64,000 nt of DNA, from positions 620,001 through 684,000 of the forward strand of contig NC_011684.1 of NCBI RefSeq assembly GCF_000150955.2, read 5' to 3'. The position numbers and the translations under genes are program-made. Under the pieces are notes generated by a model. It searched no databases. It saw nothing but the letters and a program-made list of their open reading frames with translations, and was not told where the DNA came from. This stretch comes from Phaeodactylum tricornutum CCAP 1055/1. Taxonomy: Eukaryota; Bacillariophyta; Bacillariophyceae; Surirellales; Neidiaceae. Of the stretch, positions 1-64,000 are shown piece after piece. The stretch's first letter is position 1. Every line of letters starts with the position of its first letter.

Positions 1-208
1 ATTCAATAGCCTTGTCTTTATCGTTGACGACCAGCGAACCGTCCTGGTTTTCGCGCATGATTAAGGTTCCCCCGCAAAAGAGAACTAGCACCTTGGGTGG
101 CACCGTTTCGTAGACCTTGTAGGATTCCGTCAAACGCAAGGCACTGGGATTAATCGAAGCCGCTCGCGAAGGGCAGAGATAAGCCGGGCTTGGTCCAATC
201 GGTGCCAT
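1..208 (-). CDS. L-asparaginase, N-terminal fragment (runs off the window)
   Basis: The 69 visible codons start at the ATG at 208 and continue past the left edge. After about 37 variable residues comes PKVLVLFCGGTLIM, the first beta strand and GGT nucleophile loop of the asparaginase/glutaminase family; the Thr of GGT is the catalytic nucleophile there. The enzyme hydrolyses L-asparagine to aspartate and ammonia. There is no evident signal peptide, so a cytosolic enzyme is likely, but most of the protein is outside the window. Assignment rests on this one conserved block. Confidence 0.7.
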   Translation of the reverse strand, partial: MAPIGPSPAYLCPSRAASINPSALRLTESYKVYETVPPKVLVLFCGGTLIMRENQDGSLVVNDKDKAIE

Positions 209-898
209 GACAACTCTCGTATGTTCTTGTAGAAGGATGGTGGATACTATTTGCAGCGTTTATCGAGGATGTTGCGGTGTTATTGACTTTCCAATCAAGG
301 TCAGCTTCTGTGACCCGGTTGATGTAATGGGCCTCTCAGCAATGTTGCAGGTTACCTATAACAACGTCACTGAGGAAGAAGACGGTATGAGAGGAACGAG
401 TCTTCCTTGGGCGCAGCGATTAGAGGGACGAACGAAACCAAAAACCGATCTGCGAATGTTCGATCGACCAAAAAATGAGGTTGTTAGCACCAGCACGCTT
501 GAAATAGTAACTTGTATAGATTCCTGTATAGAACACCTCTGCATTCCCAAGCGGTCTGCGCTTGAACAGTGACGAAGCTGATACCCTCAAAACAATAAAC
601 TACGTACGTTCAGGAAGCCAAATCGATGCAATAGGAGGGCTCAAACGAGTATACTGGTTTGGATCTCGAACGAAGCACTTTCGTCGACTGGAAACTATTT
701 ACTGTTCCGCTACAGCACATGTAACTTTCTAGAATTGTAAACTGCCGTTGTGGATTTACTGGACTCTCTACCAAAGGACACACGTTTGGTCAAGTTCACG
801 GCATGATTGCAATCGTGATTTGTGTCGTCGCTGAACACGTGTTTACTATAGATTCCTAACAAAAAAGCTCTGACATGTATCTGCTCATCCTTTTTGTC
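209..898. other. Intergenic region upstream of the asparaginase gene
   Basis: About 690 bases between the asparaginase start and the phosphoglycerate kinase stop, both on the minus strand. A 121-codon open frame on the plus strand has no recognisable domain or family and is taken as chance. I see no repeat or RNA gene here. Confidence 0.5.
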
Positions 899-2209
899 TT
901 AATCGTAATCGGCAATGGCAGCCACTCCAGGCAGAATGTCTCCGGCCAAGAGTTCCAGGGTGGCACCACCTCCGGTACTGACATACGATACAGCTTCCGT
1001 CTTACCGAAGGCTTCCAAAGCGGCCACGGAGTCACCGCCTCCCACAACAGAAACGGTACCGTTCTTGGTGAGGGATTCAATGGCGTCCACGAGGCCACGG
1101 GTTCCTTCGTCAAAAGGCGGGACTTCGAAAACACCGGCTGGTCCGTTGACGACTATCTTGGTCGCCTTGGCGAGACCGTCGGCAATTATCTTCACCGACT
1201 TGGGACCGATGTCGAGACCCATCCAACCATCGTCAATACCAGCATCCGTATTGAGCTCAAAGGTCTTGGTGTCGGCCTTGTCCATGGGCCCCTTGGGGAA
1301 GGACTGCGAGCACACGGCATCGACCGGTAGAATAATAGTCTTTCCCATGCTGTCAGCCTGTTTCAGTAAATCTTTGGCAGTGTCAATCATGCTATCTTCG
1401 ACGAGACTATCACCAATTTTGATGCCTTGCGCCTTTAGGAAGGTAAAGGCGAGTCCACCTTGAAGGACGAGGGTCTGGACATTCTTCAGAAGTCCCTCAA
1501 TGACAGGAAGCTTGGTGGACACCTTGGATCCGCCAATAATGGCGGCAATCTGTTCATCGGACGAGGCGTTCTTAAAGTCAAGGTAGGCGAGTTCGGACGC
1601 CACCAAACATCCAATTCCGCAAACTTCTTTGGGTAGCAAGGCGGGCACTCCGGCGACACTAGCGTGCGCCCGGTGCGATGTACCAAAGGCGTCATTGACG
1701 TATCCATCAGCGTAGGATGCGAGGCTTTTACGAAAGTCTTCACCGTTCTTTTCTTCTTCCTTATAGAAGCGTAGATTCTCCAGCAAGCAGACTCCGCCGC
1801 CTTCGGCAGGGAGTTCGCGAATGGTGCTTTGTGCGTGGAGACAGTCGTCGCCAAAGAGCACTTCTTGATCAAGGAGTTTGGCGAGATGATCCGCAACGGG
1901 CTTGAGGCTGAGCTCGTGTCGCTGCTGTCGCGTTTCTTCGTCGTCAGCGGCTTTTTGCACCAACTTGGGGCGACCCATGTGCGAGACGAGCACGGCGTTG
2001 CACTTGGCGTTAACCACGGCCTTGATGGTCGGTAGGGCTCCGCGGATGCGCGAGTCGTCCGTGATCTTGCCGTCGCTATTCATGGGAACGTTGAAATCGA
2101 CACGAACCAGAATGGTCTTGGCCGATTGTTTCTGGAGTGCCTCGATGACGTCAAAGACGTTGCGTTTGCGGGTGGCTCCGGGAGCAAGCTTGGGCATGTC
2201 GGAAGCCAT
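899..2209 (-). CDS. PGK: Phosphoglycerate kinase, without a targeting presequence
   Basis: 436 residues, intronless, the usual length of a PGK. It interconverts 1,3-bisphosphoglycerate + ADP and 3-phosphoglycerate + ATP in glycolysis and the Calvin cycle. Landmarks in order: RVDFNVP near residue 37 (substrate Asp/Asn), SHMGRP, LLENLRF, DAFGTSHRAHAS, IGGSKVSTK (nucleotide-site Lys), GGLAFTFLKAQG, VVGGGDSVAA and the C-terminal STGGGATLELL. The start ATG at 2209 leaves only about 20 residues before the core, with no signal peptide or F-type plastid motif. A cytosolic isoform is therefore inferred; diatoms typically keep several PGKs, some plastidial or mitochondrial. A second Met at residue 5 is an equally possible start. 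Confidence 0.95.
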   Translation of the reverse strand: MASDMPKLAPGATRKRNVFDVIEALQKQSAKTILVRVDFNVPMNSDGKITDDSRIRGALPTIKAVVNAKCNAVLVSHMGRPKLVQKAADDEETRQQRHELSLKPVADHLAKLLDQEVLFGDDCLHAQSTIRELPAEGGGVCLLENLRFYKEEEKNGEDFRKSLASYADGYVNDAFGTSHRAHASVAGVPALLPKEVCGIGCLVASELAYLDFKNASSDEQIAAIIGGSKVSTKLPVIEGLLKNVQTLVLQGGLAFTFLKAQGIKIGDSLVEDSMIDTAKDLLKQADSMGKTIILPVDAVCSQSFPKGPMDKADTKTFELNTDAGIDDGWMGLDIGPKSVKIIADGLAKATKIVVNGPAGVFEVPPFDEGTRGLVDAIESLTKNGTVSVVGGGDSVAALEAFGKTEAVSYVSTGGGATLELLAGDILPGVAAIADYD

Positions 2210-3204
2210 GGTGTGACTGTCTCAACAAATTGTTATTTTACAGTTAGTAGAAAAACGAGAACTTTGGTTTCGGTTAACAGCAAGTTTTTGTGTTAGACTC
2301 CCAGTCAAGAAGTAGATAAACGTAGGGAAATGGACTCACTTGTGCAACGAAAAGATTCGAAACGACTTGCAGTGGTGTTTCGAAAGGGATCCACGTTGTC
2401 AACGAACTGTACGTCAAAGATACCGTGCGGAACAGCTGGCCTTACGACACGGGACGTCACCGTACGAGTTGCTTTACGTACCGTAGTAGTCCGAGTGAAG
2501 GAAGATTTGGATTTGTGGCACCTTGGAAGCTCGCGAGTTGAAGGTACGATAGACAGAGTGGGTTCGCATCCAGGAAGCGGAAAACTGTATTGCGTCATCA
2601 AGACCCTTTTGCGAACGGTACCAACCTTCTGGTTGTGTCTGTGCTGTGACAGATGGCGCCGCTTTCCCAATGGAACACTCCCGTCCGTCCTCCCCAACAT
2701 CTTATTACAGTGTACGTACGCTACCCGTTTGCAAGAAACACAAATGTCTTTCACTCCCGATCGTACGCTCGAGTGCTACTCTAGTTAGTAGAGCTACTAG
2801 TACATAACTCTATTGACTGTGAATCTGACCGTAAGTGTGCGAAAACAGGACACTCTGTTTTTCGTTTGAAGCCGTCTCTACGACTTATTTTGCGACATGT
2901 ACTCTGTTATGATGCAAGTCATTCGACGGCCCACAGACACTTTACCTCTCGCTCTCTAGAGTAGAGGTCGTGCTTTTCTTTCGGGGAAGCAAAAACCACG
3001 AATGCTTTGATCCTGGTAACGACCAATTTGTCTGCGAAGTGCCTTTACATTAGACGTGTCACTGTTTTGTTGCTGGTTTGTGTGAGATTGTTTGCGCTAC
3101 CAACACACTATCATCCTCCTTTCGCGTACAAACAAGGGAAGAACGGCACACTCCAGTGCAAAGACAAGATATCTATCAGCTTCCTGATCCACTGTTGAGA
3201 GACA
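2210..3204. other. Head-to-head intergenic region between PGK and the 3205 gene
   Basis: About 1 kb shared upstream region. It holds TAACTGTAA at 2238-2246 and the near-consensus TTGACTGTGAA at 2813-2823. Overlapping open frames of about 150 codons on both strands at 2305-2788 show no recognisable family and are judged spurious. Confidence 0.5.
2238..2246 (-). promoter_or_regulatory. TAACTGTAA element close to the PGK start
   Basis: An exact TAACTGTAA on the minus strand, 29 bases upstream of the PGK ATG. It contains TAACTG, which matches the core recognised by Myb-type regulators (established for Myb proteins; a link to this gene is inference). Confidence 0.45.
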
Positions 3205-6200
3205 ATGAAGTACACCGCCTTCCACGAGCAGCGCTTCCGAGATTCTGGTACGTGCGTGTACTTTTCGCGTGACCCAGTAAGGTTGTGATATTGCGCACAG
3301 ACACAGTTAGTCCTGTCTTTGTTTCTCACAAGCGTGTTCTACGTTGCTGCCGAAACCGTCGTTATGCACACAATCAAACCCCGTTGCTGGTACGATCCGT
3401 AGTCGACCAGGCTTTGAAGAATGTCAAAACCATTTTGGATACGACCCGCAATCCGCGTTTAGCGGCAGAGGAGTCGCACGCCTACGATGACAAATTTGCC
3501 TTGGCGGAGTTTTTGACCAACACCGCCGTGGCTTCGCATATGAATGCACTGGAACGTCTCGGATTGGAATCGGAACAGCTACGAAAGGTTGCGTCGTGGG
3601 TGCATGACGATCAAAAGCCCGTCACGTTGCGATTTCAAGCGCAGGATTCGTGCACTTTTCTAAAGGAGCAGGAAGTCGCTATTCCATCGTCGAGCGAGTT
3701 TGAGACGACGTCTACATCCACCCAATCATCGCCGTCGTCTGCCGGATTCTTTAGCGGCGGAACAAAGACGGAAAAGACTTCGACGAGGGTCATTCAAAAA
3801 TTGAAGGAATACCATTGGAAAGTTCGGGTTGCCTATCGGATTTTTCTTTTCTGCGCCAGTGATCTAGACTCGTCGATTGAGCTAAGCTCACGGGAAACGT
3901 CTACCATAATCGTTACTTCGGGCGGCCAAGCACGCCCGGGTGGAGCTTCCGTTTCATCGGGTCGTCCCCTGCCTCCCATTCGGGATACAACTGCCCATGC
4001 ACCCGTGGACGTCAACATGACTTGGTTCTTTCAGATGTTGTCACCGAAGGAACGAATTTGCCAGTTTTCTATCGATCGAACATCCGAAAAAGCTGTCGGG
4101 ACTTGCAAGACACCGCGTCGCAATGACCAGGTTGACCAAGCCGTCCACTTTCAAAAGTCGTTCTTTGACTGGGCCGGCGCGACTCAGAATTTCTTCACAC
4201 AACGCGTAGAAAACGAAATTGTTGGCAAACACCGACCTTTGGTGGACGCCAAGGATGTCGACATTCCCCAGCCGTTTCCCGCGGGAACGCGTTGCGTTAT
4301 ACATGGTTTACAAAAGGAACCTGCGTTCAACGGGAAAGTTGTAGTTGTTATCGACTACGCTGTAGAGCAAGAACGCTACAATGTGGCACGAGAATCGATC
4401 AATTCGGGACTTCCCCCCAAGCTGCTTATTAAACCGAAGAATCTCAAGCCGGAACACAACGGATCGACGCGAGCCGCTTTACTGGCTGACATTTCTACCG
4501 ATGGAGTCTTTTGCCCCATTTTGCCGCTCACGGAAGACGCAAAGGTCTTGTCGATGGGAGACGTTGGTGAATTTTTGGACGAGCAAGTTCGGTCCCTCAA
4601 TGAGAAGACGGAGAATCTTTCAAAGATGTTTCCACCGAGGCAACTGGTCAAGTTAACCTCAATTGCGGAGGCCACGATTGTAGTAATGTGTCAGCATATC
4701 CGTGATTTGAGCACACTGTACGGTGACGGAGTGGACTATATTGAAAACATGATCAAACAACAGCTCGTCGAGGCTATTGGCAAGGAAGTTCAAAGCGAAG
4801 ATTTCGATTTATTTATGAAGTTTCATAATCGAAAGCTGTACGGCCCGGATTACGCTCCCAAACCCTTCACGTACGCTGTTCGGAGACCAAATCGGTTCCC
4901 CGAAGGCGTGCTGACCATTGAAAGTATCCACGACAAACACGAACCGATCGAGACTTTTGCGCGAAAGATTGAAGGAAGTGCGAGCTCTCCCATTTATGTT
5001 CCGATCAATGCGGCGACGTCGATTGAAATTACCGGCGACCGTTACCTACATGGATGGATGCAACACCGCTTCGAAGTTCAACCCAGGAACGGATATCAAT
5101 TGGCCGCTCGCGCTCGTCAGTTTTCGAGCTTTCTCGTGATTGTGGGTACAATGGCCGGGCCTAGCCAGTTTGATCCAAAGGAGGCTATCATTCTTCAAAA
5201 CAAGGATGAAGTTCTTATTCCTCTTTTGACTACTGTATTGCCGACCGCAAAAGAGTTCAAAGACGCAATCTCATCTTTGTCGCCCGAACAAAAGGCGTTC
5301 GCTCAGGCGTATCGGAGTATGCAGTTGGAGTCCTCAGTTTTTGGTGTGTGTGTGATTCAGCTAAAGGCTCAATTGGAAAAGCTTTTGGGCCTATGGGATG
5401 GAGCTCTAACAAAGGAAATTCAGTTGACGCAAGATTTAATGTCACTTTTTGTCGACTACCAAATTCCAAGTGACTTGGTTTCGTTTGACGGTCCAAGCGA
5501 TAAAGATCAAGACTTCAAACTTTTGGCGGTTAAAAAACACGTGAAGTCTGTAAAGGATGTTGTGATTGCGGAAAAGGAAAAACAAATCGCGGAAGAGGCG
5601 CGAAAAGCAGATATGAGAGCTGAGATGAATTTTACCGGCGAGACCGAGCAAATTGAGAACGGAATGGATCTACATTATGGCGATGAGGGAACGAGGATGC
5701 TTCGCTCTACTGAAGTAAGCTACCCAATGGCCTCGATGGCGAGTTGTGCCTCTGCGTCTCGCGCTCCTGAAGCGCTGAAGAAAACAAGGTCCAAAGGTGT
5801 CTATGCTACCAGCAAGCGCACAAATGCCTCGCTGCCATCCCGGGCGCCTACTCCTTCCATACCGTTATCAACCGAGCCCGTCCAGCCTGGCATGACATCG
5901 CTTGCTCCAAGCAACACTTCAGTAACCGAGGATTTCACGGTAGTCCCAAAGCTGCTCGATTCAAAGATTGAAAAGTATGATAACGATGACGCTCTGCGCT
6001 CGACCATCATTAAAGCAGGGGCGGTATGGACACGAGTTCGGCAGGAGAATCTACTCACTTTTGCAAAGTTGTCGACCCTGGTGGGTCCCGTTGTCGAGGA
6101 TGAACGAAGAAAGGCTTTTGATCTTTTGGACGCTATTAGTCGAAGCGGAACCCTACCGATTGACTGCGCAGAGCTGCACATAATTGTCGGCGTTGCTCAC

Positions 6201-6383
6201 TGCTTCGAAAATGACTGTATGGGAACAATCATTCAGGATAATGTAAATCCAATCGAGAAGGTAGAAAAGTCATCATTGATGATCGCAGGTACAATATTTG
6301 GAGAGTCGACGAAGAAGCTCATAGCGGACAAGACCCAACTCGAACGTGTTCAAAATGTATTTCCGCAATTGCTTAGTTCCTAG
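3205..6383 (+). CDS. Large conserved-looking protein of unknown function (about 1,041 residues)
   Basis: I do not recognise the family. The long frame begins without an ATG, and the first good upstream ATG is at 3205. Exon 1 (MKYTAFHEQRFRDS) would end at 3247 before a GTACGT donor and join at 3301 (or 3307), giving about 1,041 residues; a GTGTAC donor at 3256 with an acceptor at 3332 also keeps frame. The middle is rich in predicted helix. Around residues 755-795 there is a charged stretch with EKEKQIAEEARKAD, followed by a low-complexity Ser/Pro/Thr linker and a helical C-terminal block of about 140 residues. No signal peptide, membrane segment or catalytic motif is visible. The upstream region is shared with PGK, transcribed in the opposite direction. 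Confidence 0.75.
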
Positions 6384-6634
6384 CTCTCAAGCAAGGAAAG
6401 GTCTGCCGCAAAAAATTGAAAACTGTAAGTTAGGTTCGTTTTGTCCGGGAAAATGGGAGTTCCTACTTTTCAAGCTTCTGCAACCAGACCGAGAAACCTC
6501 ACTTCCTGTTGAACGGTTGTAGTAGGACTGATGTGAACGGTGCAGTCTATCAAGCCCAGGTTTTCCCCACCGACAGAAAGATTGGACTTTCACATTTCGC
6601 CGCAAGCGTTAAATTTTTCCTTTTCCAACGGAGC

Positions 6635-6657
6635 TTACAGTTAGTTGTCAACTGTAA
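6635..6657. promoter_or_regulatory. Inverted pair TTACAGTT...AACTGTAA
   Basis: TTACAGTT at 6635-6642 and AACTGTAA at 6650-6657 form perfect 8-base inverted arms around 7 bases. The left half is part of an exact TAACTGTAA on the minus strand (6635-6643). This would suit a dimeric or paired-site regulator; function is inferred. Confidence 0.4.
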
Positions 6658-7087
6658 CATAAATTTCCCCGTATTGATACATTTTAGTTCCAGTCACGGG
6701 GTTTCCTTGTGGTCACGACTAGCTAGACGGCTCAACCAGCGTGGTGTACGGGTAGACACGGTATCGCAAAACATTTCCCTGTCACAGTCAGTAAAATCTC
6801 GCACCGATCGCTGGAGTCGCTCTTGACAATGAACAATTTACTTTATTCCGATCATTTGTACGAACGTATTTGGCGGAATTGCTAACCCGAATCTAGCCCA
6901 GAAAACCTGCGCAGCGCAATTGTAGCGGTTTTGGATTTTGAGGCTATCGTGCTTTGTCAACGAGATCAGGAGCGCAGCAACCGTCTTGGGACATTCGCCT
7001 TCCCCGATATAACCACATACGCTTTACTCGACGGAGTCTCGACAGAAATGGATGACTGTGAAGTAATCGTAGGTACATATAAGTTAC

Positions 7088-7648
7088 AGTGACAGTAGAC
7101 TGCTTGATGCTCTCTAGAGTAGTGACTGACTGTGAGTCGTGGATATTGAGGACGGTACTGTTGGATATGCCCTTTGCATTCCTTTACACATGCCCGATAC
7201 CAGCAAATCTTGAGGGATCGTGACTGTAACTGGCACGATGACAGATAGTCGGAAAATATGATCACGTGCCTTGCACCACCGCGCGCAGGGCAATTCCAAT
7301 TGTTTCCCGAATCTGTTCTCTGCGGGGTTCATATGGGGTACCTTCCCAATAAGCAAGCTACTGTAAACAAAGTGTTAGGGTAGTGGCCTGGTCAGCTGTT
7401 CACGGAATCTGTACTGGAATCTTTCGGATGTACAGGCTCTGCGTAGGCAACGCGTCCGATTGGTACCGAACGAAAACGAGTTTGAGTACTAGATCCCAGT
7501 CTTCGTCGGTTCCAACGGGAAAAGCCCACTTTCGGGAGAAGCGTCGTCATGTTTTCGAAACTCATTCCCAACTTACAGAGCCTTCGAATCATTCATTACT
7601 TGTGAAGCATTAAGAGTGAACGAACTACCAACTGCCATCAAAGCATTC
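7088..7648 (-). repeat. Duplicated 5' flank, left copy (partner at 31639-32165, inverted)
   Basis: Read on the minus strand from 7648 downward, this region aligns over more than 500 bases with 31639-32165 read on the plus strand. Shared blocks include GAATGCTTTGATGG, GTAAGTTGGGAATG, CGTTTTCGTTCGGTACC, ATCGGACGCGTTG and GCAAAGGGCATATCCA-type runs, with small indels. I estimate identity at roughly three quarters by eye. The copy ends 33 bases before the ATG of the downstream gene, so it covers its whole proximal promoter and 5' leader. Confidence 0.8.
7126..7136 (+). promoter_or_regulatory. CTGACTGTGAG element
   Basis: Exact copy of the recurrent word CTGACWGTGAG, inside the left duplicated 5' flank. 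The matching place in the right copy has lost the match. Confidence 0.35.
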
Positions 7649-7681
7649 CTATACACACACACACAAATACAAACACACATC

Positions 7682-8746
7682 ATGCCAATCATAACAACAA
7701 CACGACGCAAGCGTAGATCCATAAAGCCATTCCAGCAACGCGAGACCATGAAACCTACCGGCCCTTCCGTGTTCGGCCCCCGGTCGAACAAACGCACCCT
7801 GTCGTCTTTCTTGATCCTGTTCATTGGTGTTATGCTCTCGATTGCAGCGGTTGACATTTGGTCTAGACGACGGCTGTCCACAAGCTCTGATCAACAAGCG
7901 TTTCGAACGAGTGTTTCTACCAACCAGCACCAGAAGAGCTTCGAGCCATGGTCTACAGGGCTCGCAGCCAAGCAAAGCTTTGGCTTCTTTGACGATATTG
8001 GAGATACAGCCTGGAGTCGGATGCGGAACAATGCTGTCAATTTTCAGCAGTACCGCAAACCCCAAAAACCCGATACTGGCAACGAGGACCCTTGGAGGTG
8101 GTATATCAATAACTTGGAGCCGGACTTTTCTTGTCCTCACGCAGCTCGAGTAGGAGGACATGGAGACGGTCCAAAGTGGGTCTGTGACCCTCATCGCTTG
8201 CAAGCGAAAGACGATTGTCTGATCTATTCCATTGGAAGTAGCGGAAACTATTTGTTTGAAGACAGCTTGTTGGGCCTTGCGGGGAAAGGGCAATGTGAGA
8301 TCCATGTCTTTGACTTTGGCGACTTTGATCGTCCTGAGAATGCAGACAACAGAATTTTCTACCACCCCTGGGGATTGGGAAGTAGTTATGATGATGTGTA
8401 CAGTGACAGGATCAAGAAGATTGCTGGTGAACAGGAAGTCTTGACGTTTCAAGAAATTCTTCGCCGACTGAACCACGAGAATCGAACCATCGACCTCTTC
8501 AAGATAGACTGTGAAGGCTGTGAATGGAGTAGCTACAAGGACTGGATTGATAAAGACCTTCGTCAGATACAAATTGAGGTGCACGGACTGCCGTCTGCTA
8601 GGTCAGGTATCAGCGGATCGGATTTCTACAACTCCTTCCGCAACAACTCGTTTGCCATGTTCAGCAAAGAGCACAACCAATTCACCAAAAGTTGCTACGA
8701 ACTCAGTTACATCAAACTGTCGAAGGACTTCTGGGAAACGAATTAG
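7682..8746 (+). CDS. Membrane-anchored methyltransferase-like protein (METTL24/Methyltransf_22 type)
   Basis: 354 residues from the ATG at 7682; the frame is open further upstream but without an ATG. The duplicated 5' flank and a shared ACATCATG context also point to this start. An Arg/Lys-rich N-terminus is followed by one hydrophobic segment (about residues 40-58), as in a type II membrane protein. The lumenal part has CPHAARVGGHGDGPKWVCDPH, then CLIYSIGSSGNYLFEDSLL, VFDFGDF and IDLFKIDCEGCEW. These are the Cys-bracketed entry and Rossmann-like strands of the METTL24/Methyltransf_22 group, related to FkbM methyltransferases. The expected SAM loop is present as YSIGSSGNY. A Golgi or ER location and a glycan or small-molecule substrate are inference. 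Confidence 0.8.
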   Translation: MPIITTTRRKRRSIKPFQQRETMKPTGPSVFGPRSNKRTLSSFLILFIGVMLSIAAVDIWSRRRLSTSSDQQAFRTSVSTNQHQKSFEPWSTGLAAKQSFGFFDDIGDTAWSRMRNNAVNFQQYRKPQKPDTGNEDPWRWYINNLEPDFSCPHAARVGGHGDGPKWVCDPHRLQAKDDCLIYSIGSSGNYLFEDSLLGLAGKGQCEIHVFDFGDFDRPENADNRIFYHPWGLGSSYDDVYSDRIKKIAGEQEVLTFQEILRRLNHENRTIDLFKIDCEGCEWSSYKDWIDKDLRQIQIEVHGLPSARSGISGSDFYNSFRNNSFAMFSKEHNQFTKSCYELSYIKLSKDFWETN

Positions 8747-9042
8747 TGAAAGGATGTATATTCGTGCAGTGCATACTGTATAACCTACAATTAATAAGTA
8801 GCATTTCTGTATGACAAGGTACTTCCTGTACAGAAACAAATGTAGATAGTCGGGTGACGAAAAACGACGACAAAGTGTGGGGTCGTTCCAGAGGTACGGT
8901 CATCACAGTTGACCGGATTTGTAAATGCCAAGAGAATACTCCTGCAAAGGGGAATTCGTAGCGTGGTCTCCCCACTAAACATAGGCACACAGCATCTATC
9001 GCTAAGAAGGCGATGTGGAGCCTTACGGATAGACCGAGTCAC

Positions 9043-10279
9043 TCATTCCGACGCGAATGGTGCTCGCCTAAAGACGAAAAGTTTTTCGTAGCCCTTGTCG
9101 CCAAAGGAATGAACGGGTGCAGATTGCTCTAGAATCCAGTCACCCTCTTCCATAAAGTCGAAAAAAATGTCGTCCGCGTTCGATCCCCCACGACCTTCGC
9201 CACTGATCACAAGGACAAGGTATTAAAGAGCGTGAGTGATTCCAGAAGCCAATGATGCCTCGCGAAAGTGGTGTATGTTCTTACACGTAAACAATAGTAT
9301 CGTTGAGCTCGGGCGAAGATTCGACGTAAATGTGTGCCGCGTTTACTGCCATCCCGCCTGGTGGCGGATACACCAAAAGCAAGACACGACCCCGACAAGT
9401 CCACTGCTGCAAAATGGACAAAGAAGAATCGCAGTGTCGCACTTTATGAAAGTATTCGCGATACGGCTGTGTCTTTTCGTGAAAGACTTTCGGATCGAGA
9501 GGTAACTGACTCATGTCATCGTAGGCCAACACAAAATCGAACTGCTTGCTACGAGGCCGAAAATTCGAATCGTTTGTGGAAGTGCTTTCGATGTACCGAT
9601 CCACCAGCGCACGCGCCCACTGTCCGTTGCCGGCGCCAATTTCCACAATCCCTCGATCGGCTGCCAATTCTAAAAGCAGATCCAGTATTGCATCCGTCCA
9701 ACCGGTGCATCCGTACCGCGACAAAAAGTCTTGCCGATCTTGCGGCCCTACACCCTTTCCGTACAACAATTCGTACAACGTCTTCACAATACCCGCTACA
9801 GCCTGAGGATCTTTCGGCGTCTCTGCGGCAACGCTGTTTTGTAGCGCCTGCACCGCTTGTGAGTCTCGTTGACGTTGACGTAAATACCGAGACCTGAGTA
9901 CCAAATCTGGATCTCGTTTGTTGAGAAGTCGAGGCAAAGGAAGGGAAGCAAGCGACAGAGAATAGAAGAAGCGGCGTGTTCGAGTCAGCGGCGAGACCTC
10001 GCGTCGATCTCTTGCGGAAGGTATGGTCGAAAAAGGCCCCGATGCATTCCGTTCGCAGCCAACAGTCGTTCTACCGTGATGTAATAGAAGGGAATGGAAG
10101 GGAAAATCCTTCCGACCTTCCAAACATCGAGAACTGCTGATCAACACTTTACGTTTCAAAAACGTCTCACCCAACGAACGTTCTGCATCGTAGGCAATGA
10201 GAAACACGCTTGCTCCAGCTAGAGTCAGAAATACTTTGGGGCGCCTTAGTGATCGGAGCGACTGTTCTATCATCAACAT
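9043..10279 (-). CDS. SAM-dependent methyltransferase-like protein with an N-terminal hydrophobic segment, two exons
   Basis: Exon 1 is 10279-9285 and exon 2 is 9202-9043, with an 82-nt intron (donor GTAAGA, acceptor GATCAG). Splicing in phase 2 restores the sequence NDTIVYVGEGRGGSNADD and gives 384 residues ending RRAPFASE; without it the frame stops just after YV. The SAM-binding strand-loop is GIVEIGAGNGQWARAL in the second half. VYPPPGGMAVNAA and VGEGRGG are further conserved blocks of this eukaryotic algal group. Residues 14-28 are hydrophobic (FLTLAGASVFLIAYD), suggesting a membrane anchor or targeting signal. The substrate is unknown. It lies head to head with the possible small membrane protein at 10520. 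Confidence 0.8.
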
Positions 10280-10385
10280 TTTCGTACAAGAAAGATGTCT
10301 TTGCCAAAACCAAACAATTGTGTGTCCTCTCCGAAGAAATGAACAAAGAGGAATCTTCGACGTTTTTGTTGCGCGTGAGAAGGAT

Positions 10386-10394
10386 TAACTGTAA
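10386..10394 (+). promoter_or_regulatory. TAACTGTAA element between divergent genes
   Basis: Exact TAACTGTAA located 107 bases upstream of the methyltransferase ATG (10279) and 125 bases upstream of the small plus-strand frame at 10520. Confidence 0.4.
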
Positions 10395-10519
10395 CATTTC
10401 TGGAAGACAAATGAATGGCACCGACAGACAGACTCAGAGCTCGAGTCCCTTGAACTGTTGGTTCCCGTTTCCGCGTCGTCGTGGGCTGTGCGTGACGTTT
10501 CTCATAGTCAATAACCACC

Positions 10520-10693
10520 ATGGCCGCTCGAACGCAAGAGACTGTGGCGGCAGAGTCACTTGGTCCGTTGATCTTTTTTACACTTTTAGGGCTAGCTATT
10601 TTAGCGTGTTCCCTATTGAACTGTTGGATCGAAGAAAGCCGGGAAGTTTACTACGACAAGGGCAAACCACTGAAATCGCACAAGGCACCATGA
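10520..10693 (+). CDS. Possible 57-residue single-pass membrane protein
   Basis: A short frame begins in a strong eukaryotic start context (ACCACCATGG). It encodes MAARTQETVAAESLG, then a clear transmembrane segment (PLIFFTLLGLAILACSLLNC, about residues 16-35), then a charged tail WIEESREVYYDKGKPLKSHKAP before TGA. The layout is that of a small tail-exposed membrane protein. It sits head to head with the methyltransferase gene, with a TAACTGTAA word between them. I do not recognise a family, and a longer overlapping frame in another phase has no comparable features. It could be a chance frame. Confidence 0.4.
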   Translation: MAARTQETVAAESLGPLIFFTLLGLAILACSLLNCWIEESREVYYDKGKPLKSHKAP

Positions 10694-10964
10694 TACGCCG
10701 CGACATTTCGAACGACATTACGAAAAAGTGTTGGACTACTGTGCTCAAAGAAGCGGCGCCTCCTGTAAACTTACGCTTCTTGTGCCCATATCGCACAGCG
10801 GCTTAATTTTCTTCAGTCTAATCACCACAATATGATGTACAAGAACAAAGGGCTGGGCAACGAGCTTGATACTTGTTGGTTGGTTCCGCAATGGACGCAA
10901 GCACATGTCTGCCTTACTATTAACAATACACCAGTCAAACTTGCCGACGTGAATCCATCAAATA

Positions 10965-13416
10965 CTATTTGAGGAAAATAGGCCGTCCCTCAAACGAATC
11001 CAATAAAATTTTGTGCTCAAGTCCCACTAACTCCAATGGATCATCGAAGTCGCCGTTTAGTAATAGATTCATCAGTGTACCTGAATTGCGCTTCCCACAG
11101 ACAGCGGCGACGATTGCGTGAACGCGCTCCCAGTATGCGTCCCGCCAAGCGAAATCAGAAGGCGACACCAATGATTGCTTAACAGACCAGTCGTTGATAG
11201 CTTTTTCGATCGACAGAGCCAGTGACTCCGCATTTATATTGCCGCTCGGAAAGCATGTTGCCATTTGTCGCAGAAACTCCAAGCCTAAGGAGCGGTCTTG
11301 ATCGGTCGGGGGCTCTAATGACGTCTCCTCTGTGATCCAAGCCGGTATGACCTTGGCAACACTCACTGCTCGGCTAGTTACAACCGGCGTCTTGGACGCC
11401 GAAACAGCTTCCTGCAGAGTTGTTTTGACGTAATTTCCGATGCTGAAATTCTTCTTTTCTGGTTTTAAAAACTTATCCGGTTTAGACGACGCGTGTGTCT
11501 TCAAATCGTGTTTTGGGATAGCAGAAGTCATTTCTCTATTTGCTTCTGGTTCTGACTGCCTCTGTTCTTGCTTTCTTTTGTAATCGCCAGGTTGTTCAAT
11601 ACCGGGTCGTGACGGAGCCATTACCGCAGTTGCGCCGATCGTCGACTGTGAGCTTGCCTTCGTAGACATACTTGGTTCATTGACAGTGAGTCTGCTTTGG
11701 GATTCTTTTAAGCTAGATCCGGTTGATATCTGCCGTTTCGGTTTCGGCTTAAAAGACTCCGGGACCTTGTTCTTTTCTTCCATGTAGAAAGAATTCAACT
11801 TTGTTCTCAACGCAACTAGGTCCGTGAGATCCGCATTCTTTTCTTTCAAGACAACTTTTGTCCTCTTCACAAGGTCAGGCACAGGGTACAGCTCGATGAA
11901 TCGAACAGAAAAGTCAGTGTAGCATGCAGAAATTTGTTTGATCATTGCCTGAAGTTTGCTTGTGTCCTTTTTTTTAATTTTGTCAGCCCATGTCTGTAGT
12001 ATCGGGCCAAACACCTTTTCGTTTTCCTGAAACTTTTGCTTCAGTTTTGCTTTTGATGGTTCCTTAGGTTTGGAGACTTTCGTTGCAGCCGTTGCTTTCT
12101 TGTCGCTCTTTTTTGAAACTTTTTCAACTTTTGGTTTCAGTGCATCGGTGTAGCTTTCGTCTTTTTCAACGTCTTCTGATAGATGATCAGCCTCGAAATC
12201 ATCGTCCTTTTTATCATCATCGGATTGCAGGGCTTCATCCGATGATTCCATGTCCGCAAAATCCATTTCATCGCCGACCGTTACGCTTTGTGAATCTACA
12301 TCCTTTGGTTTGCCGTTCTTCTTCTTTGACCCTGTTTTTTTTTCGACGGTTTTCTTTTTGCCGGTTCTTTGTTTGACCACTCCTTTCTTCTGACCAACTT
12401 TGTTTTCTTCTCCGGGATCTTCAATCAAGGCTTTTGCTCCCTTGTCAATTTCTTCGCTATCACTCGGTATGCTCATCGCAGACGTGTCGGTTTTAGCGTG
12501 TTCGGTTGCGCTGGTACGACGCTTTTTGGGAATGGATTGCTTCAGTCCTTTCTTCGCGCTAGTCTCACTGGCTCGTCTTTTCTTGGAATTGGTGTCTTGG
12601 GCTGTAGCTTTTTTATCGAGCGCCAAGGCGTACTGTTCCACTTTCACTTCCCATTCTTCCGAAAAAGTCAAAACATGACGCTTGCGTTCTGCCGGGTCAA
12701 GATCCACATCTGCCAACATTTCGTCATACGCCTTGCGCAACTCGGCTTTTTTCGGTACCACGGGCGATTCTCCATTCTTGACGACGGATTCGTATTTCTT
12801 GACGAGTTTCCGGGGGATGAAACTGTACATATTGTTGGGATCGTCCCTCGATCCGTACCAGTAAACGAGGCAAGTTAGTTTGTCCAACTGTTCCGATTTT
12901 TTCAACTTGGAAGCAAAAGAAGACAATCAAAAGTTGAGCTACAGTGGAGGGTGGTGAAAATGGGCGTTTGTACACTTGCACGGTCGCAAGAGACCGACTT
13001 TTTGCCGTACGTACTCTAGCAAACATGGTTCTCCACATGGCTCGGACGGGTTGGGGTGGAACGTCAAAAGGGTTCAACACTAGGACAGGCCAGGCCTTGA
13101 CTTGTCCAAACTTTGCGAATCCAATGGTACCGAAGGATTCTTGAACACTCTGGGGCAGTTGGCGCAAGACATCGTCCCGGTCGTCGATAAAGTCTTGGAG
13201 TTCCTTGGCTTGCATCTCGTCGACGAGTGCCTGGTCTTCTTCACTCAGGCGAGCCATGAGCGATTCATCGACCTTGTACTTTTCGTAGTCATCGTCCGAG
13301 GTCGCAGCACTAGATGCCTTTCGTAACTCCGTGGTAGATTCGCTCGCTCCCGAAGGTCCGTTGACATTGTTCACCTTTTTCGATTTAGTGCGCTTGTCCG
13401 ATTTGGTGGGTGCCAT
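10965..13416 (-). CDS. PWWP-domain chromatin protein with LEDGF-IBD-like and TFIIS central-like domains
   Basis: Two exons, 13416-13015 and 12905-10965, with a 109-nt intron (GTACGT...CCAAG), giving 780 residues. The PWWP-like domain straddles the intron: FAKFGQVKAWPVLVLNPFD (from about residue 97) continues after the splice into LTCLVYWYGSRDDPNNMYSF. A long Lys/Asp/Glu/Ser-rich linker with nuclear-localisation-like runs follows. Residues about 437-513 form a helical block (DKIKKKDTSKLQAMIKQI... DLVKRTKVVL) patterned like the integrase-binding domain of LEDGF/HDGF-related proteins. Residues about 667-767 (LALSIEKAIND... YWERVHAIVAAV... LLNGDFDDPLELVGLE) match the TFIIS central domain pattern. 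Likely role: binding methylated nucleosomes and acting in transcription elongation. The last two domain calls are by pattern only. Confidence 0.8.
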
Positions 13417-13524
13417 GCTCCGACGCCCGCAATGTGCAAGGGTAATGGATGAATCGTATCGGTCAGTTGCCTCTATGAAGCAAAGGATGAGAGAGAGACT
13501 GACGGTGAATATTAAAACAATGTA

Positions 13525-13626
13525 TAACTGTAAATGTCAACGAGATACGCAACACTACGGTGGAATGAACTAACTGTAACAGCAACTATCATGTAGACAT
13601 CGTTGGGTCCGGACCGCTAACTGTAA
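13525..13626 (+). promoter_or_regulatory. Three TAACTGTAA elements spaced 46-47 bases
   Basis: Exact copies start at 13525, 13571 and 13618, all on the plus strand, within the 520-base interval between the divergent PWWP (13416) and plastid TPR (13937) genes. Spacings are 46 and 47 bases, about four and a half helical turns. Confidence 0.55.
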
Positions 13627-13936
13627 AATAGGCATACCAACAGGAAAGAGACAGTGCGGTGCGTCTTGAAGAAACAGATTGAGAGTCCAGGTACCTATTT
13701 CTGGTAGTCGTTATCGTACCCGTTATGGACGTTGTGTGTTTTTGTAAGGACGACAAAACCACCCGGATAACGAATCTCGATCCGGCGACTCATGATTCCC
13801 GTGCGGAACCAAGACTCAGACTATTTCTCTGCATAAAGCAGATCGGGGAACGTTTCTATTTCGTTGGATGGACCATGGGAGTGCTTTGGCGACGATCCTT
13901 CTCACGAATCAACAACTCTTTGACGCTCGTTACAAG

Positions 13937-14903
13937 ATGCAGTGGAATCTTGTCGTGTTGACGCTTTGTTGTGGCATGCAGTGGCTTCCATCCCAGGCGT
14001 TCGTGATCGTCCGGAGCGGTTCACGACGCCTCTCCGCCGATACGCCGGCACGGCGTTCCACGTTGCTGGGAATGGTGTCGGCCGAACGCCGTTACGAAGC
14101 TCGCCAACTAGTGTCTGACGGGATGGAGATGTTTCGCAAGGGTGAGGTGTCCAAATCGATCGACTTGTTTGATCGTGCCGATGCGCTGCAACCGGACGGC
14201 TCACTCCATCCGTTTCTCTGGCAACGCGGCTTGAGTCTGTACTACGCCGATCGCTTCGCGGAAGCCAGTGATCAGTTCCGTTCCGACGTCAAAGTTAACC
14301 CTAACGATGTGGAGGAAATCGTTTGGGATATTGCGGCGCAATTGCGTCAGCGTCCGGACGAATTTCCACCGTCCACAATGATGAGCTTGCCTGCGGGAAA
14401 TCGGGATCGCCGGAGAATTATGCCCACCGTCTACCGACTCTTTCGAGGGGAAGGAACCGAACACCAATTGGCAATGGCTGGTCACGGAAACGGAGCCAGG
14501 TACGTCGTGATCTGATTATTTATAAAAGACGTCCACGAGATCCACTGGGCCATTTTCCTATTTACCGTTCGTTGATACTGAATTGCGCTCTTTCCTTGAC
14601 AACAGCGTTGCCGACGAGTTTTACGCACTGTTTTACCTCGGACTCTTTTGTGAAGTACGCAAGGAGACGGTGAAAGCTTCCGAATACATGCAACAGGCAA
14701 CTCGTACCGAGTACGCGACGGGTATTGGACGAGGCGATTATATGACTTCGTGTGCCAGAGTACGTATATTTATACGAGGTAGCCTTGGACTCGTGTGCCA
14801 TGAATCTCGCGATCTTGGGCTGCGCTTACCCGTGCCCTGCTACTGTTGCCATTTTATTTTCCGGTTCTCTTAGGTGCACTGCAAACTTCGAGGGTGGGTG
14901 TAG
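13937..14903 (+). CDS. Plastid-targeted TPR-like protein, three exons
   Basis: Exons 13937-14499, 14606-14759 and 14874-14903 (donors GTACGT twice, acceptors AACAG and TTAG) give 248 residues ending VHCKLRGWV. The N-terminus MQWNLVVLTLCCGMQWLPSQAF is a signal peptide followed by a Phe at the predicted cleavage site and an Arg/Ser-rich stretch. That is the bipartite plastid presequence of diatoms. The mature part has tetratricopeptide-like helices: EMFRKGEVSKSIDLFDRADAL, LWQRGLSLYYADRFAEASDQF and later FYLGLFCEVRKETVKASEYM. These are protein-interaction scaffolds; a role in the plastid is inferred from targeting. The start was chosen because the in-frame upstream extension disrupts the signal peptide. 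Confidence 0.8.
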
Positions 14904-15058
14904 AATCAAAACAATTCGGTGCTAGACGTGCTGGTCGAATCCCGAAATCAACCGAAACTCCCATTTTGCGTTCCACAAAGGACGACAAGGATTCACAAAA
15001 AAACGGGCAACTAGCTAACAAATTCCCTTCTTTATATAGAATGGTACACCCTTGCTCT

Positions 15059-17652
15059 CTACAGGACTTTTTCTTGAATATGCTTACGACGCTTCGCGTT
15101 GGCCTCGCGAGCAAAAAAGGCTCGATCGTAAGAATTCTTTTTTTGATACTGGAGGGAAAGTAGAAATTTAACCCAGCTCGAGTTGCGGGCTTGTGGCTTG
15201 GGAGTCCCGTCCTTTTCATAGCACATGGCCCGGTAGGTTTGCAACAAGGGTCGCGCCGCGTCCAGAACATTGTAGCTGGGACAAACGCGGGCGGCCAAAC
15301 TTTCGATGCACAAACAATTCACCACCAGCGTAGCAAAGTTGGCGTCAATACGGACCTTGTGGTCGCGAATGAGTCCAAGAACGCCACGCAAGACGTATCC
15401 AACGTCAACGCCGGTTCCGTAGCCGCGACAGCGCTCGGCAAACATGGTTACCATGTCCTCGGTAAACGCAGAGCGTTGAGTTTCGTTCATGTGGTTTTCC
15501 AAAGAGAACTGGAGGGCAAATTCGGCCGCCTGTTGACCATCGCCTTCACCCAGACTGGCCAAGAGTCCGATAAATGTGGAACTCTCTTTGTCGGTCAGTT
15601 GGGCCACCATGCCCGCGTCTACCAGCGCAATGCGAAACTTGCCAAGTTTTTGATTGGGATCCGACATGACTGGTACCATGGCTATTTGTTCTCGCTTGTG
15701 CGCTTGTTCGTACGAATCACAGTGGCAATCGACCATGATATTTCCAGGGTGGAGATCCGCATGCATGAGGTTGTCGACCAAGAGCATTTTCAGATACAGC
15801 GCAACACCGTTGGTGACGAGGAATTGAGCCATTTTGAGAGGGATGAGCTCGTGTCCTTGAACCTGGAGGGCTTTGGTGGAAATCATGCGGCCCTTTCCCG
15901 TCGACTCGGGCGTACTCGTGTTGGCGCCGACATTGTTAGAGTTGGTCGTTTGGCTAACCGCGTCCTCGGCGGCTTCTTCGACGGTCACTTTGCCCTCCGT
16001 AGATACAGCGGTTCCGTCGTTCATGTGCGTGGCCACATCGTCGTACATATCGAAAATTTCGGTGCATATTTGTCCCTGCTCAAACGTTTCCATAATAACG
16101 GCCGAGCTTGCGTAGAAAGGATGGGGGAAACGCACGTGCGGCCACGACCGAAAGTTGTAGTTCAAGACTTCCAAATGATGTGCTTCGACGTGCAGGTAAG
16201 CTTGTGCCGCCATGGTGTGGCTGAATTGTTCCACCGATTCCCGAATGCGCAACCAAGAAAGAGCCGGAATCGCATCCAGAAGGGTGGCTGCGGCCTTCAT
16301 GAGGCGAAAGTCCATATCGATAAGAGCGGCGACGTTAGGGTGTCTTATTTTGACCGCCATTGATTTGCCGTCCAGCACAGCCTTATGAATTTGCGCAATA
16401 CTACCGGACGCCAAGGGGACTGGATCGATTTCATCAAATACTTGCAACAGGCTTCCCGGCGCGATTCCGAGAGAGCTTTCCAAGGTTTGTTCGGAGAATT
16501 TCCATTTGTGTGCGGGGGCTGCGGCGTGCAACGTTGCGAGCTGCTCGCAGAATGCGTCGGGGAACATATCGTTACGAGTGCTGCTCCATTGTCCCCACTT
16601 GATCCAAGCGGCGCCACTCTGACCAATGCAGGTGGTCAACCAACTGTACCAGACATTGTTCCGGAAACGGGGCGAGATGACGGCCAAGCCGACCGTACTG
16701 AGAACTGGAGCAAAGGCGATCCCTAGACGCATGGCGCGCAGTATAAGTCGAAAAGTGGACGGAGAAGTGGTATCACTCAAATGCAGTGATTTTCCAAAGT
16801 ACTGATTGGGGGGACAATCGCGCAGCACCACAAGTTCTAGGTTGAGCCGATCCGATGCGAATGGATCTTTGGATAGTCGTTCTCGGCGTTCGGGGATCAC
16901 CCGGGTGTCCTGATCAAATTCAGCAGCGTTTGCGGCGTCGACACCGTGCATGGAAAAGACGGTGGGATCGCCGTCTCTGGCTTGTACCCATTTGCCAAAG
17001 TCCTTCATGCGTTTGCCAGATTCCACGTAATCTCGACGGCGCGCCAGAGTACTACGGACAAAGAGAGCGCGCTCTTCCGCGGCGCGATCTTTGGCTAGAG
17101 CCGCCTCTTGCTCGGTGGATTGGGCTGATGCGGGTGCCACTGTAAGAGATGCTGCGACGGTTTGTACGGTCGTCGGATTGGTATCGCTGTTGGTTTCGGA
17201 TTCGTGCTGTACAGTAGTAGCAGTAGTACTCGCATTACAGTTGCTGTTGTGCTGTGGGTATCATTCGCAGCGATTGTTGATGTAGTGACGATTGATGTAG
17301 CCGTGACTGTTTGCGACGTGGAATCAAGAGTCACGGTGGCTTTGACGGGCTTGACAGAATCTTCGGTTTGGTGTACGAAACGTTCTGCAGCTCCTCCTCG
17401 CGGGACGCGATCGATGAAGGAACGGACGTCTGCAGTCGAACCAAAGTCGGCATGGAATACAAAAGACCGATGGAGACGGGGAAACACTTTCGCGTCCGTC
17501 AGCACGGGTAATCGGCAGATCAGGTCACAACCCAGCAGCAACAACGACAAGAACAATACGACACTGGGAATGGTGAAGCGACCGGCGTTCTGCAAAACGG
17601 AACGAGTCCGATGACTCGTCCCGACGGTGTCACAACCGGTATTTGCTGTCAT
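15059..17652 (-). CDS. ABC1/UbiB-family atypical kinase, ADCK2-like
   Basis: The conserved part (15059-17206) has the family signatures: KWGQWSSTRNDMFP (KxGQ), the Ala/Gly-rich loop PLASGSIAQIH, AVKIRHPNV with the Lys, HADLHPGNIMV (catalytic loop) and LVDAGM in place of DFG. Such proteins support coenzyme Q or plastid quinone metabolism in mitochondria and plastids. The insert between the N- and C-lobes, the HADLHPGN spacing and the length resemble ADCK2. The frame has no ATG at its start. The nearest upstream coding stretch begins at ATG 17652 with a hydrophobic segment (FTIPSVVLFLSLLLLG). Joining 17652-17335 to 17206 (GTGACT...TACAG, 128 nt) keeps frame and gives 821 residues. That join is a proposal; the kinase call is firm. 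Confidence 0.8.
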
Positions 17653-17946
17653 CCTCACTGTTGTTGAACGGAGGGTGCCGCTTTGCGTTCTCGATAGGGG
17701 AAAGAAAAAGGCCTTGGGAGGTCTTTGACACACTCTCGGCATCGATCGGCTCGGGAATGTCCGTATCTTTCGATTTCCACGAGGAAACAGGCGGAATCGG
17801 CTCGCACGGATATTCTGAACATACTGGAAACGTACAGTGTGTAGATTGGACCGTACTAATAGTAAGAGACTTTCGACAAAAGTCGTGAGGGAATTGGCCA
17901 TTCTGGGCATGTCGCAGTGAAGTCAGTCTCTTGTATTGGTCGATAC

Positions 17947-18066
17947 GTCTTGTATGACAGGAGAAACCATCCGAGAGGACATGATAGGGCTAAGAAAGGA
18001 ATATCCTCAGATGCAAGTGTACCTATCCGCATACGTCAGTGGCCTGACTTTGAATCACGGATTTTC
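17947..18066 (+). repeat. Dispersed 120-base direct repeat, copy 1
   Basis: Aligns along its length with 19581-19698 at roughly 85-90% by eye: shared runs include GTCTTGTATGACAGGAG, AAACCATCCG, GGCTAAGAAAGGAATATCC, GCATACGTCAGTGG and CTGACTTTGAATCACGGA. A CTGACWGTGAG word follows both copies within 100 bases. Confidence 0.8.
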
Positions 18067-18150
18067 ACCATTATGTTTTCGTCGGGGAGTGATATCCCGC
18101 CCGAAAGTTCTACACACCAAATCATATGACTACCTGGTATGAGGGGACTG

Positions 18151-18161
18151 CTGACAGTGAG
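18151..18161 (+). promoter_or_regulatory. CTGACAGTGAG element
   Basis: Exact copy of the recurrent CTGACWGTGAG word, 85 bases after repeat copy 1 and 374 bases upstream of the secreted-protein ATG. Confidence 0.35.
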
Positions 18162-18534
18162 AACGCTCTCAAAGTAAAGGTAAATCAAACGTTTTCTAAG
18201 GCTGGCGTCCCAGAGTATTGCGGAGGTCATCTTCGTTGGGGAAGTTCTCTAGTAGATGGATTGGTCGAAAGTTTTGCTACTATGGTGTGAAATTTTTCAC
18301 TGGTTCATTTCCGATTGTTGAACGTCACAGTATATGAGAACAGGCGGTGTTGATGCCCCGTATCAAAAGAAGTGGGATTAGGAAGAGCACCACGGTAGCA
18401 GAAATTTCAATTTTCTTCAACAAAAATGCGACAGAAGCTGAAACGGTTTTAAAGTCGCCTCTCTAGTAGATTTCTTGAATGCGTTGCAGTCACATTAAAA
18501 CTTCCTTCTGCTTTCGCAAAAAGAAAATTGGACC

Positions 18535-18958
18535 ATGAATGCACGTGTCGGTCTTCTCCTAACAGCCTGGGTGTTGCTCACCAAAACACTAGCGGCTTCG
18601 TCCCATTTGCCCACGGTACGTCTAGCGAAGATGGCAACTTGCCAGCCAGGTATTTCAATCAGTCAGTCACGCCACGAACCCCGTCTCACTTTCAAAGTTC
18701 AAACAGCTCGAAAAGGGAAACCAACACCCAGATCGTACACTTCGGATGCGAACAAACCCAAAAATGATGGGTCGACTGAATAGGCCTGGGCGTAAGACCT
18801 CGTCTCCATCCAGTGCCCCGTTGAGCTTGCCATCGGTGGCACCGTCTAGTAATCCGTCTAGTGCCCCGTCTCCTGCCCCGTCTAGTGCCCCGTCCACGTC
18901 CCCGTCGAAAATGCGACCCAGTTTGATAAGTTTTGAAGAAAGTATTTGCGAATGGTAG
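18535..18958 (+). CDS. Small secreted Pro/Ser-rich protein, probably two exons
   Basis: Exon 1 (18535-18615) encodes a clean signal peptide, MNARVGLLLTAWVLLTKTLA followed by ASSHLPT, and ends at a GTACGT donor. Joining to 18707 (acceptor AAACAG; 18698 also keeps frame) gives about 110 residues. The second exon carries a run of PSSAP/PSxxPS units (about residues 55-85) and stops at 18956-18958. This composition matches wall- or mucilage-associated proteins of diatoms and the C-terminal tail of the large gene at 26498. It could be a truncated relative of such a protein. No catalytic domain. The splice is inferred from frame and donor quality. Confidence 0.5.
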
Positions 18959-19580
18959 AATGCCTGGAAGCAGATCAACCTGAAAGCGCAACCCCCGGAA
19001 AGAGTTCACGAGAATGAATAAGCAAAGAAAAAGAGAAACTGTGTGATACGTCTTCGTCGATGAATACCTGTAGTAAGTCAAACAATCACAAGATCAAAAT
19101 TTTATATTCGAAGACTGTAGTATTGGCACTTCAAATACATCAATTTGTATATCAAAGTCAAAGACGACCAACCTGTTTTCGTACGAAAAGTCTCTCTACC
19201 ATACCTCCTACCTTTGACCTAGCATCTTGTGTTTGTTTTTGAAGGTGCCTTGTACGTTCGCACGAGACCGACTAATACCCGTGATTGCCTATCCAAAAGA
19301 TGCGTAAGCTAACAGGAAAGATATTTCTAATGGACTGCTACACCAGCACACAAAAGAAGCGCATTTACTTTACCGCCTACTTGCGTTCCAACACGAAGCA
19401 ATGTTCACGACCATTTTTTTGTACCTGACTCTTGTTGCATTCCGAAGTGACGGATCTCGGACGGCCGGTCCTCGAGTACAGTTGCGATAGCTCACCGATA
19501 GCACAACTCTCGCCGAAGATTACTTTGTAGTGCTGATAAAGAGTGAGTGTCGGAGTGAAATCACGGGGTATTTTTGATAT

Positions 19581-19698
19581 GTCTTGTATGACAGGAGAAA
19601 CCATCCGGAGGACATGATGGGGCTAAGAAAGGAATATCCCAAAATGCACGTGTAACTGGCGCATACGTCAGTGGTCTGACTTTGAATCACGGACTTTC
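19581..19698 (+). repeat. Dispersed 120-base direct repeat, copy 2
   Basis: Partner of 17947-18066, 1.6 kb away in the same orientation. Relative to copy 1 it has a 1-base loss after ACCATCCG and scattered substitutions. The frame that is open in copy 1 is therefore closed here. Confidence 0.8.
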
Positions 19699-19749
19699 GA
19701 TTTCCTAAAGGAACGAATCGTGTTCATTTCCATCTGCATAGGAGACAGA

Positions 19750-19760
19750 CTGACTGTGAG
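19750..19760 (+). promoter_or_regulatory. CTGACTGTGAG element
   Basis: Exact recurrent word, 52 bases after repeat copy 2 and 234 bases upstream of the DUF1499 ATG. Confidence 0.35.
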
Positions 19761-19993
19761 GTTACGATCATGACTTGTGATGAGGTAAGGAGGCGCTACT
19801 AGTAGCTAGCAAACAGTAGGTTTGGAGGGGTATGGGTAGGGCTATGCGTTGCTAATATAAACGGTGGAATGAGGTGATGTCAATAGGTAGGTAGGTCCCT
19901 GCCGTATCCCACACTCCACATTCTACAAGCTCGTTTGTTGGTTTGTTTCCTCGGCACTAACCATCGGAAAATCGCGTATTCGCTCGCCTCACC

Positions 19994-20581
19994 ATGTTCC
20001 TACGCCACGCATTGTCCGCACTCCTGTTGGCGGCGTTCATTCCCGCAGCGCTGTCCTACCAGACCCCCACGCCACCGTCGTTGTCGCGTCGGGCGTTCGG
20101 CGCCGCGGCCTCGGCCGCACTCGTGGGTTTCGGCACGTCTACCGCCGCGAACGCCATTGAAGCCTGTCCCAAAGGATCCAAAAACTGTATCCGCACGACT
20201 TGGACGCCTCCGGCAGGCGTCACGCCGTCGCAAGCCGATGTCGCCCAGACGATCCGGGCCGTCCTCTTGGAGTATCCACAAGCCGGACAGCAAGACGTCG
20301 ATAAGGGCGGATGGGAACTCGTACAGGACGATTTGACCAAAGCCGGGACCGCACGAATCGAGTACAAGTCGGGTATCGGCAAATTTGCCAAATTCTTCAA
20401 CGGCGGGAAACCCTTTGTGGATGACCTTACTCTGCAGATTGTGGACAACGGCGCCAACGTTCAAGTCCGCAGCGCCTCGCGTGTGGGAGATTCCGACTTT
20501 GGCGTCAACCAAAAGCGACTCGAATACCTTGGTACCGCCTTGAAGGCGCAGGGATGGACCGTACCCGATCCCAAGTATTGA
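19994..20581 (+). CDS. DUF1499 protein targeted to the thylakoid lumen
   Basis: 195 residues, intronless. The N-terminus is tripartite. A signal peptide (MFLRHALSALLLAAFIPAALS) is followed by a short Ser/Pro/Arg transit stretch. Then comes a twin-arginine lumen signal (SRRAFGAAASAALVGFG) ending at an ANA cleavage site before IEACPKGSKNC. The mature 140 residues fit the DUF1499 family, with the Cys pair CPKGSKNC near the start. LEYP, DDLTLQIVDNGANVQVRSASRVGDSDFGVNQKRLEYL and a C-terminal helix follow. The family occurs in cyanobacteria and plastids; its biochemical role is not established. RR before the hydrophobic core points to the Tat route (inference). Confidence 0.88.
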   Translation: MFLRHALSALLLAAFIPAALSYQTPTPPSLSRRAFGAAASAALVGFGTSTAANAIEACPKGSKNCIRTTWTPPAGVTPSQADVAQTIRAVLLEYPQAGQQDVDKGGWELVQDDLTKAGTARIEYKSGIGKFAKFFNGGKPFVDDLTLQIVDNGANVQVRSASRVGDSDFGVNQKRLEYLGTALKAQGWTVPDPKY

Positions 20582-20798
20582 ACTACTATAAGCTAGTAGT
20601 GGTCGGCCGGCCATGCAACAAACACGTACTAGCAATCCTACGTTACCAACAGGTCTACTACCTACATGCATACCTACACACAGCCTTTTATTACTACTAA
20701 CAAAGCAACAACAACAACAAATTAGCTGGATTAGAGCAATCCCGTGCTTGCTTGTTTTCGTACCATGACACAGCAAATCCTGCCAACAGCATCCGGTA

Positions 20799-22384
20799 CT
20801 ATCGATAGGTAGGGTACGTCTGGACGCTTTCGGGGAGCGTTCTTCGGTCATGATTCTCCACGTTGCCACGTTTGTCAATCATCTCGTCTTCGCCTTCGCC
20901 AGGCACTAGATACTTGACCGGCGTGGGTCTTTGCTGTACCGAGATACGAGCACCCGCATTGTGCTTCCAGTCATCCAACCACGTTGACCAGGTTGGAAGG
21001 GCACTACTCTTGCTTACGGTAAAGTTGATGACCTGTACGCAATAGAATAACAACCACAGATAACAGCGTCGAAACGGAAGTCCGGAAAAGTGAGAAACGC
21101 CTTTCCGTTTACAATTGCTGGTAAAACAACAGGGCCACTTACCTTGCCCACAATAGCAGCCGTCATGGCCCGTGTCATGGCGGCCCGCAGATCGGTCGAC
21201 CGCGCCATGAGTGCTTCCATATCGGCATGCGACCAGCGCATAACGACGCAGTCCTCCTTGGCTACAATGGTGTACAGCGAATGCGATGATTTTAATACGT
21301 TCGAGGTGGAGCGGGTGGCAGCACTGCCTTGAACCGCGACGGCGTCCTTCGCGGATACGGCGGCTGCGGCCGCTTCGGCGAGTGCCAAAGGTGCGTGCGG
21401 GTGATCACTTTGCGTAGCCGCCCGTCCTTGACGCTGTGGTGGTTGTGCGCTGGACGGGGCATCGTCCGAGTGTTGGTGTTTCTGGCCTTGCTCCGTGTTC
21501 CAGTACGCTTCCAGAAAGGCCATTTCACCTACCCAGGCTCCCGAAGCCCCACCTTCCTTTTCCTTGTATGCTACAGGAGTGACGGATGCCGCCGTCAGGT
21601 GACGTCCCAGAATACTCGCCCGTGTCGTGCCGTCCACAATGAGATAAACGTATTCCAATTTGTCGTGTTGCTTAATCAAACAAGAGCCTTGTTGCAGTCG
21701 GAATATTTGGGCTCGATTGTGAATGGCTTCAAACTGTTTGGGTGTAACTCCGTGCGGCATAAAGAAGCGGGTGTACCACGTTTCCTGTTCAGCCGAGAGT
21801 CGGACGGTGCCTTTGCGTTCGCGGATGATTTCGAATATTTTGTAGCCGTTGACGGCGGCAAAGGTGGCGCTCCAGAGAAGGGGCGCAACGAGTATAGGTT
21901 TCCGAGTGAGGTTATAAACGGCCGAACCGAGAGATCCCACTACTGATAGGACGCGGAGTTCGAGCACGTCCGAGCGGGTGAACCCGGTGAGTGTGCAGAT
22001 GGACCCAAAGTTGAGAATGACAACGGGGTAATTTTCTTTCCACCAGAAGCGTGCGCGTTTCCAAAAGTCTTCGAAACCTTCTTTACGGCTTTGCGCTTTG
22101 TGACTTTCCTTGGGGGGAAGGGGTTTGAAAGCTTTGGGAGGGAGCGTCGGGGAAGGTATTTTTTGTAGATCTGGCAGAGACCTCTGTTGAGGGAGTCTGA
22201 TGCGATAGTAGACGCCGTTGTGGACGCCTTTGAGATATTTGGGAGCATTGCGATGCCGTCGGGGTTTGTACGGTCGATGACGAGCGCGTTTGGCATCATG
22301 GAGACCCTCTTGCAACAGTTTCCGCAACTGTTTGGCAGATTGGAAGCGATTCTGCACCAGCTTGTCTAGGAACTTTTGCGGCAT
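20799..22384 (-). CDS. Popeye-like membrane protein with a cyclic-nucleotide-binding-type fold, two exons
   Basis: Exons 22384-21143 and 21032-20799 with a 110-nt intron (GTAAGT...TACAG) give 491 residues. A basic N-terminal 70 residues precede three closely packed hydrophobic segments around residues 115-185 (VVILNFGSICTLTGF, VLSVVGSLGSAVYNL, ILVAPLLWSATFAAVNGYKIFEII). A beta-roll follows with LQQGSCLIKQHDKLEYVYLIVDG, WVGEMAFLEAYW and later HSLYTIVAKEDCVVMRWSHADMEALM. This order (three membrane helices, then a cNMP-binding-like roll) is that of Popeye-domain proteins, which bind cAMP in animals. A long Gln/Ala/Ser insert interrupts the roll. Ligand binding cannot be judged from sequence alone. 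Confidence 0.75.
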
Positions 22385-23205
22385 ACTGTTCGGGCGGTAC
22401 GGTACGATGAATCAATCGATGTGCCACAATGCCAGGCAGTCCGCGCACCGGAGAGGCGAAATTTTTCCGTGAGTTCGAATGCAAATGGGGCGCAGTCTAG
22501 TCACTCTTGGTCAGGCGTGTGTTACAGTGTAATACAAAAAAAAGGGTGTTACCGTCGGTTAGGTGACAAGTGACAACCGAGAATGAGAATTGTTCGGCTT
22601 GTCCGTTTGACGGAATGGAATCGCAACCTTTCGTGATTCTTACGTTTCCCGTTTCCCGTCACACGTCACACACAGTCTAGGGTTTTCGAACTCTTCGCGT
22701 GTGTGACAAGGGACTACGTTACTGTTACTAATGTTACAGTTAGCCTTTTTGAACCCTAGGATTGGCTAGGGGCGAACAGTGCAATCGGAATTCGGGGAAG
22801 GTACACGTATCGACCCTAACCCTACAATCGTGTTCGCGGATCTTCCCTTGGGTTCAGGCCGCTTCGTGAGGGATCCCTCCTCAGAAAACCCGGACTTAAC
22901 TCTGCGTCCTCCGCGTACCGTGGCCTGTAGTACTAGTTCTACTCCGTGTAGGATACGTTGTGTCGTGGGAGGTCCCTCACTACTCTGTGGCATCGTAGGA
23001 AATTCATTATTCCCTACGCGCGAGCGTCTACCGCGGGGTCGCTGGTGTAGACGAGTGAGTGCCCGTGTGTGATTGACACCCGCATGATACCGCCACACAA
23101 GAAATTCTTTGCCGTGTTTCGGTGACGGAACAATCCAATTGCGGTACCATATTTGGATTGTTTGTTTCGTTCGTAGTTGTTGCAACTGCCAGGTTTTTGT
23201 AAAGT
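22385..23205. other. Head-to-head intergenic region, Popeye-like and PB1-ZZ genes
   Basis: About 820 bases. Contains TAACTGTAA on the minus strand at 22734-22742. Open frames of up to 150 codons on both strands have no family signature and overlap each other; none is called. Confidence 0.5.
22734..22742 (-). promoter_or_regulatory. TAACTGTAA element between divergent genes
   Basis: Exact match on the minus strand, 350 bases upstream of the Popeye-like ATG (22384) and 464 bases before the PB1-ZZ ATG (23206). Confidence 0.4.
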
Positions 23206-25707
23206 ATGACAATTCCTCCCTTGTTGAAAAGCAAGGTCGTCATCAAGTTGACGATCCAAGCCAAGGACGGCACCGGTACGTGTTGACAGGGTATTGTTCT
23301 TTACAGTTCGTGTGTTCGTGTGTTTGGACGCGTTCACTGTTCGGTACGGACAACACGAATGAAGAATTTCGTTCCGTGGGTGCCGCACGGTAGATACATA
23401 CGGCAGGGTGACCAGTCCACATAAGTCTCGTAGATGTTTGTGTAGTACACGTTGCATTGTCATGTTTTACGGTTAGTTGGTAGCGGTTGGTAGCGGTTTG
23501 GGTTGAAAGTAACTCACGCAGCGTCTTGTTCTTTGGGAACGTTGAAAATTGCTGCGACAGACTCCGGGTTTTACCACCGTGTACGCTTGACCGACAGTAA
23601 CACGACGAAGGAATACCAGCAAGTCCAGATCCGGGCTATCCAGTACGCGACGGAACGGGAAGATTTCCAGAGCGCGGCGGATGCGTACGATCTCTACAAA
23701 GTTGGTTTGATGTACCACGATCCCGATGGGGATCGAATCGGTATTGCTTCCAACGAAGATCTCTACGAAGCCTTTCAGCTCTACCAGGAGGAAGGCAACG
23801 TCAAAGTGACGGCAACCGTTCAACTCAAGGCCAGTCACGTTGGCGAGGACGACTCCATCCGTAAAGCGCCGGAACCGTTGGTGACGCCCAGGGGGCTCAA
23901 GGAGGAACAAGTCCCCGTCTCGAGCCGCGCTTCCGTCTCCACCCAGACTCTTCTTCCACAGCCAACCACACGTCGTGAACCAGTAGAGGAATCAAACGAA
24001 TCCGCTCCGACGGAACACTCTACCCCATCACCTGCGTCGAATATAGGAACGAAAGCTTTCGTCGCTCAACCTTCGTCTCCGAAGAATATCCACGTCGACA
24101 AGTTGGTGGAAACCATGGTGGATGTTCTGGCCGTGGGTGTCTTGACCCTCTCCGGACACGTGCAATCATTGTCGGAACGTATAGCCGCCAAGCAGTCGGG
24201 CGAGACCGACAACCGAAAGCCTCCTGCAGAATGCACGCATACACGTCCGTTCATTCATGGACGTCACACCTGCGATGCTTGTTTGACGACTCCCATCGTG
24301 GGAAAGCGCTTTCACGCCACTAACTTGCCCGACTATGATCTCTGCGGCAAGTGCAAGCTGAATTACAAAGGGGACGAAATTCAGTTTGAAGCTGTCGAAA
24401 TGGGTACGTTTAGACGAACCGAGCGAACACCCATGCTTGTGCTATGTATCGACTTGTTCTGACGCAGTCTACTTTTTCTCATTGGGTCAACAGATCGCGA
24501 CCGCCCCTTCCAAGAACGCTGGCACAGTCGACACCTGCGCTTGCATAGCGGCACTGCCGGTGCAGGACGTCCTCGTGGTTCCTGTGGCCGCGGTCGTGGA
24601 CGGTGTGGACCACGAGGCTTTCATCGTGCACACCACCATCATCACGGTGCGCACCCTCAAGGACCCTCTGTTTCTCCTACAAGTGGTTCGGATGACCAGC
24701 CAATGTCGTCTCCTCCAAACGCATCGCCGCTACCGGATCCTCCTCTTTCGTCAGGCAAGACCTTTCCCTTTAGTTTCCCTACACACGTGCCGGCACCCTC
24801 GTACCTTTCCGAAGAGAATGTCGATTTAGCCCTCAAGGAAGCTATTCGACGCAGCATGCAAGATATCCAGCCTACGGACAAGAAATCCGCAGAATTTAAA
24901 TTCTTGAATCAAAATTCGGCCGCGCTAGAAGAAGGGATTTTGAACGAGGAATCAGAGCCTTTGCAGCAGACGGTGGAGGCTGTGGACGACGTTCTGGAAG
25001 TGGAACCTGACGAGGCGATGATTCAGAAAACGGCCACGGATTCGCAAGTAGTGGCGGATTGCTTCGCCAATGATGCTGTCGGTAGCGGAGATATTGCGGC
25101 TGTGTTGGGCGAGACCTTGGACAAGGTTGCACAAGCGATTGAAGACTTTAATCTGGAACTCAGCCGTGAGACCTCCTATTCGCAGAACGACGAAGATGCG
25201 GATGAGGAGCAAGAGGAGAAGCAGAACGTTGTTGTTGAACCAAGCGGCGAAACGGAACATGGCGCGACAATCGTTGACGGCGAAGCAACAACGAAAGATG
25301 ACGCCAGTCATCATAGTTGGGAAGTTGTTGCCGATGACGAGGCGCTGGCCCGTGCCGCTCAAGTGATCGGATCTGCTTTGTTCAACAGCGCCATTAGCAG
25401 TCATGCAAACGAAAACTTGTCTATGCTGACCCAATCAGACGGAGTGAATGATTGTCCATCTTCCGAAAGTTTTTCGTCGGTTGCTTCAGTCCCTACCGTC
25501 GTCTCGTCGATTGAGGGCTCTGCGTCCGTACCCCACGCCCAATTGCAGCGATGGTTTGTGCAGCTCGATCAGTTGCACGAGCTTGGGTTCCACAATGATG
25601 CGGTCATGGTGGAGATTCTAGAGCGCCTTGAGGCGGCAAATATTGGCGTTGACTCGTCAGATGAAGTCTCGGTCTCTCAAGTCGTGGAACAAATGATGAA
25701 AGATTGA
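23206..25707 (+). CDS. PB1-ZZ-UBA protein, NBR1/p62-type selective autophagy receptor candidate
   Basis: Three exons: 23206-23275, 23561-24403 and 24494-25707 (donors GTACGT, acceptors GACAG and AACAG), 708 residues. The first intron splits the PB1 domain: KVVIKLTIQAKDGT joins to DSGFYHRVRLTDS and reaches the acidic OPCA motif YHDPDGDRIGIASNEDLYEAF. A ZZ zinc finger lies at about residues 245-310 (CDAC... GKRFHATNLPDYDLCGKC). An acidic low-complexity region contains SHHSWEVV, where WEVV at residues 580-583 fits the LC3-interacting consensus W-x-x-V/I/L with nearby acidic residues. The last ~50 residues (LDQLHELGFHNDAVMVEILERL) look like a UBA domain. NBR1 and p62 link ubiquitinated cargo to Atg8; this role is inferred from domain order. 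NBR1's FW domain was not seen. Confidence 0.85.
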
Positions 25708-26497
25708 TTTAGATTGGTGCGGTGCTGATTGGGTCTCGCACAGAAGTAATGGTGTGACGAAGGATTTGTGGAAAATCGTGCACGTTGTTGGCTGAGAGTA
25801 CGAAAATGGTTTTACAGAGACGCTGTCTTTCGCGGAATTTTATAGCAAGTTCTATTTATTGATTTGTTCGAATCTGCTTTTCGTTTGTTGTCGTCTTTGC
25901 TACTACGTAGTCTCTCGTAGTCGCAGGGAACCGTACTTTCTTTATACCATCCCGAAACAAAAATAGTTGGAACCAATATTGACTATTTCAGAGCACTACA
26001 AAATGCACCGTGGTCCAGCGAAAAAGGCGTGGTAGATAGGCATATCAAATAGTGCGCTAGTTTGTTGGCCGGAAGAGGTGAAAATGGCAATTGCGCTGTT
26101 TACGCACGCCCTGCACGCCAGCTGATTCTTTTCAATCAGAAAACACGTTTGATAGAGATGACGGCAAGTTGTGCTAAAAAGTCGACCAGTCGACCAAATC
26201 TGTTCTGCAGGCTTTACATAATGTCAACTGTATCTGAAGAGAAAGTGTCACAGTGGGGACAAATACGAATGAACTGAAGAAGATATCATTTTGTAGACAA
26301 TGGGAAGAACAACGGGTCGGTATTCCTCAAACTATTGACTGTCAGCTTTTATGTAGTCTTTAAGATACAAATAGTGTCATCTGTTCCAAACGGTGCCCTT
26401 CGATGAATCGACTGTCAATACGCAATGACACTGGATGGTCAAAAGCCAACCGGCGACTTTTTTAAACTTCTCTTCAAGTCTATTCTTTTACATTTGA
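25708..26497. other. Intergenic region between convergent genes
   Basis: About 790 bases between the 3' ends of the PB1-ZZ gene and the kelch-malectin gene. I see no gene, repeat or structured element. Confidence 0.5.
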
Positions 26498-29400
26498 TCA
26501 AGATTCGGTAGGGCTGTCGGAAGGTCCGACACTTGGAATTGTGCTCACTGATGGAGATTCGCTGGGGCTGCTGGAAGGCATAACACTCGGTAAAAGAGAA
26601 TCCGCTCCGGACGGCGATCCGCTAGGAATATCGGAAGGTGCGACACTTGGAAAGTGAGATTCGCTCACTGATGGAGATACACTGGGGTTTTTTGAAGGCG
26701 CAACACTTGGAACCTGAGAGTCCATTACGGATGGCGATCCGCTAGGAATATCGGAAGGTCCAACACTTGGAACCGGAGATTCCATTCCGGACGGCGATCC
26801 GCTAGGACTATTGGAAGGTCCAACACTTGGAATAAAAGATTCACTCACTGCTGGAGATACGCTTGGGGCTTCGGACGGTACCACACTTGGAAAGTGAGAT
26901 TCCATTCGAAATGGCGATCCGTTAGGGCTCTCGGAAGGTCCAACACTTGGAATGTAAGATTCCCTCACTATTGGAGATACGCTGGGGTTTTCGGAAGGTA
27001 CCACACTTGGAATGTAAGATTCGCTCACTGCTGGAGATGCGCCACGGCTTTTGGAAGGTGCAACGCTTGGAAAATGAGATTCTGTTTCAGATGGTAAAGC
27101 GCTGGAGCTGTTTGACAAGGGAGAGGTCGTAGATGCCGATGCACTCGTAGGGGGGGATTCACTGGGAATCTCTGATGAATCAACAATCGAAGAATCCCCG
27201 TTACCCGGGACATTCGACGGTCTTCCAGTCGGGGACAAACTCATAGCCGCACTTGGGGAAAGAGAAGGACGGGAAGAGGGCAAAGCAGAAAATTCTTCAG
27301 AAGGAGCCTGGCTTGGGAAAGAATCGGCGGTAATTGGCGAAAGACTTGGCATCTGGATGGCCGGCTCACGAATTGAAAGGATTTCAATCGCAGACACCGT
27401 CGGATTCTCAATCATGCCTTTGCTAAATATGGCCGTCAAAGTCCCAGTTTGATCAACCGATACGTCAAACTGACGAATGACAGCGGTTAGCCCAAGCCCG
27501 GCCTCAGTAAAAATATCAAAATTGCCCAGTACGAGCCGTCCCTGTAGCGAGACATCAAACAAACGGCGGCCTGCGTTCATGTTTGGGCCATAGTTCTCAG
27601 AGAAATGTAGTCGTACTTCATAGGCTCCGGCGCTCAGATTCGGCACGACGCAGGACATGGCACCATTTTCCCAGCGTTGGCTTCGGTAAACTTCTTGTTG
27701 ACCGAGTTGCGTGCCAGCAATTTCATCGCCAACACGATACACCTTGCCGGTACAATAGGGGGAGTCCGCTAACCATGTATTTCCATTTCCGTCAACAACA
27801 TCAATATTGCTGCCAACACTTACTCGCATCTGAAACTCGGGTGAAGAAATCGGGATATTGCTTGGTTGCAGTGAAGGAAACCTTGGGATGCTCGGTGTCG
27901 TAGTTGGTGCCGCGGACACAGTATTCGGTGTCAATATTGATCCGACAGCTGAAGGAGAGACGCTGTTGGTACTTGGCCCAGATGAGATCGATGGATTGAC
28001 CGATGGCGACACGGACGTAGATTTCGAAGGTTGCTGGCTCGGCCTATTCGAGTTATCAGCTGTAGGTACAGCGGAATCAATACGCGTTGGCGCTCCAGAT
28101 GGGATAGATGTCGGTAGGCCCATGGGGGCCTGCGTCGTGGATAGTGACTGAATCTCAATTGCAGAGACGGTGGGGTTATTGCTGCCCCCCTTGGCGAAAG
28201 TGATTGCAATTGTGCCGGCATTGACGACAGCAACAAACTGTCGACTCACTGCAGCATAGCTTCCACCTGCTTCTTTGAAGACGTCAAAATCAGCCAAAAC
28301 TGTTGTACCTTGTAAAATGACGTTGAACTTGCGGGCACCAACTTTGAAAGCCCCAGAAAAGCCCTCCACAAAGTGAAGCTTGACTAAGTATGAGCCGCTG
28401 ATTAGATCGGGGATCGTGTATGTGAACGCACCACTTAACCATTTCTGTTGTCTATAGATTGTCTCCATTCCCGAGGCTGCCATATTTGAAATCGCGCTAT
28501 TTGGCATAGTGAAAGATTGCGCTGGAGTGCCGTACTGGTCTCGAACCCATTGTCTTCCTAGTCCATCCAGTGTGTCAACCGTTCCACCAACGTTTATAAA
28601 CAGTTGGTAGGGCTCAGGTCCGGACTCAATGGGGAATTGCGATGGCACAACCGGTGACGCACTCGACGACACCGAAATTGGTGCGCCCCGAATACTAGGA
28701 GCGAGCGAGGGGACGCTGGTTGGAGCGCTAGACAGGGACGTTGGCTCGAATGAGATACTGGGAGTCTCACTCGGTGCATTGCTTGGAAACCAGGACGGAA
28801 CATCTGTTGGATTTGGCGTTGTCGGAGCTACTCGTATTTCAATTGCTGTAATCATGGGGTTCTCAGCAAGTCCCTTGACAAAGGTGATTGCAAGCTGACC
28901 CGAATCTACCAAAACAGTAAATTCTCGCACCAGAGCTGTAAAACTACCAGCCTCTAGAAAAATATCAAAGTCCGTCAGCACGGGACTGCCTTGAATCTCG
29001 ACGTTGAATCGACGGGATCCAACGGATTGTGCAGGCTGGTAGACTTCCGCAAAGTGGAGACGTACTTGGTACAGAGCTGGTTCGAGACTCGGAATAGTGT
29101 AAGTAAAATCTGTACCACTAAACCAGCGCGAGCTCCGGTACACTTCTTCCATGCCAGGGTTGGGCATGCTGAGGATCGGATTGTTGAGTTTCGTTTTAAA
29201 AAGGTTTCCTCGGTTGGCGTAACGATCCGAAACCCAGGTACTTCCGCTGCCGTCAGTAACGTCCTGATTGTTCTGACCCGCATTGATAAAAAGTGAAAAA
29301 TCCGATACTTCGACGGGGTTACTGGTGGGTTGAGTAAGAGGGGCAGCGGTTGGAGCTATCGCTATAGGTGAGGGCACTGTACTCGTTTCGTTGTTGACAA

Positions 29401-31573
29401 CCTGCGATATTGTCGGCGGCATCGTTGGTACTGCCGGCGTCGGAGGTGGAGGGGAATTGGTAGGTACCGGAATTGGTGAGGAACTGCATGATTCGTCAAC
29501 ACCTTGGAGAAAAAACGTTTCCGTCGAGGCCAAATCGAAAGCACCTTGTTTACCTGAGCCACTGGCTATGTGAATTTGGGAACATCCACAGTCCATAGCG
29601 AGCCCAGTACCGTGCCTTGCTGTTTTCAGACTGGGAAATGTTTCCCATACTTCTCCGTTGAAGACCTCCACTGTATCCCACGCGACATCATTCCCTTCCC
29701 CACCTGCTACCATGAGCCGCCCGTCACATGTAATGCCGTACGCTGAACCTGCACGGGGTGTCGGAATGTTTGCGCGTACCTCCCATTCTTCCGATTGAAA
29801 ATTGTAGCAGTCGGTCGGTAGGACGAACTCGTTAAAGAAAACAGGATGGCTAGAATCTCGTCCACCAGACACGCAAAAGAGTGTATCACCGGAGGAGTCC
29901 GTCAAGATACCACCGCCGGTGTGATCGCGTGGGTTAGGCGCGTCCGGTAGTGCCCTCCACGTGTTGGTCGCCGGATTGTACACGTCAAATAAACCGAGTA
30001 CGAGAGCTTTGGTGTTGTGACCACCTGCATAAAGGAGAAAATAGTGTGTTTTGAAGGTGAGAAGACATTAGCGTATGGTCGTCAGTCACGAAGTGACTGT
30101 CCTCGCGCAACGTGTACGTGGCCACACGCAGCATCATTCGGTCGCCAATCTTCTTTGTACACGCGTACCTCGGTTTCCGTGCGACACGTAAATCTCGCCA
30201 TTGTACAGGGCAACAGCGGCACTACCCCGATTACGTTGGTCCGACATGATTGCACGAGTGTCATCCCACGAGTTGGTTGCGGGGTCGTAGACGTAGAACT
30301 TATCCGCGTTGGGTTCCCTCGGAAATCTCCCCGTCCAGGCCCCCACCATCCATATTTTTCCGTCCAATACAACACACTGTGCATGATGCAACACAACGTC
30401 CAACGTCCGGGGTAAATTCGACCACGATCTGGTCCGAAAGTCGTATACGCTCACGCCCACGGCACTTCGCCCTCCCAGTAGATATCCTTTTTGACCAACG
30501 GAAACAAAGCAGGCTTCGTGCCGGGAAATGGGATTTCCATTGGTGGCGATTGTATTCCAATCCGGTTCGGCTTGGGTAATGCGACGTTGACTGGTTTCCA
30601 GATGAAAGCACTCATCCCAAAGCGTCGAAGCTGGTTTGGTGAGTTCCGTCGATTCCACCAGGCGATCCAAGAAGTATGTAATGGCTGGCTCCAAAGGCGT
30701 GTTAGGGTTTTGGCCCCAATTGTTGGAAGCCGGACTACGGAACCAATTGCCCACTCCGACGCAGGCTTCGGGATACGAGGTCACATCATCGTTCGTGGTG
30801 CCTTCTCCAATGATGAGCTTGACTTTGGGGAGTACTCTGCAAATGTCGTAGAAGGTGTGTGCTGGACAGTTTCCCCGTCCCGTGTGCACAATGCGTTGGT
30901 CAGGGACAGCGTTCACTTGCGGAATACAATCGCAACCTAACAGTTAGTAGATATTGGTTGGTACGATGTGGAGAGATATAGGAATATTGGTACGTGTGAG
31001 ATCATTCGGAGGAGTTTTGTGATTTGGTACGTCAGTGACTAAACACACACACACACACACACACACACATGAATACGTACTCTGTTCACAAACGGAATAC
31101 GCGTAGTAATCGAGCTTTTGCAGTCCCAATTCTCTCGCTGCTGCGTTGCCATTCTGGTATTCATCCCATGCCGTAATGCGAGCCGTGTCACAGGGGTTTA
31201 GAGCGAGATAGGTCGGGATCATGGCGAGACAAGCGGGAGTTTCCATCGCCATGGTTTTCCGACAATCCACGTAATGACCTGTGGGAGTGATTTCCCCAAT
31301 GCTGCAAGCGTTGCAGAATCCATTGGGAACGACGATTTTGGTGCAATTCATGGACGGTTTCAACTTGACGTTGTTCCTGGAATGACACGGGTTCATATTC
31401 GCCAGTGTTCGAGTAGGCAGCAACAGCAGCGTCAGGAACGCTACGAGCAACGCGGAATGCCGCCGCAATTTTTGGCAAAAGCGGACTCTGCCAACGGAAT
31501 CCAAAGGATGCCTGCGTCGTTTCGCTTCCATTTTCGTCGTCAATGTTATAGCGGCTGCTTCTTCGTCTACTGG

Positions 31574-31610
<37 letters not shown>

Positions 31611-31615
31611 AACAT
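26498..31615 (-). CDS. Large secreted kelch-malectin protein with a Pro/Ser tandem-repeat tail, three exons
   Basis: Exons 31615-31081, 30936-30169 and 30024-26498 (introns 144 nt each, donors GTACGT and GTACGC) give about 1,609 residues. An N-terminal poly-Thr tract and Arg-rich stretch precede a signal segment (ALLVAFLTLLLL, about residues 55-66); Met29 is an alternative start. Residues about 75-180 are Cys-rich. Kelch-type units follow to about residue 610 (HEACFVSVGQKGYLLGGRS, DKFYVYDPATNSWDD, FDVYNPATNTWRALPDAP, GRLMVAGGEGNDVAWDTVEVF). Three malectin domains start near residues 678, 905 and 1150 (LFINAGQ..., LFINVGG..., MRVSVGS...), each with YRSxRW/YRQQKW, YxVRLHFxE and FDVFxEAG-like blocks. 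The last ~195 residues are nine 20-residue Pro/Ser repeats. Likely a carbohydrate-binding wall or adhesion protein; no membrane anchor is seen. Confidence 0.85.
26501..27082 (-). repeat. 60-base tandem repeat encoding PSVxPSxxPSxSP units
   Basis: Nine full 60-base units plus a partial one at the 3' end of the kelch-malectin gene. Protein units read like ESYIPSVGPSESPNGSPFRM with diverged flanks, all in frame. Uniform 20-residue length with divergent sequence suggests old expansion held by selection on composition. Confidence 0.85.
31042..31070. repeat. (CA)n microsatellite in intron 1
   Basis: About 14 CA units, lying just inside the donor side of the first intron of the kelch-malectin gene. 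Confidence 0.85.
31574..31611. repeat. (GTT)n microsatellite encoding poly-Thr
   Basis: About twelve GTT units; on the minus strand they read ACA and encode the Thr run directly after the first Met of the kelch-malectin protein. Length variation would not shift the frame. Confidence 0.8.
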
Positions 31616-31638
31616 GATGTTAGTTTCTGTTTGTGAAA

Positions 31639-32165
31639 GAATGCTTTGATGGTAGTTAAAAGTTCGTTCACTGTCGATGCTTCACAAGTAAAAAATGAAT
31701 CGATGGCACCGTAAGTTGGGAATGCGTTTCGTAAACAGTGCGCCGACGACGCTTCTCATGTAAAAGGGCTTTCCGCGTTGGAACTGGTGAAAACAGGAAA
31801 AGCTAATCAAACGTGTTTTCGTTCGGTACCCATCGGACGCGTTGTCTACGCAGAGCCCCGCAGATCCGAAACACTCCAGAACAGATTCCGGGAATGGCTT
31901 ACCATCTCAAATTAGGAAGGGTGCCCCATCTGAGCCCCGCATGGAACGGATTCGGGAAGGAATTGGAATTGCCCCGCGCGCGGTGGGGGTCGACACGCGG
32001 TCATATTCTCCCACTATCAGTCACCATGCAGCGCACAGTCCCGATACCTCCAGCGGGCATGTGTACAGTAATCCAAAGGGCATATCCAGCAGTAGCGTCC
32101 TCAACAGCCACGACTCACATTGAGTCACCACTCTAGGTAGAGAGCAGCAATAACAAACAGTCCAC
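31639..32165 (+). repeat. Duplicated 5' flank, right copy (partner at 7088-7648, inverted)
   Basis: Begins about 23 bases upstream of the kelch-malectin ATG and runs away from it, mirroring the left copy relative to the methyltransferase gene. Differences from the left copy include a 12-base indel near GATACCTCC and scattered substitutions. Both genes also share an ACATCATG start context followed by AACAACAACA, so the duplicated block may reach into the first codons. Confidence 0.8.
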
Positions 32166-32382
32166 TCCAACTCGCGCTTACTGTTAACTGAAAGGAAAGT
32201 ATGGGCGGACGGACGGATATAGTTTCACCGTTAGGGCGTAGGCCGCGAGACAATTCCAGCACTGGTAGGGAGTCACAGAGTCATTGGTGTGGGCTACAGA
32301 CACGCTCCAGCTATAGGTCCGTCTCACTGTCAATCCAGGACACTTGAATGAATTTTACTCTTTTCCCTTTTGGTTGTCCAAG

Positions 32383-32525
32383 CCATTCAGCACCAGGAAT
32401 TGACCGAGTTTATCTTTCTGAGGGCATGCATCGACGCCTATGCCACCCCTAACGATTACTACAGTCTACAGCGACTATCCTCCGGCTTGGCCGAACGATT
32501 GCCGACGCTAACTAACTATATATAG
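32383..32525 (+). pseudogene. Possible orphan terminal exon or gene relic
   Basis: A pyrimidine-rich stretch ending CCAAG at 32382 looks like a splice acceptor. After it, 47 codons read AIQHQELTEFIFLRACIDAY, then ATPNDYYSLQRLSSGLAERL, and end PTLTNYI before TAG at 32523-32525. The composition is protein-like, but no start or upstream exon with matching features was found. It may be the remnant of a gene disrupted here, or the last exon of an unrecognised transcript. I do not recognise the family. Confidence 0.25.
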
Positions 32526-33306
32526 TGTTAGCCATCCTCCACAAGCTAGAGAGCGTTTTACTTTCATCCTCACGATCTATAGACTGAGGAAACGTTAATG
32601 GCGCATCCAAGCAAACAGTCCGTATTTATGCCCATATACCAAAATCACCGATTCACGCTACACCAGAACATGGGCTGTCGAAGGTAAATCGGAAAGCAAG
32701 AGGGCTAGAGTCCGCAGCAAGCGCGAGAAAAACGACACCGTGAAAGCAAGAGATATGCCCATTCCCGAAATGAGGTACGAAGCTCGGATCCCGAGGGGAA
32801 CCATTCGGTAAAGAGTTGAACAGGGCAGAGGATTGCGACTAACAGCGACGCAGCGAGGGCTCTGGAATACCGAACTATTTACAGATAGCTGGCTATCTAA
32901 CTTCTACATAGATAGTTTCGTAGGCAAGTGCCAACTGTCTTCTAACCAAACAGTGACACGAGCAGTGCAGCCTAGCCCATATGAGTGCGAGCGGAATTCA
33001 TTTCAATGTCAGCCAACTCTGGCTCACAGTCTGCACAAGGTGGGACACAGAGAAATTTTGGGAGAAATATCGCTGACGGGTACCCCACCACCGATCGCTA
33101 ACATTCCTTAGCAACACTCGCTTGAGTCTACCGTCTATCGCGGTGTATGAGTTAGACGTACATACGCATACTTGCACACATATGTAAACAGTTTTAGCAA
33201 CCGTATCGGTTCCAACGCTTATCGCTTTTAACTGTTGAGCCGCTACACATTAGTTTCAGGCGCTTGAATGGGGACCTTCGGGTACATTGCAAACCGAGAC
33301 CACCTT

Positions 33307-35555
33307 CTATTCCAAGATTTGCGTTTCGTTTGTATTTTGCCCCGGTGAACGTTGACAGCACTCGCACGGTACTTCTATATCAAAATCAGCCAGCTCACCA
33401 CTGCGACATATTGCAAGCTGTGATTGCAGCATAGCAATCTCGGCATTTCGATCGGTCGCTTCGCAGCAACATGGCTGTTGACATTTCAAGCATTCAATCA
33501 AACCAACCAAGGCCCAAGGATTCTTGGGATGAAAATGTAAATCTTTTCGAAACACCGCTATAGCCTCTTCCAAGAGTCCCTGTTCCAATAATAATCCACC
33601 CAAGGCATGGCGAATTGGTTGCATCTTACCCCACGGTTCGTCAAACACCAAGTCATCCTGCATTTGTACGGACTGCCGCAACAGTGCAAACGCCTTTTCG
33701 TATTGTCCTTCTCGATAGGCAATTTCCCCGTGCAGCATTACAGAATCTACCGCGAGCAAATCAAAAATGGTATTGTTGTGCAAAATTCGCATCGTCGCTT
33801 CGGGATCAACCCGCAACGCATCCAACGTCATCATCTCCTTGTTGGCTTCCTCGACGCGGCCTAGAGCAGCTAGCGCCAAGCCTCGGGCGTACCGCAGAGT
33901 ACAGGCCCGAAACAACATCAGGCGCTGATCCTTCGGCAATTCTAACTCCAAGATCTCCTTCCAGCGCCCAAAACGAACCATAATGTGCACTTCCAGAGCT
34001 GCATAGCTTTCCAAATATGACGTCAAATCGGGAAACTCTCGGAACATATCTTCGTTGATAAGTTCGTTCAACTCGTCCGCCAATTCCATAGCTTTCCCTT
34101 GCATCCCTCCGAGAATGGCCCCATATACGGCCATGTGATAATTGTGTACAATGTATCCAAAGTAAAAACTTTCCTTACCAGCCGTTGCCGGACTACTCGC
34201 CATGACATGTCGATCGGCCCGGATGGCTTGACAGTTGAAGTGCACACAGGACTCGTAGTCACCCAGCAAGACGTCGATGTGCGTTGCCATGTGCACCAGA
34301 TGTCCAGCATGGGGGAATTCTCCGCGGAGCGGCTGACAGGCAGCCAAGGCCTTTTCGGGATGCGCTGACATTTCGGAAAGGTGCACGTACATGTGGCACA
34401 GACCGGCGTGATGCGGATGAATTTTTAGCGAACGCTCCAGCACAGCTCGGGTTTCCACTACATCCGGGCTGAGCGGCTTGCCGGCTGAGAAACCAACCAA
34501 GAAACCAGTAGCATTGTGAGTGACATTATTTCCAAATGTATGTAACGGCGAAGAACCGACGCGTAGTTATCACAATCGCTTAGACTGCGCATATGACTCA
34601 CATGGATACTCGTATAGCTGCCAGGCATTCAAAACCATCAATGACTCCGCGAAACCGTAGGCGATTTCTGGATCGTTGTCGAACTTTTCGTATACTTTTC
34701 GCATGGCGTCGGAGTAGGGTCGACCGACAATATCGTGGCTCAAGTCTGGGTCGACACCCGGAGAACTCGTCAATACACGAATCGCCGCAAGCCACTGACA
34801 TTCTACATCCGATATTACAGAAGGTAGCTTTTCGCCGTTATTGGAAGGAACCGTCCTCTGTTTCTTTTTCCCCTTGCGTTTACGGTGTGCCTTGCGCAAC
34901 TCCTCAATTTTCTCCACAGCCATTCGACTGTGTCGATCGGCGACTTGCTGAGAAGGAAAGACGCAGAGCAGATCAGGCTTGTCTGTGTCTTCATAGTGAC
35001 AGGCTGACTCGTAGTAGGCTTCACCCTTAAAGTTGTAGTTCGGCGAATGACATAGTGCCAAAAGACCGTGGGCCAAAGCACAGTCTGGGCTGTTTTCTAG
35101 TGATGCCAGGAAACACTTGGAGGCCATTTCGTGCTGGTATGAAAGCATGAGCCGTAGACCTAAGTTAAAATAAGCCCGGCCTGCCTCATTGACGTCCAAA
35201 TTCGTCACGATTAGTCTTTGGTACGCGCCGAGATCAATTCTTGTTTCCCCATCCAAGGCGGGAAATGAAAACGGAGTTTCTCCCTGTAGTTGCTGATGCC
35301 GCATCGGATCAATGCCCTTGACCGGAATCGCAACAAAAGCAAGGTATGGAAGTTGGCATGGTTAGAAATAGAATGGGTAACATATCTCCGTCGCTGACTG
35401 TGAGATTGTTCAACCGTTGCAATCGACTCCAGCGCGCCTTGACGAGATAGCACGGATTCTAGCGTATCGGAACTCACATGATAGTGCCACCGCGGGGGCT
35501 GCTGATTGACATGCTGGGGCCTTGAGAGGTCTTCGGAGGAAGCAGTTGATTGCAT
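33307..35555 (-). CDS. TPR protein of a bacterial-type family, three exons
   Basis: Exons 35555-35478, 35316-34602 and 34484-33307; introns of 161 nt (GTGAGT...TCAAG) and 117 nt (GTGAGT...CTCAG). The product is about 656 residues, read as MQSTASSEDLS... RWHYH|GIDPMRHQQLQG... and YEYP|SGKPLSPDVV. TPR-like helices run from residue 65 to 620 (RAYFNLGLRLMLSYQHEMAS, EAIAVFRKDLHFHPKNPWAL). The block HPHHAGLCHMYVHLSEMSAH, followed by FPHAGHLVHMATHIDVLLGD, matches a signature (GHLVHMxxHI) of a TPR family common in bacteria. A Lys-rich insert (KKKQ) and a Cys-rich C-terminal segment (CLKCQQPCCCEA) are additions. The His-rich signature hints at metal or ligand binding; the function is not known. No signal peptide. 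Confidence 0.8.
35394..35404 (+). promoter_or_regulatory. CTGACTGTGAG element inside an intron
   Basis: Exact recurrent word within the first intron (35317-35477) of the TPR gene. Confidence 0.3.
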
Positions 35556-36539
35556 GCCAGAGTCAATCAACCTAAAGTATGCCTTGTCTCATGTAATACT
35601 ACGAAGCCGATCACCTACCAGAAAGTCGATGCATCAATTTTACGAAGCGGCAGTGAACTGTTCGGTGTGCGTAGTTCGTGCGTTGCGCTGTTTCTAAAAA
35701 TAGTGATGTCGCTGCTTCGGGATTTCGAAACTCGTTGGTCCTTGGTCTCTCTCGTCATGTCTATCATAATATATCATGGACGTCAGATAGTCGACCCGAA
35801 CCCACACACCTTCTCCTCCAGCGCTTGGAGGTTTGCTTTTCAACATAAGTATCTCATAGGAGATACAACTGTTTCACACTCCAAGGATATATTAAGTAGT
35901 CTCCGACTGACGTCGAGAAGTTTCCAACCAAAGCAGCGCAACGGGAGCAAGTATGGTATCATAAATCGACATCGCAAGAAAAAGCCAGCGCGCGAGAGAA
36001 ACGAACGACTCATAGTCAAACCGTAACGAATCTGCCGACTTTTTCTTTTTTTGGTACAGTATAGCTTGTGTAGAGCGGCTGACAGCGATAATAAGCCGGA
36101 TGTTACTAAAGGATATCGTGTTTGAACTAGCTAAACCTATGTAGGTAGGATGACTCAGCTTCAATGCGAAAACAAAACAAGTTTAAATTCAAGGAAATGA
36201 AAAGTAGGCATGAACGGGTGAATGCGGTCGCCTGCATATAGGACGGCGGCAGGCGAGTAGCGAGAGCCAACGTTTCGCATCATATTTTTTGGTTGGCAGG
36301 CGCCTATCTCCCGCGATTTATATACATGAGCAAAGTTTGCGGTATGAGGAGTATGGTGATGGTAACATTTCGACAAAGACATGATCCAATAATTGTCCAG
36401 ACTTTTCGGATTTTGAAGTCAGATAACATACACATTTTCTGTTTGACGTGTCTTCTTCCCCAAGCTTGCATATCTGTACGCGTACTAGAATATGCGCTTA
36501 CCAATTGTCCACAAGCACTACTCAAAAACAACAAAAGCT
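35556..36539. other. Intergenic region between the TPR and ankyrin genes
   Basis: About 980 bases. A 158-codon plus-strand frame (35550-36026) has no domain, poor context and overlaps the TPR start; not called. No repeat seen. Confidence 0.45.
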
Positions 36540-37607
36540 TCACCTTGGGTTCAAGAACAAGTCCGGTTTCCCGCGCAACGTACAAAAGACGACTCCCAAG
36601 GCATCTTTGACGGCCAGTTCTGTCAGCAGAAGAGGTATAGACTCGATAAGCTGATCCTGTTTGGTGGAAAACGACAACAACGTTGGGAACAGCAAACACT
36701 CTGGAAACGCCTGTATCAGCTCCCGGCAGCCTGACTTCCAGCGCCGCGAACCGTGAGCAACGGCAATATCAAACGGCGTGTGCCCGTCACGATTTCGGAC
36801 ACGAGCTGCTTCCGGTGCGAGACGAATCATTTCCGCCAAGACGAAATCTTCTTCATCCGGACAAGGTTGTGCTACGGCCCAGTGCAAGGGAAGATTACCG
36901 CAATAGACATCGGGAACTACCAGTTGTCGATGGTGTCGAACGAGAGCGAATTGACGGAGTTCGACCGGAACGTCAGGCAAGGCAAAACAGGCGTGTAGCA
37001 CCGGTAATCGCACTAGAGTCTTCGAATCGCGGCTATTCATGTCACAGTTAGACTCTCGTTGTAGTAAGGAATACTGAATAATAAGCAGACGTCGGACCGA
37101 TTCCCAATAGGGTGAGAGAGTCTGTACTTGCTGCAGGGGCCATAGGGAATGTAGGAATTGTTCACGGAGAACGATTTCGCGCGTTAAAATGTCCAATGGA
37201 CGAGATCCGTGGACGTCTCGTTCCAGGACCCCAGCGGGACGAGCCTGCAGCAAGAGCGACCAAACATCGCAACGATCACCAAGAAACTCTGCCGCTGTAT
37301 GAAAACAGTTGCGCCGGGAGCCGGGATCGCGGTATTCCAATATCTGTTGCTTTCCTGCCACAGCCAAGAGCCTTCGGAAAAGCTCCAAGGGAGCAGCAGG
37401 GTTTGCACACAAGTTGTGCGTGACAACTCCCAAACGACTTATTTCTTGATTGGTGTGGAACAGAGACGTATTGGATGCAGTGACGGCATCCAGGAGCTGA
37501 TGTGCTCTATTCCATTGCTCGTTGAAAATCGCGTCCGTCCATACTTGAATAAACCCAGCTATGGCGTTCGCCCTTTCTCCTTCTTCGGCGGTCGTACCAC
37601 CACCATT
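36540..37607 (-). CDS. Ankyrin-repeat-like protein
   Basis: 355 residues from the ATG at 37607; the frame is open upstream but only from a GTG. Ankyrin-like units are visible: NCFHTAAEFLGDRCDVWSLLLQ, GVLERDVHGSRPLDILTREI and GNLPLHWAVAQPCPDEEDFVLAEMI. The last continues into RVRNRDGHTPFDIAVAHGSRR. A helical N-terminus (WTDAIFNEQWNRAHQLLDAV) precedes them. Such proteins act as interaction scaffolds; diatoms have many similar ankyrin proteins of unknown role. No signal peptide, membrane segment or enzymatic domain. Confidence 0.7.
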   Translation of the reverse strand, partial: NGGGTTAEEGERANAIAGFIQVWTDAIFNEQWNRAHQLLDAVTASNTSLFHTNQEISRLGVVTHNLCANPAAPLELFRRLLAVAGKQQILEYRDPGSRRNCFHTAAEFLGDRCDVWSLLLQARPAGVLERDVHGSRPLDILTREIVLREQFLHSLWPLQQVQTLSPYWESVRRLLIIQYSLLQRESNCDMNSRDSKTLVRLPVLHACFALPDVPVELRQFALVRHHRQLVVPDVYCGNLPLHWAVAQPCPDEEDFVLAEMIRLAPEAARVRNRDGHTPFDIAVAHGSRRWKSGCRELIQAFPECLLFPTLLSFSTKQDQLIESIPLLLTELAVKDALGVVFCTLRGKPDLFLNPR

Positions 37608-38394
37608 CATGCTTTTTGAAGACAAACGATTTGCTCCAACAAATGTCACCGATCAAAAGACGAAACAACCTTGCTTGGCTTGTTGGAACCCAGTGATACA
37701 ACGATCACTAGAATAGAGGCTATAGAGGCGGCACTTCGACAGAACGCCCGCGTTGATTTTTGGTGGTTCGAAACTGTCCGGGAGTCGGCATCCGTCGATG
37801 TATGTCACACTGACGTGTTCATTTCAATAGTACGCTGAGATCGATTCGTCCTTTAAGAATTCGAAATAAGAAAGAAGCAAAAGCATGAAGAAAACGATAG
37901 GACTCTTGAATGTTGCTTAATGGATTTCGTTCACGATACAATGTCGTATTTCCTAAGCATTCGACATCGAGAACCCAGGGACGAAGCAAATCGAAGACGA
38001 TCGGGGAACGAATCCGTGCTCGACGATGACCGATCCATGCCAGACGCGCCTCGCCTTCCTCTCCAACGTTGTGGAACTGGACATCGCTAGAGTAATTATT
38101 GAAGAACACAAAACGACGATGAAGATCACAGTTGAGGAAAACGATGAACTACGAAGATTATGAGTCTACATTGTACTCTTGAATATTCGTAGGGACTGTG
38201 GGGCTGTGATTTGTTGTGTGTGGGACGGAAGCGACTTGTCTTTTAGCAGTAGGCGATTGAACTTCTGGTGAGACGTTGTCCATACCAGGAGTTGGATCAA
38301 CAGTAGTTGCGACTCGCTGTATCATTGTCACTGTCAATAGCGCTCTCCTCACGCTTCTTTCGTTGCGCCAAACTTCCCTCTCGCTCTCGCAACC
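37608..38394. other. Head-to-head intergenic region, ankyrin and 38395 genes
   Basis: About 790 bases. A TCACTGTCA word lies near 38330. Small minus-strand frames between 37819 and 38554 overlap and lack family signatures. Nothing else is assignable. Confidence 0.45.
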
Positions 38395-38974
38395 ATGCTC
38401 TACTCAAATCGGAATGCGGGAGGAGCGTTGGGCGTTTGCCTACTGATTGTCTTGTTTCAGGACAAGGATCAATGTCGGGGCTTTTCACCAGTAGCGAGAA
38501 CCATTTCTTTCGTACGATACCCCCGCGGGTCTCGGTTCGTACATTGCCGATCATGCCCTTGGGATACCGGAGACTTTTACCCGATCCTCCGCTACCTTAT
38601 TGACGGCAATACCCGAGGACGACGGCAACACGAGTCCAGAAGACAACGACCTTATCAGCACCGAAATCGAACCGAGGTTTGGCGATCAACGTGCATCTCC
38701 TCTCGCGGATGAAACGACAACGTTTCAAGAAAAACTTGACGCAATACTGGATACGCAATTCTTCAATCCCGATGACTACAACGAAGATTCGCAAGGACCC
38801 GTGGCTTGGTTTGCCAAACTGGTCAAAAACGACTACGAATTGGCGGAAGCCTTGTTTGTCGGCTTGCTCTTTGTTATCTTGGTGATTGTTTCGCAAGAGC
38901 TTTTACGCATGCAATTGTTTGGTTCCAACTACGCTCCTTTCCAAACTGGTGCAGGCATGGGGCGGTTGTTTTGA
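38395..38974 (+). CDS. Single-pass membrane protein with a possible signal peptide exon
   Basis: The well-supported part is 38573-38974. It is an acidic stretch (PEDDGNTSPEDNDLISTEIEP), a helical block, one membrane helix (AEALFVGLLFVILVIVSQELL) and a short tail ending GAGMGRLF. This frame has no ATG of its own. An upstream ATG at 38395 encodes MLYSNRNAGGALGVCLLIVL, signal-peptide-like. Splicing 38511 to 38573 (GTACGA...CGGAG, 61 nt) keeps frame and gives 172 residues. That acceptor lacks a pyrimidine tract, so the join is tentative. The family is not recognised. If the signal is real, the secretory route or plastid is likely. Confidence 0.55.
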
Positions 38975-39281
38975 ATATACTCACCAACGTACTTACGTAC
39001 TCCTCCCAGTCTGCGGCGGTGGCGCTCGCACGCTAGCCTAGCAACACTGCTGACCGGTCAAACATATGCTGTGCGCAAGCCAAAAAAGCCCTCGGGGGAT
39101 AACACAGCTGCACTCTAAAAATATGGAAATTCCCTACCAGTCAGCAGAGCTATCACGCCACGCCCGCTTTCATCAAAGACGAAGAAACCCTGTTATATGG
39201 AGTATGCCGCTACTGCACAAAGAAAGTGGCAAATTTGTTATTCAAGGATGCGATCTACTAATTGACTGTGTTCTCGCGCTT

Positions 39282-40202
39282 TTAAGTTGGTCGGTCCCAT
39301 TTTGTCTCGTTTGTTACCACATTGTAATAGTACGTCTTTCCTGATGCCGAATCTACTGCAGTGTCCCATCCAGCAACGAGCTTTGGAGTATCCGTACCCT
39401 CCTCGGTAAATTTGCCTAGTAATGCCGGAGGCGGTTCCCACTGACGTTGTGACGTTGTTCGATTAAAGTAATACGTCTTCCCCGTCGCACGATCTTTCGC
39501 AGCCTCCCATCCTAACGGAAGCGCGGGATGCGAACGCCGTAAAGCGGCGGAGACTTGTTCCAATGGATGGTTCGGATCGTGAACAAAAACCGGTCCTTGC
39601 TTCTTCCTTTTCTTCCGCTCCTTGGCAAGTCCTTCTAATTCGTCAGTGGGAGTGGGATTCTCGAAATCCTCTACTATCCTTGGAGCTATCTCTGGAAGAA
39701 CGTCGCCACGAAGCTGTTTGACAGAATCCGTTCCATCCCAGTAGTAGCCACTTTTTCGATCTCTGGTGGTAAACACGTAATCAAACTTCCAACCTTGAAA
39801 GGTTGGGGCTGGAAGACAATACGGGACATCCTCTGGACGTATCCTGGACTCAATTTGCTTCCGTTTCTTTCGCGAGATTGCTTCTTCGTCACCTCCTTTG
39901 CGCTGAAAGTTTGTGTAGCCCGCGTTGATCTCGGCCGCTCCAGTCTCTTGCCGCGTCTTTGCCTCGACCTTGCGTTCGTCTTGCCACGACTTCATCCCTG
40001 ATGCTCGGTCCGCAGCTTTCAGGGGGGCCGTTGGTGCCACCGAAGGCGTGGACCGATACGCATGCTTCAGGACGGATTTGTCGTTGCGAAAAGATTGCCA
40101 GGCGGCTGCCCCGTCACTTCCCAGAACAGGCTTGGCAACCAACTCATCGACAGCATTGAACACTTCGTACGAACCCCTGCTCGAGTTTATCTTCTCGCTC
40201 AT
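39282..40202 (-). CDS. Protein with two C-terminal WW domains, splicing-factor-like
   Basis: 306 residues, intronless. Two WW domains at the C-terminus: LPLGWEAAKDRATGKTYYFN... QWEPPP (about 228-258) and LVAGWDTAVDSASGKTYYYN... KWDRPT (about 276-306, the very end). Both have the two Trp, the aromatic triplet and the final Pro. Upstream, PYCLPAPTFQGWKFDYVFTT with KSGYYWDG (about 127-156) resembles an extra aromatic-rich module, and a Lys-rich patch (KERKKRKKQ) is a likely nuclear signal. WW domains bind proline-rich ligands; the double-WW, basic layout is typical of pre-mRNA splicing and transcription cofactors (inference). Confidence 0.8.
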   Translation of the reverse strand: MSEKINSSRGSYEVFNAVDELVAKPVLGSDGAAAWQSFRNDKSVLKHAYRSTPSVAPTAPLKAADRASGMKSWQDERKVEAKTRQETGAAEINAGYTNFQRKGGDEEAISRKKRKQIESRIRPEDVPYCLPAPTFQGWKFDYVFTTRDRKSGYYWDGTDSVKQLRGDVLPEIAPRIVEDFENPTPTDELEGLAKERKKRKKQGPVFVHDPNHPLEQVSAALRRSHPALPLGWEAAKDRATGKTYYFNRTTSQRQWEPPPALLGKFTEEGTDTPKLVAGWDTAVDSASGKTYYYNVVTNETKWDRPT

Positions 40203-40568
40203 GACGGCTACGGAAAAGCACTATGCAGCCCGCGCTTACAGATCACTATGACGCAAGCTCCTCAAAGTCCTCAAAATACGAGGCATCCCCCAAATTGATC
40301 GTAGATCGTCCCAATATGCTTTGGAACTGAAGGAATTTTTTTTGTTTTGTCCAATTTGCGTCGTAAATTTATGGATTGAACGACGTGATTGGCGTTCGTC
40401 GCGTCGCAATTGTGTGCTATCTCTTGTAAAACTTTCTCCTAGCCAAGAAACTACTTTCTAATGCGTTCATGGCTGGAATTTGAGGTGGAATGGAAGAAGC
40501 CAATAGCTCTACTTTACAATACAAATGGACCGTCGAGGGCCCGCATGGTGGGATTTGCCAATCGCGCT

Positions 40569-41888
40569 TCAGTGGCCGCCACTTTGCCCGTTGGTGGCGG
40601 CCATTCGTTCCGCACTCAGCCATAGGATGCCTGCTACGGTCAGCGAAGCGGAGAGAAACCACTTGGTAACGATGTACATTCCCCGAATTTCTCGAAACCA
40701 GAAAATGCCCCATAATCCACTGATCAAGATCTTGGCTTGGACGATTGAATTGCCGATACCCTGGCCCAGATATGTAACGGACAGGATGCTTCCAAACATG
40801 GCAATTGTCAGGAGTACTCCTGACGTGAAACCCGGCAGCCACAGCTTTCGAAAGTGCCAAGCCGGCATGACTTGAAAGGTGTGCAACAACACCGGGACAT
40901 TTAGATCTTGCTGCACGGTTTGATAACATGTGTAGGCAAAGAATACGCCCCAAATAAGACAGTTCATAACAATGGCCCCCGACGCATAACTGTACGACCC
41001 AACGATTTGTTTGAGACACTGCAGGTCATGTAGATCCACCGTTCCGCGTGAACGTACCTGATCATGTAGTTGGCACCACCATATCCCTGTGTTTTGGCGT
41101 AGTGTAGCGGAATGAGGGAACTGCCCGTCATGACACCGTTGAAAATGGCACCACAGATACCGGCTACACGTTTCTTCATGAAAACGCCACACAATAGGAC
41201 TTGGTCCGGATCTTTTTCTTTTGGTTCCGTCTGGAATGGTAAAGAGGGGTTCGTCCGCATCTGCGCTCGAGCCATAGCTGCCACTCTCCTCGTTTCGTCT
41301 CTGTATATCCCGATGGTCTATCTTGCCAGTGTAACTCGAGGTGCGTTTGACAATCAGCGCTCGATCGATCTCTTCGACCTCATTTTGATTTGGCCCAATG
41401 TTTTCCGTCATTTCGGTGGACGGTAATTGGTCCACCGGTTGCGGGGTACTGTAGAGGGACATGCCCACCAGTCCGAGCGCTAACAAAAGAAATGCACCGA
41501 GCGTGGCGAACATGTCCGAAACGGGTTCCTGGAAGAGCACAATCCCTACGAGAAAATTGATGACGATCATGACGGACGCCCATGTGCCTACCGCAATGGC
41601 CAATCCAGCCATACGAATGGCCAAGACTCCTCCCGTCCCACCCACCACCCAAAGTCCTCCCGAGACGAGACCCCAAGACGTCCAGGACGGAGCGATGCCC
41701 ATAAAAATGACCAACCAGGAAAGCATAAACATGGTGATTGTTTTGTAGGATTGAAATACGAGTGGATGTACGTCAATGTCTTTGGTTTCTCGAATAGGCA
41801 CACCGAACGAACCGTAGGCCAACGCCGCCACAATTCCGGCCAGCCATCCGCACGAGTCGGAACATCCTTCAAAGATGGAATCCACCAT
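40569..41888 (-). CDS. TMEM144-like multi-pass transporter, spliced
   Basis: Start chosen at the ATG at 41888 (MVDSIFEGCSDSCGW). Hydrophobic segments follow in the drug/metabolite-transporter style: WLAGIVAALAYGSFGVP, MFMLSWLVIFMG and IRMAGLAIAVGTWASVMIVI. After a hydrophilic loop the conserved text (KKRVAGICGAIFNGVMTGSS, then LIPLHYAKTQGYGGANYMIS) continues in another reading phase. The loop therefore hides an intron or a frameshift between about 41330 and 41180. A 68-nt intron at 40990-41057 (GTACGT...TACAG) then returns to the first phase as YMI|SYASGAIVMNCLIWGVFF. The C-terminus has four more helices ending near ILWLSAERM. The family is TMEM144/DUF1632, putative carbohydrate transporters. 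Exact length is unresolved. Confidence 0.75.
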   Translation of the reverse strand: MVDSIFEGCSDSCGWLAGIVAALAYGSFGVPIRETKDIDVHPLVFQSYKTITMFMLSWLVIFMGIAPSWTSWGLVSGGLWVVGGTGGVLAIRMAGLAIAVGTWASVMIVINFLVGIVLFQEPVSDMFATLGAFLLLALGLVGMSLYSTPQPVDQLPSTEMTENIGPNQNEVEEIDRALIVKRTSSYTGKIDHRDIQRRNEESGSYGSSADADEPLFTIPDGTKRKRSGPSPIVWRFHEETCSRYLWCHFQRCHDGQFPHSATLRQNTGIWWCQLHDQVRSRGTVDLHDLQCLKQIVGSYSYASGAIVMNCLIWGVFFAYTCYQTVQQDLNVPVLLHTFQVMPAWHFRKLWLPGFTSGVLLTIAMFGSILSVTYLGQGIGNSIVQAKILISGLWGIFWFREIRGMYIVTKWFLSASLTVAGILWLSAERMAATNGQSGGH

Positions 41889-42572
41889 TGAGCCAAGAAA
41901 GTCTAGCTTTTTCAGCAACGGAGTCGATAAAGAATGCGTACGTGGCTACCGCCGAGAAGTGAAAGAGGTAATGGTAAGGAAGTGCAGAAATGAACAGCCG
42001 AATAACATCAAGCAACAGCATGAGTGTGGCCTCGGCTACTAGTTGTATTAGCTGTACATTTCATTAGCAATGTGAAACCCTCATTTTAGCCGTCCTCGCT
42101 CGCGGATCGTCACCCGCGACTGTTTCAGTTATTACCGTTTTTACAATTAATACGAGATCGTGTTTGCAAGATATTTGCAAGGGTGTGCGGTCCGCGGAGA
42201 CATCCTGCTCTAGAACGCTCGTGGCCGATCTATCAATGGAAACTTTTCAAAAAAAACAATATTATTTAGCTTTAAATTCAAATAGCTGCCTATATCCCCA
42301 CCGCCGTTCGACTTTCTCCGTCAACGATGGCGACAACAGGATTTGTTGCTGTGAGGCAATTTCCACGGTGTTCTGATAGCGCAGAAGGGGTAGGGTAGCT
42401 AACTGTAATGTAAAATAACAAAGGTTGAAATACCGGTTAGGTCTCGATTCACTGTCACTGTCATTCCGAAAACCATCGTTGGATCCGATGCCTGCCCCAT
42501 CGTGATAGTCAATAAGCACACAACAGATTTGCTCTACGCTGCGAAACATTTGCTACACAGTACGCGAGTCTC
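41889..42572. other. Head-to-head intergenic region, TMEM144-like and WD40 genes
   Basis: About 680 bases. It holds TAACTGTAA at 42400 and a double TCACTGTCACTGTCA word near 42450. No gene seen. Confidence 0.5.
42400..42408 (+). promoter_or_regulatory. TAACTGTAA element between divergent genes
   Basis: Exact match 165 bases upstream of the WD40 ATG (42573). Confidence 0.4.
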
Positions 42573-43781
42573 ATGAGTTCGTATCGTAGTTTGCATCGCC
42601 AAGAGATTCTTCCCGGAACTGCCATCTGGGACATCGCCACGGCGCCCTTGCTGTCGTCCAACCACGCGACTAGTGTTGCCAACACTGCTGTTTCGTCAGC
42701 CACACACTGGAGATTCCTCACGGCGACTTCGGACGGAATTGTGCGCCTGTATAGTGCAGCGGAAGCATCGTTGGATGCCAAGCAGGACGTCTTGGACGCG
42801 TCCGCGCTTTCCGTCACGCTTACGCACGTCTTACTCGGACCATCGCAAACTTACCCAGTCACGGGTCGTGTATTGGGATGCACACAAGTCAGCGTCGCTA
42901 GAAATTACGTCGGTGACGATGACGACGCGGGTAATTTGGTCGTGGCTTCGCTGGAGCTTCCAGGGACGGTGCGCATTTGGGAACTGGATGAACGCATGGA
43001 CGATCGCCTGCCGAGAACGACTCCGGATCTGACCGACGAGAACGATAGTCCGTCGCAGATACGTGCGCTACACGAATTTACGGTACCCAACGCAACCGGA
43101 ACAACCCTTCGGCTTTGTCCACCCCGACTGCAAGGTGTCGGGGGCGATGTAGTCATAGCGGTAGGCTGTCTCGACGGAACGGTTGCCTTGGTAGCGACCG
43201 GCCTGTGGACACCACAAAGAGTCGACCACGCTGGCAAGAGTAAGGAACCAACAAAAGCTGGTACCGTGTTGGATTCCTGGGGCAGTCAAGGCTCGGCGGT
43301 TCCTCTTTGCTTCACGTGGCATCCTGTACAGCCCCAAACTCTGGCCGTGGGCCGGGAAGACGGTATCGTGGATGTATTGACGGACAGTCGCAAGTCGCAG
43401 CACCGATTTACCCAGCACGAAAATCCCGTCCGGGGAGTGGCTTTTACTGACGATGGTCACTTGTTGGTGGCCGGATCGGACGACGGATTTCTCACAATTT
43501 GGGATTTTAGTCGTCCGGTACCGGCACTCGTTCATCACGTTACCATGGCTCATCGTTCCTTGATTTTAAAGGCTACGCCGCTTGATCACCGACGATTTCT
43601 GACCACCGGCGCTGATCGTCAATTGCATGTTTGGAACGTGGGACAGATGAGTACCGGGCCGGTGCACACATTTCAAACAGATCACAGTGTGTGGTGTACC
43701 GAACGAGTCGTCCGCGGAGCGTCTCGGTTGGTCACCGGGAGTGACACAGGATGGCTCCAAGTCTATTCTTTGGCAAAGTAA
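42573..43781 (+). CDS. WD40 beta-propeller protein, Ski8/WDR61-like
   Basis: 402 residues, intronless. WD-type blades are spread along the whole protein: FLTATSDGIVRLYSA, LVVASLELPGTVRIWELDE, VIAVGCLDGTVALVATGLW, LAVGREDGIVDVLTD, GVAFTDDGHLLVAGSDDGFLTIWDF, FLTTGADRQLHVWNVG and SRLVTGSDTGWLQVYSLAK at the end. It starts directly with a propeller strand, so it is a free-standing propeller of about seven blades. The size and the last two blades (VWxVG... VWCTE... TGWLQVY) recall Ski8/WDR61, a subunit of the cytoplasmic Ski RNA-decay complex and of Paf1-related complexes. That subfamily call is tentative; the WD40 call is firm. Confidence 0.8.
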   Translation: MSSYRSLHRQEILPGTAIWDIATAPLLSSNHATSVANTAVSSATHWRFLTATSDGIVRLYSAAEASLDAKQDVLDASALSVTLTHVLLGPSQTYPVTGRVLGCTQVSVARNYVGDDDDAGNLVVASLELPGTVRIWELDERMDDRLPRTTPDLTDENDSPSQIRALHEFTVPNATGTTLRLCPPRLQGVGGDVVIAVGCLDGTVALVATGLWTPQRVDHAGKSKEPTKAGTVLDSWGSQGSAVPLCFTWHPVQPQTLAVGREDGIVDVLTDSRKSQHRFTQHENPVRGVAFTDDGHLLVAGSDDGFLTIWDFSRPVPALVHHVTMAHRSLILKATPLDHRRFLTTGADRQLHVWNVGQMSTGPVHTFQTDHSVWCTERVVRGASRLVTGSDTGWLQVYSLAK

Positions 43782-43828
43782 TGTGCATAGACTAAACGGA
43801 ATGACTAGCGGTAGTTTCACGAATTTAC

Positions 43829-45670
43829 TTAAAAATCTTCGGTATGAAATGCTTTTGTCGGAAATTCGGACGCAAGGTGCGGAACAATCATAGTTGGTAG
43901 CGGATCTTCCTGCGGATCGGCAGTCGACTTCGCGGGCGACGTCACTTCTAGTTTGGCCTTTTTCTTTTTGGGCGATGACTCTCTTTTCGCCGCATCTTCG
44001 TCGGCTTTCATGGCCGCGGCATGCTTCTGAGCTGTCAACTCCCGTTTATAGCGATTCTGTCGTGCTCGTCGTAAAAGCTTTTGTAAATATCCCTTGTCAA
44101 CGGGTGTCTTCAGATCCTTGGGGAAAGCTTTGGCCAAGTCGTCGAATTTGTTGCGCTTTTCCGTATGGATCGCAAAATCTTCATCCCCGCCTACCTTGGA
44201 AATTTCACCCTTGATGTCACACCATTCGTCGTACGCTCGTGAAAAATCGTCCAAGGTGTCGTGAAAAGTCCGCGTCAATTTGTTGTGGTCTGTATCATCG
44301 TCATCCAATGGTGGTGCAACGGGCACAGTAACTTTAAACGTACCGCCAGGTTTGGTATTTTTAGGAATTTTGACTTTGAGGCGTTGTCCGGGGACGTGTG
44401 GATTGCTGAAAAGAATAGAGTCACCCGGGTTTTTGTCCACAGGGCATGTAACGGCTACTTTGTCTTTGAGTTTTTGCCGAGGAAGTTCATCTTCCGTAGA
44501 TTCGTTTACCAAGTCCACAAGTGTCTCGAACAGGGAGTCCACTGTTGCTCTTTTGTCGGCCGCCGTAATCTCCAAAAGCGCCACGTCTTCATTTGAGCCA
44601 GTCGAAGCTTTGCCACTGCTTGGTGGCCCGCCACCTTCATCCTTTCCTTTGGCCTTTTTCTTGGGTGAAGTGGAAGACGGCGTCGATTTGACAGAGGTCT
44701 TTTTGAGCGATTTCGCTCCGTTGCCGTTGCTTACTGTCTCCTTTACCAGCTTTTTTCGTTTCCGTTTGGTCGATTTTGCATCATTAGTATCTTGCAAGGG
44801 ATCGTACTGATCCTTTGTCAGTTCTGTTTCTTCGACTTCCAAGTTCCCCACGTTGACGAAGAATTCCCCATCTTCGTCACCTTGTAATTCCAGTTTAGTC
44901 GTGGTTGTATTGGCCAATACTTGTTCCGCCACGTTGCGTCGCAGATCCGTATCGTCCAAAAACGATGTTTGGGAATATACCGATCCTTGGCCCTCATCGT
45001 CCTCTTCATCTTCACCAGTGCCGTCTCCTCCAGGAGTTGCCTCTTCATCGTCCACCATCACACCCTGCACGTATTTGGCTTCCAAATAGTCCAGAACACT
45101 GGCGAATTCGTGGGGCTGAGGAACATGTTTCAATTTCTTTTTGGCATTTTTCGGTTCGTTGGGATCATCTCTCTCGAGGACGGATTCTCCTTTCCCGTCA
45201 TCTGTGGGTGTATTTTGGTTCGTGTCCGAGACTTCTGCCGACGTCGGCTGTTTCGGTCGGAGAGTCGGAAAGGCCGCGTGCAAGGCTTTCACGCGCTTGG
45301 TACGGGTACGCTTGACAGCGACACCAAGATCAGCCGTGGCATGGAGAGGAATCCGTACAGAAATGCAGTCCTGGAAGAGCTTGCGGTGATCGATGCGTTT
45401 GTTTACACCAACAGGTTTGTCCAGCGAGCTGCTATCGGGGGACTCTTGTTCGGGTGCCGTCACGATCTTGGTCGCAGACTCTGCCGGCGAATCTGGTGCT
45501 GCAGCCACGCTTTCCGGTGACGTGGTATTCGCTGTGTTCGTTTTTACAGCATCGGCTGTTGGTATTACGGGTGAAGGCATTGAACCTAATACTGGATCCG
45601 TGCGATGGCCAGTTGGCGTCGTATGGACTATCGTGTCTCCATTGCCGTTCTCAGCTTCGTCTACTTGCAT
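43829..45670 (-). CDS. Ubinuclein/Hpc2-like protein (HIRA histone-chaperone subunit candidate)
   Basis: 613 residues from the ATG at 45670 (MQVDEAENGNGD); the frame extends upstream only from a GTG. It is strongly charged, with Lys-rich nuclear-signal runs. Around residues 230-290 an acidic stretch leads into GSVYSQTSFLDDTDLRRNVA and DGEFFVNVGNLEVEE. This fits the Hpc2-related (HUN) domain, whose FIDD/FLDD and FFVxxGxLE blocks bind HIRA. The C-terminal third has a helical block (LTRTFHDTLDDFSRAYDEWC) like the middle domain of ubinucleins. These proteins deposit histone H3.3 with HIRA. A short beta-rich segment (VPGQRLKVKIPKNTKPGGTF) in between resembles a C-terminal chaperone-type strand pair. 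Role inferred. Confidence 0.75.
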   Translation of the reverse strand: MQVDEAENGNGDTIVHTTPTGHRTDPVLGSMPSPVIPTADAVKTNTANTTSPESVAAAPDSPAESATKIVTAPEQESPDSSSLDKPVGVNKRIDHRKLFQDCISVRIPLHATADLGVAVKRTRTKRVKALHAAFPTLRPKQPTSAEVSDTNQNTPTDDGKGESVLERDDPNEPKNAKKKLKHVPQPHEFASVLDYLEAKYVQGVMVDDEEATPGGDGTGEDEEDDEGQGSVYSQTSFLDDTDLRRNVAEQVLANTTTTKLELQGDEDGEFFVNVGNLEVEETELTKDQYDPLQDTNDAKSTKRKRKKLVKETVSNGNGAKSLKKTSVKSTPSSTSPKKKAKGKDEGGGPPSSGKASTGSNEDVALLEITAADKRATVDSLFETLVDLVNESTEDELPRQKLKDKVAVTCPVDKNPGDSILFSNPHVPGQRLKVKIPKNTKPGGTFKVTVPVAPPLDDDDTDHNKLTRTFHDTLDDFSRAYDEWCDIKGEISKVGGDEDFAIHTEKRNKFDDLAKAFPKDLKTPVDKGYLQKLLRRARQNRYKRELTAQKHAAAMKADEDAAKRESSPKKKKAKLEVTSPAKSTADPQEDPLPTMIVPHLASEFPTKAFHTEDF

Positions 45671-45807
45671 CGTGATAGGAATACTCGTCGATTTTATTGC
45701 TGTGTTTGTGCAAGTATTCTGGGGAATTATCAAGAGCGCTGGCGGTAGAGATCCGAACGTGTCATATCCCCATGGTGGAGATTTTCGTACTTTGTTAACC
45801 TGTGCTG

Positions 45808-45818
45808 CTGACAGTGAG
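45808..45818 (+). promoter_or_regulatory. CTGACAGTGAG element upstream of the ubinuclein-like gene
   Basis: Exact recurrent word 138 bases upstream of the chosen ATG at 45670. Confidence 0.35.
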
Positions 45819-46075
45819 TCCTTGAAAAGTAGACAGTACGACACAATAGTATCGAATGTCTGGCAATATTTGTTTGAGTCACGACGACATTAGTAGTCAT
45901 TGGAATGGTTTACACTTATGTTGATTGCAAGGAAAGCGCGCGTTGTGTGTTTGCCTTTTCATTTTTCAAATCTAGAACGTTCACGCTAGAAGCTACCTAC
46001 CAAAGCTAGGCAAGGTTGTCCGAAGACTTGGCTGAAAATATCGTATTAACAGTAAAGAAAAACGGCATTCGAGAA

Positions 46076-47479
46076 CTAGACCACACCAGGGACAAACCGA
46101 TGCGGCACAATCGATTTGTAGGTTTCCCAATCGTCGCCATACTTGACGGAACACATATGATCGTCTCGAATGGATCTGTGAACCAGCAAGATGAAGAAGT
46201 AAACAGCGTAAAAGTAGGGTACAGCGGAGTCAAAGCCACATACCATACACCATGTCAAACCCATGATCCAGTCACCCGTGTAATTGATTTTCCTTGCCAT
46301 ACCCCACCATCCGGAGGTCAACAACTTGGTTCCGCGTTTGGTTTGCAAAAAGGTCAAATGGGACAAGGCTGGATCGGTCGGATTGCGACGAAAGGCGTCT
46401 TTTTGTCCGTTGGCTCCGCGGAAAATAAGGTATCCTAGAATATGCAACGCAACGATACCCGCAAGAGCCACGGCACTTAAATTGGGGTCGTGCTTGACCA
46501 AATAACGCGCTTGGAGCGAGTAGGTAAATGGCACCCACGCGAGGTCACCGAACAAAAGCATGAATCCAAAGCCATCCGTGGTAATATCCATGGTGGTGAG
46601 GATTGCACGCTCTTGGTACAGCGCATCCCAGACGTAGATTCCGTGAAACACGTTAACGAGAATCATGCTGCCCGTAACGTATCCCAGAACACTGTACTGT
46701 TGTTTCGCACAAGCGATATTTAGAAGCACCCAACCAATAAGCCCGGGACGGAGTTCACAAAACTCTTTCCAGTCGAAAGTGCCGATCCGGGGATTGAGTT
46801 CGCGGCCAATAAAGAAGTCGTACAGGACGTTGCCGGAATCACCACCATCGGCAAGAATTTTGTGCTGGCCACGAAAGGAATCCAAGTACAAGCCAGTCGA
46901 TGCCATTGCCGAGAGAAGAATTGTGACGAAAGCAAGTTCGGTGTAATATTTGTAAAGGGTTGCCAATGGTGCCGTGGTGAACTGATACAAAGCGGCGTTG
47001 GCATCCCAAACGGGCCACGCCGCGTGCACGAGCAGCAACGTGACCCAAAAAGCCAAATGTCCATTGATGCGGTACGTCAACCGATTTTTGGCATCTCCCT
47101 TGACGGGAGATCCCTGAACCAGTTCACAGGGCAAAAACCGTTCCAGCAATACTTGGAATAGAAACCAAGCGACGACGCCGAGGGCACATCGAAGTAACAA
47201 CGATACGGAATCGCTGTCGTTGCAGCGAGGACAAAGCACGGAATTTTGGCGGATTATCTGCCAGAAAGGCTTCGGATCATGGGAGTTCGTCGTGTCCCCA
47301 AGACTCGCCGACAGGAAAGCAAAGTCAACTCGACCCACGTCACTCCAATGCGCCAGTACAAGAACTACGAGAGGGAGTGCGAGAGTCGTGAGGGTAGCCC
47401 CAATAGGTCCACCAAATTCGTACTCGAACGCTGCCGCTGCACGGTTTTGTTGCCTGGGAACAGCCGTCGCAACTGTCAT
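46076..47479 (-). CDS. Sterol C-14 reductase (ERG24/DHCR7 family)
   Basis: 467 residues, intronless, multi-pass membrane protein of the endoplasmic reticulum. Family blocks: YDFFIGRELNPRIGTFDWKE, ELRPGLIGWVLLNIACAKQQY, TTDGFGFMLLFGDLAWVPF, GTKLLTSGWWGMARKINYTGDW and the C-terminal HRSIRDDHMCSVKYGDDW followed by ETYKSIVPHRFVPGVV. These include the NADPH- and sterol-binding residues of the reductases. YDFFIGRELNPR and LLTSGWWG favour the delta-14 reductase (ERG24/FACKEL/TM7SF2) over DHCR7, which reads FIGIEFNPR. It reduces the C14-15 double bond left after C-14 demethylation in sterol synthesis. It shares a 680-base divergent promoter with the SelO gene. Confidence 0.88.
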   Translation of the reverse strand: MTVATAVPRQQNRAAAAFEYEFGGPIGATLTTLALPLVVLVLAHWSDVGRVDFAFLSASLGDTTNSHDPKPFWQIIRQNSVLCPRCNDSDSVSLLLRCALGVVAWFLFQVLLERFLPCELVQGSPVKGDAKNRLTYRINGHLAFWVTLLLVHAAWPVWDANAALYQFTTAPLATLYKYYTELAFVTILLSAMASTGLYLDSFRGQHKILADGGDSGNVLYDFFIGRELNPRIGTFDWKEFCELRPGLIGWVLLNIACAKQQYSVLGYVTGSMILVNVFHGIYVWDALYQERAILTTMDITTDGFGFMLLFGDLAWVPFTYSLQARYLVKHDPNLSAVALAGIVALHILGYLIFRGANGQKDAFRRNPTDPALSHLTFLQTKRGTKLLTSGWWGMARKINYTGDWIMGLTWCMVCGFDSAVPYFYAVYFFILLVHRSIRDDHMCSVKYGDDWETYKSIVPHRFVPGVV

Positions 47480-48160
47480 TGTGCTACAGTCTTCCGATGA
47501 CTTTCTAGGCGTCGAAGGAAACCTTTAATTTTCGTGAAGTAAGATCTGTTTTGAAAGCCGACCGTGCTTTTTCTCCCAATTTCACGCCCCATTGTCGCCA
47601 ATGTCGTCGGTCCCGTTGGCCTACGTACCGTACCTGTCCACTGTAACTGTCAGTTACACCTACTACAAGTAGAGCTCTACCTGGTAGTAAGTAGTAAGAG
47701 TTACCGTTGTGTTACAGTCATGGCTAGTCCGGTCGTACTCCTACCAGCGGCAATGACGTCAGCAGTTCGAAGAACATCATCAGCGTTTCCGGTTGGGAAA
47801 CGCAAAACGCTACGCTGCTAGCTCTATCTACGGCGGTAGGTTGATAGGTAGTCCCTTAGTTCCCGCCCGTTCCGTCACAGTCCTTTGCCTCTTACATTTG
47901 CAGTGCCTACTTACGATAACTCACAGTTACACATTGCCATTGAGTTGACTCTGACCGTACCTATCTACCAATTGATTGCTTCGACAGAGTTGCTGCACAG
48001 AACCTCGAGTTAGCTACGTACATACAGTAAGCTCCAGTGACGGACAAACATAGTATCACTGTCAGCATCGTTGCGCTGTCCTGTACTTTCCGTCCGGGCC
48101 CATCTGACTAGGAGCTTTGCAACCGCCACACCGTACAGGTCGCTCACTGGGCTACCGTGT
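47480..48160. other. Head-to-head intergenic region, sterol reductase and SelO
   Basis: About 680 bases rich in TAACTG/CAGTTA words: a perfect palindrome at 47643, GTTACAGTC near 47710, CACAGTTACA near 47923 and TCACTGTCAG at 48056. No gene is called. Confidence 0.5.
47643..47657. promoter_or_regulatory. Palindrome GTAACTGTCAGTTAC
   Basis: Perfect 7-base inverted arms (GTAACTG/CAGTTAC) around one base; two opposed Myb-type cores, 164 bases upstream of the sterol reductase ATG. Confidence 0.45.
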
Positions 48161-50359
48161 ATGTTGCGGGTCTGGATTCCTGCTCAAAGAATGCGTGTTG
48201 GTTGCAGTGCGCGCCATTGGACGACTGCAGCTGCCGCCTTATCTACCTTGGGTTTCGTTTCCTTTCTACCTTCCTCGTTAATCCTGACGACAAGTGCTAC
48301 GACTGCAACTACAGCTATAGCCTTTACCCCACCCTTTGGCATTCCGTATCGCTGGCAGTACCACAACTCCCCGCCTGGAAATAGTATGAGTACGCATGCA
48401 CGTAGTGTGAGCACCACCGTCAGGGCCAGCAGTAGTGGTGCACCTGCTACCGATAAAGACAGCAAGGCTTCGACGACTCCCTCGATACTGCGTGACGTCC
48501 AAGCAGCGTTGGAAAACTCTTGGGTTCGTCAGCTTTCGCCCGAAACTGCCGAGAATTTGAAAAAGTCACGGAAAGCGGAAGGGTTGCCCGATACCGACGA
48601 TAATCGTACCCGGCGTCCCGTCTTTAACGGTCATTACGTCCCGGTCAAACCGACAGGGATTGCCAAACCCCGTCTCGTAATGTACAGTCCCGACATGGCG
48701 GCACAATTACAACTTACACCCGAACAGGTTGCATCGCCAGACTTTGTCGATTGGGTGTCCGGTAATACAGTCTTGGGTGAAACTTGGGCGACACCGTACG
48801 CGCTCTCCATTATGGGGACTCGCTACACCAACAACTGTCCCTACGGAACGGGCAACGGCTACGGCGATGGTCGCGCTATATCTATAGGTGAATTGCACGG
48901 TCTCGAACTTCAGCTCAAGGGTGGTGGCACCACGCCTTTTCATCGCGGTGCTGATGGCCGCGCCGTCTTGCGGTCCAGCATTCGAGAATTCCTCGCCAGC
49001 GAAGCCATGCACTCGTTGAATGTTTCGACTACCCGGGCATTGTCGTTGGTCGTCAGTGAGCTCGACACGATCTCGCGTCCTTGGTATTCGGACAATTCCG
49101 TCTTGCGCATACCAGATATGGATGATCCCCGCTTGGCTCAATACGATACGGAAGAGCGCAAACGAATCATTCAACAACTCAAGGCCCAATCCAAGGCTGA
49201 TCCCAATATTATGGTCCGAGAAAAGACCGCCATTACGTGTCGTGTAGCGACCAGTTTTCTCCGCGTCGGACACCTCGATTTGTTTGCCCGTCGAGTAGAG
49301 CGCACCAGTAAAAACACCGACGGTACCTACGACACCTCCACGTTGGAGTGGAAGGAGTTGGAGGATCTCGTTTGGCATGCGTGCTATCGTGAATATCGGC
49401 ACGCTGCGTACGAACCCTTTCACGAAACACGTGATATTGCCGCGGCTGCTCACGTTTTGTTGAAACAGGCCGCCGACCGCATTGCGGCCATGGTCGCCGA
49501 TTGGGTCCGTGTTGGTTTCATCCAAGGCAATTTTAACGCGGACAATTGCCTCGTGGGTGGTCGCACCATGGATTACGGTCCCTTCGGCTTTCTCGAGTAC
49601 TACCATCCCACGGCGGCCAAGTGGACCGGTAGTGGCGAGCATTTTGGTTTTTTGAACCAACCGTCGGCTGGCTTTGCCAATTTCAAAGTGTTGGCAGAAA
49701 GTGTGGTTCCCGTGATTGCAGCCGCCCACGGTGAACCGTCGAGTAAGATTCTAAAAAATGTTTTGGATGATGCCGCCAAAGTATTCCAAAACAAGGTAGA
49801 CGAGACATTTCGGAAAAAGCTGGGTTTTACTGTCGAGCAAGATATCGGCGATGACGTTTGGGAAGCTTTGGAACCGTTGTTGCGACTTTCGCAAATTGAC
49901 TGGACCCTCTTTTTCCGACAATTGACTATGCTGCTAAAGGACTTTCCCGATTTGTCGTCGGAGGACTATGTTGGAATGCTCTGCGCCTTGGAGGGGAGTG
50001 ATACCGACCGCGAAGGATCAAGTCCGTTCTATGAACCATTGACGCAACAGCTTCGTGCGCGGTGGTTAACATGGATAGAGCAGTGGAGAGTTGCACTTGA
50101 TGCGTGTGGATCCGATACCGATACAATTTTTGAACAGATGCGAACGACCAACCCCAAGTTTGTGCTCCGCGAGTGGATGCTAGTCGATGCGTACACAAGG
50201 GCGGCTGCCGGCGATGAATCTGACATGAGGAAGCTCTTTGAGCTGATTCAGCGGCCGTACGACGAGGGAACAAAAGATGAAATAAATCGATTTTACCGAC
50301 GAGCCTCGGAAGAAGCACTTACGACCGGTGGGACCGCCTTTATGTCCTGATCCAGTTAA
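48161..50359 (+). CDS. SELENOO: Selenoprotein O (SelO protein AMPylase), with Sec codon TGA at 50348
   Basis: 732 residues if TGA at 50348-50350 is read as selenocysteine, giving ...TAFMS-U-S-S before TAA; 729 if it is a stop. SelO is a pseudokinase that transfers AMP to proteins. Motifs: NNCPYGTGNGYGDGRAISIG, LQLKGGGTTPFHRGADGRAV, then LRSSIREFLASEAMHSLNV, VGFIQGNFNADNCLVGGRT and MDYGPFGFLE, with the metal-binding Asn/Asp in place. To my knowledge animal SelO has Sec as its third-last residue, as here. A SECIS-like hairpin lies at 50461-50564. The start was set at ATG 48161, since the frame upstream begins only with TTG. The N-terminus has a hydrophobic stretch ending AIAFTPPFG, which may be a plastid-type or mitochondrial presequence. 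Later Mets could yield shorter forms. Confidence 0.9.
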
Positions 50360-50460
50360 GCGCAAAAAATGGTGTGACTTACATTGACTACACAAATTTC
50401 TCAGTCCGTCACACATGTCCTTGCGCGAATATAAATGCATTGAAAACAAAAAGAAGTTGC

Positions 50461-50564
50461 GCTTACACAGATCAGAGTGAATGAAAGCAAGAGGAAAATC
50501 CATGTCTAAAGCGAAGAATGAAAGCCCTTGCTCGACCAACCTGATAACAACTGTGCAAATTAGC
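50461..50564 (+). promoter_or_regulatory. Candidate SECIS element in the SelO 3' UTR
   Basis: Starts 111 bases after the TGA. The 5' strand has ATGA at 50481-50484, ten bases, then AAAA at 50495-50498, matching the SECIS consensus ATGA-N10/12-AA. The opposite strand has CGA at 50533-50535, so G483/A484 can form the tandem G.A pairs with G534/A535. The upper helix pairs 50486-50493 with 50525-50532 (7 pairs, one A.C mismatch). The lower helices pair ATCAG (50471) with CTGAT (50541) and CACAG (50466) with CTGTG (50551). An outer GCTTA/TTAGC helix has one mismatch. The apical loop is long, about 30 bases. Confidence 0.65.
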
Positions 50565-50673
50565 AACTGACATAAAACGCATCCTCCATCTAACATCTGA
50601 AACCGGCTCAATTCTATATTGTCTTTCATCTTCATATACGTCCGCGACCATAGAAACTTGAAGTGTATCGAGC

Positions 50674-52428
50674 CTAGGGCTCACTCGCTATACTATTCTG
50701 AATCAATCTTTTCCAATGTAATGGTTTTGCCCATATTGAAAAATTTGGTCGTCGAGGAGGCGAAACTGCCGACGAAGAATCAACCAGCGGTGTGCGCGTT
50801 GTATTGGGGTTGCTTGTAGGCCTAGACGTCGTAGCCGGCAAAGCCTGTGGATTTGGCTCGCTGACAGGAAAAGCCACTACTTGAGAGATTGGAGCACCAG
50901 TGGGTTTGTGATTAGGATTGGAGGTTCTCAGCCTAGTGGGTGGTGAGCTATTGATGGAAGCAGACGTGGGCCGAGCGGTGGGAAGGTGAGTGGGATTGCT
51001 AGTAGGCCTCAAAGTTTGTGGCGTGGTCTGGGCTGCGATTGGGAGGAATACATTTGTTTCGAATGCACGAAAAGACTCATCAACGGTCGTACATGTTCCA
51101 TTCCCACTCGAAAATCCCCATTCAAATGCAGTACACGAGTGTACTAACAAAAAATCGTACGCGGCCTTCACTTGAACGATTCCATGGCCGTAGCGCTCGC
51201 TACAGCCTTGAGTCGAATCCTTCTTGTCCGCAGTGTACGCCATGGCAAAGCGGATTTGTTTGTGCGAGCAGCTTGGAAAGTGGCTCCACACCAATGCTGC
51301 TGCTCCCGCAGCAAATGGCGTAGCCATGGATGTTCCTGAATATGTAGCGTAACGATCAGGGGGGACTGTTGACAAGACTCTGCGTCCCGGTGCAGAAAGT
51401 TCAATGTAAGGACCATAGTTTGAGCTGTTCCAGTAGCTACGGTCTTCTTGGACGGCAGCCACAGAGACCACTTCAGGCAATGCAGCTGGGAAAATGGACA
51501 GAGGTGATCCCTCATTACCCGCCGCTGCAAACACAAGAATACCCTGCTCGTCCAAGCGAGAATACAAAGATCTCGTTCGGCTTGTGGCGGCAAGGCCACC
51601 TAGACTGAGACTTACAACTTTTGCACCAGCCAACTTGCATTGCTCAATTGCTTGAATTATGTCGGACTCATACGCTCTACCATCATCGTTAAGCCCTCTG
51701 GTAACAAACAGGGGAATTTCTCCTACTCCACGAATACCGAGATTGTTTTCGATGCGAGCAGCAACTATGCCGGCAGCGTGCGATCCGTGTCCACGGCTAT
51801 CGTCGTACCAGTTCATGACACTGCCATCGACCTGGGAGAATCTGTTCGCCCCGTCCGCGTTATCAGCGTCAAGATCAGGGTGAGTAATATCAACGCCTGT
51901 ATCAACGATGCAAACTGTCACCGGGCTACTTCCAATTGACAATTGGTTTGCCTGAATCATGCTTATCCCGTATGGGATAAGCTCTTGCAGACGACGGTCT
52001 CCTCGATCTACGTATTCCTCTAGATATCCTTGCGCTTCCCAAATACTGTCTTCTTCTACTTGCTCGATGTTTTGGTCTAGCTTCAGATACATAGCGGCAT
52101 GATCATCCGCCTCGATTGCAACAGCATTCTCGTTGTCGAGCTCATTGTAGACCGCGTTGGAAGCATAAATTGCATCGTGCTTCCCTTTTTCATTCCTGTA
52201 AGTGACGATGAGACGCTTCGTTGGTTTCCAATACGACGTCATTTTTTCGTTTCTCCTGGGAGCAGTGAGTGATTCTCCCAAGTCGCGTTGATCCTGCTGA
52301 AGGTCGCTTGGAATCCCAACGTGTCGTTCGAAGTCGTCGTTTGTGCGAAGCATTTCATGCGTTTTTGCAGGTACATCTTTTGCCGAAACTAGAGCGAAAA
52401 AAAGCAATTTGTCCAGGTAAAACCTCAT
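50674..52428 (-). CDS. Secreted subtilisin-like serine protease with Pro/Thr-rich tail
   Basis: 584 residues from the ATG at 52428, which begins a signal peptide (MRFYLDKLLFFALVSA); an in-frame ATG at 52722 would bury it under 98 extra residues. An I9-like propeptide region (KRLIVTYRNEKGKHDAIYAS) is followed by the S8 catalytic domain: Asp in VTVCIVDTGVDITHPDL, His in DDSRGHGSHAAGIVAARIENN, oxyanion Asn in VFAAAGNEGSPLS and Ser in YSGTSMATPFAAGAAAL. A Cys-containing region follows, then a Pro/Thr/Ser tail with repeated PTSNP/PTxxPT units and no membrane anchor. It is probably a secreted or wall-associated protease; the substrate is unknown. Confidence 0.88.
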   Translation of the reverse strand: MRFYLDKLLFFALVSAKDVPAKTHEMLRTNDDFERHVGIPSDLQQDQRDLGESLTAPRRNEKMTSYWKPTKRLIVTYRNEKGKHDAIYASNAVYNELDNENAVAIEADDHAAMYLKLDQNIEQVEEDSIWEAQGYLEEYVDRGDRRLQELIPYGISMIQANQLSIGSSPVTVCIVDTGVDITHPDLDADNADGANRFSQVDGSVMNWYDDSRGHGSHAAGIVAARIENNLGIRGVGEIPLFVTRGLNDDGRAYESDIIQAIEQCKLAGAKVVSLSLGGLAATSRTRSLYSRLDEQGILVFAAAGNEGSPLSIFPAALPEVVSVAAVQEDRSYWNSSNYGPYIELSAPGRRVLSTVPPDRYATYSGTSMATPFAAGAAALVWSHFPSCSHKQIRFAMAYTADKKDSTQGCSERYGHGIVQVKAAYDFLLVHSCTAFEWGFSSGNGTCTTVDESFRAFETNVFLPIAAQTTPQTLRPTSNPTHLPTARPTSASINSSPPTRLRTSNPNHKPTGAPISQVVAFPVSEPNPQALPATTSRPTSNPNTTRTPLVDSSSAVSPPRRPNFSIWAKPLHWKRLIQNSIASEP

Positions 52429-52868
52429 TATAAACTGCGGCAGCAAGTTGAAAACATCAGAGGCATCCGTATTTTGTGAGTATGCTCCCGTGTATTCACA
52501 CCGACGGTTGAGACTTCGAAACGGACGTGCGGAGGAATTTTTGTTTTTTGTGAGAGCATCTCCTGTCGTCCGGCTCGGAAAGAGCATGTGTGTCTGTCGG
52601 TCTGGCCGTTCTTTGGTCACTGGTAAGTGACTGTGACTATGTGACAGCATCAGTGAAAGAGACGTGCGGGACCGGCGTCTGTCGTCGGGTTGCAACTGCC
52701 GAGATGGGATGGACTCGACCATGGCGAACCATAAATAGGCGATGGGAGTGGATACGGCCTAACTGTTAATCCATCTACTACCAGCTTACCTAGCATCATC
52801 GAATAAACTACTCTTCTTCGTAAACTCAAAAAAGTTCCCGTTATCAAAAAGACTGGAAATACCAAAAA

Positions 52869-53821
52869 ATGGGGAAGGCCAAAGGGGATGGAGCCTCGAA
52901 AAAGTCAGTCCAGAAGCAAAAGCAAAAGGTGATTGAAGACAAAACATTCGGCCTCAAGAACAAGAATAAATCGAAAAAGGTTCAGCAGCATATCAATTCC
53001 GTAGAAAAGAATGTGATGAATTCAGGAGATCCAAAGATGCGGAAAATGGAGGAGCAGCGGCAAAAGGCCAAAGCCGATGCCAAGGCTCGCAAGAAGGCCG
53101 TCAAGGACGAGCAGGATGCCTTATTTGGCGCCGCGTTGTTAGCAGTTTCAAAGAAAAAGACAGTGGACAAAAAGGAAGGAAAAGTGGAAGCCGCAGGCCG
53201 TGATGCAAATGACGAGGGTACCAAAAAGAGTACCAGTAGGGCGATGAAAATGATGTACCAAATGGATGCACAAGAAATGAGCGATAAGCTGAGAGAAGAT
53301 GTGAGTAGAAATAGGGTCGTTTCAAACGAAAGTATCCATTGGTCTTGCACTGCTTGCTAATCTCGCCGGTTTCCGTTTTTTTAAAGCCAAACTATGTTCC
53401 TTCGCTAGAAGATGAGATTGAAGCGCAACGCCAGAAAAAAGTAGACGAGCTGAAAAAGTCAGGCAAAGGTACGCCGGTCACACCAGAGACCTTTCAGGTT
53501 TGGCAGGATAAGAAACGGAAAGCAAAATCTGATGCAGCCAAAAAACTCGTGGAAGCCGAGTTCAAAAAGAAAAAAGGAGGGAAAGGGCTGGCGATTCTAT
53601 CAGGGCGTGCACTATACGAATACAAAAAGGAATTGTTTGTGGATCGGGACGATGACGACCTGGACGAGGTACCGGTAGGTACTTCTCGACAAGCATCAAC
53701 CGTTGGAGATAACGAGAGCAGTGATAATGGCGACCAAGAGGTACTACACGTGGCTACTCAAGTACAGAGTGACCTCTTCTTGGAAGGCGAGGATGACGAA
53801 TTGGATGATCTTGAGGACTGA
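52869..53821 (+). CDS. DFRP1/ZC3H15 (Tma46)-like protein without CCCH zinc fingers
   Basis: Exons 52869-53300 and 53387-53821 (86-nt intron, GTGAGT...TTAAAG) give 288 residues. The N-terminus KVIEDKTFGLKNKNKSKK and the C-terminal block TPVTPETFQVWQDKKRK, with GLAILSGRALYEYKKELF, are the two hallmarks of the ZC3H15/Tma46 family. These proteins stabilise Drg1/Rbg1 GTPases on ribosomes. The two CCCH zinc fingers that normally lie between these parts are absent: there is no Cys in the region, only Lys/Ala-rich helix (KAKADAKARKKAVKDEQDAL). The acidic C-terminus (DDDDLDEVP... EDDELDDLED) fits the family's DRG-binding end. Confidence 0.85.
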
Positions 53822-53968
53822 ACTACCGTCAGTTCTTTGCTATTGAGACTTTCAATCACGAAATTTTCGAATTACTACTGACGCTTACAACGAATTGATA
53901 CTTATTCTGACGTTTCGTTTTCAAAATCTGTGTTGTATTCGGCAGCAAAGAACAGGAGAGACTGACGC

Positions 53969-54592
53969 TTACGCCTCATTCAAAGTGTCGTCATCGTCCT
54001 CGGCCCCCGGATGAATGCTATCCCATACTTTAGGGACTTTGGAACGATCCATTCCTTCGCGATGCGGGTAGTTCATGCCTTCCAAGGATCGTTGCATCTC
54101 CTCCAGCTTCTCCGGAGTGAAGTCTCCCGCAATGGCTCTCTCACGAATGTTGCGCTGGACTTCCAGCATTTGTTCGTGTAGTTCATCTCGAGTCCATGCA
54201 TTATCCGGTTTCTTGACCGTAAAGTCGTACCAAGAAGGAATCCATCGCTCACGGAATTCATCGTCCTGAGCAATTTTACGACCCAAGAAGGGGGTGGCAA
54301 AGAATACCACAAGGAATACTCCTGCGACGGTGAACTGTGCCGCCGTGGAGTCCCTGGATCCTTGGCGCGGATTTTTGGATTTGAGTTTTCCTGCTTTGAA
54401 GGCTTCACGAGCTTCGTGGTATCTTTCCATTTGCTTGTTGGCCTCCCGCATGTACTCTTCGTGAGACTTATCGTTCTTGCCAATGGCGAGCCATCGGCGA
54501 GCCGCCAGCCGCGGCAGCGACTCCGACAATACCGTTTTGACGGAATGTGGCCCGCGGGAAGCGCATCGGAGCGGCACAACGGTCGCATACAT
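53969..54592 (-). CDS. Mitochondrial single-pass membrane protein of unknown function
   Basis: 207 residues, intronless. The N-terminus (MYATVVPLRCASRGPHSVKT, then RLAARRWLA) is rich in Arg, Ser and Ala without acidic residues, as in a mitochondrial presequence. A soluble helical part follows (HEEYMREANKQMERYHEARE). There is one membrane helix near residues 87-103 (FTVAGVFLVVFFATPFLG), then a Trp-rich segment (RERWIPSWYDF) and an acidic C-terminus. The layout suits an accessory subunit of a respiratory complex or an inner-membrane assembly factor; I do not recognise the family. Confidence 0.7.
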   Translation of the reverse strand: MYATVVPLRCASRGPHSVKTVLSESLPRLAARRWLAIGKNDKSHEEYMREANKQMERYHEAREAFKAGKLKSKNPRQGSRDSTAAQFTVAGVFLVVFFATPFLGRKIAQDDEFRERWIPSWYDFTVKKPDNAWTRDELHEQMLEVQRNIRERAIAGDFTPEKLEEMQRSLEGMNYPHREGMDRSKVPKVWDSIHPGAEDDDDTLNEA

Positions 54593-55689
54593 TATACTAC
54601 TGGACTTATCAGAAGTGTGAACAGAACGTAAGGTTTCCTGTGGTAAAACGAATCCGTCTAGTAAATCTAATTCACCTTAACAGAAGTAGGGAAGGAAGAA
54701 CAGCGAACGGGTTATAGCCTTTCATCATGGCTTGGATTGGGCGATCGTCGGGTTTTCTTGTTTGGGCTGTGAGTCACAAAGGTCGGAACAGAAACGACAC
54801 CGGAGTTATAGCGGACTGTCTAACGGGAGACAGCCATTCTATATCGTATAAGACATTACGCTGTCTAAAACAAAGCGAATCGATGATCCTCAAATTTTCT
54901 CCAATTTCTTCCTTCTACATTCCGTAGCCCTATTTTACAATTAAATGGTACCGACATCACATCCTTACCGTGCAAGGCTGGCGATTGCTTCATCATCGAG
55001 CCCTTGCCAAAAGCAGGTCAACCAAGTTAGTGCTACGATACATTACATTAATAGAAACAAGTAGATGCAGTAAAGGTTACGATTTGCTCTATACACACCG
55101 AAGAAGCTCGACTGTGTGGTCGCTGCTGTCTCGGGTAGTATGGGAAACGTTCAAGATACTTTTGGAATGTCCTCGGTTCACACAGTTCGATAGTTAATTG
55201 CGGTGAGTTTTCGACTTATGTTATTGACCGGACCCGATTCTACCGTTTTTTTTTCACAGTCAAATGAGGTATGGAAAGTTCACCAAAATGCGAGATATTT
55301 CACCATGTGAGGAATGGGAGGCAACATAAATCCCCCCCTTGTTGAGCGTTTGGAAACTAGAAAGGGCGTTTTCCGAACACACGGATTGGTCAGTTTGCCG
55401 AGTCTTTGCTGTCTCAACTGCTAAAGGGTAGGGGATTTCGTGGGACTTTCTTGGTGTCCGAATGTTGGAGTACGAATGTTTCGGTCCAATGCTTCGCTTG
55501 TCCCATAAATAATATTGTGGAGCCTCCGTTGAATTTACCAAAGTTGGACAAACTGAAAATTTACATATAGTTCCAAAATCCAGCCTAATTCGGCGGGGCA
55601 ACTTGATTTTTGTGGATAGGAGATGCTGGCGCTGACTTCCTTAAGTATTTGTGTCGCTTCACGCGTAACTGATTCGTGCGGAGTACAAG

Positions 55690-55713
55690 GAAGTCCCAGC
55701 TCTGAGGGACTTC
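55690..55713. other. Perfect 8-base hairpin GAAGTCCC/GGGACTTC
   Basis: GAAGTCCC (55690-55697), eight-base loop, GGGACTTC (55706-55713). It is not inside a called gene. A structured transcript end or binding site is possible; no assignment is made. Confidence 0.4.
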
Positions 55714-55879
55714 GGATTTTTCCGTGTGGCGAAGAAACGCCAGGCCGAGATGAGCGGAATTCAAACGCAGCTTGACCAGCGTGGAACCGAGCGGGTCCAA
55801 CCGTGTGCACAAATACTTGGGAGTTGTCGTCGCCGGACCCAACCGAAGCACTCATCCACCGAAGCAGCACTGCGGATAG

Positions 55880-55888
55880 TAACTGTAA
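55880..55888 (+). promoter_or_regulatory. TAACTGTAA element upstream of the sulfotransferase-like gene
   Basis: Exact match 164 bases upstream of the ATG at 56052. Confidence 0.4.
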
Positions 55889-56051
55889 CCACTCGCACTA
55901 TCCGTATCAGCTTTTCATCGTTAGAGTCACTAACACACAAACACAGACACTCAAAGTTGGACTAATTGTTCGACGGTAAAGGACTCACTGACCAACTAGC
56001 TTGGAATCCTTTACCCTGTCTCTTTCTTCCATAAAGCTCCTTGGTTCGCTC

Positions 56052-57236
56052 ATGAGAATGTCCGCTACAACAATCAAAAACAACCACAGCAGCAGCAACG
56101 CCACTACGAAGCACGCTGCGCAGAAGAAAGCGTTGCTAACTGTGAATCGCCAGCAGAATCGACCCAACTCGGTGAGCAGCAGTCGCAAATCGCAACTATG
56201 GGTTTTGGTCCTTGCGGTCGTTGCCTTGCTACTGCTCGCCTTTCTGAGACAAGAAACCGAAAGCTTTCCCGCGTTCCCGGAATTCTCCAATAATTCAGCA
56301 TCGCGAAGTGTCAGCAAGGTCAATCCGATCCGACAAATCAGCATTTTGGGAGAGCGCAATTCCGGAACGCGATGGACGTATGAGTAAGTTGTTGCCGCAA
56401 GTTCGAAGTTGGGTTTGTTTCCGGAACAAACTCTAACTTTCACTCTCTCTGTTCTCGTCAGCCACATCTCGGAATGCTTCAATCACTCGTTGATCGTCAA
56501 GAAAGAGCTCACACGGTACAAGCATTGGTTCCAGAACGATGATCCTTCTCGCTACCCACACGATACGCTAGTCCTCGCGCAGTTCCGCAACCCCTACGAA
56601 TGGCTCAAGGCCATGGAGCACGTGCCACACCACAGCCCGGCGCATTTGCGAACAGACGAGAACACCAACACGAGCGAACGCTCAGCAGGCAACGATTGGC
56701 AGGTCTTTTTGACAAAGGCCTGGACGATGCCGCGGGTGGGCCTCGACCTGGAACTCTTCGGCAACGAAACCTGTCAAGAACATTTCGCCTACAAGGATAT
56801 TGTCAGTTGTACGGTCGAACCGCTGCCCAAGTCACACTACGGACACAAACTTCGCTACTCGGAAAATCAGCCATTCTACGAAATGCGCAACGACGGTAGT
56901 GGCATTCCCTACGACAACATTTTGGAAATGCGTACGGACAAAATCCGGAATTTCCTCTCGGTTGCTGACTTTGAAGGCGTTTCGGACGCCTGGGTACTGC
57001 AGTACGAGCATCTTGTCAAGCAAGGAACGACAAAATTGGTGGAACGTGTTGCCGAGGTGACCGGCATTGAACCGAATTGCAAACCCAAACCGCCGCAAAT
57101 TCGTAAACCGAAACAATCCCGTTTCATTTCGGCCGACATGGCCGCCCACATTCGCAATCATCTGAATTGGACAGTGGAGAATATGATCGGCTACGAGATT
57201 GAATGGGATCGGGAAAAGGAGGCAACCATCTGGTGA
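56052..57236 (+). CDS. Type II membrane sulfotransferase-like protein, two exons
   Basis: Exons 56052-56383 and 56462-57236 (78-nt intron, GTAAGT...GTCAG) give 368 residues; the splice joins RNSGTRWTY|DHISECFNHS. A Ser/Thr-rich cytosolic N-terminus precedes one hydrophobic segment (QLWVLVLAVVALLLLAFL, about residues 50-67), which suits a Golgi type II protein. QISILGERNSGTRW (about 95-108) is the phosphate-binding loop that contacts PAPS in sulfotransferases, although the family more often has a Lys there. LVLAQFRNPYEWLKAM fits the second PAPS motif (RNPY). The C-terminal half has an Arg-rich helix (RTDKIRNFL) and VLQYEHLV. Role: sulfation of a glycan or small molecule in the Golgi (inferred). 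Confidence 0.75.
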
Positions 57237-57446
57237 AAATAATATTTCGAAGATGAGTACACTCTCCAGAGGCCCGCGTTTAGAAGCAGTGTCCGTAATC
57301 ATCAGCGTACGTGTAATTGCACTAGTTTAACAAAAGCTCTGCAATATTTTTTTTAATACACGCGTGGCTCCAGGCGCTGAACCAAGACCAAGCTAACGAA
57401 AAGTGCTGCGCATCTATTTTACTGTTAGTATTCTATTGTATCAGGC

Positions 57447-58349
57447 CTACCAATCCCAAGGATTTTTCGGAGCGGAGGACCTAGAATAGGTGGGGGTCTG
57501 GTGCGATCGAGAGGCTCCTATTGGCTTTACGGCGACCACCGTCGCGCTAGCGCTACGGTAGTATTCGTGAAAACCAATACCGGTTTCCCGCTCAATTTCT
57601 TGTATACGGCTGTCACTCGCACTGCGGTGGGTGGTGGAAGGTGGCGATGACGCACCACTACTGCCTGTCTTCGTGTTCATCGTTTGCATAGCGCCTTGAG
57701 CTTGCCGCAATGCGAAATGATGAGAGGCTTCGACTACTTTTTGATCGAGAAACACAAGGCCGTCTTCATCCGCACATGCAAAGTCGCCCGTATGACAGAC
57801 AACATTGCCTACGGCGACGGGTGAATTGGTGGACGTCAGCGAGATTGTCTCAGACGTACCCGTCCGAGATACTGCACGCGGTGTGTGTCCCAGCGCCAAA
57901 ATCCCCATGGGTAATTTTGACAAGGTCGTTATGTTACGAACATATCCCTGAACGATGATACCCGACCATCCATTGACAGCAGCTGCCAAGGCGTTCTCTT
58001 CACCAAGAATTGCTGCGCGTTCGGAACAGCAGCACGTGCTGTCCAGGTCCGGACCCTCGTTGCCGATACTAGCAGAGTGACAGGAGGAGCACGAACGAAC
58101 TATTAGCAAAATACGGCCATTTCCGGATTCGAGAACGGCATTTTGTAATCTTGGATCCTCCATTGAAGCCGCGTGCACCGTCGCGACGACGCCGCTAAAC
58201 TTGAACCGCCCTCCGTATGATTTCCACAGAGAGGTGTTGTTAGGAATCCGGATTTGTTCGGGAAAGTCATCGCATAATTGGCATGATGAGGAGATGTCGA
58301 ACAAGGATGCGGATAGAGAAGAGGATAAAGGCGGAGCGTTCGACGTCAT
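57447..58349 (-). CDS. RraA-like protein (RraA/HMG aldolase fold) with altered active site
   Basis: 300 residues, intronless. The family core is clear: LCDDFPEQIRIPNN, FSGVVATVHA, NAVLESGNGRILLIVRSCSS, AAAVNGWSGIIVQGYVRNIT, MGILALGHTPRAVSRTG and GNVVCHTGDFACADEDGLV. RraA-like proteins fold as trimers. Some are aldolases (4-hydroxy-4-methyl-2-oxoglutarate) and the E. coli protein inhibits RNase E. The usual catalytic pair is Arg-Asp in GxVRD; here it reads GYVRN, so the metal-binding Asp is replaced by Asn. An insert rich in Cys (CSSCHSAS... CCCSER) and a C-terminal Ser-rich extension (about 90 residues) are unusual. Enzymatic activity is therefore doubtful. Confidence 0.8.
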   Translation of the reverse strand: MTSNAPPLSSSLSASLFDISSSCQLCDDFPEQIRIPNNTSLWKSYGGRFKFSGVVATVHAASMEDPRLQNAVLESGNGRILLIVRSCSSCHSASIGNEGPDLDSTCCCSERAAILGEENALAAAVNGWSGIIVQGYVRNITTLSKLPMGILALGHTPRAVSRTGTSETISLTSTNSPVAVGNVVCHTGDFACADEDGLVFLDQKVVEASHHFALRQAQGAMQTMNTKTGSSGASSPPSTTHRSASDSRIQEIERETGIGFHEYYRSASATVVAVKPIGASRSHQTPTYSRSSAPKNPWDW

Positions 58350-59397
58350 CGAAGAGCGTTTGTGGTTTGTGTGTGTTTGTGTGTGCTGTGGCTTCGCCCT
58401 GGGTATTATCGATCAATCTACAAATCAAACCGAGTATGTACAAACAGTGATACGTATACCTGTGTGTGCGTCTATGTGTTGAAACTACAACCTATTAGTG
58501 GTCGACCTTCATACACAGCGCAGCACCATCAGAAGTTCTAGCAGAAGCAGCCGCAACCTCAGCCGCACATGAATTCTTCACTTGATAAAAAGGTATGCAA
58601 AGGTGTTGAAGGATGTCAAGAAGCAATGAGTTTTCTCTGTTTCGCGTGCGCTGGTGGGTTGGCGGGTGTTCTTTCGAAGACTCCTCTGTCTGTGCTCGCC
58701 TCACAGGACCATGACTGTTGCAGTTCGACAACGATCGAACACCACAAACCATTTCGCTCTGACAAGGCCACATTGGAGACGACTTCCGGCGTTCGGCCAA
58801 TTTGTGAGCGGAAGAACGAATAGGAGCGGACTGCAGACAGACACCATGGACATCCTGCGGACTATGATGTAATGAATCGAAATGAACATAGAAAGAAATG
58901 TGACATTTGGTCGAATAAGTGGTCCTCCTACCGAAACCTCCATTGCGTGATTGTCGTGGTGAATGTTGTCTACGACCGTCGTCCAGAGTAGCAAGCTCCT
59001 GCAGCCCATGCTGACAGTGAAAAATGTCTTGGAGCTCCGTGGACCGGTCGGTATAAATACTTCATTGCACCCTCGACAGGCTCCGTATCGAAGGACTTAC
59101 TAATGTCTATTCTTTAGAAAGGTGGGTTCACTCTCAAAAGTTGGTTACTTACATTAACTGTCTCTCGAGTATTCACTATTGAAAATATCCGGGTCTTACT
59201 TTCAAACCCGCCCTACCTAACTACAGCTTCTCACAGCCTCGAGCGAGCGTGCGAGCGACGAAGTGGTCATCGCTAGCGTTGTGCAAATCTAGAGAGGCGG
59301 CATTGACTGACTTTACATTAGAGCCTTGTGGTTCGACACCGTCTACGTTCTGGCTGTCGACAAACACCCGTTTCCCCTATTTTTCACACTGTGTACC
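58350..59397. other. Head-to-head intergenic region, RraA-like and VPS52 genes
   Basis: About 1 kb. Contains TG-rich microsatellite-like sequence near 58365-58390 and CTGACAGTGAA at 59011. Short frames here show no signature. Confidence 0.45.
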
Positions 59398-61737
59398 ATG
59401 CAGCAACAGCAACGGCAAATCGAGAGTATTGCAAAAGGCGTCGCGAGTCTTGCACTAAAGCAGCTACCAGTTAACACCACGAATGAATCCGACCCGTCAT
59501 CTTCCTCTTACCAAAAAAACGCATTGAATAGAGATGTGGATCTTGAAGAAGCCAAAGATCATCAACTGTCAGAAGACCTGGCGTTGTTTTTAGCGAATCC
59601 TTCGCTGCGCGCTGCGCTTGCGGACGGCTCGTTGGACCTCGCTTCCTATTCTGGACAAGTCGAAGAAGAGCTACTAGATTTGGAAGCCTCGTGCATTCAG
59701 GTCTATCGAGACAAGGCGGGCGAGATCGTTTCGTTACGCTCCGACTTGCAAGAGTGTCAATCGGTTCTATCGTCGCTGCAAGAAATGCTGCTGGGATTCC
59801 AGGCTGATTTGGGAGGTTTGAGCGGGGAAATCCGACAACTGCAGGAAAAATCCCGAACATTGGATGTTCAACTCAAGAATCGGCGAGAAGCCGAAGAAGG
59901 CTTCCGTCAATTCTTAGAGCATATAATCGTTGCGCCAAATCTAGTGCACGCCATTACAACTGGATCCGTCAACACTGCGTTCCTACAAAGTGTGCAAGAA
60001 ATCGACCAAATTTACAAAAATACCCATTCCCCCACTCCGCAGCCTTGGTCCGGCGGCAAGCCGCCTTCGGATACTGTTGCTGGAAAGCAAGTCCAGGAAC
60101 AAGTTCGGAATCTACGATTGCTTGCTGTCTCGCGAGTTCGTGACTACTTCTTGTCACAATTGGTTAGTTTGCGACAACCACAGACAAATATTCGTATGAT
60201 TCAAGTCAATGGACTTCTAAAGTACGCGGAGCTTCAAGACTTTTTGGAAGAGGCCAGTCCGGAAATTGCCACTGAAATTCTGAATGTTTACACCGAGTCC
60301 ATGGGCAAGACTCTACAGCAGCTCTTTCGTACTTACCAATCGCAATTATTGCAACTCGACTTATCCAGATCGTCATCATCTCGGCACGAGGTCCTGGCCA
60401 TGGATGACGCGCTACTGAGAGATACTCTTACGACTCGTGCGAAGAAACGCGTCGATGTCTTCTGCCTTGGTACCCGAGCTACTGAATGCCTGGACGAAGA
60501 CGCTTCGAACCATGCGCAGCCAATACTGGCTCATGTAGCGTTGGCCGAACGTCAACGGTACCATTATGAACGATTATTTCGTTCTATTCTTGGGCACTTG
60601 GTGGACGCCGTAACAAACGAACATGTTTTCGGTCGTCAATTTTTCAAGCGAGATATCTTCACGCCCCTCTTCCAAAATACACTCAGTCTGCTATTGGAAC
60701 AATCTGAAAACTACTTGTTTGGTTGCTACGACGCGCTTTGTCTCCTTCTAATGATCAAGGTGACGCATTACTACCGACGCTTGATGCGATCGCGGAAAGT
60801 ACACTCGCTCGATGGTTTTTTCGATCAGCTCACTAATTTGCTTTGGCCACGCTTAAAAACTGTTATGGAGGGGCACTTACGGAGTTTGAAACAAGCGACG
60901 GCTGTCAAGTTGGGTGGTGTTGACTTGCACCCCCATGTTGTCAGCCGACGATTTGCTGAGTTCTGCTGCAGTATTCTATTGATTTTACAAAACAAGGCTT
61001 TTCACAAACAGCACGGACTTGGCAAAATATCGGGAGGAAAGTCAATGCAATCGCCTCCTGCGAAGGGATGGCCCGTTGAAAATTCGACGCCAAGCCATGC
61101 TGGTTTAGACGACTCGATTCGAAGCACGGTGGCGAACAGGAGTGCAGGGGACATGCTGTTGGAGGACCTAACAGAAATGGTGGACGCTTACGTAGCTCTG
61201 ATGGAACGATTGTCCGACGAACACACGTCGCAAAAGAGTCGTGTCGTTTTTTGGATCAATAATTTAGATGCAGTCGTCTGTATTTTTCAAGAACGTCGCG
61301 TTGTTGGCAAGGAATTCAATCGAGTTGTTGAGTTGCTGATGCAACAACGAGAAGTGTTTGTCGAAGAGGAGCTCTTGACAGGATTTTCAAAAATGATTGC
61401 CTTCGTTCAACAGACTGAGGCGCACATGGCGACCACGCCAAGGGGTGAAACCTACGATGCCAACGCAGCCGTCGTCGAAGCACTGGTACTAGACTTTGCC
61501 TCCAAATGGAAAGGAAATATTGACGTTATCAATCGCAACGTACTATCCTACTTTTCCAATTTCCGGAACGGAATGGAAATTCTCAAACAAGTATTGACGC
61601 AGCTGCTCCTTTACTACACGCGCTTTCAAGATATTATTCGAAAAGTTTGGAAAAATCGATTGCCACCCTTCTGTGAAAATCTGATCAGTACCAACATTAT
61701 TCTGACCGAGATTAAACGTTATGCACTGGCGATATGA
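59398..61737 (+). CDS. VPS52: VPS52, subunit of the GARP/EARP tethering complexes
   Basis: 779 residues from the ATG at 59398 (MQQQQRQIESIAKG), intronless; the frame is open upstream only from TTG. The N-terminal third is a coiled coil characteristic of Vps52: EEELLDLEASCIQVYRDKAGE, LQECQSVLSSLQEMLLGFQADL, LSGEIRQLQEKSRTLDVQL and NRREAEEGFRQFLEHIIVAP. The C-terminal region (RYHYERLFRSILGHLVDAV, FDQLTNLLWPRLKTVMEGHL) is the alpha-solenoid of CATCHR tethers. The complex captures endosome-derived vesicles at the trans-Golgi network. Length is close to that of other Vps52 proteins (about 640-740), with an acidic/Ser insert before the coiled coil. Confidence 0.88.
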   Translation: MQQQQRQIESIAKGVASLALKQLPVNTTNESDPSSSSYQKNALNRDVDLEEAKDHQLSEDLALFLANPSLRAALADGSLDLASYSGQVEEELLDLEASCIQVYRDKAGEIVSLRSDLQECQSVLSSLQEMLLGFQADLGGLSGEIRQLQEKSRTLDVQLKNRREAEEGFRQFLEHIIVAPNLVHAITTGSVNTAFLQSVQEIDQIYKNTHSPTPQPWSGGKPPSDTVAGKQVQEQVRNLRLLAVSRVRDYFLSQLVSLRQPQTNIRMIQVNGLLKYAELQDFLEEASPEIATEILNVYTESMGKTLQQLFRTYQSQLLQLDLSRSSSSRHEVLAMDDALLRDTLTTRAKKRVDVFCLGTRATECLDEDASNHAQPILAHVALAERQRYHYERLFRSILGHLVDAVTNEHVFGRQFFKRDIFTPLFQNTLSLLLEQSENYLFGCYDALCLLLMIKVTHYYRRLMRSRKVHSLDGFFDQLTNLLWPRLKTVMEGHLRSLKQATAVKLGGVDLHPHVVSRRFAEFCCSILLILQNKAFHKQHGLGKISGGKSMQSPPAKGWPVENSTPSHAGLDDSIRSTVANRSAGDMLLEDLTEMVDAYVALMERLSDEHTSQKSRVVFWINNLDAVVCIFQERRVVGKEFNRVVELLMQQREVFVEEELLTGFSKMIAFVQQTEAHMATTPRGETYDANAAVVEALVLDFASKWKGNIDVINRNVLSYFSNFRNGMEILKQVLTQLLLYYTRFQDIIRKVWKNRLPPFCENLISTNIILTEIKRYALAI

Positions 61738-62411
61738 AGAACACATCAATGTATCGAAGAAAAAGTCACCTATCCCTCAAAGATTTGATCCAACGAAGAA
61801 TGTTGCGCACCAACTGACAGTGAGCGAACTCTGAGCGTTCCGATTGTTCCTCACGCTCACGAGAGAATTCCAATTTCTTGGCAGAACCAAGGACGTACAT
61901 CTTAGTTTGAACGTGAGGCACAAGATTCCATACAAAAGAAGCATCATCAATTTCTATTCCAGTTCAAGTGCGGACGTTCTTTGAACCGATTTTTGGCAAA
62001 AAAACGTCTGTTGAATTTTCGAGAAGTGCTTACCGCTTACCGATCAACAAAAAGAACCTGACTTGCATTTAATTACTGACGGTATAAGCAGCTCTGAATA
62101 TGATGGCATTTCATCTTTCTTCGTACCGAAGGCGGCTTCCCGCCGGAACAAGACTGCGGCTTCGGGGAGTGGGTATTAAGCTACAAGGAGGTCTGAATGA
62201 GGACAACGACTCGACGATGACATAGCTTCTCCTGTGCCTTCCCAAATTACTGGCTAGTGCCGTGTCTACCATGCGCTTTCTACTTGCGTATGATGCTTGC
62301 ACCAACTATTGATTGATTTTGCTTGTAAATACTAGGGACGGGCTGTGTCACGTACTTTGTGTTAAATGCTTTATCAGCATGTATCCTAGACTACTCTACT
62401 CGTCGAGAATC
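61738..62411. other. Convergent intergenic region, VPS52 and Rab GDI
   Basis: About 670 bases between two 3' ends. Apart from CTGACAGTGAG at 61814, nothing is assignable. Confidence 0.5.
61814..61824 (+). promoter_or_regulatory. CTGACAGTGAG element downstream of VPS52
   Basis: Exact recurrent word 77 bases after the VPS52 stop; the only one of the exact copies lying between two gene ends. Confidence 0.3.
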
Positions 62412-63970
62412 CTAATAGTCTCCTTCTACACTATCCGCATTGATGGACATGTCTAGTTTGGTCCCAGAAACGCGTTCGTAAAGACGCAGCATATCATCCA
62501 CGTCGTGTTCAAAATGGGACGTCGCGTCAAAGCTAGCCGAGATAAAGCACTTGTCGTCGCTGCCGTCCGAGACGGGCTCGTAGGTGCTGGAGACGGACAT
62601 GAAACGTTGCAAGATCGGTCCGAGGATTTGCAAACCCGGGGCAACGTCTTCGTCCGGATTGCCTTTTTCAATCAGCGTGGAGACGATCGCGACATAAATA
62701 CCTGGCGACGCGACGGCCAAGCCGTGACTCATGGCACAGACAAAGATATCGTTCTTGCGACCGACTTGGGGTCCCGGAATGACGATTTGCGCCGATTCGG
62801 CATTGTTCGTGTTGGGGATGGGATGATCGAGCAAACAAATGCAACGGACGACGACCCCCGTCGGCTTTATCTTTTCCGGCGGAAAGTAGGAGGGATCGCC
62901 AATGATCATATTGGCCTTGGCCATCTGATTACCTGCCTTGACACCGTAAGCTTGTCCGCTTTCGTTGAACAAGACCTCGTCAATGTCCTGATTCAACATG
63001 AAGGTTCCGCCGTGAATGGCGCAGATTCGCGAAAAACCTTCGGGCAATCCGCCGAGGCCGTAGACGGGATAGATGTAGGGCGAGGTACCGTAGCGCGAAA
63101 GCGAGTACATGTACGTTTGCAAGGTTGCTACGGTGCTGGCGGCGGGCTGATCCATATGGTCTTCATCGAGTTCGAGACACATGGCATGGGAAATGAACTG
63201 ATGCGTATCCGGGACGAGACCAAAATCGGTATAGAGCTGACGCATGGTCATGGTGTTAAGATCACGACCTTGATGAGTTTCTGGAGATTCCGGCTTGTAC
63301 TGATCAATAAAAATCAAAAAGTTTCGAAAACGGCGTTTCTCGAATAGTCCCATGAGAGGCGAAGACAACGCTTCCTGTGGCGTGGCGGGTACCTTGAGAA
63401 CTTTTCCTGCCTTGTAGACGTAGGATCCGGAAATGGATTTGAATTCCAAGTAACGCGTGACCTTGGTGTGCAGCAACATCTTGGTAAGGTTTCCGGTGGC
63501 CATGATGAACTTTGGAATGAGATCAATGTTGTAGTCTCGGTTGGCTCCTAGATTGGTGGGGGGTTCCCCGGCTTGAAACTTTCCAAAGAGGGTGGAAAGA
63601 TTAAGCGAAGCGCCGTCAGCTCCGTAGTATCCGTTGCGATCGAGCTGCAAGACGCGCTTGCCTTGCGTGGAAAGCAATCCGGAAATGACGCATTCCTTCA
63701 GGCCAGTGCCCATGACAATGGCGTCGTATTCACCGTCGGCGAGCGGCTCCATTCCTTCCGGAAGCCAGTCTAGGTTCTTCGCAGTGAAATTCAATTTCGT
63801 TACAGTTCGTTGATGGTAAAGCAAAGGCAATCGAGAAAGAAGGCAAAGGAAAAGAGAGGCAAGAAATGCCGTGGTGTTGAGAGCCTTTGGGGTCCGAACA
63901 ATATTCTACTTTTTGGTGTTGCGTATGCATTTGGGCTTACCTTTTTGGGTTCTCCTTGTCCTTCCGCCAT
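62412..63970 (-). CDS. GDI: Rab GDP dissociation inhibitor (Rab GDI), two exons
   Basis: Exon 1 (63970-63941) encodes MAEGQGEPKK. A 164-nt intron (GTAAGC...GCGAAG) leads to exon 2 (63776-62412), starting NLDWLPEGMEPLADGEYDAI, for 464 residues. Family blocks: YDAIVMGTGLKECVISGLLS, VLQLDRNGYYGADGASLNL, NRDYNIDLIPKFIMATGNL, YLEFKSISGSYVYKAGKVLK, MYSLSRYGTSPYIYPVYGLG and GLPEGFSRICAIHGGTFMLN. All sequence-conserved regions of the GDI/REP superfamily are present. GDI extracts prenylated, GDP-bound Rabs from membranes and recycles them through the cytosol. The C-terminus lacks the long extension of REP proteins, so GDI is preferred. Confidence 0.95.
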
Positions 63971-64000
63971 GTTGAGTCTGTTTCTTTCTTTGCGGAAGAG

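Follow-up and report, generated by a model that had tools for sequence, protein, structure and literature searches.

The window, by which we mean the whole stretch of 64,000 nucleotides of Phaeodactylum tricornutum CCAP 1055/1 that was analysed (C16:620001–684000 in a genome of 88 contigs and 27,450,724 bases), contains an open frame (48071–50350, plus strand) that a Pfam profile search assigned to SelO (PF02696; E 3.2e-66; 224.4 bits against a cut-off of 22.8). Three in-frame ATG codons, at 48161, 48191 and 48383, are candidate starts. Four features were delineated, with the reading frame counted from the first of these codons:

48161..50359, plus strand: SelO frame, running from the earliest in-frame ATG through the proposed Sec TGA to TAA, from the PF02696 match and from frame and tail.
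50348..50350, plus strand: in-frame TGA, proposed selenocysteine codon, from the TGA of a paralog and from listed relatives with Cys at the aligned place (9/120) or ending just before it (107/120).
50351..50359, plus strand: two Ser codons of the tail and the real stop, TCC AGT TAA; the paralog keeps TCC AGC TAG, and the 9 Cys forms likewise continue with SS after the Cys.
50466..50555, plus strand: SECIS-like hairpin with helix I, ATGA/CGA core, helix II and unpaired AAAA, from the free fold, a descriptor and shuffles, with no Rfam match.

A sequence-only reading of this DNA had proposed that the SelO frame ends ATG TCC TGA TCC AGT TAA, so that read-through would add Sec-Ser-Ser. This was exact to the letter: ATG occupies 50342–50344, TCC 50345–50347, TGA 50348–50350, TCC 50351–50353, AGT 50354–50356 and TAA 50357–50359, and with the TGA read as Sec the C-terminus would be GGTAFMSUSS. 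On the opposite strand, a long convergent frame of 682 aa (50674–52722), subtilisin-like by eye, lies about 310 bases from the SelO stop.

Analysis of the 3′ UTR revealed a hairpin whose helix I is formed by CACAG (50466–50470) with CTGTG (50551–50555) and by ATCAG (50471–50475) with CTGAT (50541–50545). Above these lower stems, ATGA (50481–50484) faces CGA (50533–50535), and helix II pairs AGCAAG (50486–50491) with CTTGCT (50527–50532) and, beyond a bulged A (50492), GG (50493–50494) with CC (50525–50526). The unpaired AAAA (50495–50498) lies ten bases 3′ of the ATGA. The unconstrained minimum-energy fold of 50461–50564 had this SECIS shape (−20.5 kcal/mol, z −2.07; 9/200 shuffles folded as well or better). 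Our own SECIS descriptor required unpaired ATGA or GTGA and GA, helix II, unpaired AA or CC, and helix I. In its strict form it found the hairpin as the sole match in 50359–50673; among 2000 dinucleotide shuffles of this segment only one contained a match as good as the real one, and 28 contained a match at ≤ −14 kcal/mol. The element described by the sequence-only reading, with its ATGA, ten-base spacing, AAAA, CGA and two lower stems, thus folds unforced and is rarely equalled in shuffled UTRs. Two weak points had been conceded for it. The apical loop is indeed long, and the predicted fold places a small extra stem inside it; the A.C juxtaposition we take to be the variable fourth pair of the SECIS quartet.

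Comparison with the eukaryotic SECIS model of Rfam (SECIS_1, RF00031) gave a mixed picture: the ATGA/GA core, helix I, helix II and unpaired AAAA are shared, whereas the apical loop is long and the model matched the window hairpin neither in a wide search nor in a narrow one of 116 bases. Genome-wide, nothing exceeded the cut-off of the same model, the best score being 20.4 bits against 35 and the next 19.1 (loci L006 and L007). Because nothing passes the cut-off although the genome contains further Sec codons, this test has little power here. The covariance-model check suggested for the hairpin came out negative with Rfam SECIS_1, while free folding and the descriptor both recovered the element.

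The descriptor itself is moderately specific. Over the two strands of the window (128 kb) it gave 21 matches at −14 kcal/mol, of which 4, the hairpin included, were as good as the hairpin; its constrained-fold form also gave a second, weaker match at 50944 (−14.2), outside the UTR. Six selenoprotein genes of this genome served as controls: the strict form gave matches behind two of them (GPx2 and the SelM-like gene L037) and none behind GPx1, SelT, the SelM-like gene L038 or thioredoxin reductase. The relaxed form found matches behind four of the six and behind the SelO paralog, with 39/200 background pieces also passing at −20 kcal/mol; its matches at L038 lie only 12–16 bases past the stop, with the 5′ stem inside the coding sequence. 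The constrained-fold form superseded an early version of the descriptor that recovered the window element but gave no match behind the paralog or behind GPx1, GPx2 and SelT. The hairpin exceeds chance expectation; alone it would not be decisive.

These rates bear on an alternative in which the UGA is Sec, with some other 3′ UTR element as the working SECIS and the named hairpin a chance look-alike. The long apical loop would fit that account, as would the finding that some descriptor match (≤ −10 kcal/mol) occurred in 61/2000 UTR shuffles and that the strict form fired in 18/200 window pieces of 630 bases. Against it, the hairpin is the only strict match in the UTR, nearly unmatched by shuffles in quality, and its SECIS shape arises in the free fold without constraints. 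We consider the look-alike account unlikely, and the hairpin at 50466–50555 the probable SECIS.

In eukaryotes, Sec insertion proceeds by a route that involves SBP2, eEFSec and a SECIS hairpin, and a search of the genome revealed genes for this machinery. ARAGORN read the anticodon TCA in both of two tRNA-Sec matches that exceeded the Rfam cut-off. Genes for SepSecS and for SelD, the latter with Cys in its MRCGGCGAK stretch, are present. An eEFSec was named by its best PDB matches (7zjw_E, 5izk_A; E 1.2e-86), and no SelB match passed the NCBIfam cut-off in the genome. One of seven L7Ae-type matches had SBP2 as its sole PDB match (E 1.9e-12) and is an SBP2 relative; one other that was examined is ribosomal eL8. 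A second, partial SepSecS-like sequence lies about 5 kb from the main matches (contig C5, 914004–914586; L018 and L019), one piece of it with an in-frame TGA, and is perhaps a decayed copy.

Sec codons were found elsewhere in the genome in two GPx genes (ASKUGLT and ASKUGKT), SelT (NGUGMK), a pair of SelM-like genes and a thioredoxin reductase whose C-terminus is GGCUG. The SelM-like pair, with CGGU, is nearly identical and lies on separate contigs (C88:22705–22902, L037; C8:7530–7727, L038), with a strict SECIS match behind one only. Neither form of the descriptor finds a SECIS for the thioredoxin reductase (C13:378668–379000, L044).

The same genome contains a paralog of the window gene (contig C19; 57% identity over 623 residues), which ends ATG TCC TGA TCC AGC TAG (L005, 3184–3226) and thus keeps both the TGA and the Ser-Ser. 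The stretch TTT ATG TCC TGA TCC AG[T/C] is common to the two genes, with the last Ser codon silently changed and the real stops different (TAA in the window gene, TAG in the paralog). Around this stretch little is shared: the 20 codons before Phe-Met-Ser coincide in only 3 codons and at 4 third positions, and in the 60 bases past the real stop 12 agree without gaps, which is about chance level. A tail kept amid such diverged surroundings shows the pattern of a translated tail. As had been predicted for ordinary gene models, the public model of the paralog (P0094, P. tricornutum CCAP 1055/1) stops three residues before the proposed end, at ..GGTAFMS. The paralog also has a SECIS candidate (ATGAC/TGAC, −24.4, at about 3312 of L005) that passes the relaxed descriptor only; since the relaxed form fires so often in background pieces, this element is a candidate only.

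Comparison with a wider set of relatives gave a consistent result. A protein search scored 7999 candidates, of which 120 relatives were listed; organism names, where given, were all of diatoms, and most entries were unnamed. The relatives were compared as proteins, an end at the site being taken as Sec, and the codon itself was read in the two genes of this genome. Of the listed relatives, 107/120 end exactly before the Sec position, in [FY][MF][ST], and 9/120 (P0014, P0036, P0039, P0042, P0059, P0066, P0073, P0090 and P0097) continue past it with Cys-Ser-Ser; the remaining 4/120 (P0045, P0064, P0096 and P0113) are incomplete or end otherwise. The comparison of C-termini that had been proposed for the SelO tail thus gave the mixture of ends before the position and Cys-Ser-Ser forms that is expected for a Sec codon. 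In one tree of 117 proteins, from which the four incomplete or otherwise ending ones were dropped and to which the window protein was added, parsimony required at least 7 switches between the Sec-type and Cys states, and Cys forms were neighbours of forms that stop; support for the branches of this tree varies. Diatom relatives whose frames stop at this position on an unrelated codon had been named as an observation that would count against Sec; in the paralog the codon at this place is again TGA, followed by Ser-Ser and a different final stop. As for SelO DNA of other diatoms, a protein query of the viral_contigs collection gave no match, and a DNA pattern for GTAFMS followed by TGA occurred 0 times there and 34 times in genome_contigs, 0/34 of which encode SelO (tblastn, E 1e-3).

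For the probable reading of the SelO TGA as Sec, this comparative evidence is stronger than the hairpin. It also bears on the account in which the UGA is a plain stop, with Ser-Ser codons and a hairpin that are present by coincidence or as relics. The absence of a match to the Rfam SECIS model would suit a plain stop, which is nevertheless very unlikely given the tail kept in a 57% identical paralog despite its diverged surroundings and the Cys-Ser-Ser at the aligned place in nine of the 120 listed relatives. Least likely of all is read-through by a near-cognate tRNA without selenium, which would preserve the Ser-Ser tail too, but under which neither the SECIS-like hairpin and Sec machinery nor the presence of Cys, the usual stand-in for Sec, in all nine listed relatives that continue past the site would be expected.

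We therefore favor, with a probability of about 0.88, the reading in which the UGA at 50348–50350 would be decoded as selenocysteine, with the hairpin at 50466–50555 acting as its SECIS. The earlier suggestion that this SelO is a true selenoprotein is supported by the tail of the paralog, the Cys forms among relatives, the SECIS-like fold and the genes of the Sec machinery. SBP2 would bind the core of the hairpin and recruit eEFSec, carrying Sec-tRNA, to a ribosome positioned at the UGA, and the resulting protein, a presumed kinase-like AMP-transferase, would end ...GGTAFMS-U-S-S. From the codons, the fold and the comparisons together we infer that Sec is probably inserted at this UGA, that the hairpin is probably the SECIS element in use, and that the Sec may have a redox role.

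The predicted structure of the protein was typical of its family. An AlphaFold model built with 62 sequences (48383–50355, the last Ser excluded) had a mean pLDDT of 87.1 and a pTM of 0.88, and its comparison with the PDB gave nine matches to SelO or YdiU entries at E ≤ 0.001 (TM-score by target 0.81–0.84). All four PDB relatives found by sequence are likewise SelO or YdiU; 6iii is titled uncharacterised among the structure matches and YdiU among the sequence matches. The predicted fold is the SelO kinase-like fold, shared by model and by sequence with bacterial SelO/YdiU (6eac, 6k20 and 6iii). The last 7 residues of the model had a mean pLDDT of 49, and the Sec is not placeable in it.

Cysteines that might pair with the Sec differ between SelO groups. 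In E. coli SelO, a disulfide reportedly joins Cys272 and Cys476, linking the terminal Cys to one of the kinase domain in a regulatory bond. In 6eac the FICNHSDH stretch contains a Cys, with Ser in its place in chain 6k20, to which nothing corresponds in the diatom sequence aligned with it, whereas four other cysteines are kept in the diatom group, in NNCPYG (119/119), AITCRV (116/121), HAC (110/121) and NADNC (114/121). Human selenoprotein O belongs to the same family and has its Sec, like the proposed one here, at the third-last position before two Ser residues, but it ends CVTUSS> with a CxxU pair, whereas the diatom protein would end FMSUSS with no Cys close by. Bacterial SelO usually ends Cxx>, according to the available part of PMC3281104, in contrast to the proposed Uxx> of the window gene. 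Other SelO members are described, in the part of PMC12409994 at hand, as AMPylating Ser, Thr and Tyr residues of redox and other proteins, and by analogy the window protein has a putative AMPylation activity.

The presequence of the window protein (48161–48400) reads MRVG...TAIAFTPPF, with a hydrophobic run and an ASAFAP-like TAIAF^TPPF after the second in-frame Met. A Met followed by a hydrophobic run and an AxA[FWYL]-type motif was found in 15/34 proteins, against 2.3 expected from shuffled presequences, in a heuristic test, distinct from a targeting predictor, that was restricted to proteins whose domain is preceded by 60 or more residues (the window protein and 33 relatives). The ASAFAP motif is a mark of diatom plastid proteins in the available text of PMC4329603, and SELO is given as mitochondrial in all studied eukaryotes in that of PMC3281104. 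The presequence hints at plastid or dual targeting. We offer as a tentative proposal, with the odds against it, that diatom SelO could be a Sec-using AMPylase of the plastid, or of plastid and mitochondrion via alternative starts, and not of the mitochondrion alone, in which the Sec would pair with the NADNC Cys beside the catalytic loop and not with the bacterial partner, and in which Sec and Cys would have been exchanged at least 7 times.

Sec in P. tricornutum SELO is already in print: the part of PMC3281104 (2012) available names six SELO sequences with a likely misannotated Sec at Uxx>, of which one is gi 219126041 from P. tricornutum and another gi 224011106 from T. pseudonana. The former is the window gene or its paralog, with no established difference from the window gene. 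The same portion describes a marine SELO branch (branch 1) that usually ends Uxx>, with Phaeodactylum paralogs 58% identical; the window gene agrees with this marine algal and diatom branch in family, probably in species, in the proposed Sec third from the end and in the identity of its paralogs (58% there, 57% here). The main text of PMC3281104 contains 0 mentions of SECIS. SECIS elements of SelO were shown in a green and a red alga, with a T. pseudonana SelO sequence that lacked the region, in the portion available of PMC2375036, and 20 to 44 selenoprotein genes per diatom are reported, with SELENOO among the abbreviations, in that of PMC7539508. Within our partial coverage of the literature, no published SECIS for the window SelO gene was found.

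For the window SelO, the analysis gives a corrected C-terminus and a concrete candidate for the SECIS, and for diatom SelO as a whole it compares Sec-type with Cys forms on a broad scale. The repeated switching between Sec and Cys among close relatives would amount to a natural experiment on the benefit of selenium to SelO.
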